From contig JAIUPC010000005.1 of the NCBI GenBank assembly GCA_020161655.1, positions 1-64,000 on the forward strand: a stretch of 64,000 nucleotides of DNA, given 5' to 3'. The position numbers and the translations under genes were made by a program. This DNA is from Pseudomonadota bacterium. Lineage in GTDB: Bacteria; Pseudomonadota; Alphaproteobacteria; Rhodobacterales; Rhodobacteraceae. This document shows positions 1 to 64,000 of this stretch, piece after piece (position 1 is the first letter of the stretch; each line of letters begins with the position of its first letter). The notes under the pieces were generated by a model. The model was not told where the DNA came from. It saw only the letters and a program-made list of their open reading frames with translations, and did no database searches.

Positions 1-83
1 CCAAACCGCTGAAATCCAGATCCGCGTCGCGCTCATCAACGGCTTCAATGCACTCGGCACCGCCGAGATCGTCCGCGTGGCAT
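1..83 (+). pseudogene. IS5-family transposase, C-terminal fragment cut by window edge
   Basis: The reading frame starting at base 2 encodes the last 27 residues of an IS5-family (IS903-like) DDE transposase, ending in the typical tail AEIVRVA and a TGA stop. The same tail is encoded on the other strand near 13641. The two differ at several positions, so they are related rather than recent identical copies. Whether the rest of the gene is intact to the left cannot be seen. Confidence 0.75.
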
Positions 84-121
84 GAACTCAATGGGGCAAG
101 GGGCCATCACGCCTCAAGCGT

Positions 122-139
122 GAGTTGCGCAACAACGCC
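122..139 (+). repeat. Putative IS5-family terminal inverted repeat (left remnant)
   Basis: The 18 bases GAGTTGCGCAACAACGCC follow the transposase stop. They match, with two differences, the reverse complement of 13587..13604 beside the second transposase remnant. Position after the stop codon and conservation between copies suggest the outer end of the IS. No target-site duplication was identified. Confidence 0.5.
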
Positions 140-153
140 TATCCGACGACCGA

Positions 154-474
154 TTAGGCTGTCACGTCAGCGGTCGTGTAGTCCTCGGCGCTATGTTCGA
201 TCACGTTGGCGAGCATCCGGCGGACGTGCTGATCGGCAGCCTGATAGAAGATCTGCCTGGCATCGCGCGTGCCCTTCACCAACCGCGCGTTGCGAAGAAG
301 CCGCAAGTGGTGGCTGGCCAGTGACTGCGAGGCGCCGGCCCGCGCCGCGATCTCGCCAACCGAATGCGGCGCGTCGAGACAGGCGAGAAGGATGCGCAGG
401 CGCGTCGGATCGCCGAGAAGCCGGAACATCTCGGCGATCGGTTGGACGTCGATCTCTTTCTGTTCGCCGTTCAA
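154..474 (-). CDS. ArsR/SmtB-family metal-responsive repressor
   Basis: This 106-residue protein is a single winged-helix ArsR/SmtB domain: 'FRLLGDPTRLRILLACL', then the recognition-helix segment 'ASQSLASHHLRLLRNARLV', then a beta wing. Members are dimeric repressors released from DNA by metal. The only Cys (ACLDAP) lies early, and His/Asp residues near the C terminus (QHVRRM, IEHSAEDY) resemble an alpha-5 zinc site. Its ATG overlaps the stop of the CDF exporter gene by 4 bp, so the two are cotranscribed and the repressor probably controls its own operon through the site at 1832..1845. Zinc as inducer is inferred from the neighbour. Confidence 0.85.
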   Translation of the reverse strand: MNGEQKEIDVQPIAEMFRLLGDPTRLRILLACLDAPHSVGEIAARAGASQSLASHHLRLLRNARLVKGTRDARQIFYQAADQHVRRMLANVIEHSAEDYTTADVTA

Positions 475-1778
475 CCCGAATGTCCGCGGCCGCCTTTCCC
501 GACACCTGCCTTGTCGGGACCGTCCGGCGCATGCGCCTTATGATCGTGGTCGTGGGGTTCTGCCGCCGCATTGTCGTGGTCATGGTCATGGTCATGGTCA
601 TGGTCATGAGCTTGGTCGTGGTTGTGAGGATGGCCATGGTCATGCACATGATCGTGATGGCCATGCGCCGCATCGCCGGTGCCCTTATCGTGGGCCTGCT
701 GGCCGTGTCGCGGCGCCTGGGGGGCGGCGGCCATAGTGCAGGCGACTTCCGCCCCGGTCCAGTCGATCTCGATCGTCGCGTGTTCGATGCCGTAATCCTC
801 GGCCAACTTTGCCTTGAGGTGCCCGACGGTCACCGCCGGATTGGCGGTCTCGGCTAGGGCGATGTGCATCGTGCTGGTCGCCCGCCCCGAGGTGATGGAC
901 CAGACGTGGATGTGGCGCACATCGGTTAGCCCCGGCACGGCGTTGACCAGACTGTCGCGCATGATCCCGGGATCGAAGCCGAGCGGCGCGCCCTCCATCA
1001 GGATGTGCATGGAGGACCGCAGCAAAGCCCAGGCGCTGCGCAGCACGATGGCGGAGAGCAGGACTGACAGGATCGGGTCGATAGGGGTCCAGCCGGTGAA
1101 CCAGATGGCGATGGCAGCGACGATGGCGGCCACCGACCCGAGCAGGTCGCCAAGCACATGCACCATGGCGCCCTTGATGTTCACATGGTCGCGGTCGCCA
1201 CGCATCAGCATATAGAAGACGCCAGTGTTCACGGCGAGGCCGAGCACCGCCACGATCAGCATCGGGCCAGCCAGAACGGGCGCCGGGGTAATCAGCCGCT
1301 CGACCGCTTCGTAGGTAATCCAGCCGACGAGCAAGAGGAGCGAGACAGCGTTGACGAAGCCCGCCAACACCTCGAAGCGCATATAGCCGAAGGTGCGCTT
1401 CTTGTCGGCGATCCGGCGCCCGAAGCGGAAGCCGGCCCAGGCAAGTGCAAGCGCCGCCGCATCGGTCAGCATATGGCCGGCGTCGGCGATCAGCGCGAGC
1501 GACCCGGACAGGAGGCCGCCGACAATCTCTGCGAACATGAAGCCGAAGGTCAGCAGAAAGCCTATGAGAACCACGCGTTCGTTCTGCGATGTCACCTCTG
1601 GCGCGTGGCTGTGCCCGTGTCCGCTCCCGTGATCATGCCCGTGTCCGTGTCCGTGTCCGTGCGAATGGGAACCCTCGTGTGAATGCCCGTGTCCCTCGTG
1701 GCCGTGCTTGTCGTGGCCGTGATCGTGATCGTGGATAGGCGGCTTCGAGGCGGATGCTCCGGCTGTTGTGTTGTTCAT
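471..1778 (-). CDS. His-rich CDF (cation diffusion facilitator) Zn/Cd exporter
   Basis: This 435-residue protein has a cytoplasmic N terminus packed with His/Asp/Gly repeats, six membrane segments and a C-terminal domain ending in a second long His-rich tail. TM2 carries HMLTD (in LIADAGHMLTD) and TM5 carries HVLGD, the paired His/Asp metal sites of CzcD/ZitB-type H+-driven zinc exporters. The C-terminal His tail is an expansion beyond most CzcD proteins and is encoded by near-perfect hexamer repeats (about 575-620). It is the first gene of the exporter-arsR operon, with an SmtB-like operator 54 bp upstream. Export of Zn, and perhaps Cd or Co, to the periplasm is inferred from the family. Confidence 0.9.
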   Translation of the reverse strand: MNNTTAGASASKPPIHDHDHGHDKHGHEGHGHSHEGSHSHGHGHGHGHDHGSGHGHSHAPEVTSQNERVVLIGFLLTFGFMFAEIVGGLLSGSLALIADAGHMLTDAAALALAWAGFRFGRRIADKKRTFGYMRFEVLAGFVNAVSLLLLVGWITYEAVERLITPAPVLAGPMLIVAVLGLAVNTGVFYMLMRGDRDHVNIKGAMVHVLGDLLGSVAAIVAAIAIWFTGWTPIDPILSVLLSAIVLRSAWALLRSSMHILMEGAPLGFDPGIMRDSLVNAVPGLTDVRHIHVWSITSGRATSTMHIALAETANPAVTVGHLKAKLAEDYGIEHATIEIDWTGAEVACTMAAAPQAPRHGQQAHDKGTGDAAHGHHDHVHDHGHPHNHDQAHDHDHDHDHDHDNAAAEPHDHDHKAHAPDGPDKAGVGKGGRGHSG

Positions 1779-1831
1779 CGGTCTACTCCTTGTCTCGATC
1801 TTGGGTGCGTCGCCTCTATAGAGTTAATACA

Positions 1832-1845
1832 TGTACAGATGTTCA
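1832..1845 (-). promoter_or_regulatory. SmtB/ArsR-type operator upstream of CDF exporter
   Basis: TGTACA-GA-TGTTCA fits the 6-2-6 inverted repeat of SmtB/CzrA/ZiaR-type repressors (TGAACA-N2-TGTTCA) with one mismatch. It sits 54-67 bp upstream of the exporter ATG in a locally AT-rich stretch, a plausible promoter position. Confidence 0.55.
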
Positions 1846-2014
1846 AGTCTACAAATATATGTACCGCCCGAGCAAATTCGCCGTGCCCGATGGTCGAATC
1901 CGACCCGCTGCTGCATCGGTCGGTCTGGATCGAGTGCTTGACGCTGGCCAGAGCCTACGCTTCCGGCAGATGTACGGACATCGAACGCACCGCCGGGACG
2001 GATTTCCATGTGCC

Positions 2015-3253
2015 TCAAGTACTGCTGGCGAAGTGTTTGTGACCTATACCCTGCGAGATGATACGGCTGAGCACCATCAGGGCGACGAAGGCGACAAGCG
2101 CCATACCGAACCCGAGCCAGAGCACAGCCTCTGCCGAGAGGGACACGACCCATGCGAACGCGGCGGGTACTGCGGCATTCGCCAGATCGCCGGCTCGGCC
2201 AAGCCGCCCTAGCCGGAGGCCGTAGTTGAAGGATCCGAAGATGTGGTACGGCAGTACCGGGCGGAGAATGCCCAGCAACCCCGCAGGAAGTCCATAGCAG
2301 ACCGCTGCCACCGCCGCGAGCCAGCCGGGCACGGGCAGGTCCAGCACCGCACAGACGAGCAGCGGGAGCAGGCTCAATGGCAAGGCGGCATGTACGAACC
2401 GGGCCAGCCTAATCCGCGGTAGTCGGCTGCCAAGCAAAGTGTCGCCGCCTCGACTCACCAGATAGGCAAGACCTATGAGCGAGCCGGCGAATACGGCCTC
2501 CACCCGCGACGTTCCCAGCGCTACAAAGATATCGATGGCAAGAATGGCCATCCCTGTCGTCAATGCGGCTGTCAGAACTTGCACGATCATAAGCAATGCG
2601 AACGCCCGGCCAGCGAGTTCCGGGGAAACGTGGGCTGGGCTTGCGCGGCTCTCGTCCTGGGCGGCATGTTCCCGCTTCGGATTGTGCCGTCTGGCCAGCC
2701 AAAAATGTACTGGCCAGGCGATCAGCATAGTTGCGATGGCGTAGACCTGGCACAGCTGACGCCAGTCCATCAGGCCTAGGAGCGCTTCCGACAATGGCCA
2801 GAAGATCGTCGAACACAGGCCGGTCGCCAGCGTCAACAGACCGATGGCGCGGTAGGCGCTTTTCCCGGCAATTTGGGCAACTCCGCTAAAGGTGGCCGTG
2901 CCCAACCCGAAGTGCATTCCGATCCCGAACAGCACCCATGCCGCATAGTAGGTAATCGGGCCGTTGGACGTGGACAGCACGAGCAGCGCTGCAGCCAGTA
3001 CCGGAGTCCCGTAGCACAGCAAGCGCAGCCCGCCGATGCGGTCGGCCAGCCGTCCGGCTATCGGGGCAAGAAACGCTCCTGTCAGAAACATGACAGTCGT
3101 TCCACCGAAGACTGCGGCGTTGGAGAAGTTGAGATCGGCGCGGATATGTGAGGCCAACACTCCGATGAGCGACATCGAAGTACCCCAGCCTAGCGTTTGC
3201 GTCAGCATCAACATCATCACATGCGACGGTGGCAGTCCGGATTGGGATCGCAT
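2015..3253 (-). CDS. MFS permease, 12 TM, next to Opp-type importer
   Basis: This hydrophobic protein of about 412 residues has the major facilitator layout: two sets of six membrane segments split by a polar loop near 'RRHNPKREHAAQDESR', and an N-half loop 'GRLADRIGGLR' matching the MFS A-motif. I chose the ATG at 3253 (MRSQSGLPPSH) because residues further upstream are Arg-rich and not MFS-like. It follows the importer's substrate-binding gene on the same strand after about 125 bp. MFS exporters paired with Opp/Nik importers occur in opine-metallophore systems (CntE with CntABCDF). That role here is a guess because no metallophore synthase is visible. Substrate unknown. Confidence 0.75.
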   Translation of the reverse strand: MRSQSGLPPSHVMMLMLTQTLGWGTSMSLIGVLASHIRADLNFSNAAVFGGTTVMFLTGAFLAPIAGRLADRIGGLRLLCYGTPVLAAALLVLSTSNGPITYYAAWVLFGIGMHFGLGTATFSGVAQIAGKSAYRAIGLLTLATGLCSTIFWPLSEALLGLMDWRQLCQVYAIATMLIAWPVHFWLARRHNPKREHAAQDESRASPAHVSPELAGRAFALLMIVQVLTAALTTGMAILAIDIFVALGTSRVEAVFAGSLIGLAYLVSRGGDTLLGSRLPRIRLARFVHAALPLSLLPLLVCAVLDLPVPGWLAAVAAVCYGLPAGLLGILRPVLPYHIFGSFNYGLRLGRLGRAGDLANAAVPAAFAWVVSLSAEAVLWLGFGMALVAFVALMVLSRIISQGIGHKHFASST

Positions 3254-3378
3254 CAGTCCTCCCGTCGGGAACGGTCGCAGGATGTTGCTTCTCCGTCGAC
3301 GTCGGGCCAACGAGCAGACAGTCGCAGCGAGTCGCTGGCGCAACTTGCCCGGCGCTCAAGGCCCCGGGCAAGAGTAGG

Positions 3379-4875
3379 TTACTTCACATTGAGGTCGGTA
3401 TCGAACACATAGTGGTTCAAGGGATGCGGCGTAAACCCGGTAACGCCCGACGACGCGACGTCGAAGACCGTCTCATTGACGAGGAAGACGGTGACCGCGT
3501 TGTCATAGACGTATTGCGCCATCTCGCCATAGGCCCGGTTGCGCGCCGCCGGATCCGCGTCACCAGCTGCTGCCGCCAGCATGGCGTCGAATTCCGGATT
3601 GCAATGCTGCGAGATGTTATAGCTGCCCTCGCACGAGTAGTCGGCCGTCAGGTAGCCGATGGGCTCTGGCACGTCGGTCAGGTAGCCGCGCGACAAGAGC
3701 GCCAGATCGTAGTTGCCCGACAACATGTCTGGCTCGATCGAACTGTATTCTGCCACCTTCACATCGACGGTGAACCCGACCTCGGTCAGCATCGCCTGAA
3801 GGATCTGCGAGACATCACGCAGTTCGGTCTTGCCGGTGTAGGCGAGGATTTCGATCTTCAGCCCAGCAGGATCAACGCCCGCCTCAGCCAGCAGCGCACG
3901 CGCTTTCTCGAGGTCCCGTTCGATCACCGGTGCGTTCGGCGCTTCCCATGCTTCACCCGAGCGGAACGAATCGCCCGCCGGCGGGCTTTTGCCCTCGAAG
4001 AGGGCGTTCGAAATGCCCGTCGTGTCAATCGCAAGCCTGATCGCTTGGCGCACCTTCAGGTTGTCGAAGGGCGGGCGCTTATTGTTCAGAAGGAGTTCCA
4101 GAACTCGCGGAGCATTGACTTCGAGCACGGTGAGATCGCCGCCAGAGGAGAGCGTCGCCACCGCTGCGGGCGGTACCAGGCGAGAGATTTGTGCCTCGCC
4201 GGTTCGTGCCATCGTGCCGCGGGTGTTTGCGTCCGGAATGAAGCGAACCTCCCCCCCGGCCAGCGTCGCCTTCCCGCCCCAATAGTTATCGAACCGCTTT
4301 ACCTTCACGTATTGTTGCGGGTCGACCTCGACGATCTCGAAAGGCCCGGTACAGGTGCCAACGGGATTGATCCCGTCGTTCGAATAGGCGGCCGGGGAAA
4401 GAATGGCCGTCCCTGGATTTGCAACGCTCCCTGGCAGGGTGACCAGCGGCGCGTTCGTCTTGATCGTAACCGTCATCGGCCCGGTTGCTTCGACCGATGC
4501 AATTTGCTTAGGTGAAAATCCCTTGACTGGCACCTCGGATTTGAGCGCCTGGTTGAGCGCGTCAGACACCGCCTTGGCGTCGAGCGGATTCCCGTCCTGG
4601 AAGGTGACTCCTTCGCGGATCTTGAACTCCCAGGTCAGCGGGTCGACCAGCACCCACTCCGTCGCGAGCGCCGGCTCGACCTCCAGATCCTGCGATACCC
4701 GCGTGAGCCCTTCGTAACAGCCGGCATGCGCGCCAATGAATGCGTCGTCGCCAGACATAGCCCAGTTGGCCTTTAGCGCGAGGTTGTCAGCCAGAACAAA
4801 CTGGCCATCTTGCGCCAGAACTGGTGCTGCAGCGAACAAGAATGCGGTCGATAAGGACAACAAGCGTTGCTTCAT
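3379..4875 (-). CDS. ABC importer substrate-binding protein (SBP_bac_5, Opp/Nik/Dpp type)
   Basis: This periplasmic protein of 498 residues begins with a signal peptide (MKQRLLSLSTAFLFAAAPVLAQ). It has the family-5 solute-binding fold: 'ATEWVLVDPLTWEFKIREGVTFQDG', 'VRQAIRLAIDT' and a lobe-II segment near 'YDLALLSRGYLTD'. The family binds peptides, nickel complexes or metallophores. The start at 4875 is preceded by AAAGGGAGAG, a strong ribosome site. Two Cys residues (CYEG, CEGSYNISQHC region) may be structural. It is the last importer gene on the minus strand, after two permeases and two ATPases. The metal-gene context suggests a metal chelate, but a peptide substrate is equally open. Confidence 0.88.
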   Translation of the reverse strand: MKQRLLSLSTAFLFAAAPVLAQDGQFVLADNLALKANWAMSGDDAFIGAHAGCYEGLTRVSQDLEVEPALATEWVLVDPLTWEFKIREGVTFQDGNPLDAKAVSDALNQALKSEVPVKGFSPKQIASVEATGPMTVTIKTNAPLVTLPGSVANPGTAILSPAAYSNDGINPVGTCTGPFEIVEVDPQQYVKVKRFDNYWGGKATLAGGEVRFIPDANTRGTMARTGEAQISRLVPPAAVATLSSGGDLTVLEVNAPRVLELLLNNKRPPFDNLKVRQAIRLAIDTTGISNALFEGKSPPAGDSFRSGEAWEAPNAPVIERDLEKARALLAEAGVDPAGLKIEILAYTGKTELRDVSQILQAMLTEVGFTVDVKVAEYSSIEPDMLSGNYDLALLSRGYLTDVPEPIGYLTADYSCEGSYNISQHCNPEFDAMLAAAAGDADPAARNRAYGEMAQYVYDNAVTVFLVNETVFDVASSGVTGFTPHPLNHYVFDTDLNVK

Positions 4876-4922
4876 TTCACTCTCCCTTTGGATTTGGGGC
4901 CCGACAGGGACCGCCCCTGATC

Positions 4923-6055
<1,133 letters not shown>

Positions 6056-6059
<4 letters not shown>

Positions 6060-7087
6060 GCTACGTCTCCTTCGTGCAGGCTCTCTGCGGAGGCATGGCA
6101 GCGGGACTGCCAGTGCTCGGCAAATGGCGCGATTTCGGGCTCCCGGCTACAGCAGGCCGAACTTAGCCCGGGGTGTTCGCGCATCAGCGAACAACGCGGC
6201 GCGAAGCGGCAACCCTCCTTGATGGCGAGCGCCTGGGAGCCGGAGCCCGGGATAGACATCAGCTTACCATCACTCTCGGGCACCAGCAGCGAACACCGGA
6301 TCAGCGCTCGGGTGTAGGGATGCGCCGGTCGGCGCATGACCTCCTGGGTCGGTCCCTCCTCGAGGACGCGGCCGGCGTACATCACGACAATCCGGTCGGC
6401 GAACGCGGACACGATCGAGAGGTCGTGGGTAATCAGCAGAATCGACAGATCGTGACGCTCCTGCTCTTTCTTCAGCAGCCTGAGGATCTGCGCCTGCACG
6501 GTCACGTCGAGTGCGGTCGTAGGCTCGTCGGCGATCAAGAGCTTCGGGCCGGCAGCCATCGCAGCCGCGATCATCACCCGCTGCGCCATGCCGCCAGAAA
6601 GTTGATACGAGAAGGCCCGCGCCCTGACAGCCGGGTCCGGGATGCCGACGCTTCGAAGCAGATCGACCACCCGCGCAAAGGCTTGGCGGCGCCTTAGGCC
6701 GCGATGCTTGCGCAGCGGTTCGGCGACTTGGGTCTGGACGCGCGACGTCGGGTCGAGCATCACCTGCGGCTGCTGGAACAGCATGGAGATCTCGGCGCCG
6801 CGCAGCCGGTTCAGCTCGGCGTCGGACTTCGCAACGATGTCTTGCCCATCGAAGTGGATCGAGCCGCCGGTCATCCGCAGCGCCGTCGGCAACAGCCGCG
6901 ACAGTGCTTGCGCGGTGACGCTCTTTCCAGAGCCGCTTTCGCCGACCAGCGCAACTACCTCGCGTCGGCCGATCGTAAGATCGACCCCGTCGATCACCTT
7001 GTCGCCGTTCTCGAGCGAGACACGAAGCTTGCGGACCTCGAGCAGCGGTGTGCTGCGGTTCAGCCGGGACGTGTCATGGACTAGCAT
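6056..7087 (-). CDS. ABC importer ATPase, OppD/DppD type
   Basis: This 343-residue protein is the second ATPase of the importer: Walker A GESGSGKS, signature LSGGMAQRV, Walker [13 protein letters not shown] and switch His in LLITHDLS. The C-terminal Cys-rich extension ('CRFAPRCS...ACCSREP...SRCH') is typical of OppD. It overlaps the upstream permease gene by 14 bp. With its partner ATPase it would power uptake through the two permeases encoded just upstream. Confidence 0.9.
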
Positions 7088-8003
7088 TTTCAGCCTCCTC
7101 CGCGTTTGCCGCGACCCGGCTGCTCGCGCCGCGTCTTTCTATTTCCATTCCGTGGCCGATCCAGGTCACGCCGAGCGCGGCGAGAAAGATCATGGCACCG
7201 GGCGCGATCATCAGGATGGGAGCGCGCTCGAGGTAGGGCTGCGCCTCGGCCATCATCAGGCCCCAGTCGGGATTGGGAGGGCGTACTCCCAGCCCGAGGT
7301 ATGACAGCCCGCCCACGGTGATCAGCTTGTGGCCGAAGCGCAGAAAAGAGACCGCAGCAATCGGGCGGATCGTGTTCGGGACAATGTGACGCAGGATCAC
7401 GAAGCTTCGCTTCATGCCAAGAATCTCGGCGGCGCGGATGTATTCCCGTGCATTGACCTCCTTGGCCAGTCCTCGGGCGAGCCGAGCATATGGCGTCCAG
7501 CCAATCAGAGACAGCGAGAGGATCAAAGTGACGTAGTTCGGTCCGAATACGCCGATGAGAAAAATCGCGATCACCACGTCGGGAATTGAGATCAGCAGGT
7601 CGACGACCCGCATAGCCACCTCGTCGATCAGCCCGCCCGCGCGGCCCGCGACTACGCCGATCAGCGTGCCGACCACCAGTGTGATTATGACGGTGATCGC
7701 CGAGATCGCTATTGCAAACTGGCCGCCCACCATTAGCCGCGAGAGCACGTCGCGCCCGAGATGATCGGTGCCCAGCCAATGCAACGCCGACGGCGGCTGC
7801 AGCCGGTTAATCAAGTCCTGCGCGGCGGGGTCGTAGGGCGCAACCCACTGCGCAAAGCACACCATGGCCAGGATCAGCGCCAAAAGCGCCGAGCCGGTCT
7901 TGAAGGTCCAGTGCCGCGAGCAAACGAAAGTGTATGCGCCGGCGAGGGGGGAGCGGTGCCCGTCATCGAACGTGGACCGCGGGTTGGCCATCTTAGTGTC
8001 CAT
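7074..8003 (-). CDS. ABC importer permease, OppC/DppC type
   Basis: This 309-residue inner-membrane permease has an N-terminal cytoplasmic leader, a first TM (ALLALILAMVCFAQWVAP) and the 'LGTDHLGRDVLSRLMVGGQ' segment diagnostic of OppC/DppC/NikC. The EAA-type loop ('EYIRAAEILGMKRSFVILRHIVPNTI') contacts the ATPases. It overlaps the neighbouring permease gene by 11 bp. Confidence 0.9.
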   Translation of the reverse strand: MDTKMANPRSTFDDGHRSPLAGAYTFVCSRHWTFKTGSALLALILAMVCFAQWVAPYDPAAQDLINRLQPPSALHWLGTDHLGRDVLSRLMVGGQFAIAISAITVIITLVVGTLIGVVAGRAGGLIDEVAMRVVDLLISIPDVVIAIFLIGVFGPNYVTLILSLSLIGWTPYARLARGLAKEVNAREYIRAAEILGMKRSFVILRHIVPNTIRPIAAVSFLRFGHKLITVGGLSYLGLGVRPPNPDWGLMMAEAQPYLERAPILMIAPGAMIFLAALGVTWIGHGMEIERRGASSRVAANAEEAENASP

Positions 8004-8937
8004 GGCTGCCTCGCATAGCCGGATTGAAGAGGACGTATAGAACGTCGGCGAGCGTGTTGATCAGTATGGAGAGGCCAACGAGGGCGACGAAGCCGCCTTG
8101 CAGCACCGGCACATCATTGTTGACCACCGCCTCGTAAAGCAGTCGGCCCATACCCGGGACTGCGAAGATCACCTCGATGACCACGGACCCGCCCAGAAGC
8201 CCAGCAAACCACAGCGCGAAGAAGGTCACGACCGGCAGCGAGCCATTGCGGAGGCCGTGATGTACCACTGCTTCATTCATCGACAATCCGCGCGCTCGCG
8301 CCGCGGTGATGTAGGGGGCAGCGACCACCTCGCGCATCGACGCCCGTGTCACTTGGGTGAAATAGGCCATAGGCCGCAGCATGAGTGCCATAGCCGGCAA
8401 GACCAGCGACTCCCAGCCCTGCCAGCCGGCCGAGGGCAAAATGCCGAGCCAGAGCGCAAAGACCAGGATCGAGATCGGAGCGAACCAGTATTCAGGCGTC
8501 GCGACAAGCGTTTGGATTACGAGCGTCGTGAATCCGTCGATCTTGCCGCCCGGTCGCATAGCAGCGGCAGTGCCAAGCGGCAGTGCCACCAGGAGCGCCG
8601 CGCCCAACGCCGACAGAGCCAAGATTATCGAGACTCCCAGCGCACGTGCGATCTCGGCGGCCACCGGTTGTCGTGACGCGAACGAATATCCAAGATCACC
8701 TTGCAGTGCGGCGCCGAGCCAAGAGAGATACTGCACTGGCAGGGGCCGGTCGAGGCCAAGCTCCTTGCGTATCGCCTCCACTGCCTCTGGCGCGAGGTCC
8801 AGGTCCGACACTCGCGAGAGCAGGATCGTGCGCGCGGGATCACCATCGCTTAACAACGGCACACAGAAGGCGGCCACCGACACGATGAAGAGCATCATGA
8901 CAAGGATCGTTACACGCTGTAGAATTATCTTCGGCAT
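7993..8937 (-). CDS. ABC importer permease, OppB/DppB type
   Basis: This 314-residue membrane protein starts at the ATG at 8937 (MPKIILQRVTILVMML) with an AGGCGAAA-like ribosome site. The open frame runs about 400 bp further upstream but that extension is not permease-like. Hallmarks are the 'LGLDRPLPVQYLSWLG' periplasmic segment and the EAA loop 'YITAARARGLSMNEAVVHHGLRNG'. As first gene of the oppBCDF-SBP set it marks the promoter-proximal end of the importer operon. Confidence 0.9.
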   Translation of the reverse strand: MPKIILQRVTILVMMLFIVSVAAFCVPLLSDGDPARTILLSRVSDLDLAPEAVEAIRKELGLDRPLPVQYLSWLGAALQGDLGYSFASRQPVAAEIARALGVSIILALSALGAALLVALPLGTAAAMRPGGKIDGFTTLVIQTLVATPEYWFAPISILVFALWLGILPSAGWQGWESLVLPAMALMLRPMAYFTQVTRASMREVVAAPYITAARARGLSMNEAVVHHGLRNGSLPVVTFFALWFAGLLGGSVVIEVIFAVPGMGRLLYEAVVNNDVPVLQGGFVALVGLSILINTLADVLYVLFNPAMRGSHGH

Positions 8938-9269
8938 TTCGCCTCCCTTTCGCGATCCGCGCATCTGGTCGAGGCTGACGGTCCCGGAGATTGCGTGGGC
9001 TCCATCAGTGGTAGTGTAGCAAGCGTGACGTGCCGTTTGTGTGGAATCAAATCGACGCGCGAGAATATGCTGCGGTTTTGCTGCCCATTTGCCGTAGACT
9101 TTACCGAGCAGGAGGCCAATTCCCCCGAAGCCGTCCAGCGCGGAAGGCGGCTCGGACCCAGTTGCGGCAAACACTGCCATCTGGGCGATTGCTCTTTCGC
9201 AGCATCCAAATCGAAGCCGCTGATGTCGAGACGGGGACTCGAACAGACAAGAGTTGACGATCTGTCCAT
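8938..9269. other. 332-bp intergenic stretch, no gene recognised
   Basis: This lies between the importer operon and the merR-type gene, both on the minus strand. It probably holds the importer promoter. No clear -35/-10 pair or metal-regulator operator was seen. Bases 9211-9265 contain a short T-loop-like string but do not fold as a tRNA. Confidence 0.4.
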
Positions 9270-9689
9270 CTAAGCATCCTTCCCGCCATTGCGCAGGACA
9301 CCTTCCTGTGCAAGCTGAACTAGACGCTGAGCAGTTGTTGTCGTGCAGCATGCGCCGTTAGTGGCGTCGGCCAGCACTTCCCTCATCTGTTCGAGGCTGG
9401 CGATTTTCTGTTGGACAGCAGCTAACTGGATCTTCACAACACTGTTTGCTTGCGCGGACTGAGCAGCAGGCAAGGCCGCGACACGCAGCAGTTCCTTGAT
9501 CGCTTCGACTGTGAGCCCCTGTACCCGTGCCGCGCGGATGAATGTCAGGCGCAGAATAGCCGCTTCACTCCAACGTCGGCGATTTCCCTTGTCCCTTGCT
9601 CCCTGCGGCAAGAGATCGATTCTTTCGTAGTAGCGGATCGTGGGGACACTCACGCCGCTTGCTGCAGACAGTTCTCCAATGCTCAACAT
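9270..9689 (-). CDS. MerR-family metal-responsive activator
   Basis: This 139-residue protein has an N-terminal MerR helix-turn-helix ('MLSIGELSAASGVSVPTIRYYERIDLLP'), a second DNA-contact segment and a dimerisation coiled coil, ending with a Cys pair (NGACCTT) where MerR proteins bind metal. The start at 9689 matches the canonical MerR N terminus; in-frame sequence upstream lacks family features. It lies 181 bp downstream of the zntA-type gene on the same strand. Zn/Cd/Pb sensing (ZntR/CadR-like) is the likely role from context, but the metal cannot be assigned from two Cys residues alone. Confidence 0.8.
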   Translation of the reverse strand: MLSIGELSAASGVSVPTIRYYERIDLLPQGARDKGNRRRWSEAAILRLTFIRAARVQGLTVEAIKELLRVAALPAAQSAQANSVVKIQLAAVQQKIASLEQMREVLADATNGACCTTTTAQRLVQLAQEGVLRNGGKDA

Positions 9690-9870
9690 CACGCGGCGTC
9701 CTTTCGGTGGAATTGCGCGAACCTGCATCCCCGGCACGTGTTGCTGCAAGCTCGGCCGGTCTTGGGTGCGACTCTGTCTTCTTCTTGCGACACGCAAGGA
9801 GACCGCTTCTATCTTGCCCCTCAAAGTGGGCGAGGGCCGTCGGCCATTCCCGACCGCCGGCCCGTTTTGA

Positions 9871-12723
<2,853 letters not shown>

Positions 12724-12803
12724 CGAGAGCACCTTTCTCACCGGCGCAGCGAGCGATCATCGCCTTGGGAACCTGCGGGGTTTCGGAAGTGACCATACAT
12801 CAA

Positions 12804-12819
12804 TTGAACAACTATTCAA
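12804..12819 (-). promoter_or_regulatory. SmtB/ArsR-type operator upstream of zntA
   Basis: TTGAACAACTATTCAA is an inverted repeat (TTGAA-N6-TTCAA) matching the TGAACA-N2-TATTCA pattern of SmtB/CzrA/CadC operators. It lies between the second arsR gene and zntA, both on the minus strand, 81-96 bp before the zntA start. Confidence 0.65.
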
Positions 12820-12942
12820 GTGTCTGCGGGCGCGATTTTCATCCTCAGGCGTCGGGACGGATTCAAGTGCGGGAATGCGCCAGGCAACGTCAACTGCCGC
12901 CTACAGACGCGGGTACGGGGGAGAGACGTTCGCAGAGCCGGT

Positions 12943-13338
12943 CTACTCGTCCGTGTGGTCTTCCGAAATGTGCGTCGTCATGTCCTGCAGCACCTGGCTG
13001 ACATGCTGGTCGGCGATCTCGTAGAAAATCTGCTTCGCCTGACGCTCTCCCCGCACGAGACGGGCACCGCGCAACAGTCGCAGATGATGGCTCACAAGAG
13101 ACAGTGACAAGTCCAGATTCTCGGCGATGTCACCCACAGACATCGGGCCAGGCAGACAGGTCAGAAGGATCCTCAGTCGGGATGGGTCGCCGAGCAGGCG
13201 GAAAGTCTCCGCCAGAATGGCAACCTCGTTTTGCGATAGCGAAGAATGACCGGGGGGCAGGACGGATGCGGCGGAGCCCCCCTGCCCATCGGGCAGATAA
13301 CGTTTCGCATGGCGCGCCTTCGGCTTGGAAGAATTCAT
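12943..13338 (-). CDS. ArsR/SmtB-family metal-responsive repressor (second copy)
   Basis: This 131-residue winged-helix repressor has a basic N-terminal extension of about 40 residues, then 'FRLLGDPSRLRILLTCL', recognition helix 'SLSLVSHHLRLLRGARLVRG' and a C-terminal helix with 'DQHVSQVLQDMTTHISEDHTDE'. The last holds the His/Asp spacing of an alpha-5 zinc site. It is clearly paralogous to the repressor at 154..474. It is transcribed toward zntA and the operator at 12804..12819 lies between them, so it probably represses zntA and perhaps itself. Confidence 0.85.
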   Translation of the reverse strand: MNSSKPKARHAKRYLPDGQGGSAASVLPPGHSSLSQNEVAILAETFRLLGDPSRLRILLTCLPGPMSVGDIAENLDLSLSLVSHHLRLLRGARLVRGERQAKQIFYEIADQHVSQVLQDMTTHISEDHTDE

Positions 13339-13586
13339 CGGTCAAGATTACCACGGGTCGGGATCGAGATCGTTGGAACGGACGAGGAAAAGGCCAACTT
13401 GTATCTCAATCTAACGAAGCAGCGTGCAAGTACAACGGCAGAGTTCCGACATCTGGCAACTGAATCTGACTGGTCGTCGTGAGTGTCCTCTTCAGACGAT
13501 TTTCTCTGCAGGGCGTTCGCGATGGTGACGAGCTTTTTTGGCGACGGCGGTGATTTTGACCTTGTGCGTTTTTTGCCTTGCCGACG

Positions 13587-13604
13587 GACGTTGTTGGGCA
13601 ACTC
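13587..13604 (-). repeat. Putative IS5-family terminal inverted repeat (right remnant)
   Basis: GACGTTGTTGGGCAACTC is the reverse complement of the left copy at 122..139 with two differences. It lies 36 bp beyond the transposase stop on the minus strand, as at the left end. Confidence 0.5.
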
Positions 13605-13640
13605 ATGCCTGAGGCATGATGGCCCCTTTCCCGGCCAGCA

Positions 13641-13940
13641 TCAGGCCACACGCACAATCTCGGCCATTCCGAGGGCCGAGAAGTGGTTCATCAGTGCGAT
13701 GCGGATCTGGATTTCGGCGGCCTGGCGGTCTGGATCTCTCGCCGCGATGCGCTCGCCAAAGGCTTTGAGGCAGCGCATCTTCGCTTCGATCCGGCTTCGG
13801 ACATGATATCCAGTCCATCGGTTCCAGAATGCCCGTCCGTAGTGCCGGATGGCGCGAAGGGTTTCGTCTCGGGCGCATGCCGCCGGACAGTCCTCCTTCC
13901 ATGGCCGCCCATTCTTGCGAATGGGATCGCTTAAATGGCT
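13641..13940 (-). pseudogene. IS5-family transposase, C-terminal fragment
   Basis: About 95 recognisable residues of an IS903-like DDE transposase remain: 'IRKNGRPWKEDC', then 'RHYGRAFWNRWTGYHVRSRIEAKMRCLKAFGER' with the catalytic-region RSRIEAKM segment, ending AEIVRVA. Sequence upstream of about 13940 no longer resembles a transposase, so the first two thirds are lost or scrambled. It points inward, mirroring the fragment at 1..83. From 13941 to 14232 I see nothing coding. Confidence 0.7.
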
Positions 13941-14244
13941 GGGGTCATGCTGCGCGCTCAAAGAGCGGTACCGGCACAAATGGCGATATGATGGTCCGTC
14001 TTGGTTGTATTGGCGGCAGGTACGCGAGACGGTCTGCATGTTCGTCGTTGGCAAGTGCGACGCGAACTTGAAGGAGCAGGTTTGACCCGCGTTCTGACCA
14101 GCGCATCTGCTGCTTCTTGACCATCCGCCTTGCGACGAGATGATGCTGTCCCTAAGCGTGGTGTAAGTTCAGGGTGAGGTGGTCACCGGCGATGTTCCGG
14201 TAGGGTCTGGTTGCTGACACCAACCTGGACCGGTGATTCCACCG

Positions 14245-14442
14245 ATGACCACCGACATGATGAACCTGCGCGACTTCGTGGAGAAGACCCCCGACGCCGA
14301 TCTTCTGCGTGAGATGATTGGCTTCGCAGCTGAACGCCTGATGGAGCTTGAGGTCGGCGCTGTGACAGGCGCGGCCTACGGCGAGAAAGACCCGGCACGG
14401 CGGGCGCAGAAGAACTGCTATCCACATAGGCCCGCAGGATGA
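14245..14442 (+). pseudogene. IS256-family transposase, N-terminal fragment
   Basis: From ATG 14245 the frame reads 'MTTDMMNLRDFVEKTPDAD' followed by 'LLREMIGFAAERLMELEVGAVTGA' and 'AYGEKDPARRAQKNCY', the conserved start of IS256/Mutator-type transposases, which normally exceed 390 residues. It breaks after about 55 residues and reaches a stop at 14442. The catalytic DDE residues are absent, so it is dead. It abuts a broken merR gene and may mark the rearrangement that broke it. Confidence 0.75.
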
Positions 14443-14448
14443 CCCCAC

Positions 14449-14712
14449 ATGGAGGTGGAGATGAGAAAGAACCCCGCGACCACGAAGGCGACTGCCGAGC
14501 AGGTCGCTGGTCTTGAGGCTCGTATTCGCGAGATGCAGGCGATGACGGATGCGCTCAGTCACCTGGCTGGCGCATGCTGCGGTGATCGCCGTCCCGACTG
14601 CCCGATCCTTGCCGATCTGCTGGAGGACCCGCAACAAGTCGCCGCCGACAGCGACGGCGGCTGGTCTGCGGCAACCCGTTCCGGTCCGGCGACCATACTT
14701 CAAACGAATTGA
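14449..14712 (+). pseudogene. CueR/HmrR-like MerR regulator, C-terminal fragment
   Basis: Residues about 15-60 (AEQVAGLEARIREMQAMTDA, then a Cys-rich loop 'GACCGDRRPDCPILADL') closely match the C-terminal half of the intact cueR-like protein at 38044..38484, including the CCGDxRPDC metal loop. The DNA-binding N-terminal half is missing, replaced by unrelated sequence next to the IS256 relic. A start codon at 14449 exists, but no DNA-binding function is possible. Confidence 0.75.
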
Positions 14713-15026
14713 CTTCATGCAGAACGCTGTTCCTCAGATCCGACATGCCTGGTGGCCGTTACTGCTGTCGTGGCAACGAGGGGGATATTTCTGGCGACAG
14801 GTGCCGCTTACTCTACTCCCACCATTCCGCCTGACATGGCCGCGCCCTGCGTCGGGCGCGTTCCGGACGCGAGCTTGATCGGATGGTTGGGTCTTGCCAT
14901 GACGTTGGCAAGCCTGCCCCCTTCAGTTCATGACCAGGCATAATGCGCCGCATTGCCCGACGACGCGCCATAGAAAACAGAGATGCGGTCCTGATCACGC
15001 TTTGTTGTTGCAAAAGACCGAGACGA
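14713..15026. other. Stretch without a recognisable gene
   Basis: Only short, frame-switching open frames occur between the broken merR gene and the FNR-type box. None carries a motif I recognise. It may hold further debris of the region disrupted by the IS256 element. Confidence 0.4.
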
Positions 15027-15040
15027 TTGACTTGTGTCAA
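15027..15040 (+). promoter_or_regulatory. FNR/Nnr-type (Crp-Fnr family) box
   Basis: TTGAC-TTGT-GTCAA is a perfect dyad matching Crp/Fnr-family sites (FNR TTGAT-N4-ATCAA, NNR/DNR TTGAC-N4-GTCAA). It ends 57 bp before the first gene of the oxidase-like operon, a reasonable activator position. The exact regulator (FnrP, Nnr or Dnr) cannot be told from the site. Confidence 0.6.
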
Positions 15041-15096
15041 GGCGCCGCCAGGTCTTGCCTGAGAGCATTGGCCATTGCTGACTCGTCAGGCGCAGA

Positions 15097-15498
15097 ATGC
15101 AACACCAAGGAAACATCCGCGCAAAAAGAAATGCCCCGGCTGGGCATGGCATCTTTCTCCGGATGCTTCTCACCCTTGCCGTCGCCGCACTGGGCTTTGT
15201 CGGGCAGCCGTCCTTTGCATCCGATGACGCGACCGCGACTGGATGCGCCACCATCGCGTCGTACTTGAACTCCTCCGTGCACGTCGGCGCTGGCGAGATG
15301 GACAGCGCGGCGTCCAGAGTACATGCGTCGCACGTTGTGACCTGTCCGTTTCTCGGATGCTTTTCGATAAGTCTCGGCGAGGGCCATCCACCGACGCCTC
15401 TGGTGTCGATCGCGACTGCTATAATCCTGGGCTTCGACCGAGCAGGCCATTCCGGCGTCGCCGTGTCTCCAGGATATCGTCCGCCGATTGCGATCTAG
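15097..15498 (+). CDS. Small exported Cys-containing protein of unknown function
   Basis: This 133-residue protein has a basic N terminus, a signal-like hydrophobic stretch (MLLTLAVAALGFVGQPSFAS), then a mature part with three Cys (ATGCATI, VTCPFLGC). I recognise no domain. It resembles in style, not clearly in sequence, the small exported Cys proteins at 48345 and 60477, which also sit in metal/redox operons. The true start could be internal, just before the signal peptide near residue 23. Its position after the FNR-type box and before the CuA protein suggests a role in copper or oxidase maturation, as inference. Confidence 0.55.
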   Translation: MQHQGNIRAKRNAPAGHGIFLRMLLTLAVAALGFVGQPSFASDDATATGCATIASYLNSSVHVGAGEMDSAASRVHASHVVTCPFLGCFSISLGEGHPPTPLVSIATAIILGFDRAGHSGVAVSPGYRPPIAI

Positions 15499-15650
15499 GG
15501 CGCTGTTTTCCACGTCCTGCCGCTGCAGCTGATCTGGTCGCTGGCACCTCTGACGTGTGCCTGTCCGCGAACCTGCATGCCCCCCGATGAACTGAAACGC
15601 AAAGACGCCGGCTGCGCGCGTCTGCGATCATCCACATGACGGAATGAACC

Positions 15651-16322
15651 ATGAAACCCAACAGACACTTCACCACAAGACGTGGGTTCATCGCCACGTT
15701 AGGCTTTGGCGGCGTGAGCCTCTACGGCCTCTGGGCCGCCTACGGGGCGGCCCCCAACCCGTTTGCCTTTTTTCGCAGTGCGGAACCTTCAGCTGCGGAT
15801 GCCGATCCCATGGCCGCGATGGCGATGGAGGGGCACGGCAGAATGGATTCGGCATCGAATGTCGAAGCGTTCCGGACAGAGCTTGCCGATTTCGTCGCCC
15901 GGTTCAGCGAGCCGGATGGATCCGTTTATCCTAGGCCGGTCGCCAATCCGGAAGCCATGTCCGACATGGACATGGACGGCATGGAGACAGCTTCCATTGG
16001 ACAGGCAACACCTGCCGCGCCGGATGATGCAGGAATGGCCACGGCCGTCGAAGTGCTCATTCTGGCCGAGCGTTTCTACTTTGACCCCCCGGCCATTCGA
16101 CTGGACCTCAACCGGCCCTATCGTTTCCGGATGCTGGCTGCTGACGTCACCCACGGAGCGTCGATCCAGTTCGGAGACGGCGCAAGGATGATCCGCCTCG
16201 GACCCGGGGTCGAGACGGAACTGCAAGTGACGTTCACCCGACCGGGCAGTTTTCTCGTCTACTGCACATCCTACTGCGGGCCCGGCCATGATGGCATGCA
16301 AGCCCGCATTACCGTCGTCTGA
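15651..16322 (+). CDS. CuA-containing cytochrome c oxidase subunit II-like protein (Tat-exported)
   Basis: This 223-residue protein begins with a twin-arginine signal/anchor (TTRRGFIATLGFGG). After a Met/Asp-rich linker (MAAMAMEG, MSDMDMDGME) comes a cupredoxin domain with a complete CuA set: H168 in DVTHGAS, then C205, C209, H213 and M216 in 'YCTSYCGPGHDGM'. Subunit II of B-type (ba3-like) oxidases takes electrons from cytochrome c through CuA. The gene lies 14 bp before the subunit I homologue. Tat targeting fits a cofactor inserted before export, and the Met-rich linker could bind Cu(I). Confidence 0.85.
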   Translation: MKPNRHFTTRRGFIATLGFGGVSLYGLWAAYGAAPNPFAFFRSAEPSAADADPMAAMAMEGHGRMDSASNVEAFRTELADFVARFSEPDGSVYPRPVANPEAMSDMDMDGMETASIGQATPAAPDDAGMATAVEVLILAERFYFDPPAIRLDLNRPYRFRMLAADVTHGASIQFGDGARMIRLGPGVETELQVTFTRPGSFLVYCTSYCGPGHDGMQARITVV

Positions 16323-16336
16323 AGGGGGAGGTTCCA

Positions 16337-18004
16337 ATGTCCGACACGATCGTTTCCCGGTTGCTCTCGCTTTCTCGCCAGGATCGGCGACTCGTCACCT
16401 TTCTGGCTGCCGCAGCACTTGTGGCGCTGATCATCGGCCTTGCGGGCGGCCTGCTGACCGCCCTTGTCCGGGCCGGGTTCCTGCCGGCCGTGCCCGAGTC
16501 CGGCTACCGTTTCCTTTCGGTGCACGGAATCAGTGCCTTCTTCTACTGGCTCTACTTCGCCCAGGCGGCCCTGCTGCTTGGATTTTCTGCAGCCGAGCGT
16601 GGCAACGGCGGGGGAAAGACCGGACTGGTCAAGCATCCTCTGGCCCTGCTCGGATCCATTGCGATGGTGCTGGGGTTCGGCCTTGGGCTTCTGGCCTCGG
16701 TGATGGGTTCGCCCCCGCTTTACGACGGCAAGGCCGACCTGCTGGTTGATGAACCAATGACCGCTCTAGTCTTCAGCCTTGGCTATGTCTTGCTTGGACT
16801 TGGTCTGATCCTTGTTCCGGCATCCGCCATCGCCACGCTTCTGTCCTCGCTCGGGCGCAGCCGCCGCCGGTCGCTCGATGCGCTTGGCTTTGCCCTTCTG
16901 GCATGGGCCGGCTTTCTGGTCGTCACCGGCTTTGCGGCGATTCACGCCTTCCTGCCGGCCTTGCTCTGGGCAGCGGGTCTGGGTGCCTTTCCGGCAAGTC
17001 AGGAGACAGGGTGGCACATCCTGTTCCACAATCTGCACTACTTGCCGCTCATGGCGACGGTCGTTGTCTGGTACATCCTGATGCAGGTGCTGAGCGGCGC
17101 AAAGTCGGTGTTTGGCGCCACATTCTCGAAGCTGGTATTCAGCCTGTACCTCGTCTTCGTGCCGCCGACGTCGCTGTACCACATGTTCCTCGACCCCGGC
17201 CTGCCGGAATATGTCAAGGTGGCGGGCTCGGTGCTCTCGCTGTTCGTTTCGGTACCGACGCTGATCGCCTTCCTGGTGATCATCGCAACGCTGGAGGTTC
17301 ACGCGCGCGCCTCGGGCGCGACGGGTCTGTTCGGTTGGTTGCGCAAGTTGCCGTGGGAGCATCCCGCGACAACCGCCGCGAGCGTGGCCGTGGTCAACAT
17401 GATGTTCGGCATCTCGCTGGCATTCGTGCTGATCCAGGAAAAGCTGGCACCGCTGTTGTCCGACACGTTCTTCGTTCCGGGGTACTTCCATTTCTTCACG
17501 GTGGGGACCGTCAGCCTGTCGCTGCTCGCGGGACTGACGGTGTTGTTGCCAGAGTTGACTGGTCGCCCGCTTCGTGCGCAGGGACTGCTGCGGTCGCTCC
17601 CGTGGGTAGCATCGGGAGGGCTGCTGGTCTTTGGCAGTGCGGGCGTGGCCGCGGGCTACATGGGCGTGCCGCGGCGGGTGATGGATGTCACCTACGGAAG
17701 CGAAGCGCCTGCGGTCTGGTCGACGCTCATGGGATTTGTCGGCCTGGGCGGCACTGTCATGGCGCTCTCCCTCCTTGCCTATGCAGCGGTGGTTCTTGCT
17801 TCGGTGTTCGGCCGGTCGAGAACAGCGGAGCCCTCCTTCCGGGTTCTGGTCCAATGGGGCGACTTGCCCGTGGGGCGCAACGCTGCCTGGACGGGGCCAG
17901 TGTCCATCCTCGTGATTGCGGCGGCCATGTATGGCTTCAGCATCCTGGGGTTCGAGCTGCTGCAAGCGGTTCCCCTCATCGCTACGGGCGCGATGGGTCA
18001 CTGA
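16337..18004 (+). CDS. Haem-copper oxidase subunit I homologue (ba3-like) with altered active-site ligands
   Basis: This 555-residue protein has about 13 membrane segments and aligns by eye with T. thermophilus ba3 CoxA, including 'LFGWLRKLPWEHPA' and 'VPG-FH'. Low-spin haem ligands are kept (H63 in SVHGIS, H385 in PGYFHF). The CuB His-Tyr pair is kept as H231/Y235 (HNLHY). Where ba3 has the CuB pair HH (HHQFADPG) this protein has Y281-H282 (YHMFLDPG). Where ba3 has the high-spin haem ligand (GHFHL) it has Y383 (GYFHF). Both Tyr codons are TAC, one transition from CAC. Normal oxygen reduction looks unlikely, so it may be a diverged electron-transfer or sensing relative. The reading frame is intact. 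Confidence 0.8.
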   Translation: MSDTIVSRLLSLSRQDRRLVTFLAAAALVALIIGLAGGLLTALVRAGFLPAVPESGYRFLSVHGISAFFYWLYFAQAALLLGFSAAERGNGGGKTGLVKHPLALLGSIAMVLGFGLGLLASVMGSPPLYDGKADLLVDEPMTALVFSLGYVLLGLGLILVPASAIATLLSSLGRSRRRSLDALGFALLAWAGFLVVTGFAAIHAFLPALLWAAGLGAFPASQETGWHILFHNLHYLPLMATVVVWYILMQVLSGAKSVFGATFSKLVFSLYLVFVPPTSLYHMFLDPGLPEYVKVAGSVLSLFVSVPTLIAFLVIIATLEVHARASGATGLFGWLRKLPWEHPATTAASVAVVNMMFGISLAFVLIQEKLAPLLSDTFFVPGYFHFFTVGTVSLSLLAGLTVLLPELTGRPLRAQGLLRSLPWVASGGLLVFGSAGVAAGYMGVPRRVMDVTYGSEAPAVWSTLMGFVGLGGTVMALSLLAYAAVVLASVFGRSRTAEPSFRVLVQWGDLPVGRNAAWTGPVSILVIAAAMYGFSILGFELLQAVPLIATGAMGH

Positions 18005-18029
18005 CAGAAAATTCCTCAGGAGATCTGAC

Positions 18030-18203
18030 ATGAACGAAGATATCTGGCTGTTGCTCGGCGTGGCGTGCATCTGGACCGCCCTGGCGATCGGCTATGCCTT
18101 GGCCCCATGGGGCGACATGATTGGCTATGCGCGCGTATGGGGCTTCGGGGCCGCCCTGTTCCTTGCCATCGCGGCACTTGTCTGGAGGGCGTTGCGAAGC
18201 TGA
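18030..18203 (+). CDS. Small two-TM protein, likely accessory subunit of the oxidase-like complex
   Basis: This 57-residue protein starts at ATG 18030 behind CAGGAG. It has two hydrophobic segments (WLLLGVACIWTALAIGYALA and WGFGAALFLAIAALVWRAL) joined by a short polar turn. Small single- or double-TM subunits commonly follow subunits I and II in ba3-type operons. It lies 25 bp after the subunit I homologue on the same strand. No conserved residue motif identifies it further. Confidence 0.65.
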   Translation: MNEDIWLLLGVACIWTALAIGYALAPWGDMIGYARVWGFGAALFLAIAALVWRALRS

Positions 18204-18214
18204 AGTCTGCTTCT

Positions 18215-18242
18215 CCCCGCAAGTCGGCTCCTGCCTGCGGGG
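18215..18242 (+). terminator. Hairpin after the oxidase-like operon
   Basis: CCCCGCA and TGCGGGG form a perfect 7-bp stem with a 14-nt loop, 12 bp after the last operon gene. No T-run follows, so intrinsic termination is uncertain. Confidence 0.35.
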
Positions 18243-18514
18243 CGACCGTCAGCATCTGACGGAGATAGTTATCCGGGCAAGGACGTGCACCACATCCTAA
18301 ACCGTCCTTGCCCCGTCACTCCGCGGATCGAACATCCCTCATCTGTCTAGGTGAGGTTTCGCTGGACTGCCGGGCGGCTAGCGCCCGTCATGACCTCGGC
18401 GATCGGAGCCGAGATCAGAGGCTATTTGATACACGCGTTACGCAAGGCTGGGGGTTCGGCCGGGCTGACGTTGCTTGGTGCAGTACGACATTTGCGACCC
18501 GCGCCCTGCTTTCC

Positions 18515-18900
18515 TCACACTTTTGTCGCCCAGACTCGGAATCGGCCCTGTCCCGTCACTTCCCGCACTGGGGCCCGGTTTGCCAGCCGATCCAGGTTGC
18601 GCTGGATCGCCGCCCTTCTGGCCCCGGTTTCCGCCTCGGCCTGCGCCGCCCCCAACATCGGATGAGCAGCTAGGGCGTCGATCAGCCGACCGGGCGTGCG
18701 GCCCTGCAGGTCGGCCGTCTCGGCCTCTGCCCGCGCGCGTCACGCGGCCAATCGCTCCAGCGTCATCAGCGCCGCCAGCACCGCCCGATGCGCTCCCTGA
18801 ACCCAGGCCGCCAGCCGCCGCACGGGGATCTCCGCTTGCCACCAGTGCCCCCAGCACAGCCGCCTCGATGCCGCACAGGTGGTCCGGGCGTTCGTCTAGG
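18515..18900 (-). pseudogene. Decayed winged-helix C-terminal domain gene
   Basis: One minus-strand frame, interrupted by a TGA near 18740, reads 'EIPVRRLAAWVQGAHRAV', a stop, 'LQGRTPGRLIDALAAHPML' and 'RRAAIQRNLDRLANRAPVRE', finishing VTGQGRFRVW. The last part is the winged-helix tail seen in plasmid-borne DUF1612 or Fic-type proteins, and the intact DUF1403 protein at 20195 ends similarly (AVRELTGRDTFRLYG). Frame breaks continue upstream to about 19150. Family assignment is tentative; that it is a broken gene is better supported. Confidence 0.4.
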
Positions 18901-19124
18901 CTGTGCTACAGATGGAACGCAGCACAGCCCCGCGTGACCGCCGAAAGGCCCGCCACCCCGTCTAGCGCACTGGCCACCTCGCCAGCCAGCAACGCGTCGC
19001 TCCGCCCCTCAGTCCCCAGCACCTCCGCCACTGCGGCCACGACCCAGCGCGCAGCCGGCGCCATCAGCCTCCTCGCCGCCCGAGCGGTGCGGATCTCTGT
19101 CTGGCCCGCAGTGCACTCTCGACC

Positions 19125-19466
19125 GTGCGCTTGCCGCTGCGCACCCGGCCGCAAGACACCGGGTCATCGACGGCGCGGTCCTGTTGGCCGCAATTCTGTC
19201 CCACCTGCCTGCGGGAAGACGCGGTGCCTTTTTTCCGGCGCAGCTGGACCCTGGCAACCCGCGTGTCGTGCCTTCACCATGGCTGCCGATTGCGCGACCG
19301 CTGCCCGTCTTTTGGCCAGGGCCTTGCGCCGTTCAGACGGGATCGCCTTGTTCCACAGCAGTACTGCACCTTTTGCGACGCTCCTCTCGCCAAACCGACG
19401 TGCCCGACTTGCCAGCGCCGCCGAAATCCCCAATGTGCTGGTCAGGGCGCTCACGGATCGGCTTAG
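19125..19466 (+). pseudogene. TniQ-family protein remnant
   Basis: The frame contains 'FCPTCLREDAVPFFRRSW', 'TLATRVSCLHHGCRLRDRCPS' and 'VPQQYCTFCDAPLA'. This is the Cys-pair zinc-finger pattern of TniQ proteins (FCPxCLxED, CxxHGCxLxDRCP) that accompany Tn5053/Tn7-like transposition and plasmid modules. N- and C-terminal parts are missing or out of frame, so about 90 residues of a normally 300+ residue protein survive. It lies in a decayed stretch (18244-19595) with no intact gene. Confidence 0.55.
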
Positions 19467-19595
19467 CGAAACTGCCGGGCTGCGGCCGGCCTCCTCGTCC
19501 AGAGCGCCTGATCTGGCCGCCTTGCTCCGGGCCGCGACCCGACTTCATGAAGCCCGCCGAACTCCTGCCGAAGCTCCACCCGCTCCTTAAATGTC

Positions 19596-20192
19596 CTAGG
19601 CCTCCGACGGGCCCGCCAGGCCGGCATCTGCGAGTTGCTCGGGATCCGGCAGGTCGCGCAAGCTCTCCATGCCGAACGCCGCGAGGAAGGTTTCCGTCGT
19701 GACGAAGGTATGGGGCGCGCCGCGGCGGGGTTCGCGGGGGCCGGTGGTGATGAGGTCCTGGGTGGCCAGCCGCCCGATCAGGTCGCGGGAGATGTCACGC
19801 CCGAAGATCTCGCGCAGCCCCTCGCGGCTGACCGGCTGATGGAGGGCGATGGCGGCAAGGACGGCGAGGTCGAACTCGCTCAAGGACAGCGCCTGGCCCT
19901 CGGCCGCCGCCGCCGCGCGGATCGCCGGGGCATAGGCGGGCCTGGTGCGCAGCATCCAGCCGGCGCCGACCTTCGCCACTTCATAGGGCCGGCCCATGAG
20001 ATCCACGGCAAGGTCGGCGATCAGAAGGTCGACCGAAGCCCCCTGCCCCACCACGCGTCCCAGTTCCTCGCGGGCGACCGGGGCGGCGGAAGCGAACAGC
20101 ACCGCCTCGATCCGCCTGAGCCATTCGCGCCAGCGCAGGTCGGGCGGCAGGTCGGCGAGGTCACGGTCGAGGTCATCGCCGGTTCTGCTCAT
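19596..20192 (-). CDS. scpB: ScpB-like segregation/condensation protein
   Basis: This 198-residue protein is organised as two winged-helix domains like ScpB: 'WREWLRRIEAVLFASAAPVAREELGRVVG' at the start, 'GWMLRTRPAYAPAIRAA' mid-protein and 'LAVLAAIALHQPVSREGLREIFGRDIS' in the second. ScpB bridges SMC heads in chromosome condensation. Plasmid copies occur next to DUF1403 genes in Rhodobacteraceae, as here (2-bp gap). No scpA or smc is visible, so an SMC-independent plasmid role is possible. Confidence 0.75.
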   Translation of the reverse strand: MSRTGDDLDRDLADLPPDLRWREWLRRIEAVLFASAAPVAREELGRVVGQGASVDLLIADLAVDLMGRPYEVAKVGAGWMLRTRPAYAPAIRAAAAAEGQALSLSEFDLAVLAAIALHQPVSREGLREIFGRDISRDLIGRLATQDLITTGPREPRRGAPHTFVTTETFLAAFGMESLRDLPDPEQLADAGLAGPSEA

Positions 20193-20194
20193 CG

Positions 20195-21076
20195 TCAGAC
20201 CCCGTACAGGCGGAACGTGTCGCGCCCGGTCAGTTCGCGCACCGCCCCAAGCGCCACCAGCCGGTCGCAGAGCCTTCGCGCGGCGCGGTCCGGCAAAGGC
20301 AGGGCCGCCGGCGCCAGCGCATCCTGCGACAGGAACATCTCGACCGCCTTTGCCGCCCCCCTGGCGCGGAGCTTCGGCGCCACCGAACGGAGCCGCGCCG
20401 CCCGCCGCGCCAGATCGGCCGCCATCGGCACCGCTTGCGCCGCCGCCCGCACCAGCGCCCGGTGGCAGGCTTGCTGCAACGCCTCCCCCGTCAGCCGCAG
20501 GTCGCGGGACTTCAGCCCGAGGGCGAGGAGCGGCAGGAGGTGCTTGCGCCCCAAAGCCAGTGACAGCGCGGCATCGGCGAGGATCAGCGCCGCGGTCTCG
20601 GCGCGGGGGGTATCTGCCAGTACCGCCTCCAGCACCGCCGCCGCCCGGCCGACCGGGGCGCCCGCCGCATCGAGGCAGAGCGCGATGGCTTCGGGCGTAA
20701 CCCCGTCCAGAGCCTTCGCAAGAGGACCGACCGAGATCGGCCGCGCCACCGCGCGCGTCCAGGCCCGAAGGATCGCGCCCGCCGGTCCCGGATCATCGCA
20801 CGCCTTCGTCAGATGCGCCGCATCGCGCAGGGCCCCCTGCCCTTCGCGCCGGCCGGCGAACCCGGCCGAGGCTTCCGCCGCCCGCAGCGCCAGCCGGTCG
20901 CGCCACAATTCCTGGGGCAGTTCCGGCGAGAGCGCCACCAGATGCAGATGGGCCAGCGCCGCCCCCGACAAGAACGCCACATCCTCAGGGGTTTCGCCGC
21001 GGCCAGAGGTGATCCAGCCCGGCAGGGGGGCTATGCTGGCGGGGTCGCCCGGGTCTGTCGTGGCAGCGTTCGGCAT
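20195..21076 (-). CDS. DUF1403-family protein
   Basis: This 293-residue Ala-rich, largely helical protein carries the DUF1403 pattern: 'AAEASAGFAGRREGQGALRDA', a central 'PRAETAALILADAALSLALG' and a C-terminal winged-helix-like end (LVALGAVRELTGRDTFRLYG). The family's function is unknown. It is restricted mainly to alphaproteobacterial plasmids and is paired with scpB. Its start faces the recombinase gene, so the two are divergent across 114 bp that contain the inverted repeat at 21155..21179. Confidence 0.7.
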   Translation of the reverse strand: MPNAATTDPGDPASIAPLPGWITSGRGETPEDVAFLSGAALAHLHLVALSPELPQELWRDRLALRAAEASAGFAGRREGQGALRDAAHLTKACDDPGPAGAILRAWTRAVARPISVGPLAKALDGVTPEAIALCLDAAGAPVGRAAAVLEAVLADTPRAETAALILADAALSLALGRKHLLPLLALGLKSRDLRLTGEALQQACHRALVRAAAQAVPMAADLARRAARLRSVAPKLRARGAAKAVEMFLSQDALAPAALPLPDRAARRLCDRLVALGAVRELTGRDTFRLYGV

Positions 21077-21154
21077 GGCCGGAGCCTATCCCGGCGCGGC
21101 GCTTTTGGCCAGCAGATCCCGCCCGTTCCGCCGCACCCTGCGTGATGGTTTCAT

Positions 21155-21179
21155 GTCCAATAATGTTGCATTATCGGAC
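21155..21179. promoter_or_regulatory. Inverted repeat upstream of recombinase gene (candidate recombination core or operator)
   Basis: GTCCAATAATG and CATTATCGGAC are 11-bp arms (10 of 11 complementary) around TTG. Seen another way, it is 9-bp arms GTCCAATAA / TTATCGGAC around a 7-bp spacer, the geometry of a tyrosine-recombinase core site. It ends 11 bp before the recombinase start. It could equally be the binding site of an autoregulator. Confidence 0.45.
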
Positions 21180-21190
21180 GCACAGGGAGT

Positions 21191-22300
21191 ATGCTCCGGG
21201 CCATGACCAAAACCCCCGAGAAATCGCCTTCAGCGCCGCCCGAACGTCCTGATCTCCCTGAAGGAGACGAGAGCGCTGCCCCGGCGCGCAGCGCCATCGC
21301 CCTGCCCTCTTCTCTCGCCGGCTCCGGCGCGCTGGATCGTCTGGTCGAAACTGCGCGCGACTATGCCAAGGCTGCAGCCTCAGAGAACACCCTGGAGGCC
21401 TATGCCAGGGACTGGAGCCATTTCGCGCGCTGGTGCCGGATGCGCGGGGCAGAGCCCCTGCCCCCATCGTCCGAGGTGATCGGCCTCTACATCGCCGACC
21501 TTGCGGCACCGGAAGGCAAGACCCCTCCTCTCTCGGTCTCCTCCATTGAACGACGGCTCTCCGGCCTCTCCTGGGGCTACGCGCAGCGCGGGATGCGGCT
21601 CGACCGCAAGGACCGTCACATCGCGACCGTCCTCGCCGGCATCCGCCGCAGGCACGCCAGGCCGCCGGCGCAGAAAGAGGCCATCCTGCCCGAGGACCTG
21701 CGCGCCATGCTGGCCACCCTGCCCCACGATCTGCGCGGGTTGCGTGACCGGGCGATCCTGCTCATCGGTTTTGCCGGCGGCCTGCGCCGCACTGAGATCG
21801 TCAGCCTCGACCATGGCAAGGACGACACGCCCGATTCTGGCGGCTGGGTCGAGATCCTGGACGACGGCGTCCTGATCCGCCTGCGCGGCAAGACCGGCTG
21901 GCGCGAGGTCGAGATCGCCCGCGGGTCATCGGACGACACCTGCCCGGTCCATGCGCTTGCCCAGTGGCTGCACTATGCGAAGATCGACTTCGGGCCGATC
22001 TTTGTCGCGGTCTCGCGCAATGGGCTGAAAGCCACCGGCGCGCGGCTTTCGGACAAGCACGTTGCCCGCCTCATCAAGGCCTGCGTCCGCGATGCCGGCC
22101 TGCGCCCCGACCTGCCCGAGGCCGAACGGATCAGGCTCTACTCCGGCCATTCCCTGCGCGCCGGCCTCGCCTCAAGCGCCGAGGTCGATGAACGCCACGT
22201 CCAGAAACAGCTCGGCCATGCCTCGGCCGAGATGACCCGGCGGTATCAGCGCCGCCGCGACAGGTTCCGTGTCAACCTCACCAAGGCCGCGGGGTTATAG
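21191..22300 (+). CDS. Tyrosine site-specific recombinase/integrase
   Basis: This 369-residue protein has an N-terminal SAM-like DNA-binding domain ('DYAKAAASENTLEAYARDWSHFARW') and a catalytic domain with the R-H-R-H-Y set: Arg in GFAGGLRRTEI, His and Arg in 'GHSLRAG', His in QLGHAS and nucleophile Tyr in MTRRYQRR. It resembles plasmid-borne XerC-like recombinases rather than phage integrases with long arm-binding domains. An internal ATG at 21203 is an alternative start. It could resolve plasmid multimers or act on the dyad just upstream. Its 3' end overlaps the broken TA locus on the other strand. Confidence 0.88.
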   Translation: MLRAMTKTPEKSPSAPPERPDLPEGDESAAPARSAIALPSSLAGSGALDRLVETARDYAKAAASENTLEAYARDWSHFARWCRMRGAEPLPPSSEVIGLYIADLAAPEGKTPPLSVSSIERRLSGLSWGYAQRGMRLDRKDRHIATVLAGIRRRHARPPAQKEAILPEDLRAMLATLPHDLRGLRDRAILLIGFAGGLRRTEIVSLDHGKDDTPDSGGWVEILDDGVLIRLRGKTGWREVEIARGSSDDTCPVHALAQWLHYAKIDFGPIFVAVSRNGLKATGARLSDKHVARLIKACVRDAGLRPDLPEAERIRLYSGHSLRAGLASSAEVDERHVQKQLGHASAEMTRRYQRRRDRFRVNLTKAAGL

Positions 22301-22658
22301 GCCGCTCCGCCAACAGGAAGACATGGCGTATTTCAGCCCAAAGCAGAGCGGGTGCCACCGGCTCGGCCTCGACCAGCACCGATTGCAGCGCGCCGCCCCT
22401 CATCCCTGAGGGCGAGAATTTCATCCGTCGTGAAAGCCCCCCTGCCCCGCTGCCGATCTTGGCCCGCAGGCGCGCCGCCTGTGCCAGCGCGGTGCGGCGG
22501 CCCTCGGACCTTGCATCCGAGACGGGCCTGAGTTCGCCGATGGCGCGGCCACGGCGGGCGACGACGATGCGCTCGCCCGCCTCGACCGCGGCGAGCAGCT
22601 CCGACAGGTGGGTCTTGGCTTCGGACGCGCCGACTTCGCGCATGGCGCTTCTCCTCAC
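22278..22658 (-). pseudogene. Fused remnant of a Phd/YefM-VapC toxin-antitoxin pair
   Basis: Residues 6-60 are a Phd-type antitoxin N terminus ('MREVGASEAKTHLSELLAAV' with 'GERIVVARRGRAIGEL'). The expected antitoxin end (FTTDEILALRDEGRR) continues only in another frame. The present frame runs instead into 'LQSVLVEAEPVAPALLWAEI', a middle part of a PIN-domain VapC-like toxin, and ends after 'HVFLLAER'. A deletion has therefore joined antitoxin to toxin and removed the toxin's first Asp and its C-terminal acidic residues. Neither partner should work. The 3' end overlaps the recombinase gene. Confidence 0.6.
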
Positions 22659-22945
22659 AAACTGGTTTCAAATCTCGTCTGTTGGGCGCTGGCCGCAAGG
22701 GCGCCAACCAGAACGATTCGGCCATGTTCCATGACTTCCGCGAAAAACAGACCCTGTTTCAGCCGAAATTGACCTTCTGAAATCCGGCGCGTAGTGTCTT
22801 TCTGCCCGGAAAACGCAAGATGTGGCAGAAACCTCTTGCCAGACTCGCTGCTTCGCGTCCATCTAATATACGCTGATAACAGAATAAGACGCCGGAAAGC
22901 GTAACAACGGCGCGGGCAGAGGCAGCCCCCGGCGAGAGGGCAGAG
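22659..22945 (+). promoter_or_regulatory. repABC upstream region with candidate promoter
   Basis: No gene is seen. A possible repA promoter is TTGACC (22769-22774), 17 bp, TAGTGT (22792-22797), overlapping a short dyad TTTCAG/CTGAAA (22757-22782). RepA-type proteins repress their own operon, so a dyad over the -35 is expected. An AT-rich patch follows at 22860-22890. Confidence 0.4.
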
Positions 22946-24118
22946 ATGAAACAGGAACGGATCGACCTGCTGGTCGGGACCCATGCCGCACGGCTGTCGG
23001 AACGGTTGCAGGCCCATAGGGCGCAGCTTTTCCCGCCGAATGCCCGCAAGGAGCTGCGGAGGTTCACCAGCGGCGAGGTGGCTGAGCTTCTGGGCGTCAA
23101 GGACGCCTATCTGCGCAAGCTCGATCTGGAAGGACGCGGGCCGAAACCCGAAACCCGGACCGGGGGGCGGCGCTACTACAGTTCCGAAGACATCCAGGCG
23201 CTGCGCGCGATGCTGGAAAAGGGCGCGAAATCCCCCGGCACCTACCTGCCCGGCCGCCGTGCGGGCGACCATCTTCAGGTCATCACCGTCATCAACTTCA
23301 AGGGCGGCTCCGGCAAGACCACGACCTCGGCGCATCTGGCGCAGAAACTGGCGCTTGACGGCTACCGGGTGCTGGCGATCGACCTTGACCCGCAGGCCTC
23401 CTTTTCGGCGCTGCATGGCTACCAGCCAGAGTTTGACCTTCTCGACGGCGGCACGATCTATGATGCGATCCGCTACGAAGACCCGGTGCCGCTCAGGTCG
23501 ATCATCCGGAAAAGCTACTTCACCAACCTCGATATCGTGCCCGGCAACCTCGACCTGATGGAGTTCGAGCATGAGACGCCGCGCGTTCTGGCCGCGCGCT
23601 CAGGTCAGATGTTCTTTACCCGCGTCGGAGAAATCCTCGTCGAAGTCGAGGCGGATTATGACGTCGTTGTCATGGACTGCCCGCCGCAACTCGGGTTTCT
23701 CACCATGTCCGCCCTCTCCGCCGCCACCGCCGTCCTTGTCACCGTGCATCCGCAGATGCTCGACGTGATGTCGATGTGCCAGTTCCTCCTGATGACATCG
23801 AATCTTCTCGGCGTCGTGGCGGAGGCGGGGGGTGACATGTCCTACGACTGGCTGCGCTATGTGGTGACGCGCTACGAACCCGGCGACGGGCCGCAGAACC
23901 AGATGGTCAGCTTCATGCGGTCGATGTTCGGCGATCATGTGCTGAACCATACCGTCTTGAAATCCACGGCGATTTCCGATGCCGGGATCACCAAGCAGAC
24001 GCTTTATGAAGTTGAGAAGACCCAGTTCACCCGCGCGACCTATGAGCGCGCGATCGAAAGCCTGAACGCCGTGAACGGCGAGATCGAAGGCCTCATCCAG
24101 CAAGCATGGGGGCGCTGA
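22946..24118 (+). CDS. repA: Plasmid partitioning ATPase RepA (ParA type)
   Basis: This 390-residue protein has an N-terminal helix-turn-helix ('RRFTSGEVAELLGVKDAYLRKL') that binds the operon operator, then a ParA/MinD ATPase domain: deviant Walker A 'NFKGGSGKTTTSAHLAQ', Walker A' 'VLAIDLDPQASFSALHG' and Walker B 'YDVVVMDCPPQLGFLT'. It matches RepA of alphaproteobacterial repABC replicons in length and order. It drives segregation with RepB and represses the operon. Its stop overlaps the repB start (TGATG), implying translational coupling. Confidence 0.95.
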   Translation: MKQERIDLLVGTHAARLSERLQAHRAQLFPPNARKELRRFTSGEVAELLGVKDAYLRKLDLEGRGPKPETRTGGRRYYSSEDIQALRAMLEKGAKSPGTYLPGRRAGDHLQVITVINFKGGSGKTTTSAHLAQKLALDGYRVLAIDLDPQASFSALHGYQPEFDLLDGGTIYDAIRYEDPVPLRSIIRKSYFTNLDIVPGNLDLMEFEHETPRVLAARSGQMFFTRVGEILVEVEADYDVVVMDCPPQLGFLTMSALSAATAVLVTVHPQMLDVMSMCQFLLMTSNLLGVVAEAGGDMSYDWLRYVVTRYEPGDGPQNQMVSFMRSMFGDHVLNHTVLKSTAISDAGITKQTLYEVEKTQFTRATYERAIESLNAVNGEIEGLIQQAWGR

Positions 24119-25023
24119 TGGCACGCAAGGACCTGCTCAAGAGCCTGATGGGGGATGGCTTGGCCGACGCCCCCGCCCCTGCCCTGCCGCCGCGATCGGC
24201 CAAGGGCGCCATCGGCGCCGTCAGCCAGTCCATCGCCGAACTCAGGGGCCGTGCGCTTGTCGAGGTTCCGGCCGATCTGATCGACGGTGCCGGCATCAGG
24301 GACCGGCTCGACCACGACGAGGACGGCATCGCCGCCTTGGCCGAAAGCCTGCGTCTTCATGGCCAGCAGGTGCCGGTGCTTCTGCGCCATTCGCCGAATG
24401 TCGAAGGGCGCTACGACATCGTCTATGGCCGCCGCCGGGTTGCGGCGCTGCGGCAGCTTGGCCGACCGGTCAAGGCGATGGTGCGCGATCTCAACGACCG
24501 CGACCTGATCGTGGCACAGGGGCAGGAAAACTCGGCCCGGAAGGACCTGAGCTTCATCGAGAAGGCGAATTTCGCCAGGGCGATGGCTGCGCAGGGCTTT
24601 GACCGCAAGGTGATCTGCGAGGCGCTCCATATCGACAAGACGGTGATCAGCCGGATGCTGACGGTGGCGGAGGCGGTTCCCGAGCCGGTCATACGCGCCA
24701 TCGGCGCGGCACCTTCCGCCGGGCGCGACCGCTGGCTGGTTCTGGCCGCGCGGCTCGGGTCCGCGACGCCGGCGCGCGCCATCGCGCTGGCCGTGGGCGA
24801 AACCTCGGACATCCGCTTCGAAGCGGTGCTGAAGGGTCTGACGCCGCAGCGTGAAGCCGCCAATGCGGCGCAGCTGAAGGCCGCCGACGGCGCGGTTCTG
24901 GGCGAGGGCCGGGCCGGGCCGCGCGGCGCCAGCCTGAAGCTGACGGATGCGGCCTTTGGCCAATGGCTCATCACGCATATCGACGAGATTCACTGCCGCT
25001 TTCTGAAGGACGGCGGGGAATAG
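24118..25023 (+). CDS. repB: Plasmid partitioning protein RepB (ParB type)
   Basis: This 301-residue ParB-family centromere-binding protein starts at ATG 24118 (MARKDLLKSLMG), overlapping the repA stop. The ParB/Srx domain includes the CTP-binding motif region 'VYGRRRVAALRQLGRPVKAMVRD' and 'GQENSARKDLSFIEKANFA'. A central helix-turn-helix ('VICEALHIDKTVISRMLTVAE') should read parS. Likely targets are the four 16-bp palindromes at 25159, 27058, 28676 and 30209. A small GGGGC/GCCCC hairpin (25023-25038) overlaps its stop. Confidence 0.95.
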   Translation: MARKDLLKSLMGDGLADAPAPALPPRSAKGAIGAVSQSIAELRGRALVEVPADLIDGAGIRDRLDHDEDGIAALAESLRLHGQQVPVLLRHSPNVEGRYDIVYGRRRVAALRQLGRPVKAMVRDLNDRDLIVAQGQENSARKDLSFIEKANFARAMAAQGFDRKVICEALHIDKTVISRMLTVAEAVPEPVIRAIGAAPSAGRDRWLVLAARLGSATPARAIALAVGETSDIRFEAVLKGLTPQREAANAAQLKAADGAVLGEGRAGPRGASLKLTDAAFGQWLITHIDEIHCRFLKDGGE

Positions 25024-25086
25024 GGGCGAAACAGCCCCGGAGGAAGAACGAGCAGCGCAACAAGGAGGCACGCGACCAGCGCAAAG

Positions 25087-25137
25087 AAAAAGACCCCCCA
25101 GGACATCACATCCCGAAGGGCCCCATTTCGATCTAGC
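25087..25137 (-). ncRNA. Antisense counter-transcribed RNA (inc-alpha type) between repB and repC
   Basis: On the minus strand there is a promoter TTGACA (25173-25168), 18 bp, TAGATT (25149-25144). About 50 bases on is a strong intrinsic terminator: a 12-bp stem with some G-U pairs (25092-25122) followed by five T residues. This is the position, size and structure of the ctRNA that limits repC translation in repABC plasmids. The -35 lies inside the parS palindrome. Exact 5' end inferred from the -10. Confidence 0.75.
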
Positions 25138-25158
25138 ACTTCGAATCTAGCGGGTCGT

Positions 25159-25174
25159 GTTGACAGCTGTCAAC
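25159..25174. other. parS site 1 (perfect 16-bp palindrome)
   Basis: GTTGACAGCTGTCAAC fits the repABC parS consensus GTT-N4-GC-N4-AAC and is fully symmetric. It lies in the repB-repC gap, a known parS position, and overlaps the ctRNA -35. Confidence 0.8.
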
Positions 25175-25222
25175 CGCGGTTGAGTCCGGCGGGCGCGAAT
25201 TCTTTGCCTGCGTGAATGACAC

Positions 25223-26404
25223 ATGCAGCATCTTACAACGACGCCTTTCGGGCGGCGGCCGGTGAATTCTGGCCTGGTGGCCGCCAACATGCTCCGGGAC
25301 GCACCTGTCCCGGCAGATGTGCCGGACAAATGGACGATCCTGAAGAACCTGACCGCCGCCCGTGCCGTTTATGGCATCAGCGACCGCGATCTTGCGGTCC
25401 TGACGGCATTGGCAAGCTTCCATCCGGGGGCTGCGCTGACCGAAGGCGACGGCACCATCGTGTTTCCGTCCAATGCCGCCCTGTCCGAACGGACGCATGG
25501 CATGGCCGAAAGCACGCTCAGGCGGCATCTCGCGGCCCTTGTCACCGCCGGCCTGATCCTTCGCCACGACAGCCCCAACGGCAAGCGCTACGCGGCGCGG
25601 GACGGCGTGGGCGGGCCTGTCGTCGCCTTCGGCTTCGACCTGCGCCCGCTTCTCGTCCGTTCGGCGGAGATCGGTGCCGCAGCAACTGCGGCGCGCGAGG
25701 CCGCGGCCCGCCAGAGGCGCCTCAGGGAGGCCGCGGTCCTGCGGCTGCGCGATGCCGCCAAGCTCATCACCTATGGTCGCGAGGCTGCACCGGGGGACTG
25801 GGACGCGCTGGAAGACCAGACACGACTGCTTCAGCACAAGATGCGGCGGAAGCTGGACACGGAGCTTCTGGAAGAGATGAACGCCGGGATCCTGGCCGTG
25901 CTGGAAGCCATCTCCGTCCGCCTCGATCCCCAGGAAACAGAAGAAATGGACGGCAATGCCGCCGCAAATGAGCGGCACATACAATATTCAACCATAGACT
26001 CTCCAGATTCTGAACCTTCCTTAGAAAAGGAAGAGGCGTCGGCCGAAGCGCCCTCGCCCGATCCGGCTGAACCGCGATTGCCGCTCTTTCTTGTCCTGAA
26101 GGCCTGTCCCGACCTGCTCGACTATGTGCCGGGAGGCATCCGGCACTGGCACGAGCTTGTGGCGGCCGCCGATTTCGTCCACCCGATGCTCGGGGTCAGC
26201 GTGGATGCCTGGGCAAGGGCGCGCCGCGCCATGGGCGATCCGGTTGCGGCGATCACCCTCGCCTGCATACTTCAGCGGGCAACCGAGATTCGCAGCCCCG
26301 GCGGCTATTTGCGGGCGCTGACCGGAAAGGCCGAAGCTGGGGCATTCTCGCCCGGTCCGATGGTGATGGCGCTGATCGGGACCGAGAATGCCCGCGCAGT
26401 CTGA
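25223..26404 (+). CDS. repC: Replication initiator RepC
   Basis: This 393-residue protein has the RepC layout: N-terminal DNA-binding domain ('SDRDLAVLTALASFHPGA', 'SNAALSERTHGMAESTLRRH' winged-helix region), a charged middle and a C-terminal domain (RLPLFLVLKACPDLLDYVP, ASPGGYLRALTGKAE-like end). RepC is the only protein needed for repABC replication and the origin lies within its gene, probably the AT-rich patch at 25978-26033. Expression should be limited by the antisense RNA upstream. Its stop is only 12 bp before the cas3 start, so cas3 probably shares its transcript. Confidence 0.95.
   Translation: MQHLTTTPFGRRPVNSGLVAANMLRDAPVPADVPDKWTILKNLTAARAVYGISDRDLAVLTALASFHPGAALTEGDGTIVFPSNAALSERTHGMAESTLRRHLAALVTAGLILRHDSPNGKRYAARDGVGGPVVAFGFDLRPLLVRSAEIGAAATAAREAAARQRRLREAAVLRLRDAAKLITYGREAAPGDWDALEDQTRLLQHKMRRKLDTELLEEMNAGILAVLEAISVRLDPQETEEMDGNAAANERHIQYSTIDSPDSEPSLEKEEASAEAPSPDPAEPRLPLFLVLKACPDLLDYVPGGIRHWHELVAAADFVHPMLGVSVDAWARARRAMGDPVAAITLACILQRATEIRSPGGYLRALTGKAEAGAFSPGPMVMALIGTENARAV
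25978..26033 (+). other. Candidate oriV: AT-rich patch with hairpin inside repC
   Basis: A locally AT-rich run in an otherwise very GC-rich gene encodes a non-conserved linker (HIQYSTIDSPDSE). It ends in the perfect dyad CTTCCTT-AGAA-AAGGAAG (26016-26033). In studied repABC plasmids the origin lies in such a patch in the middle of repC. Confidence 0.5.
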
Positions 26405-26416
26405 GGAGAGAGCAAG

Positions 26417-28897
26417 GTGAAGGACCTGATCGAACGCTGGCCGGGCAAGAGCGCCGCCGGGGAACCCGGGATCGAACATCCGGCGGTCTATCACATGCTG
26501 GATGTCGCAGCGGTCGCGGAACGGCTGATCGCGCCGTTTTCTTTCGCGAAACCGCTGGAACAGAGCCTGATCCTGCTCACGGCGCTGCACGACCTCGGCA
26601 AGATCGGCGAACCTTTCCGAGCGATGCTGAAAACCGGCGCGCCTCAGGCGATCGGCCGGCATTGGGAGATGACGGAGGTTCTGCTTTGCCGGCATGACGG
26701 GCTGATCGAGGGCCGGCTCGGTTCCAGCCAGCGGCTGCGCCTGCCGCTTTACGCGGCGACGGCCGGGCATCATGGCCGGCCCCCTACCCTGACCGATCTC
26801 TTCCGCGACCCGCGCCCGGTCAAGGCGCTCGGCCCCGAAGCGATGGCGGATTCCGCTGCCGTCATCGCGGCCTTCGCTGATCTCTGGCCCGATGCCTCGC
26901 TCGACGGCATCCAGCGTGACGAGGTGCTGGCGTCAAGCTGGTGGCTGCCCGGCCTCGTTGCCGCCGCCGACTGGATCGGCTCGAACACGGAATGGTTTCC
27001 GCCCCAGGCGGCGGGCCCCTCGCCCGCCGAGTACCTGGAACAGGCCCGCGCTCGGGCGTTGACGGCTGTCAACAAGGCCGGCCTCGCGACTCCTGCCCCG
27101 GCGACGGCGCGCCTTTTCGATTTCGACCCGCGCCCGATGCAGACCGCCGCCGAAACCATCGCCCTGCCCCATGGCCCGATGCTCGCCGTGATCGAGGATG
27201 AAACCGGCGCCGGCAAGACCGAGGCGGCGCTGATCCTTGCGCAGCGGATGATGGCGAAGGGCAAGGGCCGTGGCCTTTTCTTCGCGCTGCCGACAACCGC
27301 AACCGCCGACGCGATGTTCGCCCGCGCGCGCGCCGTCGTCGCCCGCATGTTCGCCGCACCGCCCAGCCTGGCGCTGGCCCATGGCCGCGCGGCGATGTCC
27401 GCCGGTTTCCGCGACCTGATCGCCGAAAGCGGCGAGGCGACGGATGAACCTCTTTGCACCGACTGGCTGGCCGACAACCGCAGGCGGGCGCTGCTGGCCA
27501 CGGTGGGCGTCGGCACCATCGACCAGGCGCTGCTTTCGGTCCTGCCGACGAAGCACGCAACGCTCCGGCATTTTGCCCTGTCGTCGAAGATCCTGATCGT
27601 CGATGAGGTGCATGAACTCGGCGAGCCCTATCTTGCCACCGAACTCATCCAGCTTCTGAAGGCGCATCGCATGTCGGGGGGATCGGCGATCCTTCTGACG
27701 GCGACGCTGCCGCTTGATCTCCGCGCGCGGATCATCGCGGTCTATGGCGGCGCCGATGACGGCGACCCGGCCTATCCGGCGCTGACCGTGGCCGGGGGCG
27801 AAGCGCGCCGCGATCTGCCGCAGAAGACCGGGCCGCGGGGGCCGGTGGCGGTCGAACGGCTGGCCACGGCAGAGGCGGCGGTGGCGCTGATTGCCGAGAG
27901 GGCGGGGCGGGGGGCGGCCTGCCTCTGGGTGCGCAATGCGGTGGACGACGCCATCGCGGCGGTTACTGCCTTGCGTGAGGCCGGGGTGGAGGCCGACCTC
28001 CTCCACGCCCGCTTCGCGCTTTCTGACCGGTTGCGGCATCAGGAGGCGGCGCTTTCCCGGTTTGGCAAGGGCGGCAAGGACCGCACAGGCCGGGTGCTGG
28101 TGGCGACACAGGTTGTCGAAAGCTCGCTCGACCTCGATTTCGACCTGATGGTCAGCGATCTCGCCCCTGTTGCAGCGCTGATCCAGCGGGCGGGGCGGCT
28201 CTGGCGCCATATGGACCTGCGCCCATCCGCGACCCGCCCGGTGCCGGCGCCGGTCCTGCACGTCGTCTCACCCGATCCCGATCATGTCGAGGACGCCCGC
28301 TGGCTGACCACGGTTCTTGGCGGCGGCGCCTATGTCTACCCGCTGGACCAGCAGTGGCGCACCGCGCGGGTGCTCTTCGATGCCGGACGGATCGTTGCGC
28401 CCGCGGGTCTTCGCGCGCTCATCGAGGCGGCGCATGGCGAGGATGGCATCGCGGTTCCGGAACCGCTTCGTGCCGCCGAAGACCAGCGGATCGCCAAGGG
28501 CTACGCGGCGGCGAACCACGCCCGGCAGAACCTGGTCAAGCTGGAAGATGGCTACCGGCTCGGCGGGGCAGGGGCCGATGATACCGATTACCCCACCCGC
28601 CTCGGCCAGCCGCAACGGACGCTGATGCTGGCGGTCCGGGAAGATGGCGGGCTTCGGCCCTATGCCGGGGCGGGAGTTGACGGCTGTCAACTTTCTGAAG
28701 TGCAGGCCGCCGTCAGCCGCCTCAGCAGGCTGGATTTGCCGGACCAGAGCGCGGCAGAGATCGTGGCGCTGATAAAGGATTGGCCGGAGTGGCGCCGGGC
28801 CACGGTCACGGTTTGCCCGCTGGGGCAGGGGGGGCGGATCTGTGCGGGGCTGCATTACGCTAGGGAAGTTGGTCTGGTGTTCAAGACATTGGAATAA
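26417..28897 (+). CDS. cas3: Type I-E CRISPR nuclease-helicase Cas3
   Basis: This 826-residue protein combines an N-terminal HD nuclease (H21, 'VYHMLDVAAVAE', H58-D59 in TALHDLGKIG) with an SF2 helicase: Walker A DETGAGKTEA near residue 260, DEVHELGE near 395, SAILLTATLP, and motif VI-like 'LIQRAGRLWRH'. Cas3 degrades DNA marked by Cascade. The GTG start at 26417 follows GGAGAG, only 12 bp after the repC stop, an unusual fusion with the plasmid replication operon. Two parS-like 16-mers lie inside (27058 and 28676), read in different frames. All motifs look intact. Confidence 0.93.
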   Translation: MKDLIERWPGKSAAGEPGIEHPAVYHMLDVAAVAERLIAPFSFAKPLEQSLILLTALHDLGKIGEPFRAMLKTGAPQAIGRHWEMTEVLLCRHDGLIEGRLGSSQRLRLPLYAATAGHHGRPPTLTDLFRDPRPVKALGPEAMADSAAVIAAFADLWPDASLDGIQRDEVLASSWWLPGLVAAADWIGSNTEWFPPQAAGPSPAEYLEQARARALTAVNKAGLATPAPATARLFDFDPRPMQTAAETIALPHGPMLAVIEDETGAGKTEAALILAQRMMAKGKGRGLFFALPTTATADAMFARARAVVARMFAAPPSLALAHGRAAMSAGFRDLIAESGEATDEPLCTDWLADNRRRALLATVGVGTIDQALLSVLPTKHATLRHFALSSKILIVDEVHELGEPYLATELIQLLKAHRMSGGSAILLTATLPLDLRARIIAVYGGADDGDPAYPALTVAGGEARRDLPQKTGPRGPVAVERLATAEAAVALIAERAGRGAACLWVRNAVDDAIAAVTALREAGVEADLLHARFALSDRLRHQEAALSRFGKGGKDRTGRVLVATQVVESSLDLDFDLMVSDLAPVAALIQRAGRLWRHMDLRPSATRPVPAPVLHVVSPDPDHVEDARWLTTVLGGGAYVYPLDQQWRTARVLFDAGRIVAPAGLRALIEAAHGEDGIAVPEPLRAAEDQRIAKGYAAANHARQNLVKLEDGYRLGGAGADDTDYPTRLGQPQRTLMLAVREDGGLRPYAGAGVDGCQLSEVQAAVSRLSRLDLPDQSAAEIVALIKDWPEWRRATVTVCPLGQGGRICAGLHYAREVGLVFKTLE
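27058..27073. other. parS-like site 2, inside cas3
   Basis: GTTGACGGCTGTCAAC differs from the perfect palindrome at 25159 by one base and fits GTT-N4-GC-N4-AAC. It is read in cas3 as Leu-Thr-Ala-Val-Asn. Confidence 0.65.
28676..28691. other. parS-like site 3, inside cas3
   Basis: The 16 bases are identical to site 2 but read in another frame (Val-Asp-Gly-Cys-Gln). This argues that the DNA word, not the peptide, is conserved. Confidence 0.65.
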
Positions 28898-28944
28898 CGC
28901 TTTGACCAGAATGTGAAATTTATGGTTGACGGGCGGGCATTCAT

Positions 28945-28976
28945 TGAGACTAACTGTCCTTTAGTTAGTATTCTCA
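28945..28976. promoter_or_regulatory. Interrupted dyad between cas3 and cas8e
   Basis: TGAG-ACTAAC and GTTAGT-ATT-CTCA form an inverted repeat over 32 bp in the 89-bp AT-richer gap, ending 11 bp before the cas8e start. In E. coli the cas3 and Cascade genes have separate control, so an operator or attenuating hairpin here is plausible. Confidence 0.4.
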
Positions 28977-28986
28977 GGCGGCCCGA

Positions 28987-30457
28987 TTGTCCCTCAATCT
29001 CATTTCCGATCCCTGGATTCCCGTCCGTCGGACTGACGGAACCCGCGCGGTCATCGCGCCGTGGCAGATGGCCGATGCCGGCATCGCCTTTCCCGACTGG
29101 CCGCGCCCGGACCTCAACATCGCCTGCCTGGAACTGCTCATCGGCCTGGTCTTCCTTGCCGATCCGCCCGCGCATGACGCGGAGTGGGAGGCGCGGCAGG
29201 CGCCCGATCCCGAACGGCTGCGCGAAAGGCTTGCTGCCTTTGCGCCGGCGTTCGAACTTCTGGGGGATGGCCCCGCTTCCTGCGGGATCTGGAGCCGCTG
29301 GCGGGGGAGCCTAACCCGCCGGACATGCTCTTCATCGACAGCGCGAGTGCCATTGCAGAAGTGGAGAACAGGGATCTGCTGGTTAAGCGAAATCGCTACC
29401 CAGTGCTGCCGCTCCCTTTGGCGGCGATGGCGCTCTACATGCTTCAAGCAACCACGCCGGGCGTAGGGGCCGGCAACCGTGCTTCTATGCGCGGTGGCGG
29501 ACCGCTAGTGACGCTCATTGATCCGGGGCAGGGCCTCTGGCAGCTTCTTTGGGCAAATGTTCCTTATGGCAAACCTGCCACACGTGGCGCGCTGCCGTGG
29601 ATGAGAGCCACATCAACTTCCGAAGCTGGGCAGCAGCGGTATCCCGAACATGCGCACCCGGCGGAGATGTTTTTCGGTATGCCTCGCCGGTTGCGGCTGG
29701 TGGCTGACGGTGTTTGCGTGACAGGAGTTATCCAGCGAATACACGGGATCAGCTATGCTGGCTGGCTGCATCCCCTATCTCCGTATCGCAGAAAAAAGGT
29801 CGGAGACGTCTGGCGCAGTGAGCAATCTGCCCCAGGCCCTTTCGGTTATCGCAACTGGCTGGGCGTCACCGTGGCGCTGCCGCATGAGGATGAATCGCTC
29901 GCCCGCCGTGCGGCGATGGTGCGGGAATGGCAGGTGCGCCGGCCCGATCTGCCGGCCCGGGTGATCGTCGCCGGCTGGTCGATGGACAACATGAAGCCGC
30001 GCGATTTTGTCTATTCCTCGCCGCCGCTGCTCAGGCTTGACGACGCCGCGCTCTACGGCGTGGTCGGGATGATCGAGGCCGCCGAGCAGATTGCGCTGGC
30101 CCTGCGCGCGGCACTGGTGCCGGTCTTGTCCGAAGGTGAGGCGCGGGAAGCCGTGCGAGAGGCGTTTTATGCTGAAACAGAGCCTGTTTTCGAACGCCTC
30201 GCCACCGGGTTGACAGCCGTCAACATCACCGAAACCGCGCGCGAATGGCTGGATGCAATGGCCAAGGCCGCGATCCGGCTGTTCGAGGCAAATGCGCTGC
30301 CCGGTCTCGCCGACCGCGACCAGAAATCGCAGGAGGCGATCATCGGATCATACCGCTTCCTGCGTGCCAATCTTGCCGGGACGGGAAAGTACGGCGCGAA
30401 AGCCCGTGAGCAGCTCGGACTTCCCCGCGAGGGGGCAAGGAAAACGGAGGAACCCGC

Positions 30458-30461
<4 letters not shown>
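28987..30461 (+). pseudogene. cas8e: Cascade large subunit Cas8e (Cse1), single-base frameshift
   Basis: The gene starts at TTG 28987 (MSLNLISDPWIPVRRTDG, the canonical Cse1 N terminus) and stays in frame to about residue 96 (AFELLGDGP). It continues in the -1-shifted frame as 'RFLRDLEPLAGEPNPPDMLF' through 'GGGPLVTLIDPGQGLW' to the stop at 30461. The shift lies in GGCCCC at 29269-29274, where one more C would restore a protein of about 491 residues, normal for Cse1. Everything else looks conserved, including the Cse1 L-domain region. Either the gene is recently inactivated, needs slippage, or the read has a homopolymer error. Cas8e recognises the PAM and recruits Cas3, so loss would silence interference. 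Confidence 0.88.
30209..30224. other. parS-like site 4, inside cas8e
   Basis: GTTGACAGCCGTCAAC is the exact reverse complement of sites 2 and 3 and one base from the perfect palindrome of site 1. It is read in cas8e as Leu-Thr-Ala-Val-Asn. Confidence 0.65.
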
Positions 30462-32694
<2,233 letters not shown>

Positions 32695-32698
<4 letters not shown>

Positions 32699-33381
32699 CG
32701 CTTCATCTCTCGCGGCTTGACATCACCCGCGACCCCGCCGTCGCCACGCTTGGCGCGCTTCTCGACCCGGCGGGGCGGGGCAGGGGGCTTGATGCCCACC
32801 ACCGCCTGATCTGGTCGGCCTTCGCCACCGATCCCGATGCGTCGCGCGACTTTCTCTGGCGGGCCGAGGGCAAGGGCCGCTTCCTCGTGCTGTCCGCCCG
32901 GCCGCCCGTGGCCAGTCCCTTTTTCGATCCGCCTGCGGTTCAGGACTTCGCACCCGACCTCAGGGCCGGCGACCGGCTGGCCTTCGCGCTCCGCGTCAAC
33001 GCGACCCGGACCGAAAAGACCGGCGGGCTGTCGGCAGGTGGGCGCGAGAAGAAGCGCCATGTCGACCTGGTGATGGATGGCCTGCCGCCGCCCGGCCCCG
33101 GCCGGGCCGGGGCGCGGATGGCGGTGGCGCAGAAGGTCGCAGAAGGCTGGCTTGCGGGGCAGGGGGCGCGGGCCGGGTTCCGCCCCGACAAGGTGGTCGC
33201 CGGGGATTATTCGGTGGCGCAGATCCCGCGCGAGCGCGGCAAGCCCCTGCGCTTCGGCATCCTCGATCTTGAGGGCCTCCTGACCGTGACCGAGCCTGCG
33301 GCCTTCCTTGCCGCGCTCGCCCATGGTTTCGGCCGCGCCAAGGCCTTCGGCTGCGGCCTGATGCTGATCCGCCGGGCCTGA
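32695..33381 (+). CDS. cas6e: CRISPR RNA endonuclease Cas6e (CasE)
   Basis: This 228-residue double-ferredoxin RNase cuts the repeat hairpin. The N terminus 'MTLHLSRLDITRDPAVATL' and a His in 'LDAHHRLIWSAFA' fit the catalytic-His region of Cas6e. The C terminus 'HGFGRAKAFGCGLMLIRRA' is the Gly-rich RNA-binding loop. The CRISPR repeat downstream forms the expected CCCCGC/GCGGGG hairpin. It lies 3 bp before cas1. Confidence 0.9.
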
Positions 33382-33384
33382 GCC

Positions 33385-34604
<1,220 letters not shown>

Positions 34605-34665
34605 TTTCGCCGGTACGCTCTTTGACATCGTGATTTCCTTGGTGCCACAATGGCTTCCAGCAAGA
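34605..34665 (+). promoter_or_regulatory. Short CRISPR leader with candidate promoter
   Basis: The 61-bp gap between cas2 and the first repeat is AT-richer than its surroundings. It holds TTGACA (34622-34627), 18 bp, then a weak CACAAT (34646-34651). It should drive the array and mark the spacer-acquisition end. No clear IHF site was seen. Confidence 0.5.
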
Positions 34666-35975
34666 GCGTTCCCCGCCCACGCGGGGATGAACCGAAATTC
34701 GCGGCTGTCGAGGCGCTTATCAACGCGCGTTCCCCGCCCACGCGGGGATGAACCGGCTACAATGGTGCCTGCGCAGTCATCAATACCGCGTTCCCCGCCC
34801 ACGCGGGGATGAACCGATACTCCGCGCTCGGGTAATTGTGAGCGCCGGGCGTTCCCCGCCCACGCGGGGATGAACCGGTCATTGGCGGTACGCCTGACAC
34901 CAGCGTCGAGCGTTCCCCGCCCACGCGGGGATGAACCGGCCATCATCGCAACGCCCATCCACAGCAGCCAGCGTTCCCCGCCCACGCGGGGATGAACCGA
35001 GATTCTATCCGTTCGCCAATATTGGCGGAGAGCGTTCCCCGCCCACGCGGGGATGAACCGGTGAAATCCGCATTGACCGGGTCGAGGCCATCGCGTTCCC
35101 CGCCCACGCGGGGATGAACCGGCACATTGCCAGCCAAGATGCTCCATGAAGGCGCGTTCCCCGCCCACGCGGGGATGAACCGCCTGCCCAGCGAACCAGT
35201 CGCGCAGAGACATAGCGTTCCCCGCCCACGCGGGGATGAACCGAACAGCAGCCATGCGAACATGGTCAGGCCCGAGCGTTCCCCGCCCACGCGGGGATGA
35301 ACCGGAGTCATTTCCAGTTTGCCCTTTCATCCATGCGCGTTCCCCGCCCACGCGGGGATGAACCGCGCTTTCGCATCGATCCGCCGGACGGGGCGAGGCG
35401 TTCCCCGCCCACGCGGGGATGAACCGAAGGAACTGAGGCATCATCAGGAGAGGGCCATGCGTTCCCCGCCCACGCGGGGATGAACCGGGCGGCCTGTTCG
35501 AGCGCATCTCCCTCAATGGGCGTTCCCCGCCCACGCGGGGATGAACCGATGATCTCCGGATCAGCGCCGCCCAGCCTCGAGCGTTCCCCGCCCACGCGGG
35601 GATGAACCGGACCGACAGGCTTCGGCAAGACGCTGGTGGCCGCGTTCCCCGCCCACGCGGGGATGAACCGATCAGCGACGCCATCGGCTCGCTCAACCCG
35701 TTGCGTTCCCCGCCCACGCGGGGATGAACCGGGCATGGACGCGCTTGAGGACCAGATGTTGCAGCGTTCCCCGCCCACGCGGGGATGAACCGCGCCAGCC
35801 AATGGCGGATCGTGTTCCGGTCAAGCGTTCCCCGCCCACGCGGGGATGAACCGCCGCCCACCAGTGCGATGCGAGATCATGACCAGCGTTCCCCGCCCAC
35901 GCGGGGATGAACCGCAGGCGTGGTGGTCCGGGCTGTTGGAGATCGCGCGTTCCCCGCCCACGCGGGGATGAACCG
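34666..35975 (+). CRISPR. Type I-E CRISPR array, 22 repeats and 21 spacers
   Basis: The 29-bp repeat begins GCGTTCCCCGCC and ends GGGGATGAACCG, with a CCCCGC/GCGGGG stem. It recurs every 61 bp from 34666 to 35947. All spacers are exactly 32 nt and I saw no substitution in any repeat, including the last. The 5'-to-3' repeat orientation matches E. coli I-E, so transcription runs along the plus strand from the leader by cas2. Spacer 16 (35610-35641) translates as Pro-Thr-Gly-Phe-Gly-Lys-Thr-Leu-Val-Ala, a helicase Walker A. Spacer 9 reversed reads MSLRDWFAGQ, a phage-like N terminus. Confidence 0.99.
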
Positions 35976-36146
35976 CGGACCGGCGCCGCCTGGAGGAAGA
36001 AATCGAACGAGGGCCGCGAGTGCCTGGGCCTGAAGCGGGAGGATCCGGGCTGCAAGGCCCCGATCTCTGCCGATCTCGTCGATGACGAGGACGGCGAGGG
36101 CGCGAGCCTGATCCGGTCCCGCCCCGACACCCGCCGCGGCGTCTGA
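35976..36146 (+). pseudogene. DUF736-family C-terminal remnant at distal end of array
   Basis: Directly after the last repeat an open frame of 56 residues begins RTGAAWRKKSNEGRECLGLK and contains 'KAPISADLVDDEDGEGASLI'. This is the DUF736 pattern (GAAWKKxSxEGRxYLSVKLDDP, API-A-LVE, L-W-R). DUF736 genes are common on alphaproteobacterial plasmids. The N-terminal half is replaced by the array, so the array's distal end coincides with a gene break. Confidence 0.55.
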
Positions 36147-36238
36147 TCGCCAAGGCAGGGGCCCCGGTCGAAAAATCGGGGCCGAAGGCAATTTCCGGTG
36201 CAATACCGATCAGAGAAACGGCCTGCATAAACTGACAA

Positions 36239-36271
36239 ATACGGCAGCCAAGCGCAGTTAGATTGCCGTAT
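36239..36271 (-). terminator. Hairpin downstream of hipA remnant
   Basis: ATACGGCA and TGCCGTAT form a perfect 8-bp stem with a 17-nt loop, 19 bp past the hipA stop on the minus strand, followed there by TTTGTC. It may be an intrinsic terminator of the hipBA unit. Confidence 0.4.
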
Positions 36272-36289
36272 CCGGCATCCTGTGCAGGT

Positions 36290-37353
36290 TCACAGCGCCA
36301 GAGCCCGCTCCATTTCCCGGTGCTCGAAGGCTGGCGCAAGCTGGCCGAGGTCGCGGCCTGACACGCCATGACGTCGCATGATCGTCTGCCAGGTGTCATG
36401 GATCTGCCGCGCCATCGCGCCCGCCCGCTCTTTCGCGTCGACCAGCGACATGCTGAAGAATTCAGCCGCCTCAAGGGCTTGGTCAAGCGATGCGTCGAAG
36501 GGTTCCCCCTCGATGATCGCGGTCTTGAGCAACCGGTGGCGCTCGGGCTGCGGGTTCACGTCAAAAAGCTGCGACAGGCTCCACTGGCCTCTGCCCGCAT
36601 AGACAAACCCATGGTTCTTCAGGTGGTCGTCCGTGTTGGTAACCAGAACGGTGAACACGATCCGCAGCCAAAGCTCTGCCTGATCCGCACGGGGATCGTC
36701 GCTGTGTTGCTGGATGAACCGGGCGATTTCGGTGTAGGCGCCTTGCCCCGCGCCAGGGCGCTCCAGTGCGGTCCGGGCAGAGATATAGGGAATGCGCGCA
36801 GGCCCCTCGCGGTCGAACCGGCGGATCAGGGCAATGGGGCTGTCGGTGGTTTCCAGCATCAGGCGGGCTTCGGGGGCATTCAGTCCCACCGCGCGAGCCA
36901 GTTGCAGCGTGGCCACCTCGATCCGCTCGACCGGGCTTGCATCCGCCCGTCGCAAAACCGCAGCGCCCCCTGACGGGTGGTATCATCGGACAGGGTCAGC
37001 ATGTCGAACTCGCTGAGGCCCGCCCCGTGCAGGCGCTCCATCAGCATGCGCCCCCAGGCGTCGGGGGCAGCGTCCTGAAATGCACCGGGCAGGCTATCGC
37101 GCTGGTCTCCGCTGCGCCCGGATGAAGTGAAGAAGGGCGCAAGACCAAGGGGCAGGTCAGGCGCGAGGGCAAAACCTCTGGTGTCTTCGGTCCAGGCCGG
37201 ACTGTACCGGAACCCGGAATGCTGGCGACCGCGTTCGAATGCAAAGCGCAGCTTTCCCACATGGAGCAGGCTGTTGCCGAGGTGGATCTCGGCTTCCTGC
37301 TGTCCGGGGGCAGGGCGCGTGCGGCGGACAGTCGGTTGATCTGCCCCGGACAT
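36290..37353 (-). pseudogene. hipA: HipA-type Ser/Thr kinase toxin with internal deletion and frameshift
   Basis: The first part (from 37353) carries the HipA N domain: 'RFAFERGRQHSGFRYSPAW', 'PDAWGRMLMERLHG' and 'LTLSDDTTRQGALRFCDG'. The frame then changes near 36940 and resumes as 'ERIEVATLQLARAVGLNAPE', 'IALIRRFDREGPARIPYISA' and the kinase catalytic loop TNTDDHLKNHGF with LFDVNP. About 100 residues in between are missing, including the Gly-rich ATP-binding loop and the autophosphorylated Ser. The toxin is therefore almost certainly inactive. It follows hipB with overlapping ends. Confidence 0.75.
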
Positions 37354-37721
37354 CAGAAGCCGATCCCCTTGCGCTCAGGCCTGGGGGCTGTGGCTGCTTT
37401 GTCCGCTGCATCGCCGGCCTTCGTGGTCTTGAAGCTGCGTCCTCGTTTGGGAACGGCATCCAAGGCGCGCGAGAGGCCGACGGGATCGTTTTCTGGCGAC
37501 ATGAGATCGGCAAGACCCTCCGGGCTTCCGAGTGCCGCCATGACGGCGGCAAGGTTGCCGATGCCCACCCCCGGATCACCCTTTTCCAGCCGGATCAGCG
37601 TGCGCTCGGACAGGTCTGCCCGCGCCGCAAGTTCCGCAATCGAGAACCGGCGGGAGAGGCGAGCCTGGCGAAGGTTCCGACCGAGACCGGACAGTGAGCG
37701 AAGGGCCTTAAGGTTGGGCAT
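37353..37721 (-). CDS. hipB: HipB-like XRE-family antitoxin/repressor
   Basis: This 122-residue protein has an N-terminal helix-turn-helix ('LGRNLRQARLSRRFSIAELAARADLSERTL' region, residues 12-42) and a C-terminal disordered, basic tail. HipB neutralises HipA and represses the operon by binding palindromes upstream; two candidates lie at 37725..37769. The gene is intact though its toxin partner is broken, as expected if the antitoxin remains tolerated or serves as a regulator. Confidence 0.8.
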   Translation of the reverse strand: MPNLKALRSLSGLGRNLRQARLSRRFSIAELAARADLSERTLIRLEKGDPGVGIGNLAAVMAALGSPEGLADLMSPENDPVGLSRALDAVPKRGRSFKTTKAGDAADKAATAPRPERKGIGF

Positions 37722-37724
37722 GGT

Positions 37725-37769
37725 TGCCTCATATGGCAGTTTTAAGGCGTTAATATGCCATATATGGCG
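37725..37769. promoter_or_regulatory. Paired HipB-type operators
   Basis: TGCC-TCATAT-GGCA (37725-37738) and TGCC-ATATAT-GGCG (37756-37769) share the TGCC-N6-GGC layout and are 31 bp apart, about three helical turns. They lie between hipB and the divergent small membrane-protein gene, so HipB could control both. Confidence 0.55.
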
Positions 37770-37773
37770 CTAT

Positions 37774-38061
37774 ATGTCGATTGTAAAGCTGCTGGTCGGC
37801 CCGCTTCTGGCCTGGGCGGGCGGCATGGTGGCGCCGGTGCTGGATGTCGGCACTGCCGTCGGCGGTGCGGTCGGGCTTGGCAAGGAGGCGGGTGCCGTCA
37901 TCGAGGCCTCGCGCGCCGAAGGCATTGCCCAATGGCTGCTGGGAGTCCTGGCCTGGATTGCACGACCCGCAATCGTGATCATCTGGATCATCGGCGCCGG
38001 TTTCATCCTTGTGGCCCGGCGCCTCGCGTCACGGGGAGTTCTGTCACGACTGCTGCACTAG
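37774..38061 (+). CDS. Small membrane protein of unknown function, divergent from hipB
   Basis: This 95-residue protein has a hydrophobic N-terminal segment (VKLLVGPLLAWAGGMVAP), a small-residue middle (GTAVGGAVGLGKEAGAVIEA) and a C-terminal TM (PAIVIIWIIGAGFILVARRL) with a basic end. I recognise no family. Its ATG lies 4 bp after the second HipB-type operator and no ribosome site is obvious, so expression may be leaderless or the start may differ. Its 3' end overlaps cueR on the opposite strand by 18 bp. Confidence 0.5.
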   Translation: MSIVKLLVGPLLAWAGGMVAPVLDVGTAVGGAVGLGKEAGAVIEASRAEGIAQWLLGVLAWIARPAIVIIWIIGAGFILVARRLASRGVLSRLLH

Positions 38062-38484
38062 GCCGGTCGGACGGCGCTGCGCGGTCGGGCCGGACTGGCC
38101 CGCTTCCAGGTCGGCAAGGATCGGGCAATCGGGCCGGTGATCGCCGCAGCACACATCGGCAAGATGGCGCAGCGTGTCGATCATCGCCTGCATTTCATGC
38201 ACCTTGCGTTCAAGGCCGTCCACCTGTTCAAGCGCCAGCCGCTTGACATCCGCGCTCTGGCGCGTGCGGTCGCGCCACAAGGCCAGGAGTTCCTCGATCT
38301 TCTCGACCGGAAAGCCCAGGTCGCGGGACCGGCGGATGAAGCGCAGCATCTGCACTTCGGTGGGGGAATAGACACGATAGCCCGACCCGGTCCGTCCCGC
38401 GGTCGGGATCAGGCCGATGGATTCGTAGTAGCGGATCATCTTGGCCGATACGCCCGAGGCTTTCGCGGCTTCACCGATGTTCAT
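38044..38484 (-). CDS. cueR: Cu(I)-responsive MerR-family activator (CueR/HmrR)
   Basis: This 146-residue protein has the MerR helix-turn-helix ('MNIGEAAKASGVSAKMIRYYESIGLIP'), the second basic helix region 'EVQMLRFIRRSRDLGFPVEKI' and a long dimer helix. It ends in the metal loop 'VCCGDHRPDCPILADLE', whose two outer Cys bind Cu(I) in CueR/HmrR. It lies 11 bp after copA on the same strand. MerR-type promoters with 19-bp spacers lie upstream of copA and copZ (41000-41097). A C-terminal half of a close paralogue survives at 14449. Confidence 0.9.
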   Translation of the reverse strand: MNIGEAAKASGVSAKMIRYYESIGLIPTAGRTGSGYRVYSPTEVQMLRFIRRSRDLGFPVEKIEELLALWRDRTRQSADVKRLALEQVDGLERKVHEMQAMIDTLRHLADVCCGDHRPDCPILADLEAGQSGPTAQRRPTGLVQQS

Positions 38485-38495
38485 GACATGCTTCC

Positions 38496-40964
38496 TCAGT
38501 TGGCGGTTGCGGGCGCAAAGCGCCGCAGCCGCAGCGCGTTGCCCAGAACGAAGACCGACGACAGCGCCATCGCTGCGGCGGCGAAGATCGGTGACAGCAG
38601 GAGGCCGAAGGCGGGCCAGAGCGCGCCGGCGGCGACAGGGATCAGGGCGGCGTTGTAGATGAAGGCCCAGAACAGGTTCTGCCTAATGTTGCGCATCGTC
38701 GCCTTGGACAGCGCGATGGCATCGGACACGGCGGTCAGCCGCCCGGTCATCAGCACCACGTCCGCCGCCTCGATGGCGATGTCGGTGCCGGTGCCGACGG
38801 CAAGGCCCACATCCGCCTCGGCCAGCGCCGGGGCGTCGTTGATGCCGTCGCCGACATAGGCGAGCGTGCCCGCGCCCTTCAGCCGCTTCACCGCATCGAC
38901 CTTGCCGTCGGGCAGGACCTCGGCCACCACCTCGTCGATGCCAAGCTGGCGGGCGATGGCGTTGGCGGTGCGGGCATTGTCGCCGGTGATCATCGCGACC
39001 TTGAGGCCGAGGGCATGGAGCGCGCGGATCGCCTGCGGCGTGGTCTCCTTGATAGGGTCGGCGACGGCGAGGATCGCGGCCAGCCGCCCGTCCACGGCGG
39101 CATAGAGCGGCGACTTGCCCTCGTCGCCAAGGCGCGCGGCGGTCTCGGCGAAGGCGGCCACGTCAAGGCCGAGCTTCGCCATGTAGCGGTCGGCGCCGAC
39201 CTCGATCCTTTGGCCGCCCGCCGTGGCCTTGACGCCAAAGCCGGTGACGGAATCGAAGGCCGTCACTTCGGGCAGGGTCAGCCCTTCCTCTGTCGCCGCC
39301 GCGACGATGGCGCGGGCGATCGGGTGTTCGGACTTCGCCTCGACCGCCGCGACGGCGGCAAGCACCGAAGACCGGTCAAAGCCCTCAGCCAGCACAAGAT
39401 CGGTCAGCTTCGGCTTTCCTTCGGTCAGGGTGCCGGTCTTGTCCAGCGCCACCACCTTGACGCCTTGCAGCGATTGCAGCGCCTCGCCCTTGCGGAAGAG
39501 GACGCCGAGTTCCGCGCCGCGCCCGGTGCCGACCATGATCGAGGTCGGCGTGGCCAGACCCATGGCGCAGGGGCAGGCGATGATGAGGACGGCGACGGCG
39601 TTCACAAGGCCGAAGGTCAGCGCCGGATCGGGGCCGAAGATCAGCCAGACGGCGAAGGTCAGCGCCGCCAGCGCCATGACGGCGGGGACGAACCACATCG
39701 TCACCTGATCGACCAGCGCCTGAATCGGGAGTTTCCCGCCCTGCGCCGCCTCGACCATGCGGATGATCTGGGCGAGCATCGTCGCCTCGCCCACCGCCGT
39801 GGCACGGAAGCTGAAGGCGCCGGTCTGGTTGACGGTGCCGCCGGTGACGGGGCTTCCGGCAGTCTTTTCCACTGGCAGCGGCTCGCCCGAGATCATGCTT
39901 TCGTCGATCCAGCTGGTCCCTTCGGTGACTTGGCCGTCGACCGGCACCCTCTCGCCGGGCCGGACCTCGACCACGTCGCCGGGGCGGACCTCGGCCACGG
40001 GCACTTCCACCGCGGCACCGCCCCGGATGACGCGGGCGGTCTTGGCCTGCAAGCCCACCAGCCGCTTGATCGCCTCCGACGTGCGGCCCTTGGCGCGCGC
40101 TTCCAGATAGCGGCCAAGCAGGATCAAGGTGACGATCACCGCCGCCGCCTCGTAATAGACGTTGATGGTGCCGGGCGGCAGCAGACCGGCGGCGAAGGTT
40201 GCCACCAGCGAATAGGCGTAGGCCGCCGCAGTGCCCACCGCGACAAGGCTGTTCATGTCGGGGGCGAGCCGCGCCAGCGCCGGAAAGCCCTTGCGGAAGA
40301 ACCGCAGGCCGGGGCCGAAGAGGACAGCCGTTGCCAAAGCGAACTGGATGTACCAGCTCGCCTGGATGCCGATGCTGTTCACGATCGCCATGTGGACCCA
40401 CATGAACAGGTGCCGACCCATCTCCAGCACGATGACCGGCACCGTCAGGGCGGCGGCGATCAGCACGTCGCGCTTCAGTTGCGCCTCTTCGGCGGCCTTC
40501 TTCGCCGCCGTCTCGTCCGCCGTCGCCATGGCGGGGGCCGCTGCCCGCGCCTCGTAGCCCGCATCGGCCACGGCGCGGGTCAGCGCGTCAAGGTCGGCAC
40601 TGCCCGAGACGGTCGCCCGCTCGGTCGCAAGGTTCACCGCCGCCGAAGTCACCCCCGGCACCGATTTCAGCGCCTTTTCCACCCGTGCCACGCAGGAGGC
40701 GCAGGTCATCCCCTCGATCGCGAGGTCGACGGGTCGTGAAGGCACCTCGTAGCCCGCCCCTTCGACCGCTTTCACCAAGGTCGCGCGATCCAGCGCCGCG
40801 CCGGTCACTTCGGCGCGCTCCGTCGCAAGATTGACGGCAGCCCCGGTCACCCCCGGCACCGCCTTCAGCGCGCGCTCGACATGGGCGACGCAAGAAGCGC
40901 AGGTCATCCCCTCGACCTCCAGCACCATGGTCGCGGGACCGGACGGCTGTGTCTGCATGTTCAT
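38496..40964 (-). CDS. copA: Cu(I)-exporting P1B-1 ATPase CopA
   Basis: This 822-residue pump has two N-terminal HMA domains (GMTCASC at 19-25 and 85-91), eight TM, the transport motif [33 protein letters not shown], an HP motif (SEHPIARAI) and [16 protein letters not shown]. The CPC plus Tyr-Asn/Met-Ser-Ser pattern near the C terminus ([27 protein letters not shown]) is typical of Cu(I) exporters. It moves cytoplasmic Cu(I) to the periplasm. A CueR-type promoter lies 35-65 bp upstream and cueR follows directly. Confidence 0.95.
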
Positions 40965-40998
40965 CGCGAAATTCCTTCGACGGTTGGGACGCCGACAT

Positions 40999-41029
40999 CA
41001 GATAAGGGTTCCCATGATGGTAAGGTCAA
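40999..41029 (-). promoter_or_regulatory. CueR-type promoter of copA
   Basis: On the minus strand TTGACC (41029-41024), a 19-bp spacer holding the interrupted dyad ACCTTACC/GGGAACCCT, then TATCTG (41004-40999). The long 19-bp spacer with a dyad is the hallmark of MerR-family activated promoters. Confidence 0.6.
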
Positions 41030-41066
41030 GGGCCGAACTGGCTGCCGTCTTCACGGCTTTGTGATC

Positions 41067-41097
41067 TTGACCTTCCAACCGTGGGAAACCCTACATA
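41067..41097 (+). promoter_or_regulatory. CueR-type promoter of copZ operon
   Basis: On the plus strand TTGACC (41067-41072), 19 bp with the dyad CTTCCA/GTGGGAA, TACATA (41092-41097). Its dyad resembles that of the copA promoter 38 bp away on the other strand, giving two back-to-back CueR sites. Confidence 0.6.
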
Positions 41098-41129
41098 GGC
41101 AGACATGAGAAGGAACCAAGGAGGCCCTC

Positions 41130-41318
41130 ATGCAGTTTCACATCGAGAACATGACCTGCGGCGGCTGCGTGCGCAGCGTGACCAAGGCAATCCAGTCGGT
41201 CGATCCGGCCGCTGTGGTCAGCGCCGATACCGGCACCCACAAGGTCGAGGTCACGTCGGCAAGCCCGCGCGAACGGCTTGTCGCGGCGCTGACCGAGGTT
41301 GGCTACGCGCCGGCCTGA
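41130..41318 (+). CDS. copZ: CopZ-like copper chaperone (single HMA domain)
   Basis: This 62-residue protein is one HMA fold with the Cu(I) site NMTCGGC near the N terminus and the usual beta-alpha-beta-beta-alpha-beta length (ending LTEVGYAPA). It would carry Cu(I) in the cytoplasm to CopA. It starts behind AAGGAGG and is the first gene after the plus-strand CueR-type promoter. It shares a probable transcript with the DUF305 gene 13 bp downstream. Confidence 0.9.
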
Positions 41319-41331
41319 ACGAAAGGAAGCA

Positions 41332-41724
41332 ATGATGACGAGAACTGGATGGCTGGTGACGGCTGCAACAGTGCTGGCGGCGGCGGGGGCCGTGACATTC
41401 GGCTTTGCGCAGACCGACGGGTCGATGGGCGGAATGGACATGGGCGGCATGCAGATGGGCGATGCCGACAGCCCGTCGTCGAAGGCGTTTGGTGAAGTCA
41501 TGAACACCATGATGTCCAAGATGATGGTGCCCTACACCGGCGATGCCGATGTCGACTTCGCGAGGGGCATGATCCCGCATCACCAGGCGGCCATCGACAT
41601 GGCGAAGGTCCAGCTTGAATTCGGCAAGGACCCCGAACTGCGCAAGCTGGCCGAAGAGGTGATCGCGGCGCAGGAGGCAGAGATTGCCACGCTGAACGCC
41701 TGGCTCAAGGCCAAGGGCATGTAG
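41332..41724 (+). CDS. Periplasmic DUF305-family copper-binding protein
   Basis: This 130-residue protein has a signal peptide ([21 protein letters not shown]), a Met-rich segment ([15 protein letters not shown]) and one DUF305 four-helix domain with the hallmark '[17 protein letters not shown]'. The His pair and Met residues bind Cu or Ag in CopM-like relatives. I chose 41332 (ATGATG behind GAAAGGAAG). It lies in the copZ operon and probably sequesters copper outside the cytoplasm. Confidence 0.85.
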
Positions 41725-41903
41725 GGCGCTTCCCTGGCCTCCGGGGGGGTGAACCGGTGACAGCGTAATGTCTGATGTGGTCGCGCGTCCATAACATCAC
41801 ACGAGGCGCGCTTCGGCTTGCGGCACACAACGCCGGAAGCCGCAGCCGCGTCTGCAATCTCGGGGCGAGGAACACTTCGCGCCAAGAACCATGGAGCATT
41901 GAG

Positions 41904-42449
41904 ATGAAAGCCCGTGACATTTCCGCAGTCCTGCTGGCCGGTCTGCTGACCCTCGGCGCCGCAAACGGTCAGACACCGCCGCCCGCCGCCGCCCCGCATC
42001 ACCCGGCGCCCGAAGGTAGCGCAGCACCAGAGGCGGCGCCCGGTCAGGGACAAATGGCGCCGGCCGCGGGGGCCGGCATGATGAACATGATGTCTCCCGA
42101 GATGATGCAGATGATGATGCGGATGATGGCGCAGCACGATCTTGCCGGCCAGATGCCGATGCAGGGAATGGCGGGCGGAATGCCGCCCGGCATGGCGGAC
42201 GGCGCCGGCCCGGGCCCGGAGGTGATCCTGGGCCTTGTGCCCGCTGCACCCCCCGAGATGACGCCGGAGCGGGTGCGCAGCTGGCTTCAGGAACGGCTCG
42301 ACCGCCTCGGCAACCCGCGCCTGACGCTTGGCGCCATCGGCGAGGCTCCCGATGGCAGCATCACCGCCGAAATCCGCACGGTCGACGGCTCGCTCGTGCA
42401 GAAACTGGCGTTCAACCGCTATCCGGGTTTCGTCCGCCAGATCGACTGA
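41904..42449 (+). CDS. Exported Met-rich putative copper-binding protein
   Basis: This 181-residue protein has a signal peptide ending ANGQ, a Pro/Ala linker with a few His, and a Met-dense stretch (GAGMMNMMSPEMMQMMMRMM plus MPMQGMAGGMPPGM) typical of extracytoplasmic Cu(I)/Ag(I) binders. The C-terminal 70 residues ('TPERVRSWLQERLDRLGNPR', 'SITAEIRTVDGSLVQKL') look like a small alpha-beta domain resembling those in PA2779/SpoIIM-like exported proteins, though I cannot name it. A 179-bp gap separates it from the DUF305 gene. Confidence 0.7.
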   Translation: MKARDISAVLLAGLLTLGAANGQTPPPAAAPHHPAPEGSAAPEAAPGQGQMAPAAGAGMMNMMSPEMMQMMMRMMAQHDLAGQMPMQGMAGGMPPGMADGAGPGPEVILGLVPAAPPEMTPERVRSWLQERLDRLGNPRLTLGAIGEAPDGSITAEIRTVDGSLVQKLAFNRYPGFVRQID

Positions 42450-42484
42450 GCGGTCCGGCTGTCGGGCTGGGGGAAGGAATCGAG

Positions 42485-42988
42485 TTGCGTGGAGCCATCC
42501 GGCATTTTGTCCGCTCGGCGCCGATCCGAGCGACACCGCAGGAGGTTTTCGACTACCTCGACGACCCGGAGCGCATCGGCACCCACATGTCCGGCGCATC
42601 GCTCATGATGGCTGGCGGCAGCATGCGCCAATATCTCGACGCAGATCGAGGAAGGACAGTGGGTTCGGTCATCCGCATGGAGGGCCGGATGATGGGCCTT
42701 TCGCTGCATGTGGAGGAAGCGATCACCGAGCGCCGGCCGCCTGCCCGCAAGCTGTGGGAGACCATCGGTCCACAGCGGATGATCGTGATCGGGGACTATC
42801 GCCTGGGTTTCGAGACCGAACCGATAGCGGAAGGAACCGAGTTGCGCGTTTTCATCGACTACTCTCTCCCTGCCGGCCTGATCGGCCACCTGCTCGGGCC
42901 CTTTCTCGCACCGCTTTACGCACGCTGGTGCGTGTCGCGGATCACCGATGGCACGCGGAACCATTTTGCGGCGGGCCGGCGCAGCTGA
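42485..42988 (+). CDS. SRPBCC (START-like) family protein
   Basis: This 167-residue protein has the helix-grip pattern of the SRPBCC superfamily: 'RSAPIRATPQEVFDYLDDPER' at the start, beta strands through 'KLWETIGPQRMIVIGDYRLGFE' and a C-terminal amphipathic helix ('GPFLAPLYARWCVSRITDG'). The family binds hydrophobic ligands; no ligand can be assigned. The start is TTG 42485, weakly supported. It ends 22 bp from the convergent GAPDH gene. Confidence 0.7.
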   Translation: MRGAIRHFVRSAPIRATPQEVFDYLDDPERIGTHMSGASLMMAGGSMRQYLDADRGRTVGSVIRMEGRMMGLSLHVEEAITERRPPARKLWETIGPQRMIVIGDYRLGFETEPIAEGTELRVFIDYSLPAGLIGHLLGPFLAPLYARWCVSRITDGTRNHFAAGRRS

Positions 42989-43010
42989 CGCCGGCCCGCA
43001 GGTTTCCCGC

Positions 43011-44054
43011 TCAACTCCGACCGATCGCGCCGATCCCCAGCGCGGCGTCGGTCAGCGCCATCGACGCCGGCGCCTCGGCCGCCAGTCCCGTCAGCGCCCG
43101 GATGGCGTCGATCGTCTCGGGGATCACGATCGCCTGGTTGTCCACCATGTAGGCGTAGAAGAGTTCGTCGCCCTGCACCGTGAGCATGTCCTGCCACAGC
43201 GCGACCTCGTAGAGGTTGTCGTGCGGGCGGCCCATGTCGGCCATCATCTCCTTCACCGCGTTGAGCGCGTCGAGCCCGTCGCCCATGCGGATCAGCGCGA
43301 TCCGGGACGAGGCGCGGAAGGCGTCAAGAACCTCGTCCTTGCTTGCGGACCGGGTCATCTGCACCGACCAGTAATGCAGATGCGCCAGCGTCTCGGGCAC
43401 CTTCACCGCCATCGTCACCACGTCGAGACCGGGATCGACGCTTTGCGCGTCGGGGCCCTGGTGGCTCGGAATCTCCGGTTCCGGGACCAGCGTGTTCATG
43501 ATGCCGCCGAGGTGGCTTTCCCAGGGATCGGTCGCGCGGCGCAAGAGCGTGCCGCGTGCCCGCGCCAGCAGGCCGGCCCGCTTCAGCGCCGTCAGCGTGC
43601 GGACGATGGAGGTGGTGTTGCACGATACCACCCGTGTGCTGTCGCGCCCGGTGGCGCCGGCGAAGCTCGCCTCGGCGACGAAGGAATGGCCGGTCACGTC
43701 GTGCTTCTCGCCGCCCTGGACGATGAACCTGATGCCGCGTTTCCGGTAGGCTTCGACATTCGCCGCAGCGACACGCTTCGGCGTGCAGTCCACCACGATG
43801 TCGGCGCGGGAAAGAAGGTCCCCGAGCGTGCCGGCAACCTCGAGTCCTGCCTCGCGCATCGCTGCCGCGTGGTCCGGCGTGGCTCCGAACAGTGCATGGC
43901 CCTTCGCCAGCGCCATCCGGGGGCGCCAGTCGGCGGCGACATCGCAGACCCCGGCGAGCGTCATGTCGGGCTGGAGCGCCACCGCATCGGCGACCCGCTT
44001 GCCGATGACGCCGTAGCCGTTCACCGCGACGCGGATCTTTTCCCTGAAGGCCAT
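43011..44054 (-). CDS. Type II (archaeal-type) glyceraldehyde-3-phosphate dehydrogenase
   Basis: This protein of about 347 residues has the archaeal GAPDH N terminus 'IRVAVNGYGVIGKRVADAV' (Rossmann fold), the catalytic Cys in VVSCNTTSIVR and later 'GIMNTLVPEPEIPSHQGPDA'. Type II GAPDH is typical of archaea and rare in Proteobacteria. I chose ATG 44054 (MAFREKIRVAVNG) behind GGAG at 6-nt spacing; two upstream Met codons exist. It follows the CPD-type ATPase on the same strand after about 100 bp. It may serve the archaeal-style nucleotide salvage genes nearby or replace a metal-sensitive GapA. Confidence 0.85.
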   Translation of the reverse strand: MAFREKIRVAVNGYGVIGKRVADAVALQPDMTLAGVCDVAADWRPRMALAKGHALFGATPDHAAAMREAGLEVAGTLGDLLSRADIVVDCTPKRVAAANVEAYRKRGIRFIVQGGEKHDVTGHSFVAEASFAGATGRDSTRVVSCNTTSIVRTLTALKRAGLLARARGTLLRRATDPWESHLGGIMNTLVPEPEIPSHQGPDAQSVDPGLDVVTMAVKVPETLAHLHYWSVQMTRSASKDEVLDAFRASSRIALIRMGDGLDALNAVKEMMADMGRPHDNLYEVALWQDMLTVQGDELFYAYMVDNQAIVIPETIDAIRALTGLAAEAPASMALTDAALGIGAIGRS

Positions 44055-44152
44055 GTCTTTCTCCATCTCGGTTTCAGTCTGCAATCCGGAGTCGTCCGGG
44101 CGGGATCAGGTGCAGGGTCTGACCCGCGCATCGCGATCCGGCAGCTTCCGGC

Positions 44153-46534
44153 TCATGCCTTCACCTCCATCATCGCCGGCAGCGACGGGTCGACCGGCGC
44201 GCGGCGCGCCACGCCTTCGAGCCGGGTCCGCTTCAGCAAGAGCGCATTGACCGCCACCAGCGCCGAACTGCCCGACATCGCGATCGCGGCGGCCTCGGGG
44301 CTGATGGTGAAGGGATAGAACACGCCTGCCGCCAGCGGAAAGGCCACCACGTTGTAGGCCACCGCCCAGAACAGGTTCTGGTGCATCTTGCGCAGGGTAG
44401 CACGGGACAGCACGATCGCCCCCACCACGTCGTAGGGGTCGCTCTTCATCAGCACCACGTCGGCGCTTTCCATCGCCACGTCGGTGCCCGCGCCGATGGC
44501 GAAGCCGACATCGGCCTGGGTCAGCGCCGGGGCGTCGTTCACCCCGTCGCCGACCATGCCGACACGTTTGCCTTGCGCCTGAAGCTCCTTCACCTTGTCG
44601 GCCTTCTGCCCCGGCAGCACATCCGCCAGCACGATGTCGATGCCAAGTTCGCCCGCGATGCGCGCCGCCGTCCCGGCGTTGTCGCCGGTCAGCATCGCCA
44701 CCTGCACGCCGCGTTCGCGCAGCTTGGCGACCGTCGCCTTCGCACTGGGGCGCAAAGCGTCGGCAATTGCGATCAGGCCAAGGATGCGGCCGCCCTCGGC
44801 GACATGCACCACGGTCCGGCCTGCGCCCTTCAAGGCGTCGGCGCGGTCCGCCAGCGGGCCAAGCGCCACGCCTTCCTCGTCCATCAGCCGCCGGTTGCCG
44901 ACCAGCACCGCCTTGCCCGCGACCTCGGCCTTTGCGCCGCGGCCATCGAGGGTCTCGAACGCGGACATCGCGCCGAGGGGCAGGCTGGCGGCGCGCTCGA
45001 CGATGGCGACGGCGAGCGGGTGGTCCGAGCCCTTGTCCACCGCCGCCGCCGCTGCCAGTACCTCGTCCGCGGTCCGGCCTTCGGCGGCCACCACGTCCAC
45101 GACCTTGGGCTGGCCCATGGTCAGCGTGCCGGTCTTGTCGAAGATGATCACGTCGAGCCTGGTCGCATCCTCCAGCGCGCTGGCGTTCTTGAACAGGATG
45201 CCGTTCATCGCGCCGAGGCCGGTGCCCACCATCACCGCCATCGGCGTGGCGAGCCCCAGCGCGTCGGGGCAGGCGATGACAAAGACGGTGATCGTCAGCG
45301 TCAGCGCGAAGAGAAGCTCCGCCCCGATCCAGCCGTACCAGACGGCAAAGGTGGCGATGCCGATGACGATCGCGATCAGCACCAGCCACTGCGAAGCCCG
45401 GTCGGCCAGAAGCTGCGCCGGGGCCTTGGAATTCTGCGCCTCCTGCACCAGCTTGACGATCTGGGCGAGCGCGGTGTCGGCCCCGACCTTGGTGGCGGTA
45501 TAGCGGAAGGTGCCCGACTTGTTGATCGTGGCCCCGATCACCATGCTGCCGACGCCCTTCTGCACCGGCATGGATTCGCCGGTCAGCATGGATTCGTCGA
45601 CCAGCGAGGCGCCTTCGGTCACTTCGCCATCGACGGGGATCTTGTTGCCCGGCCGGATCACCACGGTTTCGCCCTTGAGCACCTCGGCGGTCGGCAATTC
45701 GACCTCGCGCCCGTCGCGGATCACCGTCGCCATCGGCGGGGCGAGGTCGAGGAGAGCCCTGATCGCCTCGGACGCGCCGGCACGGGCGCGCATCTCCAGC
45801 CAGTGGCCGAGCAGGATGAAGACCAGAAGGACGGCAACCGCCTCGTAGAACTGGACGCCGGGGAAGAAGAAGGTCGAGCCGACGCTGAACACATAGCCGG
45901 TGCCGACCGACAGGACGACCAGCACCGCCATGTTCAGGATGCCGTTGCGTAGCGCCCGCCAGGCGGCGACGAGGAACGGCCAGGACGGCCAGATGACGGC
46001 AATGGTCGCCAGGATGAACAGCCAGAGGTCGAGCCGCAGGCCGAAGGGCGGTGCGGGGGGCGTGAACATGCCGCCCATCGGCGACCAGACGAAGATCGGA
46101 ATGGTGAAGGCCAGCGCCACCCAGAAGCGGTTGCGCATGTCGCGGACCATCGACTGCATGTCGCCCGATCCGTGGCCCATTTCATGCGCCATCTCGTCGC
46201 GGGCCGTCGAGGATTTCGCCATTCCCGGCATCGAGGCCATGTCATGACCGGCATGCGCCGCCCCCACGGCGGCCTTGCTGCCGTGGTCGCCGTGCCCGGC
46301 GCAGACGTGCCTGGGCAGAACCTCGCCCGCGCAGTGATAGCCGCAGTCCTCGACCGCCTTGCGCAGCGCCTCGACGCTGGTCCGGGTGTCGTCGAAGGTG
46401 ACGGTCACCGACAGGCCCGCCGGGTTGGCCGTGGCCGACGCGACGCCGGGCTGCGCGGCGAGATGCTTCTCGATGCCGAGATGGCCGAGCCGGTCGGCCG
46501 ACGCGCTGAAATCGAGTGTCGCGGTCGTCGTCAT
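44153..46534 (-). CDS. P1B-type heavy-metal ATPase with unusual CPD transport motif
   Basis: This 793-residue pump has an N-terminal HMA-like fold lacking CxxC, followed by Cys/His/Met-rich sequence ([40 protein letters not shown]). It has eight [14 protein letters not shown], an HP motif (SDHPLAVAI) and [16 protein letters not shown]. The TM metal motif is [19 protein letters not shown], so CPD stands where CopA has CPC and CopB has CPH. Overall it resembles CopB-type ATPases (His/Met-rich N terminus). The Asp may alter metal specificity or charge. It is encoded between a Cys/His-rich small protein and a type II GAPDH. Confidence 0.88.
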
Positions 46535-46607
46535 GTTCTGCCTTCCTTCGGTCGCTCATATGGGCCGCGGCGCCTCCGGACGGTCCGGCGCGCCGCGGCA
46601 TCGCTTG

Positions 46608-46820
46608 TCAGGAACAGCAGCAGCCTGATCCGTGCCCCGGTTTCCGCTTGTCAGCCGGAGGCTGGGCGTCCGACGCCTTCGAGGTGCCGCAGCCTTCGTG
46701 GCCATGGCCCGCTGTCTCGTCGTGCGGCACTTGCTTGTGGTCGCGGTGGTTGCCCGAGCCGCAGCAGCCGTCGGCGGTGGCCTCCGGCGACGTTTCGGGC
46801 TGGATTCTAGGGGCGTTCAT
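46608..46820 (-). CDS. Small Cys/His-rich putative metal-binding protein
   Basis: This 70-residue protein starts at ATG 46820 (MNAPRIQPETSP) with GGAG 8 nt upstream. It contains DGCCGSGNHRDHK, a HGHEGCGTS segment and a C-terminal GHGSGCCCS, with no hydrophobic core or signal peptide, so it is cytoplasmic and metallothionein-like in style. It lies 73 bp ahead of the CPD-type ATPase on the same strand and may buffer or deliver its metal. No known family recognised. Confidence 0.6.
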   Translation of the reverse strand: MNAPRIQPETSPEATADGCCGSGNHRDHKQVPHDETAGHGHEGCGTSKASDAQPPADKRKPGHGSGCCCS

Positions 46821-46911
46821 GATCGATCTCCAGTTCATTCGGTTCATCTGATGGCAAAGCCCGTCTCTCAGCAGACCTTGCTGTGAAATGGACGCGCCTC
46901 TGGCGCGCGGA

Positions 46912-47580
46912 TTACAGCAAATCCGCGCCCGCCAGGTCCACGGCCTTGTGGAGCCGGGCCTTCGCGCGGTCGCAGCCGCAGTCGAGAAAGCCGTGTTCCG
47001 GGCAGGTCAGGCACTGCGCGACCAGCAGACCGCGCAGTGCCTTGCGGGCGCGGTGCAGACGCACGGCGAGCGTGCCCTCGCTGATCCCCAGATCGCGGGC
47101 GACGACAGGGCGCGGAACCTCGCCAAGGTCGACCCGCCGGATCAGGTCCGCCTGGCCCGGCGGCATTGCGCGCAGCAGGATGTGCATGCAGGCGCAGAGG
47201 GCCGCGTCGGTCCCGGCGTCCTCGGCCGGCGCGGCGACGGCGTCCTGCACGGCCGGGTCGGCGGGCGTCTCGCGCCGCCGCCTGCGGGACGACCGCCGGT
47301 GATGATCCGCGATGGAGGTCGCCAGAATGCGGCTGAGCCAACCCCTGACGCTGGCGTCGTCGCGCAGATCGTCCGACCGCGCCAGGGCGCGCATGGCGAA
47401 GTCCTGCATCACGTCCCTGGCCTCCTCGGCATTGCCGAGGCGGGCGGTCAGGAAGCCGAAGATCCTGCGCTGCCCCTCGACGAGAGCGGCCTCGACCGCG
47501 GCGCGACGGGCACCGGGCCGTTGTGCCGGTTCACGGACAGGTTCGGCCCCGCGTTCGGCCGGATTTTCATGTCTGGTCAT
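46912..47580 (-). CDS. ECF sigma factor with C-terminal Cys-rich (CorE-like) tail
   Basis: This 222-residue protein has sigma region 2 ('FGFLTARLGNAEEARDVMQDFAMRAL') and region 4 ('GEVPRPVVARDLGISEGTLAVRLHRARKALR'). The tail 'CLTCPEHGFLDCGCDRAKA' holds four Cys and a His. C-terminal Cys-rich domains let CorE-type ECF factors sense copper or cadmium directly without an anti-sigma factor. I chose ATG 47580, which overlaps the stop of the upstream sigma gene by 4 bp. It probably drives the metal genes downstream on the same strand. Metal and target promoters are unproven. Confidence 0.8.
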   Translation of the reverse strand: MTRHENPAERGAEPVREPAQRPGARRAAVEAALVEGQRRIFGFLTARLGNAEEARDVMQDFAMRALARSDDLRDDASVRGWLSRILATSIADHHRRSSRRRRRETPADPAVQDAVAAPAEDAGTDAALCACMHILLRAMPPGQADLIRRVDLGEVPRPVVARDLGISEGTLAVRLHRARKALRGLLVAQCLTCPEHGFLDCGCDRAKARLHKAVDLAGADLL

Positions 47581-48251
47581 GGCGTCGCTCCGTTCTGGCG
47601 GCCCTCGGCGTCCCGCCGGCTGATCGGCTGCGGGAAAGGGCAACAAGTGGACAAGTGTTCAGCCCGAATGCCGCCGTCGGCCTGCCCGGCCTCCAGACGC
47701 TCGATCCCCTCGCGCAGCGCCAGCCGGGCGCGGAACAGGCGGACGTTCAGCGTTCCGGGCGCCACGCCGAGCGATTTCGCGGCGGCCGCGCGCGGCACAC
47801 CCCGGAAGTAGATTGCGCGGATCAGGGCTGCGTGATCGGGCCGAAGGCGGGCGAGCGCCGCTTCGATCTCCGCCTCGCCGTGCCCGGATGCGCCGGACAA
47901 AGCCTGCCCCGCATCGGTTTCGTGCGGATCGGCCAGCGCCGCCATCTGGCTGGCATAGGCTGATTCCGCCCGCCGGCGGGCGTCGCGGCGCCGGTAATGA
48001 TCGAAAAGCGCGTTGCGCAGCACGCGGGCCAGCCAGGCGTCGGTGTTCTGCACCTGCGCGTGGTGCCGCGAGGAACGCACGACCTTCAGGCTGAAGTCCT
48101 GCAGCACGTCCTCCGCCGCGCCCGGATCGCGCAGTCGCTTGCGGAGAAACGTCAGATAGTCCGAACGCCTGGCGGCGAGTCGCGCGCAGGGGTCCGGTTC
48201 GACCGGCTGCGCCTGCGACCGTCCGGCGCAAGGCAGGGATTGATGAAGCAT
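47577..48251 (-). CDS. Second ECF-type sigma factor, overlapping the first
   Basis: This 224-residue protein has region 2 ('DYLTFLRKRLRDPGAAEDVLQDFSLKVV', 'NTDAWLARVLRNALFDHYRR') and region 4 ('RGVPRAAAAKSLGVAPGTLNVRLFRARLALREG'). Its tail contains LSTCCPFPQ, a Cys pair that may be sensory but is shorter than in its partner. An Ala/Gly linker separates the domains. The 4-bp overlap with the next sigma gene implies coordinated synthesis. Two ECF factors in tandem without an obvious anti-sigma gene is uncommon. Confidence 0.8.
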   Translation of the reverse strand: MLHQSLPCAGRSQAQPVEPDPCARLAARRSDYLTFLRKRLRDPGAAEDVLQDFSLKVVRSSRHHAQVQNTDAWLARVLRNALFDHYRRRDARRRAESAYASQMAALADPHETDAGQALSGASGHGEAEIEAALARLRPDHAALIRAIYFRGVPRAAAAKSLGVAPGTLNVRLFRARLALREGIERLEAGQADGGIRAEHLSTCCPFPQPISRRDAEGRQNGATP

Positions 48252-48344
48252 AGCGGGATTCCGTTCGCTGGATCGGCACGGTCGCGCAACACCCGGACAG
48301 GTCGGCGCCGATGACGACTGCCGGTTTCCGGTTGAGGCGCGGGG

Positions 48345-48719
48345 TCAAGCCTGGGCGGCGGGATCCGGTGGCCGGAAGCGCCCGTCGGGCAAGTGCTGGG
48401 CCCGGCGAGTTTCGCCGCGAACGTTCCGGCGTTCATCGAGCCGGCGGATCGGCGCGGCATTGGCGAGACCGCCCCTCTCCGTGGTCGCCAACGAAACCTG
48501 GCAGTGGCCCGGGCTGCCAACCGGCGCCCCGCAGTCACCCGCCGCGGCCATGTCATGTGCCGGTGCGGAGACAGTGGCAACCGGTGGTTCGGAGGTCGCA
48601 GTTGCAGGCGCGGGGCTGAGCAGAACCGCTGCGGCAACGACCACCGCGATCAGCCCGAGCAAGGCAGCGAATGCCGGGCTTGCGGCTGGGTGACCGGTGG
48701 AGATGGCGGCGCGTTTCAT
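48345..48719 (-). CDS. Small exported Cys-containing protein ahead of the sigma genes
   Basis: Starting at ATG 48719 (MKRAAISTGHPAAS), this 124-residue protein has a long hydrophobic N segment ('AFAALLGLIAVVVAAAVLL'), a Thr/Pro/Ala linker, then APAHDMAAAGDCGAPVGSPGHC with a Met, two Cys and His, and a basic Arg-rich C terminus. It could be a periplasmic metal-binding or anti-sigma-like partner of the ECF genes 93 bp downstream, but lacks a recognisable zinc-anti-sigma motif. Function unknown. Confidence 0.55.
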   Translation of the reverse strand: MKRAAISTGHPAASPAFAALLGLIAVVVAAAVLLSPAPATATSEPPVATVSAPAHDMAAAGDCGAPVGSPGHCQVSLATTERGGLANAAPIRRLDERRNVRGETRRAQHLPDGRFRPPDPAAQA

Positions 48720-48753
48720 GCCGCCAAGCTGACTCGTCTGCACTGGAAATGCC

Positions 48754-48767
48754 TTGATGCAAATCAA
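48754..48767. promoter_or_regulatory. Perfect FNR-type box in divergent promoter region
   Basis: TTGAT-GCAA-ATCAA is an exact FNR/Anr/FnrP consensus dyad. It lies 34 bp from the minus-strand exported-protein gene and 124 bp upstream of the DUF2933 gene that opens the plus-strand arc operon, so it could serve either side. Low-oxygen activation fits the arginine deiminase genes. Confidence 0.7.
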
Positions 48768-48891
48768 CACCGGCACACCCCCGCATTCACGCAGGCCGCG
48801 ACGCGGATTGCACCCGCTCTGTAATCCGATGCCGGTCGGCGCGTCCTTGGCAGCGTGGGACCATTCCGCCCGTCAGTCGAAAGAGACGCCG

Positions 48892-49188
48892 ATGCACGAA
48901 CAGCAACACGCCAACAGCCCGGGGATGAGCCGGCCCTGGTACAGGACGGGATGGGGTTTGGCCCTGATCGGGTTTGCCGCCATCGCCGCACTGCTTCTCG
49001 TCTATGAGCACCGCATCCACATTCCGTTCGGCAATCTTCTGGTGATCTTGCCGCTTTTCGCCTGCATCGGCCTGCACTCGCTGATGCACGGCGGCCGCGG
49101 CGGTCATGGTGGCCACGGCGGTCGCGGCAGCCGGCCGCGCGACGCGGCGGCAGGCAAGGCTGCGGATGACAGGGAGGCCGGACAGTGA
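48892..49188 (+). CDS. DUF2933-family small membrane protein
   Basis: This 98-residue protein has a polar N terminus, two TM (GWGLALIGFAAIAALLLVY and LLVILPLFACIGLHSLMH) and a Gly/His C terminus (HGGRGGHGGHGGRG). DUF2933 proteins accompany copper/silver resistance genes and ICMT-family proteins; the HSLMHGG segment is the conserved part. It starts behind AAGAGAC at 48892 and its stop overlaps the next start (TGATG). Function unknown; the Gly/His tail suggests metal contact. Confidence 0.75.
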   Translation: MHEQQHANSPGMSRPWYRTGWGLALIGFAAIAALLLVYEHRIHIPFGNLLVILPLFACIGLHSLMHGGRGGHGGHGGRGSRPRDAAAGKAADDREAGQ

Positions 49189-49844
49189 TGGCCCCGGAAA
49201 GCGCACCCGCCTATGGGCTCTGGCTTCTGGCCATCGTCAACGCGGTAGTGTTCATCGTCTTCGCCCTGAGCTTCACCAAGCCGCAGACACCGCGCGACTG
49301 GCGCAGTTTCGGCGCGTTCAGCGCCTTTCTGGTGGCGCTCTTTGCCGAAATGTACGGCTTCCCGCTGACCATCTACCTGCTGTCAGGCTGGCTGGGCAGC
49401 GCCTATCCGGGGATCGACTGGTTCTCGCACGATGCCGGCCACCTGCCCGAGATGACGTTCGGCTGGAAGGCCAATCCGCATTTCGGCCCGTTCCACATCC
49501 TGAGCTTCTTCCTGATCGGCGGCGGCTTCTGGCTTTTGGCCGCCGCCTGGCCGGTGCTCCATGAGGCGCAGCGCTCCGGGCGGCTGGCCACGACCGGCCC
49601 CTATGCCCGCATCCGCCATCCCCAGTATGTGGGCTTCGTGCTGATCCTGACCGGGTTCCTGATGCAATGGCCGACGATCCTGACGCTGGCGATGTATCCG
49701 GTGCTGATCTGGATGTACCTGCGCCTTGCCCGCAGCGAGGAGGCCGAGGCCCGCGCCCGGTTTGGCGCGGAATACGACGCCTGGGCAGGCCGGGTGCCTG
49801 CCTACCTGCCGACAAGCCGCCCCGAAAGCGGGGCGACCCCTTGA
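49188..49844 (+). CDS. Isoprenylcysteine carboxyl methyltransferase (ICMT)-family membrane protein
   Basis: This 218-residue protein has about five TM and the ICMT/phospholipid-methyltransferase signature 'TTGPYARIRHPQYVGFVLILTGF' followed by 'EEAEARARFGAEYDAWAGRVP', the SAM-binding C-terminal region. Bacterial members have unknown substrates, often lipids or quinone-like molecules, and recur beside DUF2933 and copper ATPases. The ATG at 49188 overlaps the previous stop; a GTG three bases earlier is an alternative. Confidence 0.8.
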   Translation: MAPESAPAYGLWLLAIVNAVVFIVFALSFTKPQTPRDWRSFGAFSAFLVALFAEMYGFPLTIYLLSGWLGSAYPGIDWFSHDAGHLPEMTFGWKANPHFGPFHILSFFLIGGGFWLLAAAWPVLHEAQRSGRLATTGPYARIRHPQYVGFVLILTGFLMQWPTILTLAMYPVLIWMYLRLARSEEAEARARFGAEYDAWAGRVPAYLPTSRPESGATP

Positions 49845-49914
49845 TCGCCCGCTTCCCGAAACGCGGATGGCGGCGCAGAGGCTGCGTTTCCGCCCCAGCA
49901 GAAAGGAACTCCGC

Positions 49915-51354
49915 ATGAGCGCCCCCAACACCGGCTCGGGAGCCGACCGGCTGGCCACCCGCTTTCCGACCGCCTACACGATTCTCTTCGCGCTGATCGT
50001 GCTGGTCGCGGGCCTGACCTGGATCATCCCGGCCGGCCGCTTCGACCGGGTGGAAAGCGAGGCGGTCGGCCGCGAGATCGCGGTCGCCGGCACCTACAAG
50101 ACGGTTGAAGCCAATCCGCAGGGGATCATCGACATCCTGATGGCGCCGGTCGCGGGCTTTTACGACCCTGACAGTTATGCCGCCAACGCCATCGACGTGG
50201 CGCTGTTCGTCCTGCTCTTGGGCGGCTTTCTCGGCGTGGTGAACGCGACCGGCGCCATCGACACCGGCATCCGCCGGGCGATGGCGCGGCTGAAGGGGCG
50301 GGAGATCTGGATGATCCCGATCCTGATGAGCCTCTTCGCGCTTGGCGGCACCACCTACGGCATGGCCGAGGAGACGCTGGCCTTCTACGGGCTTCTGGTG
50401 CCGGTGATGATCGCGGCGGGCTATGACGCGGTGACGGGCGCGGCGATCATCCTGCTGGGCGCCGGGATCGGCACGCTTGGTTCGACGATCAACCCCTTCG
50501 CCACGGTGATCGCCGCAAATGCCGCAGGCGTGGCCTTCACCGACGGGCTGGCGCTGCGGCTGGTGATCCTCCTCGGCGGGCTGGCGATCTCAATCGCCTA
50601 CGTCATGCACTACGCCGCCCGGGTGCGGCGCGATCCGTCGCGGTCGCGCGTGGCCGATCTTGCCGCCAACTACCGCGCCGCCTTTGCGGGCGCGGCCGCC
50701 AAGGGCAACGGCGCAACGCTGTCGGGCACCCAGTCGGTCGTCCTGATCGTCTTCGCGCTGACCTTCGCGGCGCTGATCTGGGGGGTGTCGTCGCAGGGGT
50801 GGTGGATGGCGCAGATGGGGGCGCTGTTCCTGGCCGCCGCCATCGCCGTCGGGCTGATCGGGCGGCTGGGTGAAAAGCGCCTGACCGGGGCCTTCATCGA
50901 CGGCGCGCGCGACCTTCTGGGTGTGGCGCTGGTCATCGGGCTGGCGCGCGGCATCGTCGTGGTGATGGAACAGGGGCTGATCGCCGACACCATCCTGAAC
51001 GCCGCCGCCACCGCGGTCTCGGGCCTGTCGGACCTCGCTTTCGTCAACCTCTTGTACTGGATCGAGGTGGGGATGAGCTTCTTCGTCCCGTCCTCCTCGG
51101 GGCTTGCGGTCCTGTCGATGCCGATCCTCGCGCCACTGTCGGATTTCGCCGGGGTCGACCGGTCGCTGGCCGTCACCGCCTACCAGTCGGCCAACGGGCT
51201 GGTGAACCTCATCAACCCGACCTTCGCGGTGGTGATCGGCGGGCTCGCCATCGCGCGGGTGCCCTATGAACGCTGGCTTGGCTTCGTCTGGCCGCTCCTG
51301 CTGATCCTGACCGTTTTCATCATGGCCGCGCTCAGCGTCGCCACCTATCTCTGA
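49915..51354 (+). CDS. YfcC/ArcD-like amino-acid (arginine/ornithine) exchanger
   Basis: This 479-residue permease of the YfcC/DcuC-type (ArsB/NhaD-like) superfamily has 11-12 TM, beginning '[29 protein letters not shown]'. It shows the re-entrant-loop motifs '[20 protein letters not shown]' and '[20 protein letters not shown]' plus '[20 protein letters not shown]'. YfcC-type transporters adjoin arc genes in many bacteria and act as arginine/ornithine antiporters (ArcD-like). The start at 49915 follows GAAAGGA. It is 13 bp ahead of arcA in the same operon. Confidence 0.85.
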
Positions 51355-51367
51355 CCGGAGAATTCCC

Positions 51368-52597
51368 ATGTCGGAACCAACCCTCGGCGTCCATTCCGAG
51401 TCCGGGCGCCTGCGTCAGGTGATCGTCTGCCGCCCCGGCCTTGCCCACCGCCGCCTGACGCCGGAAAACTGCGACGAACTCTTGTTCGACGACGTGTTCT
51501 GGGTCAAGCAGGCGATCAGGGACCATGCCGTCTTCACCGACCTGATGCGCGCCGAAGGCATCGAGGTGCTGGACGCGAACGACCTTCTTGCCGAAACGCT
51601 GGACATCCCGGCGGGCCGCGCCTTCGTCCTTGACCACCGGATCACGCTGACCACCGTGGGCGCGGGCATGGTGGAACCCCTGCGCCTGTGGATGGCGGGG
51701 CTGCCGGGGGCCGATCTGGCCCGCTGGCTGATCGGCGGGCTGACGGTGGCCGACCTGCCCTTCGCCCCCGAAGGCCTCTTCGGGGCCTGGCTCGGCACGG
51801 CGGGCTTCATCCTGCCACCGCTGCCGAACATGATCTTCACCCGCGACAACAGCGCTTTCGTGCATGGCGGCGTGTCGCTGAACCCGATGTTCCGGGCGGC
51901 GAGGAAGCCCGAAACGCTGCTGACGACCGCGATCTACCGCCACCATCCGAAATTCGCCGGCCGGGTAAAGGAACTCTTCGGCGACCCCACCCGCGAATTC
52001 GGTCCGGCGAGCCTTGAAGGCGGCGACATCATGCCGGTCGGCAAGGATACCGTGCTGGTCGGCATGGGCGAGCGGTCCTCGGCCCAGGGCATCGGGCTTT
52101 TCGCCCAGGCGCTCTTCGATCAGGGGGCGGCATCGCGCGTCGTCGCCTGCCGCCTGCCGCGCACCCGGTCGGCCATGCATCTCGACACCGTGTTCACCTT
52201 CTGCGGCGGCGATGTGGTGACGACCTTCAAGGAGGTGGCCGACGGCATCACCTGCTTCGACCTGCGCCCCGACGGGCCGGGCAAGCCGTTCCGTGTCACC
52301 GAGGACCGCCGCCCGATCTTCGAGGTCGTGGCCGGGATCATCGGTTTCAAGAAGCTCAGGATCGTGCCCACAGGCGGCAGCGACCCGGCCGAGCGTGCGC
52401 GCGAACAGTGGAACGACGGCAACAACGTGGTGGCGCTGCGCCCCGGCGTGATCGTCGGCTACGACCGCAACGATGACACCAACGCCATGCTGCGCGCCGA
52501 AGGCATCGACGTGCGCGAGATGCCGGGGGCCGAGCTTGGCCGGGGCCGGGGCGGCGGCCATTGCATGACCTGCCCGACGAGCCGCGACCCGGCCTGA
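51368..52597 (+). CDS. arcA: Arginine deiminase
   Basis: This 409-residue cytoplasmic enzyme hydrolyses arginine to citrulline and ammonia. It has the N-terminal '[21 protein letters not shown]', the '[11 protein letters not shown]' loop, '[22 protein letters not shown]' and the catalytic Cys C399 in [15 protein letters not shown]. Length is normal. It is the first step of the ADI pathway, followed at once by arcB and arcC. Confidence 0.96.
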
Positions 52598-52615
52598 CAC
52601 CGAAGGGACACCATC

Positions 52616-53617
52616 ATGAGCTTCAATCTGCGCAACCGCCATTTCCTGACGCTGCGGGACTATACCCCGGCGGAAATCGGCTTCCTGCTGAAACTCTCCG
52701 CCGACCTCAAGGCGGCGAAATATGCCGGGACTGAACAGCAATTGCTGAAGGGGCGCGAGATCGCGCTGATCTTCGAGAAGGATTCGACCCGCACCCGCGT
52801 CGGCTTCGAGGTCGCGGCCCATGACCAGGGCGCGCATGTCACCTATCTCGGCCCCTCCGGCAGCCATATCGGCCACAAGGAAAGCGTCAGGGACACCGCC
52901 CGCGTTCTCGGCCGGGTCTACGACGCCATCGAATACCGCGGCTTCGGCCAGGAGATCGTCGAAGAGCTGGCGCGCCACGCCGGCGTGCCGGTCTACAACG
53001 GCCTGACCGACCAGTTCCACCCCACGCAGGTGCTGGCCGATCTCCTGACCATGCAGGAACATGCCGAAAAGCCGCTGCGCAAGATCGCCTTCGCCTTCCT
53101 TGGCGATGCCGGCAACAACGTCGGCGAAAGCCTGTTGATCGGCGGGGCCAAGATGGGCATGGACGTGCGGCTGGGCGGGCCCAAGGCCTGCTGGCCGAAG
53201 AAGCCGGTGATCGACGAGGCCCTCGCCATCGCCAAAGAGACCGGCGCGCGGATCACTGTGACCGAGGACCCCGACGAGGCGGTCAAGGGGGCCGATTTCC
53301 TTTACACCGATGTCTGGCTGTCGATGGGCGAGGCCGAGGCGAAATGGGCCGAGCGCATCAAGCTTCTCATCCCCTGGCGGATCGACGCGGCGATGATGGC
53401 GCGCACCGGCAACCCCAGGGCGCGGTTCATGCATTGCCTGCCCGCCTTCCACAACACCGAGACGGCGGTCGGCCGCGAGATCGCCGAGAAGTTCGGCCTG
53501 ACCGAGATGGAGGTCAGCGACGCGGTGTTCGAAAGCCCGGCCTCTGTGGTCTTCGATCAGGCCGAGAACCGGCTGCACACGATCAAGGCGGTGCTGGTCG
53601 CCACGCTGGGGGGCTGA
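52616..53617 (+). CDS. arcB: Ornithine carbamoyltransferase (catabolic)
   Basis: This 333-residue enzyme converts citrulline plus phosphate to ornithine and carbamoyl phosphate in the ADI pathway. Motifs are carbamoyl-phosphate loop STRTRV, '[15 protein letters not shown]', 'DVWLSMGE' and HCLPAF. Length and the LNRSFLTL-like N terminus ([18 protein letters not shown]) match catabolic ArcB. It lies 18 bp after arcA with a good ribosome site (GAAGGGAC). Confidence 0.96.
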
Positions 53618-53621
53618 GCCG

Positions 53622-54530
53622 ATGCTGGTGGTCGCGGCGCTTGGCGGCAACGCGCTTCTGCGGCGGGGCGAGCCGATGACGGCGGAAGCGCAGCGCGCCA
53701 ATGCGGGCCGCGCGGCGGGGGCATTGGCCGGGCTGGTGCGGGCGGGGCACGATCTGGTCGTCACGCACGGCAACGGCCCGCAGGTCGGTCTCCTGGCCTT
53801 GCAGGGCGCGGCCTTCCGGCCCGATGCGCCCGATCCGCTGGACCTGCTGGGTGCCGAAACCGAAGGCATGATCGGCTACCTGATCGAGCAGGAATTGGAG
53901 AACGCGCTGGCGCACTCCCGCCCGGTCGCGGCGCTGCTGACGCAGGTGCTGGTCGATCCCGCCGATCCCGCCTTTGCCCGCCCGACGAAGCCCGTCGGCC
54001 CGGTCTATGCCGAGGCCGAGGCAAAGCGTCTGGCCGTCACGCGCGGCTGGACCGTGGCCCCGGATGGTGCCTCGTGGCGGCGGGTCGTACCCTCGCCGAA
54101 GCCGGTCGAAATCCCCGACCTGCAGGTGATCCGCCTGCTTCTGGCGCAGGGCGTGGTGGTGATCTGCGCCGGGGGCGGCGGCATTCCGGTGGTGCGGCGG
54201 GCCGACGGCAGCCTTTCAGGCGTCGAGGCGGTGATCGACAAGGACCATGCCAGCGCACTTCTGGCCCGAAACCTCGGGGCCGATGCGCTTTTGATGCTGA
54301 CCGATGTGGACGGCGTGCAGGACGGCTTCGGCACCCCGGCCGCCCGCCGCATCCCGCGCCTTGCTGTCGCCGAGGCGCAGCGGATGGCGCTGCCCGCCGG
54401 CTCGATGGGGCCGAAGGTCGCCGCCGGGCTGGCCTTTGTCGCGGCCGGCGGCAGGCTGGCGGGCATCGGCCGGATGGAGGACGCCGCCGCGATCCTGGAC
54501 GGGACGGCCGGAACCGTAATCTCGGGGTAG
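53622..54530 (+). CDS. arcC: Carbamate kinase
   Basis: This 302-residue amino-acid-kinase-fold enzyme makes ATP from carbamoyl phosphate and ADP, the energy-yielding step. Features are 'VVAALGGNALLRRGEPMTAE', THGNGPQVGLLALQ, 'VVICAGGGGIPVVRRADG', DKDHASALLARNL and 'SMGPKVAAGLAFV'. It starts 4 bp after arcB. Confidence 0.95.
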   Translation: MLVVAALGGNALLRRGEPMTAEAQRANAGRAAGALAGLVRAGHDLVVTHGNGPQVGLLALQGAAFRPDAPDPLDLLGAETEGMIGYLIEQELENALAHSRPVAALLTQVLVDPADPAFARPTKPVGPVYAEAEAKRLAVTRGWTVAPDGASWRRVVPSPKPVEIPDLQVIRLLLAQGVVVICAGGGGIPVVRRADGSLSGVEAVIDKDHASALLARNLGADALLMLTDVDGVQDGFGTPAARRIPRLAVAEAQRMALPAGSMGPKVAAGLAFVAAGGRLAGIGRMEDAAAILDGTAGTVISG

Positions 54531-54544
54531 GAAAGGACAAGGCC

Positions 54545-55255
54545 ATGTGTCTTTCGGCAACGGTCAGCTTCACCGCCAGCGCGCTCTTGACGGCGGGGGG
54601 AGCGGCCATCATCCTCAAGGCGGTGCAGAGCAACTGGCGCTACCTGCCGATCGGGCTGATGCCGCTCTTCGCCGGCATCCAGCAATTCACCGAGGGCTTC
54701 GTCTGGGTCGGCGTCAACGGCGGCGACCATGCCACCATGGTCTGGGGCGCGATGGGCTTCATCTTCTTCACCTGGTTCATGTGGCCGTTCTGGATTCCCT
54801 TCGCCGTCTGGGTGCTGGAGCCGCCGCACAGCCGCCGCCGCCCCTGGTTCCTCGCGATGACCGGCGTGGGGCTGCTCCTGGGCCTGCTCCTTTACATCCC
54901 GCACGGCTTCGGCACCGACTGGCTGGTGGTCACGGTCAACCGCGACTCGCTGGCCTACGAGAATTCGATGCTGCTGGACCAGTTCCTGCCGCGCTGGATC
55001 AGCTACACGCTCTATGTCTTCCTGATCATCGCGCCGCCCGCGCTGTCGCGCTACCGCCACATGCGACATTTCGCGGTGACGGTGGCGGCGGTGGTGATCC
55101 TTGACGTGACGCTGCTGCGCTATGCCTACATCTCGTTCTTCTGCCTCCTGGCCGGTCTGGCGACGATCTATCTCGCCTGGATCATCCTGACCAACAAATG
55201 CGCCGAGGAATGCCCGGAACTCTTCGGTCATCAGTCCGCGCCGGGCCGGATCTGA
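54545..55255 (+). CDS. DUF6629-like multi-pass membrane protein
   Basis: This 236-residue protein has about seven TM. It opens MCLSATVSFTASALLTAGG and contains 'PLFAGIQQFTEGFVWVGVNG' and 'ILTNKCAEECPELFG' at the end. This conserved layout (MCxSAxxSF, QxxEGxVW) matches DUF6629-type proteins of unknown function. It follows arcC by 14 bp with its own ribosome site and may form part of the low-oxygen operon. Two pairs of Cys near the ends could bind metal. Confidence 0.7.
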   Translation: MCLSATVSFTASALLTAGGAAIILKAVQSNWRYLPIGLMPLFAGIQQFTEGFVWVGVNGGDHATMVWGAMGFIFFTWFMWPFWIPFAVWVLEPPHSRRRPWFLAMTGVGLLLGLLLYIPHGFGTDWLVVTVNRDSLAYENSMLLDQFLPRWISYTLYVFLIIAPPALSRYRHMRHFAVTVAAVVILDVTLLRYAYISFFCLLAGLATIYLAWIILTNKCAEECPELFGHQSAPGRI

Positions 55256-55338
55256 CTGGTGCCGGAAGGGACGGATGTAATCGCAGGCTGCCGTGCGCGT
55301 CATTGACACATGAAACGCATCCGACCGGAGGACCCGAA

Positions 55339-55611
55339 ATGACCCGTTCCGACTTCAGGCCGCTGTCCATCGTGCCGATGGGCGTCACCCTGTCCGGCTT
55401 TCTTGCGGCGACCTACGTCCTTTGCCTGCTCGCAGCCCTCGTCCTGCCGCCGCAGGGGATGCGCATCGTCTTCGAGGCGGTCATACCGGGCTTTGTCTGG
55501 CTGACCGCCACCAGCGCGGTCCTGGGGCTGCTTTGGGTGGTCTTCATCGGCTGGTACATCGCCGTCCTCTTCGTGCCGATCCGCAACTACGCCTTCCGGC
55601 GGTTCGCCTGA
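55339..55611 (+). CDS. Small two-TM membrane protein (DUF5676-like)
   Basis: This 90-residue protein has two TM (GVTLSGFLAATYVLCLLAALV and FVWLTATSAVLGLLWVVFIGWYIAVLFVP), a polar loop with PPQGM and a basic tail (RNYAFRRF). The layout fits DUF5676-type proteins found beside metal and low-oxygen genes. The start at 55339 follows GGAGGACC. Function unknown. Confidence 0.65.
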   Translation: MTRSDFRPLSIVPMGVTLSGFLAATYVLCLLAALVLPPQGMRIVFEAVIPGFVWLTATSAVLGLLWVVFIGWYIAVLFVPIRNYAFRRFA

Positions 55612-55634
55612 CGAAAGAGGCCGGAGCAACCAGC

Positions 55635-56534
55635 ATGACGCCGCATCCCCTGATCCTCCCGCTGCCCGGCAACGAGAGCTTTGCACGCGACCTCGGCGCC
55701 TTCGGCGGAGAGGTCGGCGCGGTCGAGACCCGGCGCTTTCCGGACGGCGAGACCTACCTGCGGCTCATGTCGCCGGTGGCAGGGCGCACGGTCGATCTGG
55801 TCGCCACGCTCGCCGGGCCGGACCCCGACTTCCTGCGCCTCGCCTTCGCTGCGGATGCAGCCCGCGCCCAAGGCGCCGCGAGGGTGCGGCTGATCGCGCC
55901 CTATCTGGCCTACATGCGCCAGGACAAGGCGTTCCACCCCGGCGAGGCGGTGACCTCGGACACTTTCGCCCGGCTGGTGTCGTCGCTGTTCGACGGGCTG
56001 GTGACGGTCGATCCGCACCTGCACCGCCGGGCGGGGCTGTCCGATCTTTACAGCATCCCGGCGGCGGCCGTGCAGGCTGCCCCGGCACTTGCCGACTGGA
56101 TCGCGGCGGAGGTCGAACGCCCGCTCTTGATCGGGCCGGATTCCGAAAGCGCGCAATGGGTCGCGGCCATCGCCGAGCGGATCGGCGCGCCCTGGGCGGT
56201 GATGGAAAAGACCCGGCGCGGCGATTACGACGTGTCGGTCGAACTGCCCGACCTTGCCGGCCACGCGGGCCGCACCCCGGTGCTGGTCGATGACATCGCC
56301 TCCTCGGGGCGCACGCTCATTGCGGCGGCGGGGCTTCTGGCGGTGCGCGGGCTGGCCAGGCCGGTCTGCGCCGTGGTCCACGCGCTCTTTGCCGGCGACG
56401 CCTATCCGCGGCTTCAGGCGGTCGCGGCGCGGGTGGTGTCCTGCGACAGCGTGCCCCATCCGTCAAACGCGATCCGGCTTGCGCCCCTGGTCGCGGCGGC
56501 ACTGGCGGCGCTGCCCGACCGCCCCCGGAATTGA
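55635..56534 (+). CDS. Ribose-phosphate pyrophosphokinase (PRPP synthetase) homologue
   Basis: This 299-residue protein has the PRS two-domain phosphoribosyltransferase fold: 'RFPDGETYLRL', 'IAPYLAYMRQDKAFHPGEAV', DPHLHR and the PRPP loop LVDDIASSGRTLIAAA. It is shorter than housekeeping Prs and more like archaeal PRPP synthetases. It makes PRPP from ribose 5-phosphate and ATP, releasing AMP. The next genes encode a beta-CASP nuclease and AMP phosphorylase, so it probably works in an accessory nucleotide salvage route rather than bulk PRPP supply. Confidence 0.82.
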   Translation: MTPHPLILPLPGNESFARDLGAFGGEVGAVETRRFPDGETYLRLMSPVAGRTVDLVATLAGPDPDFLRLAFAADAARAQGAARVRLIAPYLAYMRQDKAFHPGEAVTSDTFARLVSSLFDGLVTVDPHLHRRAGLSDLYSIPAAAVQAAPALADWIAAEVERPLLIGPDSESAQWVAAIAERIGAPWAVMEKTRRGDYDVSVELPDLAGHAGRTPVLVDDIASSGRTLIAAAGLLAVRGLARPVCAVVHALFAGDAYPRLQAVAARVVSCDSVPHPSNAIRLAPLVAAALAALPDRPRN

Positions 56535-56547
56535 CAGGAGATTGCCC

Positions 56548-57906
56548 ATGCTGACGCTCACCACCCACGGCGCCGCCGGAACCGTCACCGGCTCGCGCCA
56601 TCTTCTGACCCGCGGCAACCAGCGCATCCTGGTCGATTGCGGCATGTTCCAGGGTCTGAAGAACCTGCGCGACCTGAACTGGGCGCCGTTTCCGGTCGAA
56701 CCCCGGTCGATCGGCGCGGTGGTCTTGACCCATGCCCATCTCGACCATACCGGCTATCTGCCGAAACTGGTGGCCGACGGTTTCCGCGGCCCGGTCTACG
56801 CCACGCCCGCGACCCGCGCGGTGGCCGAGCTGATCCTGCGCGACAGCGGCCACCTTCAGGAAAAGGACGCCGAATACGCCAACCGCAAGGGCTTCACCAG
56901 GCACCAGCCGGCGCGGCCCCTCTACGGGGTGAAGGAGGCCGAGCGCGCGTTGAAGGCCTTCGTCGAGGTCGATTTCCATGCGCCGACGACCATCTTCGGC
57001 GATGCGGAGCTGACCTTCCGGCACGCCGGCCACATCCTTGGCGCGGCGACCGCCGGCATCGACTGGGGCGGGCGAAAGGTCGTGTTCTCGGGCGATCTCG
57101 GCCGCTACGGCGACGAGGTGATGGTCGATCCCGAAGCGGTCGAGGAGGCCGACCATATCGTCATCGAATCCACCTATGGCAACCGCAGCCACGACCAGAC
57201 CGACCCGGCCGAGGCGCTGGCGGCGCTGATCTCGCGCACCGCCGCGCGCGGTGGCACGGTGGTGATCCCGGCCTTCGCGGTCGGACGGGCGCAGAGCCTG
57301 CTCTACTACATCTGGAAGCTGAAAGAGGGCGGGCGGTTCCGCGACCTGCCGGTCTATCTCGACAGCCCGATGGCGATCAACGCCAGCGAGCTTCTGTGTA
57401 CCTATCCCGACGACCACCGCCTGTCGCCCGGCACCTGCCGCGACGCCTGTGGCATCGCCACCTATGTGCGCGATGTCGAGGGGTCGAAGACGATCACCGC
57501 CAATGCCTTTCCCAAGATCGTCATCTCGGCCAGCGGCATGGCGACCGGGGGCCGCGTCCTGCACCATATCCGCGCCTTCGCGCCCGACCGGCGCAACCTG
57601 ATCCTGTTCTCGGGCTTCCAGGCGGCGGGCACGCGCGGCCGGTCGATGGTCGAGGGCGCCTCGGAGGTGAAGATGTTCGGCGAATGGGTGCCGGTGCGGG
57701 CCGAGGTCGCCAACCTGCCGATGCTTTCCGCTCATGCGGATGCGGGCGAGTTGCTGCGCTGGCTGGGCGGGTTCCGGTCGGCGCCGAAGCACGTCACCAT
57801 CGTCCACGGCGAGCCTGACGCTGCCGAGGCGCTGCGCGTGAAGATCGGCCGCGAGCTTGGCTGGCGCGCGGACGCGGCGCGACAGGGGCAGGAGTTCACG
57901 CTTTGA
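56548..57906 (+). CDS. MBL-fold beta-CASP RNA nuclease (RNA-specificity exonuclease type)
   Basis: This 452-residue metallo-beta-lactamase protein has motif 2 LTHAHLDHTGYLPKL, His in RHAGHILGAA, Asp in FSGDLGRYGD and the beta-CASP domain motifs 'ESTYGNRSHD', 'VVIPAFAVGRAQSLLYY' and LSAHAD. Such YsgI/RNase J-like proteins degrade RNA in a zinc-dependent way. It sits between the PRPP synthetase and AMP phosphorylase genes and overlaps the latter by 4 bp. Supplying NMPs from RNA to AMP phosphorylase is a reasonable inference. Confidence 0.85.
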   Translation: MLTLTTHGAAGTVTGSRHLLTRGNQRILVDCGMFQGLKNLRDLNWAPFPVEPRSIGAVVLTHAHLDHTGYLPKLVADGFRGPVYATPATRAVAELILRDSGHLQEKDAEYANRKGFTRHQPARPLYGVKEAERALKAFVEVDFHAPTTIFGDAELTFRHAGHILGAATAGIDWGGRKVVFSGDLGRYGDEVMVDPEAVEEADHIVIESTYGNRSHDQTDPAEALAALISRTAARGGTVVIPAFAVGRAQSLLYYIWKLKEGGRFRDLPVYLDSPMAINASELLCTYPDDHRLSPGTCRDACGIATYVRDVEGSKTITANAFPKIVISASGMATGGRVLHHIRAFAPDRRNLILFSGFQAAGTRGRSMVEGASEVKMFGEWVPVRAEVANLPMLSAHADAGELLRWLGGFRSAPKHVTIVHGEPDAAEALRVKIGRELGWRADAARQGQEFTL

Positions 57907-59426
57907 CTGCCGAGGGTGACGGCGGCCATCCCGTCCCGGCGCCGATGCGGCTGGTCCGGGTCGGGCTGCACAGCCAGGGCGAGCCTCTGGCGCTGATGCG
58001 CACCGATTGCCATGTCTGCCGCTCCGAGGGGTTGCACGCCCGCGCCAGGGTCGAGATCGCGGCTGGCGGGCGGCAGGTGACGGCGCGGCTTCTGCCGGTC
58101 GAGGCGGGGCTCTTGAACCTGCACGAGATCGGGCTGTCAGAGGACGCCTGGGCGCGTCTTGGCGCCGCTGCGGGGGCAGTGGCGACGGTCCGTCCCGCCC
58201 CGGTGGCGGGTTCGATGTCGCTGGTGCGGCGCAAGCTTTACGGCGGACGCCTGACCGAGGCGGACTTCGCGGCGATCCTGGGCGATGTGCAGGCGGGCCT
58301 CCTGAGCGATGTCCAGCTTGCGGCCTTCCTCTCGGCCGGCGCCGCCCTGCCGCTTGACGATGAGGAGACCACCGCCCTGACAAGCGCCATGGTCGCTGTC
58401 GGCGAGCGGCTGGACTGGGGCGTGCCGCGCGTGATGGACAAGCACTGCGTCGGCGGACTTCCGGGCAACCGGACGACGCCGATCGTGGTGGCCATCGCCG
58501 CCGCCTGCGGCCTCGTGATCCCCAAGACCTCGTCGCGCGCCATCACCTCGCCCGCCGGAACGGCCGACACGATGGAGACGCTGGCGCCGGTCGATCTCGA
58601 CCTCTCCGCGATCCGCCGCGTGGTCGAAGCCGAGGGCGGGTGCATCGTCTGGGGCGGCGCGGTCCGGCTCAGCCCGGCCGACGACGCCTTCGTGCGGATC
58701 GAGCGCGAGATCGACCTCGACGCCGAAGGCCAGCTCATCGCCTCGGTCCTGTCGAAGAAGATCGCGGCGGGATCGACCCATGTCGTCATCGACATCCCGG
58801 TCGGTCCGACCGCCAAGGTGCGCACCGCCGACGCGGCGGCCTCGCTGGCCGCACGGCTGTCGCTGGTCGGCACGCGGCTGGGCCTGAACGTCGCCTGCCT
58901 CCTGACCGACGGCACGCAGCCGGTCGGGCGCGGCATCGGCCCGGCCCCCGAGGCGCGCGACGTGCTCGCGGTCCTTCGCCGCGATCCCGGCGCCCCGCAG
59001 GACCTGGCCAGCCGCGCGCTTGTCCTGGCCGCCGCGCTCCTGGAAGCCGGCGGCGCTGCGCCGCCGGGGGGCGGTGCGGACCTCGCGCGGCGCGTGCTGG
59101 AGGACGGGCGCGCCTCGGCGAAGTTCGAGGCGATCTGCGAGGCGCAGGGCGGCCTGCGCCAGCCGCCCGAGGCTGCGCAGACGCACGAGGTGACGGCGCC
59201 CGAAGGCGGGCGGATCGCCACCATCGACAACCGCCGTCTTGCGCGGCTTGCCAAGCTGGCGGGCGCGCCCGGCAATCTCGCGGCGGGGCTCACCCTTGCG
59301 GTTCGCGCCGGCGACACCGTCATCAAGGGCCAGCCGCTGTTCCGTCTTCACGCCGCCAGCCAGGGGGAAATCGCCTATGCGCTCGAATACTGGTCGCGCG
59401 CACCCGCCATCACCGTCAGCAACTGA
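57903..59426 (+). CDS. AMP phosphorylase (archaeal-type thymidine phosphorylase family)
   Basis: This 507-residue protein has an N-terminal extension of about 95 residues typical of archaeal AMP phosphorylase. The phosphorylase core follows: 'MDKHCVGGLPGNRTTPIVV' and 'IPKTSSRAITSPAGTADTME'. Thymidine phosphorylase has DKHSTGG instead. It converts AMP and other NMPs plus phosphate to ribose 1,5-bisphosphate and free base. In archaea an isomerase and form III RuBisCO follow; neither is in this window. The EamA gene starts inside its 3' end. Confidence 0.87.
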   Translation: MTAEGDGGHPVPAPMRLVRVGLHSQGEPLALMRTDCHVCRSEGLHARARVEIAAGGRQVTARLLPVEAGLLNLHEIGLSEDAWARLGAAAGAVATVRPAPVAGSMSLVRRKLYGGRLTEADFAAILGDVQAGLLSDVQLAAFLSAGAALPLDDEETTALTSAMVAVGERLDWGVPRVMDKHCVGGLPGNRTTPIVVAIAAACGLVIPKTSSRAITSPAGTADTMETLAPVDLDLSAIRRVVEAEGGCIVWGGAVRLSPADDAFVRIEREIDLDAEGQLIASVLSKKIAAGSTHVVIDIPVGPTAKVRTADAAASLAARLSLVGTRLGLNVACLLTDGTQPVGRGIGPAPEARDVLAVLRRDPGAPQDLASRALVLAAALLEAGGAAPPGGGADLARRVLEDGRASAKFEAICEAQGGLRQPPEAAQTHEVTAPEGGRIATIDNRRLARLAKLAGAPGNLAAGLTLAVRAGDTVIKGQPLFRLHAASQGEIAYALEYWSRAPAITVSN

Positions 59427-60327
59427 CCTGTTGTCGTCCGGGGCGGATCTGCCGGAACGGCTCGGCCCCGGAACCGTCGTCAGCCTGCTTGTCGTGGCGA
59501 CGCTGACGGCGCTTTGCTATCCGTTGCTTTCGGTCGGTCTCGCCCATGCCCCGCCATTGCAGTTCGCCGCGCTGCGCGCCGGCATCGCCGGGCTTGCGCT
59601 GCTCGTTCTCGCCGCCGCCCTGCGCCGCCCCTTTCCGCGGGAAAGACGGGTCTGGCTGCTCGTCGCCCTGTCCGGCCTTTCCTCGACCGCGATCGGTTTT
59701 TCCGGGATGTTCGGCGCGGCCGGCCTGATCGCGCCGGGCATCGCCACCGTGGTGGCAGGCACGCAGCCGATCATGGCCGCCCTGCTGGCATTGGCGATGT
59801 TCGGCCAGCCTTTCGGGAAATGGCAGATCATCGGCATGTCCGTGGCGCTTGCCGGGATCGCCACGATGACGCTTGAGGACATCGCGGCGGGCGGCACCAC
59901 CGCAGTCGCGGGAAGCGCTCTCGTCATCGCGGCGACGTTCGGCACCGCCTTCGGCAACGCCGTGACGAAGCGGTTCGCGGCGGATGCGGATCCTTTCGCG
60001 GCGGCGGCGCTGCAGCTTCTATCCGGTGCGGTCCCGCTCGCGGTGCTGGCCTATCTCGCCGAACCGTGGACGCCGGGCGTGCTGGAGCCCGGTTTTCTCA
60101 TGATCGTGGCTGTCCTTGCCATCGGCGGAACGGCGATCACGCAAACGCTGTGGATCGGCGTTCTCGGACACTGCCGGCTGAACACCGCCAATGCCTTCAC
60201 GTTTCTCGCGCCGCTTCTGGGCGTGGCGATCAGCGTCGTATTCCTCGGCGAACGGCTTGTCCCGCTTGGCGCGTTCGGGATGGCGTTGACCGTCGGCGGG
60301 ATCGTTCTTGCGGCGCGGCCCGGGTGA
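59377..60327 (+). CDS. EamA/DMT-family permease
   Basis: This protein of about 316 residues has ten TM in two EamA repeats ('ALCYPLLSVGLAHAPPLQFAALRAGIAGLALL' region and 'AFTFLAPLLGVAISVVFLGERL' region), a drug/metabolite exporter fold. I place the start at ATG 59377 behind AGGGGGAAA, overlapping the phosphorylase gene by 50 bp in another frame; a start after the overlap is possible. Substrate unknown; purine base or nucleoside export would fit the neighbours but is speculation. Confidence 0.78.
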   Translation: MRSNTGRAHPPSPSATDLLSSGADLPERLGPGTVVSLLVVATLTALCYPLLSVGLAHAPPLQFAALRAGIAGLALLVLAAALRRPFPRERRVWLLVALSGLSSTAIGFSGMFGAAGLIAPGIATVVAGTQPIMAALLALAMFGQPFGKWQIIGMSVALAGIATMTLEDIAAGGTTAVAGSALVIAATFGTAFGNAVTKRFAADADPFAAAALQLLSGAVPLAVLAYLAEPWTPGVLEPGFLMIVAVLAIGGTAITQTLWIGVLGHCRLNTANAFTFLAPLLGVAISVVFLGERLVPLGAFGMALTVGGIVLAARPG

Positions 60328-60476
60328 TGGATCAGTCCGGCCGCGGCAAGAGCGGGACAGTCGGCGCGATGCTGCCCTGCGATGTCATCCTGCGCCATGT
60401 CCCGGGCGTGTCGATCCGCAACGGTTGCGGGGGCCTTCCGCAGCGCGACCGGGCACGAGACTGTGAAACGGCAGCT

Positions 60477-60857
60477 ATGGACAAAACGCCCCGGTCGCCG
60501 CATCTTCGGCCCATGCGCCGGTTTCCACTATGGCTCTTGCTCATGTTCGTCGCCGTGTTTGCGGCGGGATCGGTATTTGCCACGGCCAGTTCCGCAACCA
60601 TGGCGCTGGATATGGCCATGGTCAGCGACGCGGACATGGCGATGGATGGTTGCGACGCTTGCCCTGCCTCCGACGTGAAACAGAGCCACGCCGAATGCGA
60701 TATGGACTGCACGGTCCCCGCTGCGGCCATCCTGTTCGACGGCGCGGTACTCGCGGTGCCGCTGGCGACAGTCCCTCTGCCGCGCAAGGGCCTTGCGCCT
60801 GCCGGGCGCGCGGGACCGCCGGACCGGTCCCCTCCGCGAACCAGCATCCTGAGTTGA
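60477..60857 (+). CDS. Small exported Cys/Met-containing protein
   Basis: This 126-residue protein (or 114 if started at ATG 60513, MRRFPLWLLLMFVAV) has a signal peptide. The mature part has Met/Asp-rich sequence (MALDMAMVSDADMAMDG) and two Cys motifs, CDACPASD and CDMDC, followed by a hydrophobic stretch and a Pro/Arg tail. Spacing of Cys and Met suggests copper binding in the periplasm, similar in style to the proteins at 15097 and 48345 and to DUF2946-type proteins. It opens the last metal/redox cluster. Confidence 0.6.
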   Translation: MDKTPRSPHLRPMRRFPLWLLLMFVAVFAAGSVFATASSATMALDMAMVSDADMAMDGCDACPASDVKQSHAECDMDCTVPAAAILFDGAVLAVPLATVPLPRKGLAPAGRAGPPDRSPPRTSILS

Positions 60858-60950
60858 GCGGCCGCACCCGGAACGGGTGAACGGCCAGAACGATCATGCG
60901 CGCGGCCAGAAGCGGGCGCGCGCCAGGACCGGTTCTTCAGGAAGACCAAC

Positions 60951-61889
60951 ATGCATAGCAAATCTGTTGCCCGCCTGTCGCGGCGCGCCCTTCTGGGCGG
61001 CGGCGTCGCGGGGTTGGGGCTCATCAGCGGCCTTGTTCCGCTGCGGGCGGCAACGCCCGGGACCACTGACCAGCCGGCGATCGCCTTCGACGATGCCGGA
61101 CTGATCCTCGCGGCGGACCGGCTCTACCGCAGCGAGGACGGCGGCGCCACATGGTCCGCGCTCGCCGAAAGCGGGCCGGGCGCGATCGTGGCGCTAGCCA
61201 CCCATCCCGACCGGCCGGGCCGGGTACACGCGGCCATCGCGTCCGGGGGCCTCGTGCGGTCGGACGACGGCGGCCGATCCTGGACGCCTCAGGGTGGCGG
61301 CCTGCCTGCTGCCCCGGCGACGGCGATGACGGTCGCGGCGGCCGCGCCCGACACGCTCTACCTGGCAATCGCGGGCGACGGGCTCTGGCAGAGCGAGGAC
61401 GCCGGCGCCACCTGGACCTTCGCGATGGACCGGCCCTATCTGGCCGATGCCGAGCGCGAGGTGCTGGCCCTTGTCTCGGTCAACAACGCCTCCGGCATGG
61501 GCGGCATCTGGCTCTATGCCGGCACCGATCCCGGCCTGACCCGCGTGCCCGACTGTTTCTGCCGCTGGCAGGACGTGCAGCCGGGCGATGCGATGGAGGC
61601 GCTGGCCTCGGGCAAGACTCTTCCGTCGACCGCGCCCCTGCCGGCAGGAGAGCCGGTGCGCGCCCTCGCGCTGGCGCCGCGGACGCCCGAGACGCTCTAT
61701 GCCGGCCTTGCCTCCGGCATCTGGAAATCCGCCGACGCGGGCGTCAACTGGCTGAGAGCCGCTGAGGCCGACGTTCTGGCCCTGGCTGTCAACCCCGCCA
61801 ATCCGGACCACATCGCCGCCGCCACCCGCGGCGGGATCATCCTCAGCCGCGACGGCGGCGCCACCTGGACCGCTGCGGCGGCCTTCTGA
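60951..61889 (+). CDS. Tat-exported BNR/sortilin-type repeat (beta-propeller) protein
   Basis: This 312-residue protein has a twin-arginine signal (LSRRALLGGGVAGLGLISG). It carries at least four BNR/Asp-box repeats: RSEDGGATWSAL, RSDDGGRSWTPQ, QSEDAGATWTFA and LSRDGGATWTAA, with a variant KSADAGVNWLRA. Two Cys lie in PDCFCRW. Such propellers appear beside SCO, DUF411 and cytochrome c genes in copper-linked clusters; the role is unknown. It begins the exported-protein operon with RBS AGGAAG. Confidence 0.75.
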   Translation: MHSKSVARLSRRALLGGGVAGLGLISGLVPLRAATPGTTDQPAIAFDDAGLILAADRLYRSEDGGATWSALAESGPGAIVALATHPDRPGRVHAAIASGGLVRSDDGGRSWTPQGGGLPAAPATAMTVAAAAPDTLYLAIAGDGLWQSEDAGATWTFAMDRPYLADAEREVLALVSVNNASGMGGIWLYAGTDPGLTRVPDCFCRWQDVQPGDAMEALASGKTLPSTAPLPAGEPVRALALAPRTPETLYAGLASGIWKSADAGVNWLRAAEADVLALAVNPANPDHIAAATRGGIILSRDGGATWTAAAAF

Positions 61890-61900
61890 AGGAGACCATC

Positions 61901-62323
61901 ATGAAATCCAGATTGACCTTCCTCGCCTTTCTTGCCCTCGCGACGCCGGCGCTGGCCGCCGAGCCGGTCACCATCTATCGCGACCGCGGCTGCGGCTGCT
62001 GCGATGCCTATGCCGACTACCTCAAGGCCAAGGGATTCGAGGTCGCGGTGGTCGATGCCCCCGATTTCGTTGACCGTTCGATCGCGGCGGGCGTTCCCGA
62101 ACAGGGCGTCGGCTGCCATCTGGCGATGATCGGCGGCTACGCGGTGAGCGGCCTCGTCCCGGCCGAGATCATCACCCGGCTGCTTGAGGAGCGGCCGGAG
62201 ATCAAGGGCATCACGCTGCCCGGAATGCCAGCGAATGCCCCCGGCATGGCGGCGGAAAAGACCGGGACGCTGAAGGTCTATGCCTTCGGTCCCGCGGGCG
62301 TGAGTCTCTATTCCGATGAGTGA
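61901..62323 (+). CDS. DUF411-family periplasmic metal-binding protein
   Basis: This 140-residue protein has a signal peptide (MKSRLTFLAFLALATPALAA) and a DUF411 domain: 'VTIYRDRGCGCCDAYADYLK' with the CGCC site, then GVGCHLAMIGGYAVSGLVPAEII and GITLPGMPANAPGM. Relatives (CopG-like) bind copper or silver in the periplasm. It lies 11 bp after the BNR gene and overlaps the cytochrome gene by 8 bp. Confidence 0.87.
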   Translation: MKSRLTFLAFLALATPALAAEPVTIYRDRGCGCCDAYADYLKAKGFEVAVVDAPDFVDRSIAAGVPEQGVGCHLAMIGGYAVSGLVPAEIITRLLEERPEIKGITLPGMPANAPGMAAEKTGTLKVYAFGPAGVSLYSDE

Positions 62324-62825
62324 GGCAGGACGCAACGGCGGCGGCGTGAGGCTCGGCCTGGCGCTGACCGCAGGGGCTGCGGTGCTTGTCGCGCTGGCCT
62401 ATGCCGCTCTCGGGCAGGACGGGCCGGCAAGCGCCGTCACCTTTCTCGGCAAGGATGTGGCACCCGCGGCGCTGGAACTTGGCTCGCGCATCTACGCGCA
62501 GAACTGCGCCTCCTGCCACGGCAAGAACCTTGAGGGCCAGCCCGACTGGAAGCGCCGGCTGGCGAACGGCCGGATGCCCGCGCCGCCGCACGACGCCACG
62601 GGTCATAGCTGGCACCATTCCGACCAGGATCTGTTCAAGACCACCAAGGAAGGCCTTGCCGCCGTGGTGCCGGGCTACGAAAGCGACATGCCGGTGTTCG
62701 GGGCCAGTCTCAGCGACGACGAGATCACCGCCGTGCTCGCCTACCTCAAGAGCACCTGGCCCGAACGGCAGCGGGCTTTCCAGGCGGAGGTCACGAGGAA
62801 CGCTGATCTGGAAGACGGCCCATGA
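62316..62825 (+). CDS. Membrane-anchored cytochrome c
   Basis: This 169-residue protein has an N-terminal TM anchor (LGLALTAGAAVLVALAYAALG) and one c-type haem domain with CASCH and a likely axial Met in SDMPVFGASLSDDE. It resembles class I cytochromes that feed terminal oxidases or electron bifurcating enzymes. It overlaps DUF411 upstream and a short frame downstream. It could donate to the CuA protein at 15651, though that link is inferred. Confidence 0.85.
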   Translation: MSEAGRNGGGVRLGLALTAGAAVLVALAYAALGQDGPASAVTFLGKDVAPAALELGSRIYAQNCASCHGKNLEGQPDWKRRLANGRMPAPPHDATGHSWHHSDQDLFKTTKEGLAAVVPGYESDMPVFGASLSDDEITAVLAYLKSTWPERQRAFQAEVTRNADLEDGP

Positions 62826-62998
62826 ACGGGCATCAGGGATGGTGCGCGCCGTCCTCCGGCGCAGGGATGCCGGCATTCCTGCCGCCGCAGGCGGCCCGGT
62901 TGCAGCCGACCGAGGCCGTCGCCGAAGCGCCCGCGTCTCGCCGGCTGCGGCGCCAACGTCCGGTGGGCAACCGGAATCGCCAGAAGGAGATGATCTGA
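62822..62998 (+). CDS. Short open frame, uncertain gene
   Basis: A 58-codon frame starts in the cytochrome stop (ATGA) and ends 1 bp before the next gene. The product has one Cys, a Pro/Ala middle and an Arg-rich end, with no signal peptide or known motif. Overlapping starts on both sides favour a real coupled gene; the composition does not. Confidence 0.35.
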   Translation: MNGHQGWCAPSSGAGMPAFLPPQAARLQPTEAVAEAPASRRLRRQRPVGNRNRQKEMI

Positions 62999-62999
62999 C

Positions 63000-63281
63000 A
63001 TGACGAAGGCACCTGACCTTATCCCCATCGCCCGGCCGCTTCGGCTGCCGTTCGGACGCCGAGGCTGGCTCGTCGCCGCCGTCGCGCTCATCGTCGCGGG
63101 CGCGGTCTTCAACTGGGGCTGGCTGACCGCCATCGGCGCCGCTCCGCTGATCCTGGCCATCGCGCCATGCGCGGTGATGTGTGCTGTCGGCCTGTGCGCG
63201 AAGGGAGGGTCGAAATCCTGCGCCAGCAAGGGCGGCCCGGCGGCAGGGGCGGACGCCGCACGGGACCAGCAGCGCGACTGA
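63000..63281 (+). CDS. Small membrane protein with Cys-rich end
   Basis: This 93-residue protein has two TM (WLVAAVALIVAGAVFNWGW and LILAIAPCAVMCAVGLCA) and four Cys around and after the second (APCAVMCAVGLCAKGG, KSCASK). The start at 63000 follows AAGGAG. Short Cys-containing membrane proteins of this type recur in copper clusters beside SCO genes. Function unknown; copper relay is a guess. Confidence 0.6.
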   Translation: MTKAPDLIPIARPLRLPFGRRGWLVAAVALIVAGAVFNWGWLTAIGAAPLILAIAPCAVMCAVGLCAKGGSKSCASKGGPAAGADAARDQQRD

Positions 63282-63336
63282 GGCCAGGGTCCGCCCGGGC
63301 CAGGGCTTGGGCGCGACGCAATCGAGGGAGACGGAC

Positions 63337-63987
63337 ATGACCGAGCCATCCGGACCAGGCAGACTCAGGTCTGTGCGCCGCATTGCCTGGCTTGCCGCCG
63401 CCGCGCTGGCCGTCACCTTCGGAACCCTGGCATGGTGGCGCGCGAATGCGCCGCAGGAACCGCCGCCGGTCGTCATCACCGGCGAGGCCGATGTCCGGTC
63501 GGAGTTCAGCCTGACCGACCATTCCGGCCGCCCGGTGACCGAGGCCGATTTCGCCGGCCGCTGGCAAGTGGTCTTTTTCGGCTTCACCAACTGCCCGGAC
63601 ATCTGCCCGACGACGCTGGCCTACATCGCGAGCGTCCTTGATCTTCTGGGCGACCGCGCCGAGCGGGTGGCGCCGCTGTTCATCACCGTCGATCCCGCCC
63701 GCGACACGGCGCCGGTCATGGCGGCCTTCGTCGCCGCCTTCCACCCGCGGCTGATCGGCCTGACCGGGACCGAGGCGCAGGTGGCCGGGGCAGCGCAGAA
63801 CTTTCGGGTCTACACCGAGAAGATGGCCGATGCGGCCGCGCCCGACGGCTATCTCATGGCCCATGCCGGCTACATCTACCTGATGACCCCCGAAGGCCGG
63901 TTCGAGGCGGTTTTCCGCGAGAACGGCCAGCCACCCGAGGCAATGGCCGAGGAAATCGTCATGCGCATCGAGAAAGAGGAACGATGA
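63337..63987 (+). CDS. SCO1/SenC-family copper chaperone for CuA assembly
   Basis: This 216-residue protein has an N-terminal TM anchor (IAWLAAAALAVTFGTLAWW) and a thioredoxin fold with the Cu site CPDICP (FTNCPDICPTTLAY) and the ligand His in 'LMAHAGYIYLM'. SCO proteins insert copper into CuA of oxidase subunit II, linking this cluster to the CuA protein at 15651. The start at 63337 follows GAGGGAG. Its stop overlaps the next start (ATGA). Confidence 0.92.
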   Translation: MTEPSGPGRLRSVRRIAWLAAAALAVTFGTLAWWRANAPQEPPPVVITGEADVRSEFSLTDHSGRPVTEADFAGRWQVVFFGFTNCPDICPTTLAYIASVLDLLGDRAERVAPLFITVDPARDTAPVMAAFVAAFHPRLIGLTGTEAQVAGAAQNFRVYTEKMADAAAPDGYLMAHAGYIYLMTPEGRFEAVFRENGQPPEAMAEEIVMRIEKEER

Positions 63988-64000
63988 AGTCAATCATGCT
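63984..64000 (+). CDS. Start of a further gene, cut by window edge
   Basis: ATG at 63984 overlaps the SCO stop and reads Met-Lys-Ser-Ile-Met before the window ends. The basic-hydrophobic start could be a signal peptide. Nothing more can be said. Confidence 0.4.

Follow-up and report, generated by a model that had tools for sequence, protein, structure and literature searches.

Four near-identical 16-mers, one in the gap between repB and repC and three inside the cas3 and cas8e genes that follow, are very probably parS sites of a Rhodobacterales repABC replicon that the adjoining RepB would recognise. This reading is based here on the sequence of the words, their position, their group-specific occurrence, their recurrence in three places of a Cas3 tree and the codon cost paid at one of them (site 3). 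RepB binding and the need for downstream sites are taken from published work on the Paracoccus aminophilus megaplasmid pAMI4 (PMC9040568), by analogy with which the sites would play the same roles here. The window, i.e., the whole stretch of DNA analysed, comprises bases 1-64000 of contig C22 (146,672 bases), in a genome of 4,079,253 bases and 24 contigs.

The repABC replicon and its four 16-mers

The genes concerned, all on the + strand, are as follows.

22946..24118, +, repA, ParA-type partition ATPase (Pfam AAA_31, CbiA/ParA)
24106..25023, +, repB, ParB-type centromere-binding protein (Pfam RepB PF07506, ParB_N)
25223..26404, +, repC, replication initiator (Pfam RP-C, RP-C_C)
26417..28897, +, cas3 (Pfam Cas3_HD, DEAD, Cas3-like_C_2)
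28987..29466, +, cas8e/cse1, N-terminal piece (Pfam CRISPR_Cse1, profile positions 1-101)
29184..30461, +, cas8e/cse1, C-terminal piece in another frame (CRISPR_Cse1, profile positions 113-449)
30458..30949, +, cse2/casB (Pfam)
30946..32016, +, cas7e (Pfam Cas_CT1975)
31991..32698, +, cas5e (Pfam PF09704)
32695..33381, +, cas6e (Pfam CRISPR_assoc PF08798)
33385..34323, +, cas1 (Pfam PF01867)
34666..35975, +, CRISPR array (22 repeats of 29 bases, 21 spacers of 32 bases)

The gene order is that of a type I-E CRISPR-Cas system (cas3, cas8e, cse2, cas7, cas5, cas6e, cas1 and the array), with only 12 bases between the stop of repC and the start of cas3, and the single match to PF07506 in the whole genome is the RepB beside the four sites. 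The initial annotation, made from the letters of the sequence, had named RepA, RepB, RepC, Cas3, Cse1/Cas8e, Cse2 and Cas7 rightly, as judged by Pfam, and has to be amended for cas8e, which is not one open frame here and occupies two. Profile matches place the frame break between ~29274 and ~29328, either a real inactivation or a sequencing error; cas3 is whole, and no intact Cascade large subunit was found in the window, its cas8e being split. Upstream of repABC (window 19596-22300) lie genes for ScpB, DUF1403 and a tyrosine recombinase, a plasmid-borne trio that also precedes repABC in Frigidibacter pcai42C (L006). The 21 spacers of the array, compared with the fetched loci and with the array-masked window, gave one 19-base match, to L117.

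The four sites, to which no strand is assigned, are listed below.

25159..25174, site 1, perfect palindrome GTTGACAGCTGTCAAC, in the repB-repC gap
27058..27073, site 2, parS-like, GTTGACGGCTGTCAAC, inside cas3, read LTAVN
28676..28691, site 3, parS-like, GTTGACGGCTGTCAAC, inside cas3, read VDGCQ
30209..30224, site 4, parS-like, GTTGACAGCCGTCAAC, inside cas8e, read LTAVN

They share the core GTTGAC-N4-GTCAAC and lie at +139, +2038, +3656 and +5189 from the end of RepB, all within about 5.2 kb. What had been read from the letters alone was borne out: the four positions, the perfect palindrome at site 1 and the single change in the others, site 4 as the exact reverse complement of sites 2 and 3, and the frames, L-T-A-V-N at sites 2 and 4 and V-D-G-C-Q at site 3. 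The same can be said of the claim that four such words exceed chance and that the window holds no others, since the pattern GTT-N4-GC-N4-AAC, which all four sites fit, has 4 matches in the 64 kb for a shuffle mean of 0.66, none of 100 shuffles reaching 4.

One has to keep in mind that this looser pattern is not specific by itself, as it occurs at 37 places in the whole genome versus 35 for its reversed control. Words of the form GTTGACRGCYGTCAAC are found in the 4.08-Mb genome at these four places only, and the strict core GTTGAC-N4-GTCAAC has five exact occurrences (the four sites and one elsewhere, with CTTC as its centre) versus none for its reversed control. Allowing one mismatch, the strict core is found at 19 places versus 2 for the control, 15 of the 19 being scattered outside contig C22. 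Family-wide, at least one core is present in 111 of 394 genomes, chance words included.

The identity of the word rests on a characterised plasmid: GTTGACAGCTGTCAAC is the parS of the repB-repC gap of pAMI4, and the RepB of pAMI4 binds it in vitro, in gel shifts (PMC9040568). The RepB of the window is 56.9% identical to that of NC_022049, i.e., pAMI4 (H54). The pattern described for Rhodobacterales, namely one parS between repB and repC and further ones beyond repC (PMC9040568), is also that of the four sites here.

Occurrence in Cas3 loci with and without repABC

A set of 85 Cas3 loci was compared, made up of 80 of the 82 loci encoding a Cas3 relative, four plasmids and the window. The cas genes adjoin a repABC of this parS group in eight of them; a further two loci have a repABC of another kind, and the remaining 75 gave no RepB or RepC match. 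Cores were counted in cas3 and in the part of cas8e aligned to its second piece in the window, the first fifth of cas8e lying outside the count. Exact cores number 11 in the 28.8 kb of the eight loci with a matching repABC, where they occur in six of the eight loci (three in the window, two each in L006, L010 and L011, one each in L064 and L069, none in L042 and L053), versus 0 in the 267 kb of the 75 loci without RepB/RepC match, some of which begin near a contig end, where an upstream repABC may be out of sight, and one of which, Haematobacter L005, is counted here although a different partition system adjoins its cas3. The two loci with another repABC have none either. On loci, 6/8 versus 0/75 gives a Fisher p of 7e-8, kinship ignored; the loci are not independent, because the window, L010 and L011 form one clade on the Cas3 tree. 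The finding that had been named as fatal to the parS reading, i.e., the same 16-mers in cas3/cas8e genes without repABC, was thus sought in 75 loci and encountered in none.

A scan of the whole loci with up to one mismatch led to the same picture: every locus with an exact core also has a RepB or RepC match, and the control loci have one-mismatch words in L088 (one, in cas8e) and L037 (one, outside cas3/cas8e). This distribution supports the view that the words are of parS type and tied to repABC. Their embedding in the cas genes is not obligatory, because two of the eight loci, Marinibacterium L042 and Gemmobacter L053, keep parS only outside them.

A quickly built Cas3 tree with 83 rows puts the carriers in three separate places: the window with two Aliiroseovarius (SH-aLRT 96), Ruegeria with Jhaorihella (100), and Frigidibacter. 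The fewest changes on this tree number three, of which starred branches force only two, as counted for the carriers versus the five other loci with a partition system next to cas3 and not over all rows. We also looked for a different parS word in the cas genes of plasmids with another RepB; by palindrome clustering only, no recurring near-palindrome was found there besides words of the CRISPR repeat. Outside the cas genes, such words do turn up: a single GTTCACAGCTGTGAAC shortly behind the repC of L066, CTTAACAGCTGTTAAG with a near copy of it downstream of the repC of L081, and a pair of near-palindromes between the ParB-type and initiator genes of L005.

The initial annotation had proposed conservation of the DNA word and not of the peptide, and site 3 gives the clearest argument for it. 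The word can be read in two frames, as L-T-A-V-N or V-D-x-C-Q, the third frame reading TGA, and both readable frames are used. At site 3, VDGCQ is common to the window, L010 and L011, three species with 67-82% protein identity, and the position of its Cys is occupied by Trp in 53 of the 73 Cas3 rows without RepB/RepC match and by Cys in one; the proposal thus stands, because the word replaces the common Trp by Cys. The sites in cas3/cas8e lie at different aligned places in the three carrier lineages, the first cas3 site of Frigidibacter falling within an insertion of three residues as compared with the rows shown. Within the clade of the window and the two Aliiroseovarius, the core of site 2 has an aligned counterpart in A. 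sediminis L011 and none in A. crassostreae L010, which makes single sites dispensable, and that of site 4 has one in L010. Identity over five codons among the window, L010 and L011 also occurs at two other places in cas3. Shuffling synonymous codons 2000 times gave a mean of 0.0185 cores in cas3, where 2 are observed, and of 0.0065 in the second cas8e piece, where 1 is observed, the largest count being 1 in both cases.

Sites at the end of repC and a predicted antisense promoter

Among the loci with both RepB and a core, 20 of 28 (window included) have a core in the repB-repC gap, at about +110 to +160 after RepB, and related replicons commonly have a second core, at the repC end or closely behind it. 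In ten loci (L112, L116, L117, L120, L124, L135, L143, L155, L160, and L164), the TGA of the parS is itself the stop codon of repC, the site starting 4 bases before the last base of the stop. One of these, L120, which belongs to the same RepB group, also has downstream of repC a 156-residue piece 49% similar to Cas3 (L120:4474-4941, minus strand), possibly a cas3 remnant.

Of 41 replicons classified by hand, 35 carry a parS that is at most 1 kb from the repC end and outside the following gene. For this count, genes were called by codon score, offsets were taken from a piece in L069, L128 and L132, whose repC is split, and L154 was scored as having the site although its site lies in the last 33 bases of repC. 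L112, L140 and L147 were left out because they have too little sequence, L136 because no repC was called in it, and so were the replicons without a core nearby; L111, L118, L122, L123, L125 and L126 have no row in this survey. Intragenic parS occur in five of the six replicons lacking such a site versus 4 of the 35 others (p 0.0009, kinship ignored and with the window, L010 and L011, one clade on Cas3, included). The genes concerned are not always cas genes: the intragenic site of L138, one of those five, is in a 1056-codon frame without Pfam match and that of L113 in a 6-phosphogluconate dehydrogenase gene, which indicates that the cas genes are not special and merely lie next to repC. This pattern fits the published proposal that downstream parS are selected even in coding sequence (PMC9040568). 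A stricter rule, by which parS enters cas3 only when the gap between repC and cas3 is tiny, was too simple, as a site is retained in the short gap of both L064 and L053; in Frigidibacter L006, the length of that gap depends on the chosen start codon.

Site 1 overlaps a predicted antisense promoter on the minus strand.

25144..25173, -, predicted antisense promoter (-35 TTGACA, part of parS site 1; -10 TAGATT)
25090..25124, -, terminator-like stem of 16 pairs after the predicted promoter

Such predictions are to be read against their background: the consensus scan, in which chance sites occur, gave 3 promoter-like sites in 13.6 kb for a shuffle mean of 1.0, and the region has 12 terminator-like sites for a shuffle mean of 8.5, the stem at 25090..25124 having the most pairs. 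Across replicons, the arrangement recurs. With a spacing of 16-19, at least 3 of 6 matches to the -10 are found on the antisense strand for 32 of 33 distinct repB-repC sites versus 2 of 33 on the other strand, and for 12 of 78 sites downstream of repC (duplicate loci included). An Rfam search for a known ctRNA at the predicted promoter gave no match. The promoter and stem are likely a ctRNA gene, and the conserved -35/-10 pair at repB-repC sites fits an antisense RNA controlling repC; control by RepB of an antisense RNA acting on repC has indeed been suggested (PMC9040568). If the repB-repC site serves repC control in this way, we infer that partition is left as the likely job of the downstream sites, and the partition sites of the present replicon would then likely be those inside cas3 and cas8e.

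Proposed roles, alternatives and known systems

We propose the following scheme. Site 1 would double as the -35 box of the ctRNA-type promoter, so that RepB bound there probably tunes RepC. Related replicons usually have further parS at the repC end or soon behind it, which presumably serve partition. In the window, where the cas operon starts 12 bases after repC, no such site is left, and the downstream sites lie inside cas3 and cas8e instead, using only the two stop-free frames of the word. RepB bound at all four sites would build a single partition complex spanning about 5 kb, to be moved by RepA. In pAMI4, downstream parS are required for full stability, the repB-repC site alone being insufficient, and small plasmids with both the 3parS region and the repB-repC site were less stable than those with either; plasmids with parS in cas genes were outside the set tested (PMC9040568). 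By this analogy, it is plausible that the cas genes hold the main centromere.

Other explanations were weighed against this scheme. RepB could act from the cas sites mainly on expression, spreading or looping so as to tune cas3 or Cascade and leaving partition to site 1. The sites do lie within the cas operon, and cas3 may be read from the repABC promoter, because the 12-base gap and the sequence just before it have no promoter-like site on the + strand in the consensus scan. Partition through site 1 sits badly, however, with the incomplete stability conferred by the repB-repC site alone in pAMI4 (PMC9040568), and many replicons without a cas3 match also carry sites downstream of repC, so that we consider a mainly regulatory role improbable. 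The same replicons bear on the idea that another DNA-binding protein, for example a cas regulator, shares the repABC palindrome. Our evidence consists of sequence, which leaves room for such a protein, but the same core is found in the repB-repC gap and at the repC end of replicons without cas3 match and is the word bound by the RepB of pAMI4 (PMC9040568); this makes it very improbable.

That the words merely follow from conserved residues of Cas3 and Cas8e, or from chance, is hardly credible. Two sites do read the same peptide, LTAVN, and about half of the codons at conserved residues agree anyway between the window and L011 (0.504); but the rows shown do not conserve the peptide, the word occurs in both of its stop-free frames, the synonymous shuffles expect only 0.0185 and 0.0065 cores, and none of the 75 related loci without RepB/RepC match has the exact core. 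Peptide conservation as the cause is ruled out by these control loci together with the codon alignment.

A bolder form of the partition scheme holds that the sites in cas3 (and cas8e) are the main centromere, that cas3 is kept for it regardless of immunity and that the CRISPR system was captured by the plasmid in such a way that cas3 can outlive it. We regard this as doubtful. An open cas3 with its HD and helicase domains kept and with two parS cores lies directly after repC in Aliiroseovarius sediminis (L011:5151-7607), and no Cas8e, Cse2 or Cas7 match was found within 10 kb downstream of it, which makes this locus the only one, among 77 with at least 5 kb downstream, to lack all three. In the 3.3-Mb assembly of A. 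sediminis, no Cas7 was found by a search that has matches in both other genomes searched, nor any Cse1 by a search run without a near-relative control. This cas3 is not visibly decaying, because its end branch on the Cas3 tree is 0.13 versus 0.12 for its sister. The orphan cas3 and the split cas8e of the window fit a cas3 kept for its centromere words, although two cases, the second of which may be a sequencing error, make no rule. The earlier suggestion that the words lock the cas genes to the plasmid backbone is therefore retained as a weak one: the orphan cas3 of A. sediminis speaks for it, and it is not general, with two of the eight loci having parS only outside the cas genes.

One DNA stretch would here answer two unrelated demands, i.e., to code for CRISPR enzymes and to display centromere words spaced so that they can be used. 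Should the sites indeed act as the centromere, the defence system would be inherited as a physical component of the plasmid, and the retention of cas genes by such plasmids would be easier to understand.

Centromere words are known to be tolerated in reading frames, chromosomal parS sites being found within coding sequence in, e.g., Bacillus subtilis. That case involves a chromosomal ParB and a different word, with no tie to a defence operon, whereas the window combines a plasmid RepB with a cas operon.

Closer to the window, Czarnecki et al. (2022) reported parS inside cas3, casA and casB beside repABC in six species, judged that intragenic parS evolved several times and proposed selection for downstream parS (PMC9040568). 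Within the open-licence library searched, this is the single paper to combine parS, cas3 and repC. As in the window, their cases have the same parS word within cas3/casA downstream of repABC, so that the window is not new in kind; it is a further case, or possibly one of the same. Two differences are apparent: casB sites are named there (PMC9040568), whereas an exact core was placed in Cse2 in none of our six carriers; and Marinibacterium profundimaris is among their six species (PMC9040568), whereas our scan of L042 with up to one mismatch gave no core in the cas genes, although the contig or the criterion may differ. The window and pAMI4 both have GTTGACAGCTGTCAAC between repB and repC and several further parS beyond repC; the 3parS region of pAMI4 is an AT-rich, non-coding stretch 11.5 kb past repC (PMC9040568), whereas the downstream sites of the window are in coding sequence and within 4 kb of repC. 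No report of an orphan cas3 carrying parS was found in the portion of the open-licence literature consulted, and the available text of PMC9040568 contains neither control cas loci nor a codon comparison nor such a cas3, all three belonging to the present analysis. To the published arrangement, our work thus adds evidence in the form of a negative control and of codon data, which point to selection on the DNA word itself; also new here are the occurrence of intragenic sites mostly where a site near the repC end is missing, the conserved predicted antisense promoter fused to site 1 and the orphan, open cas3 with its two parS words.
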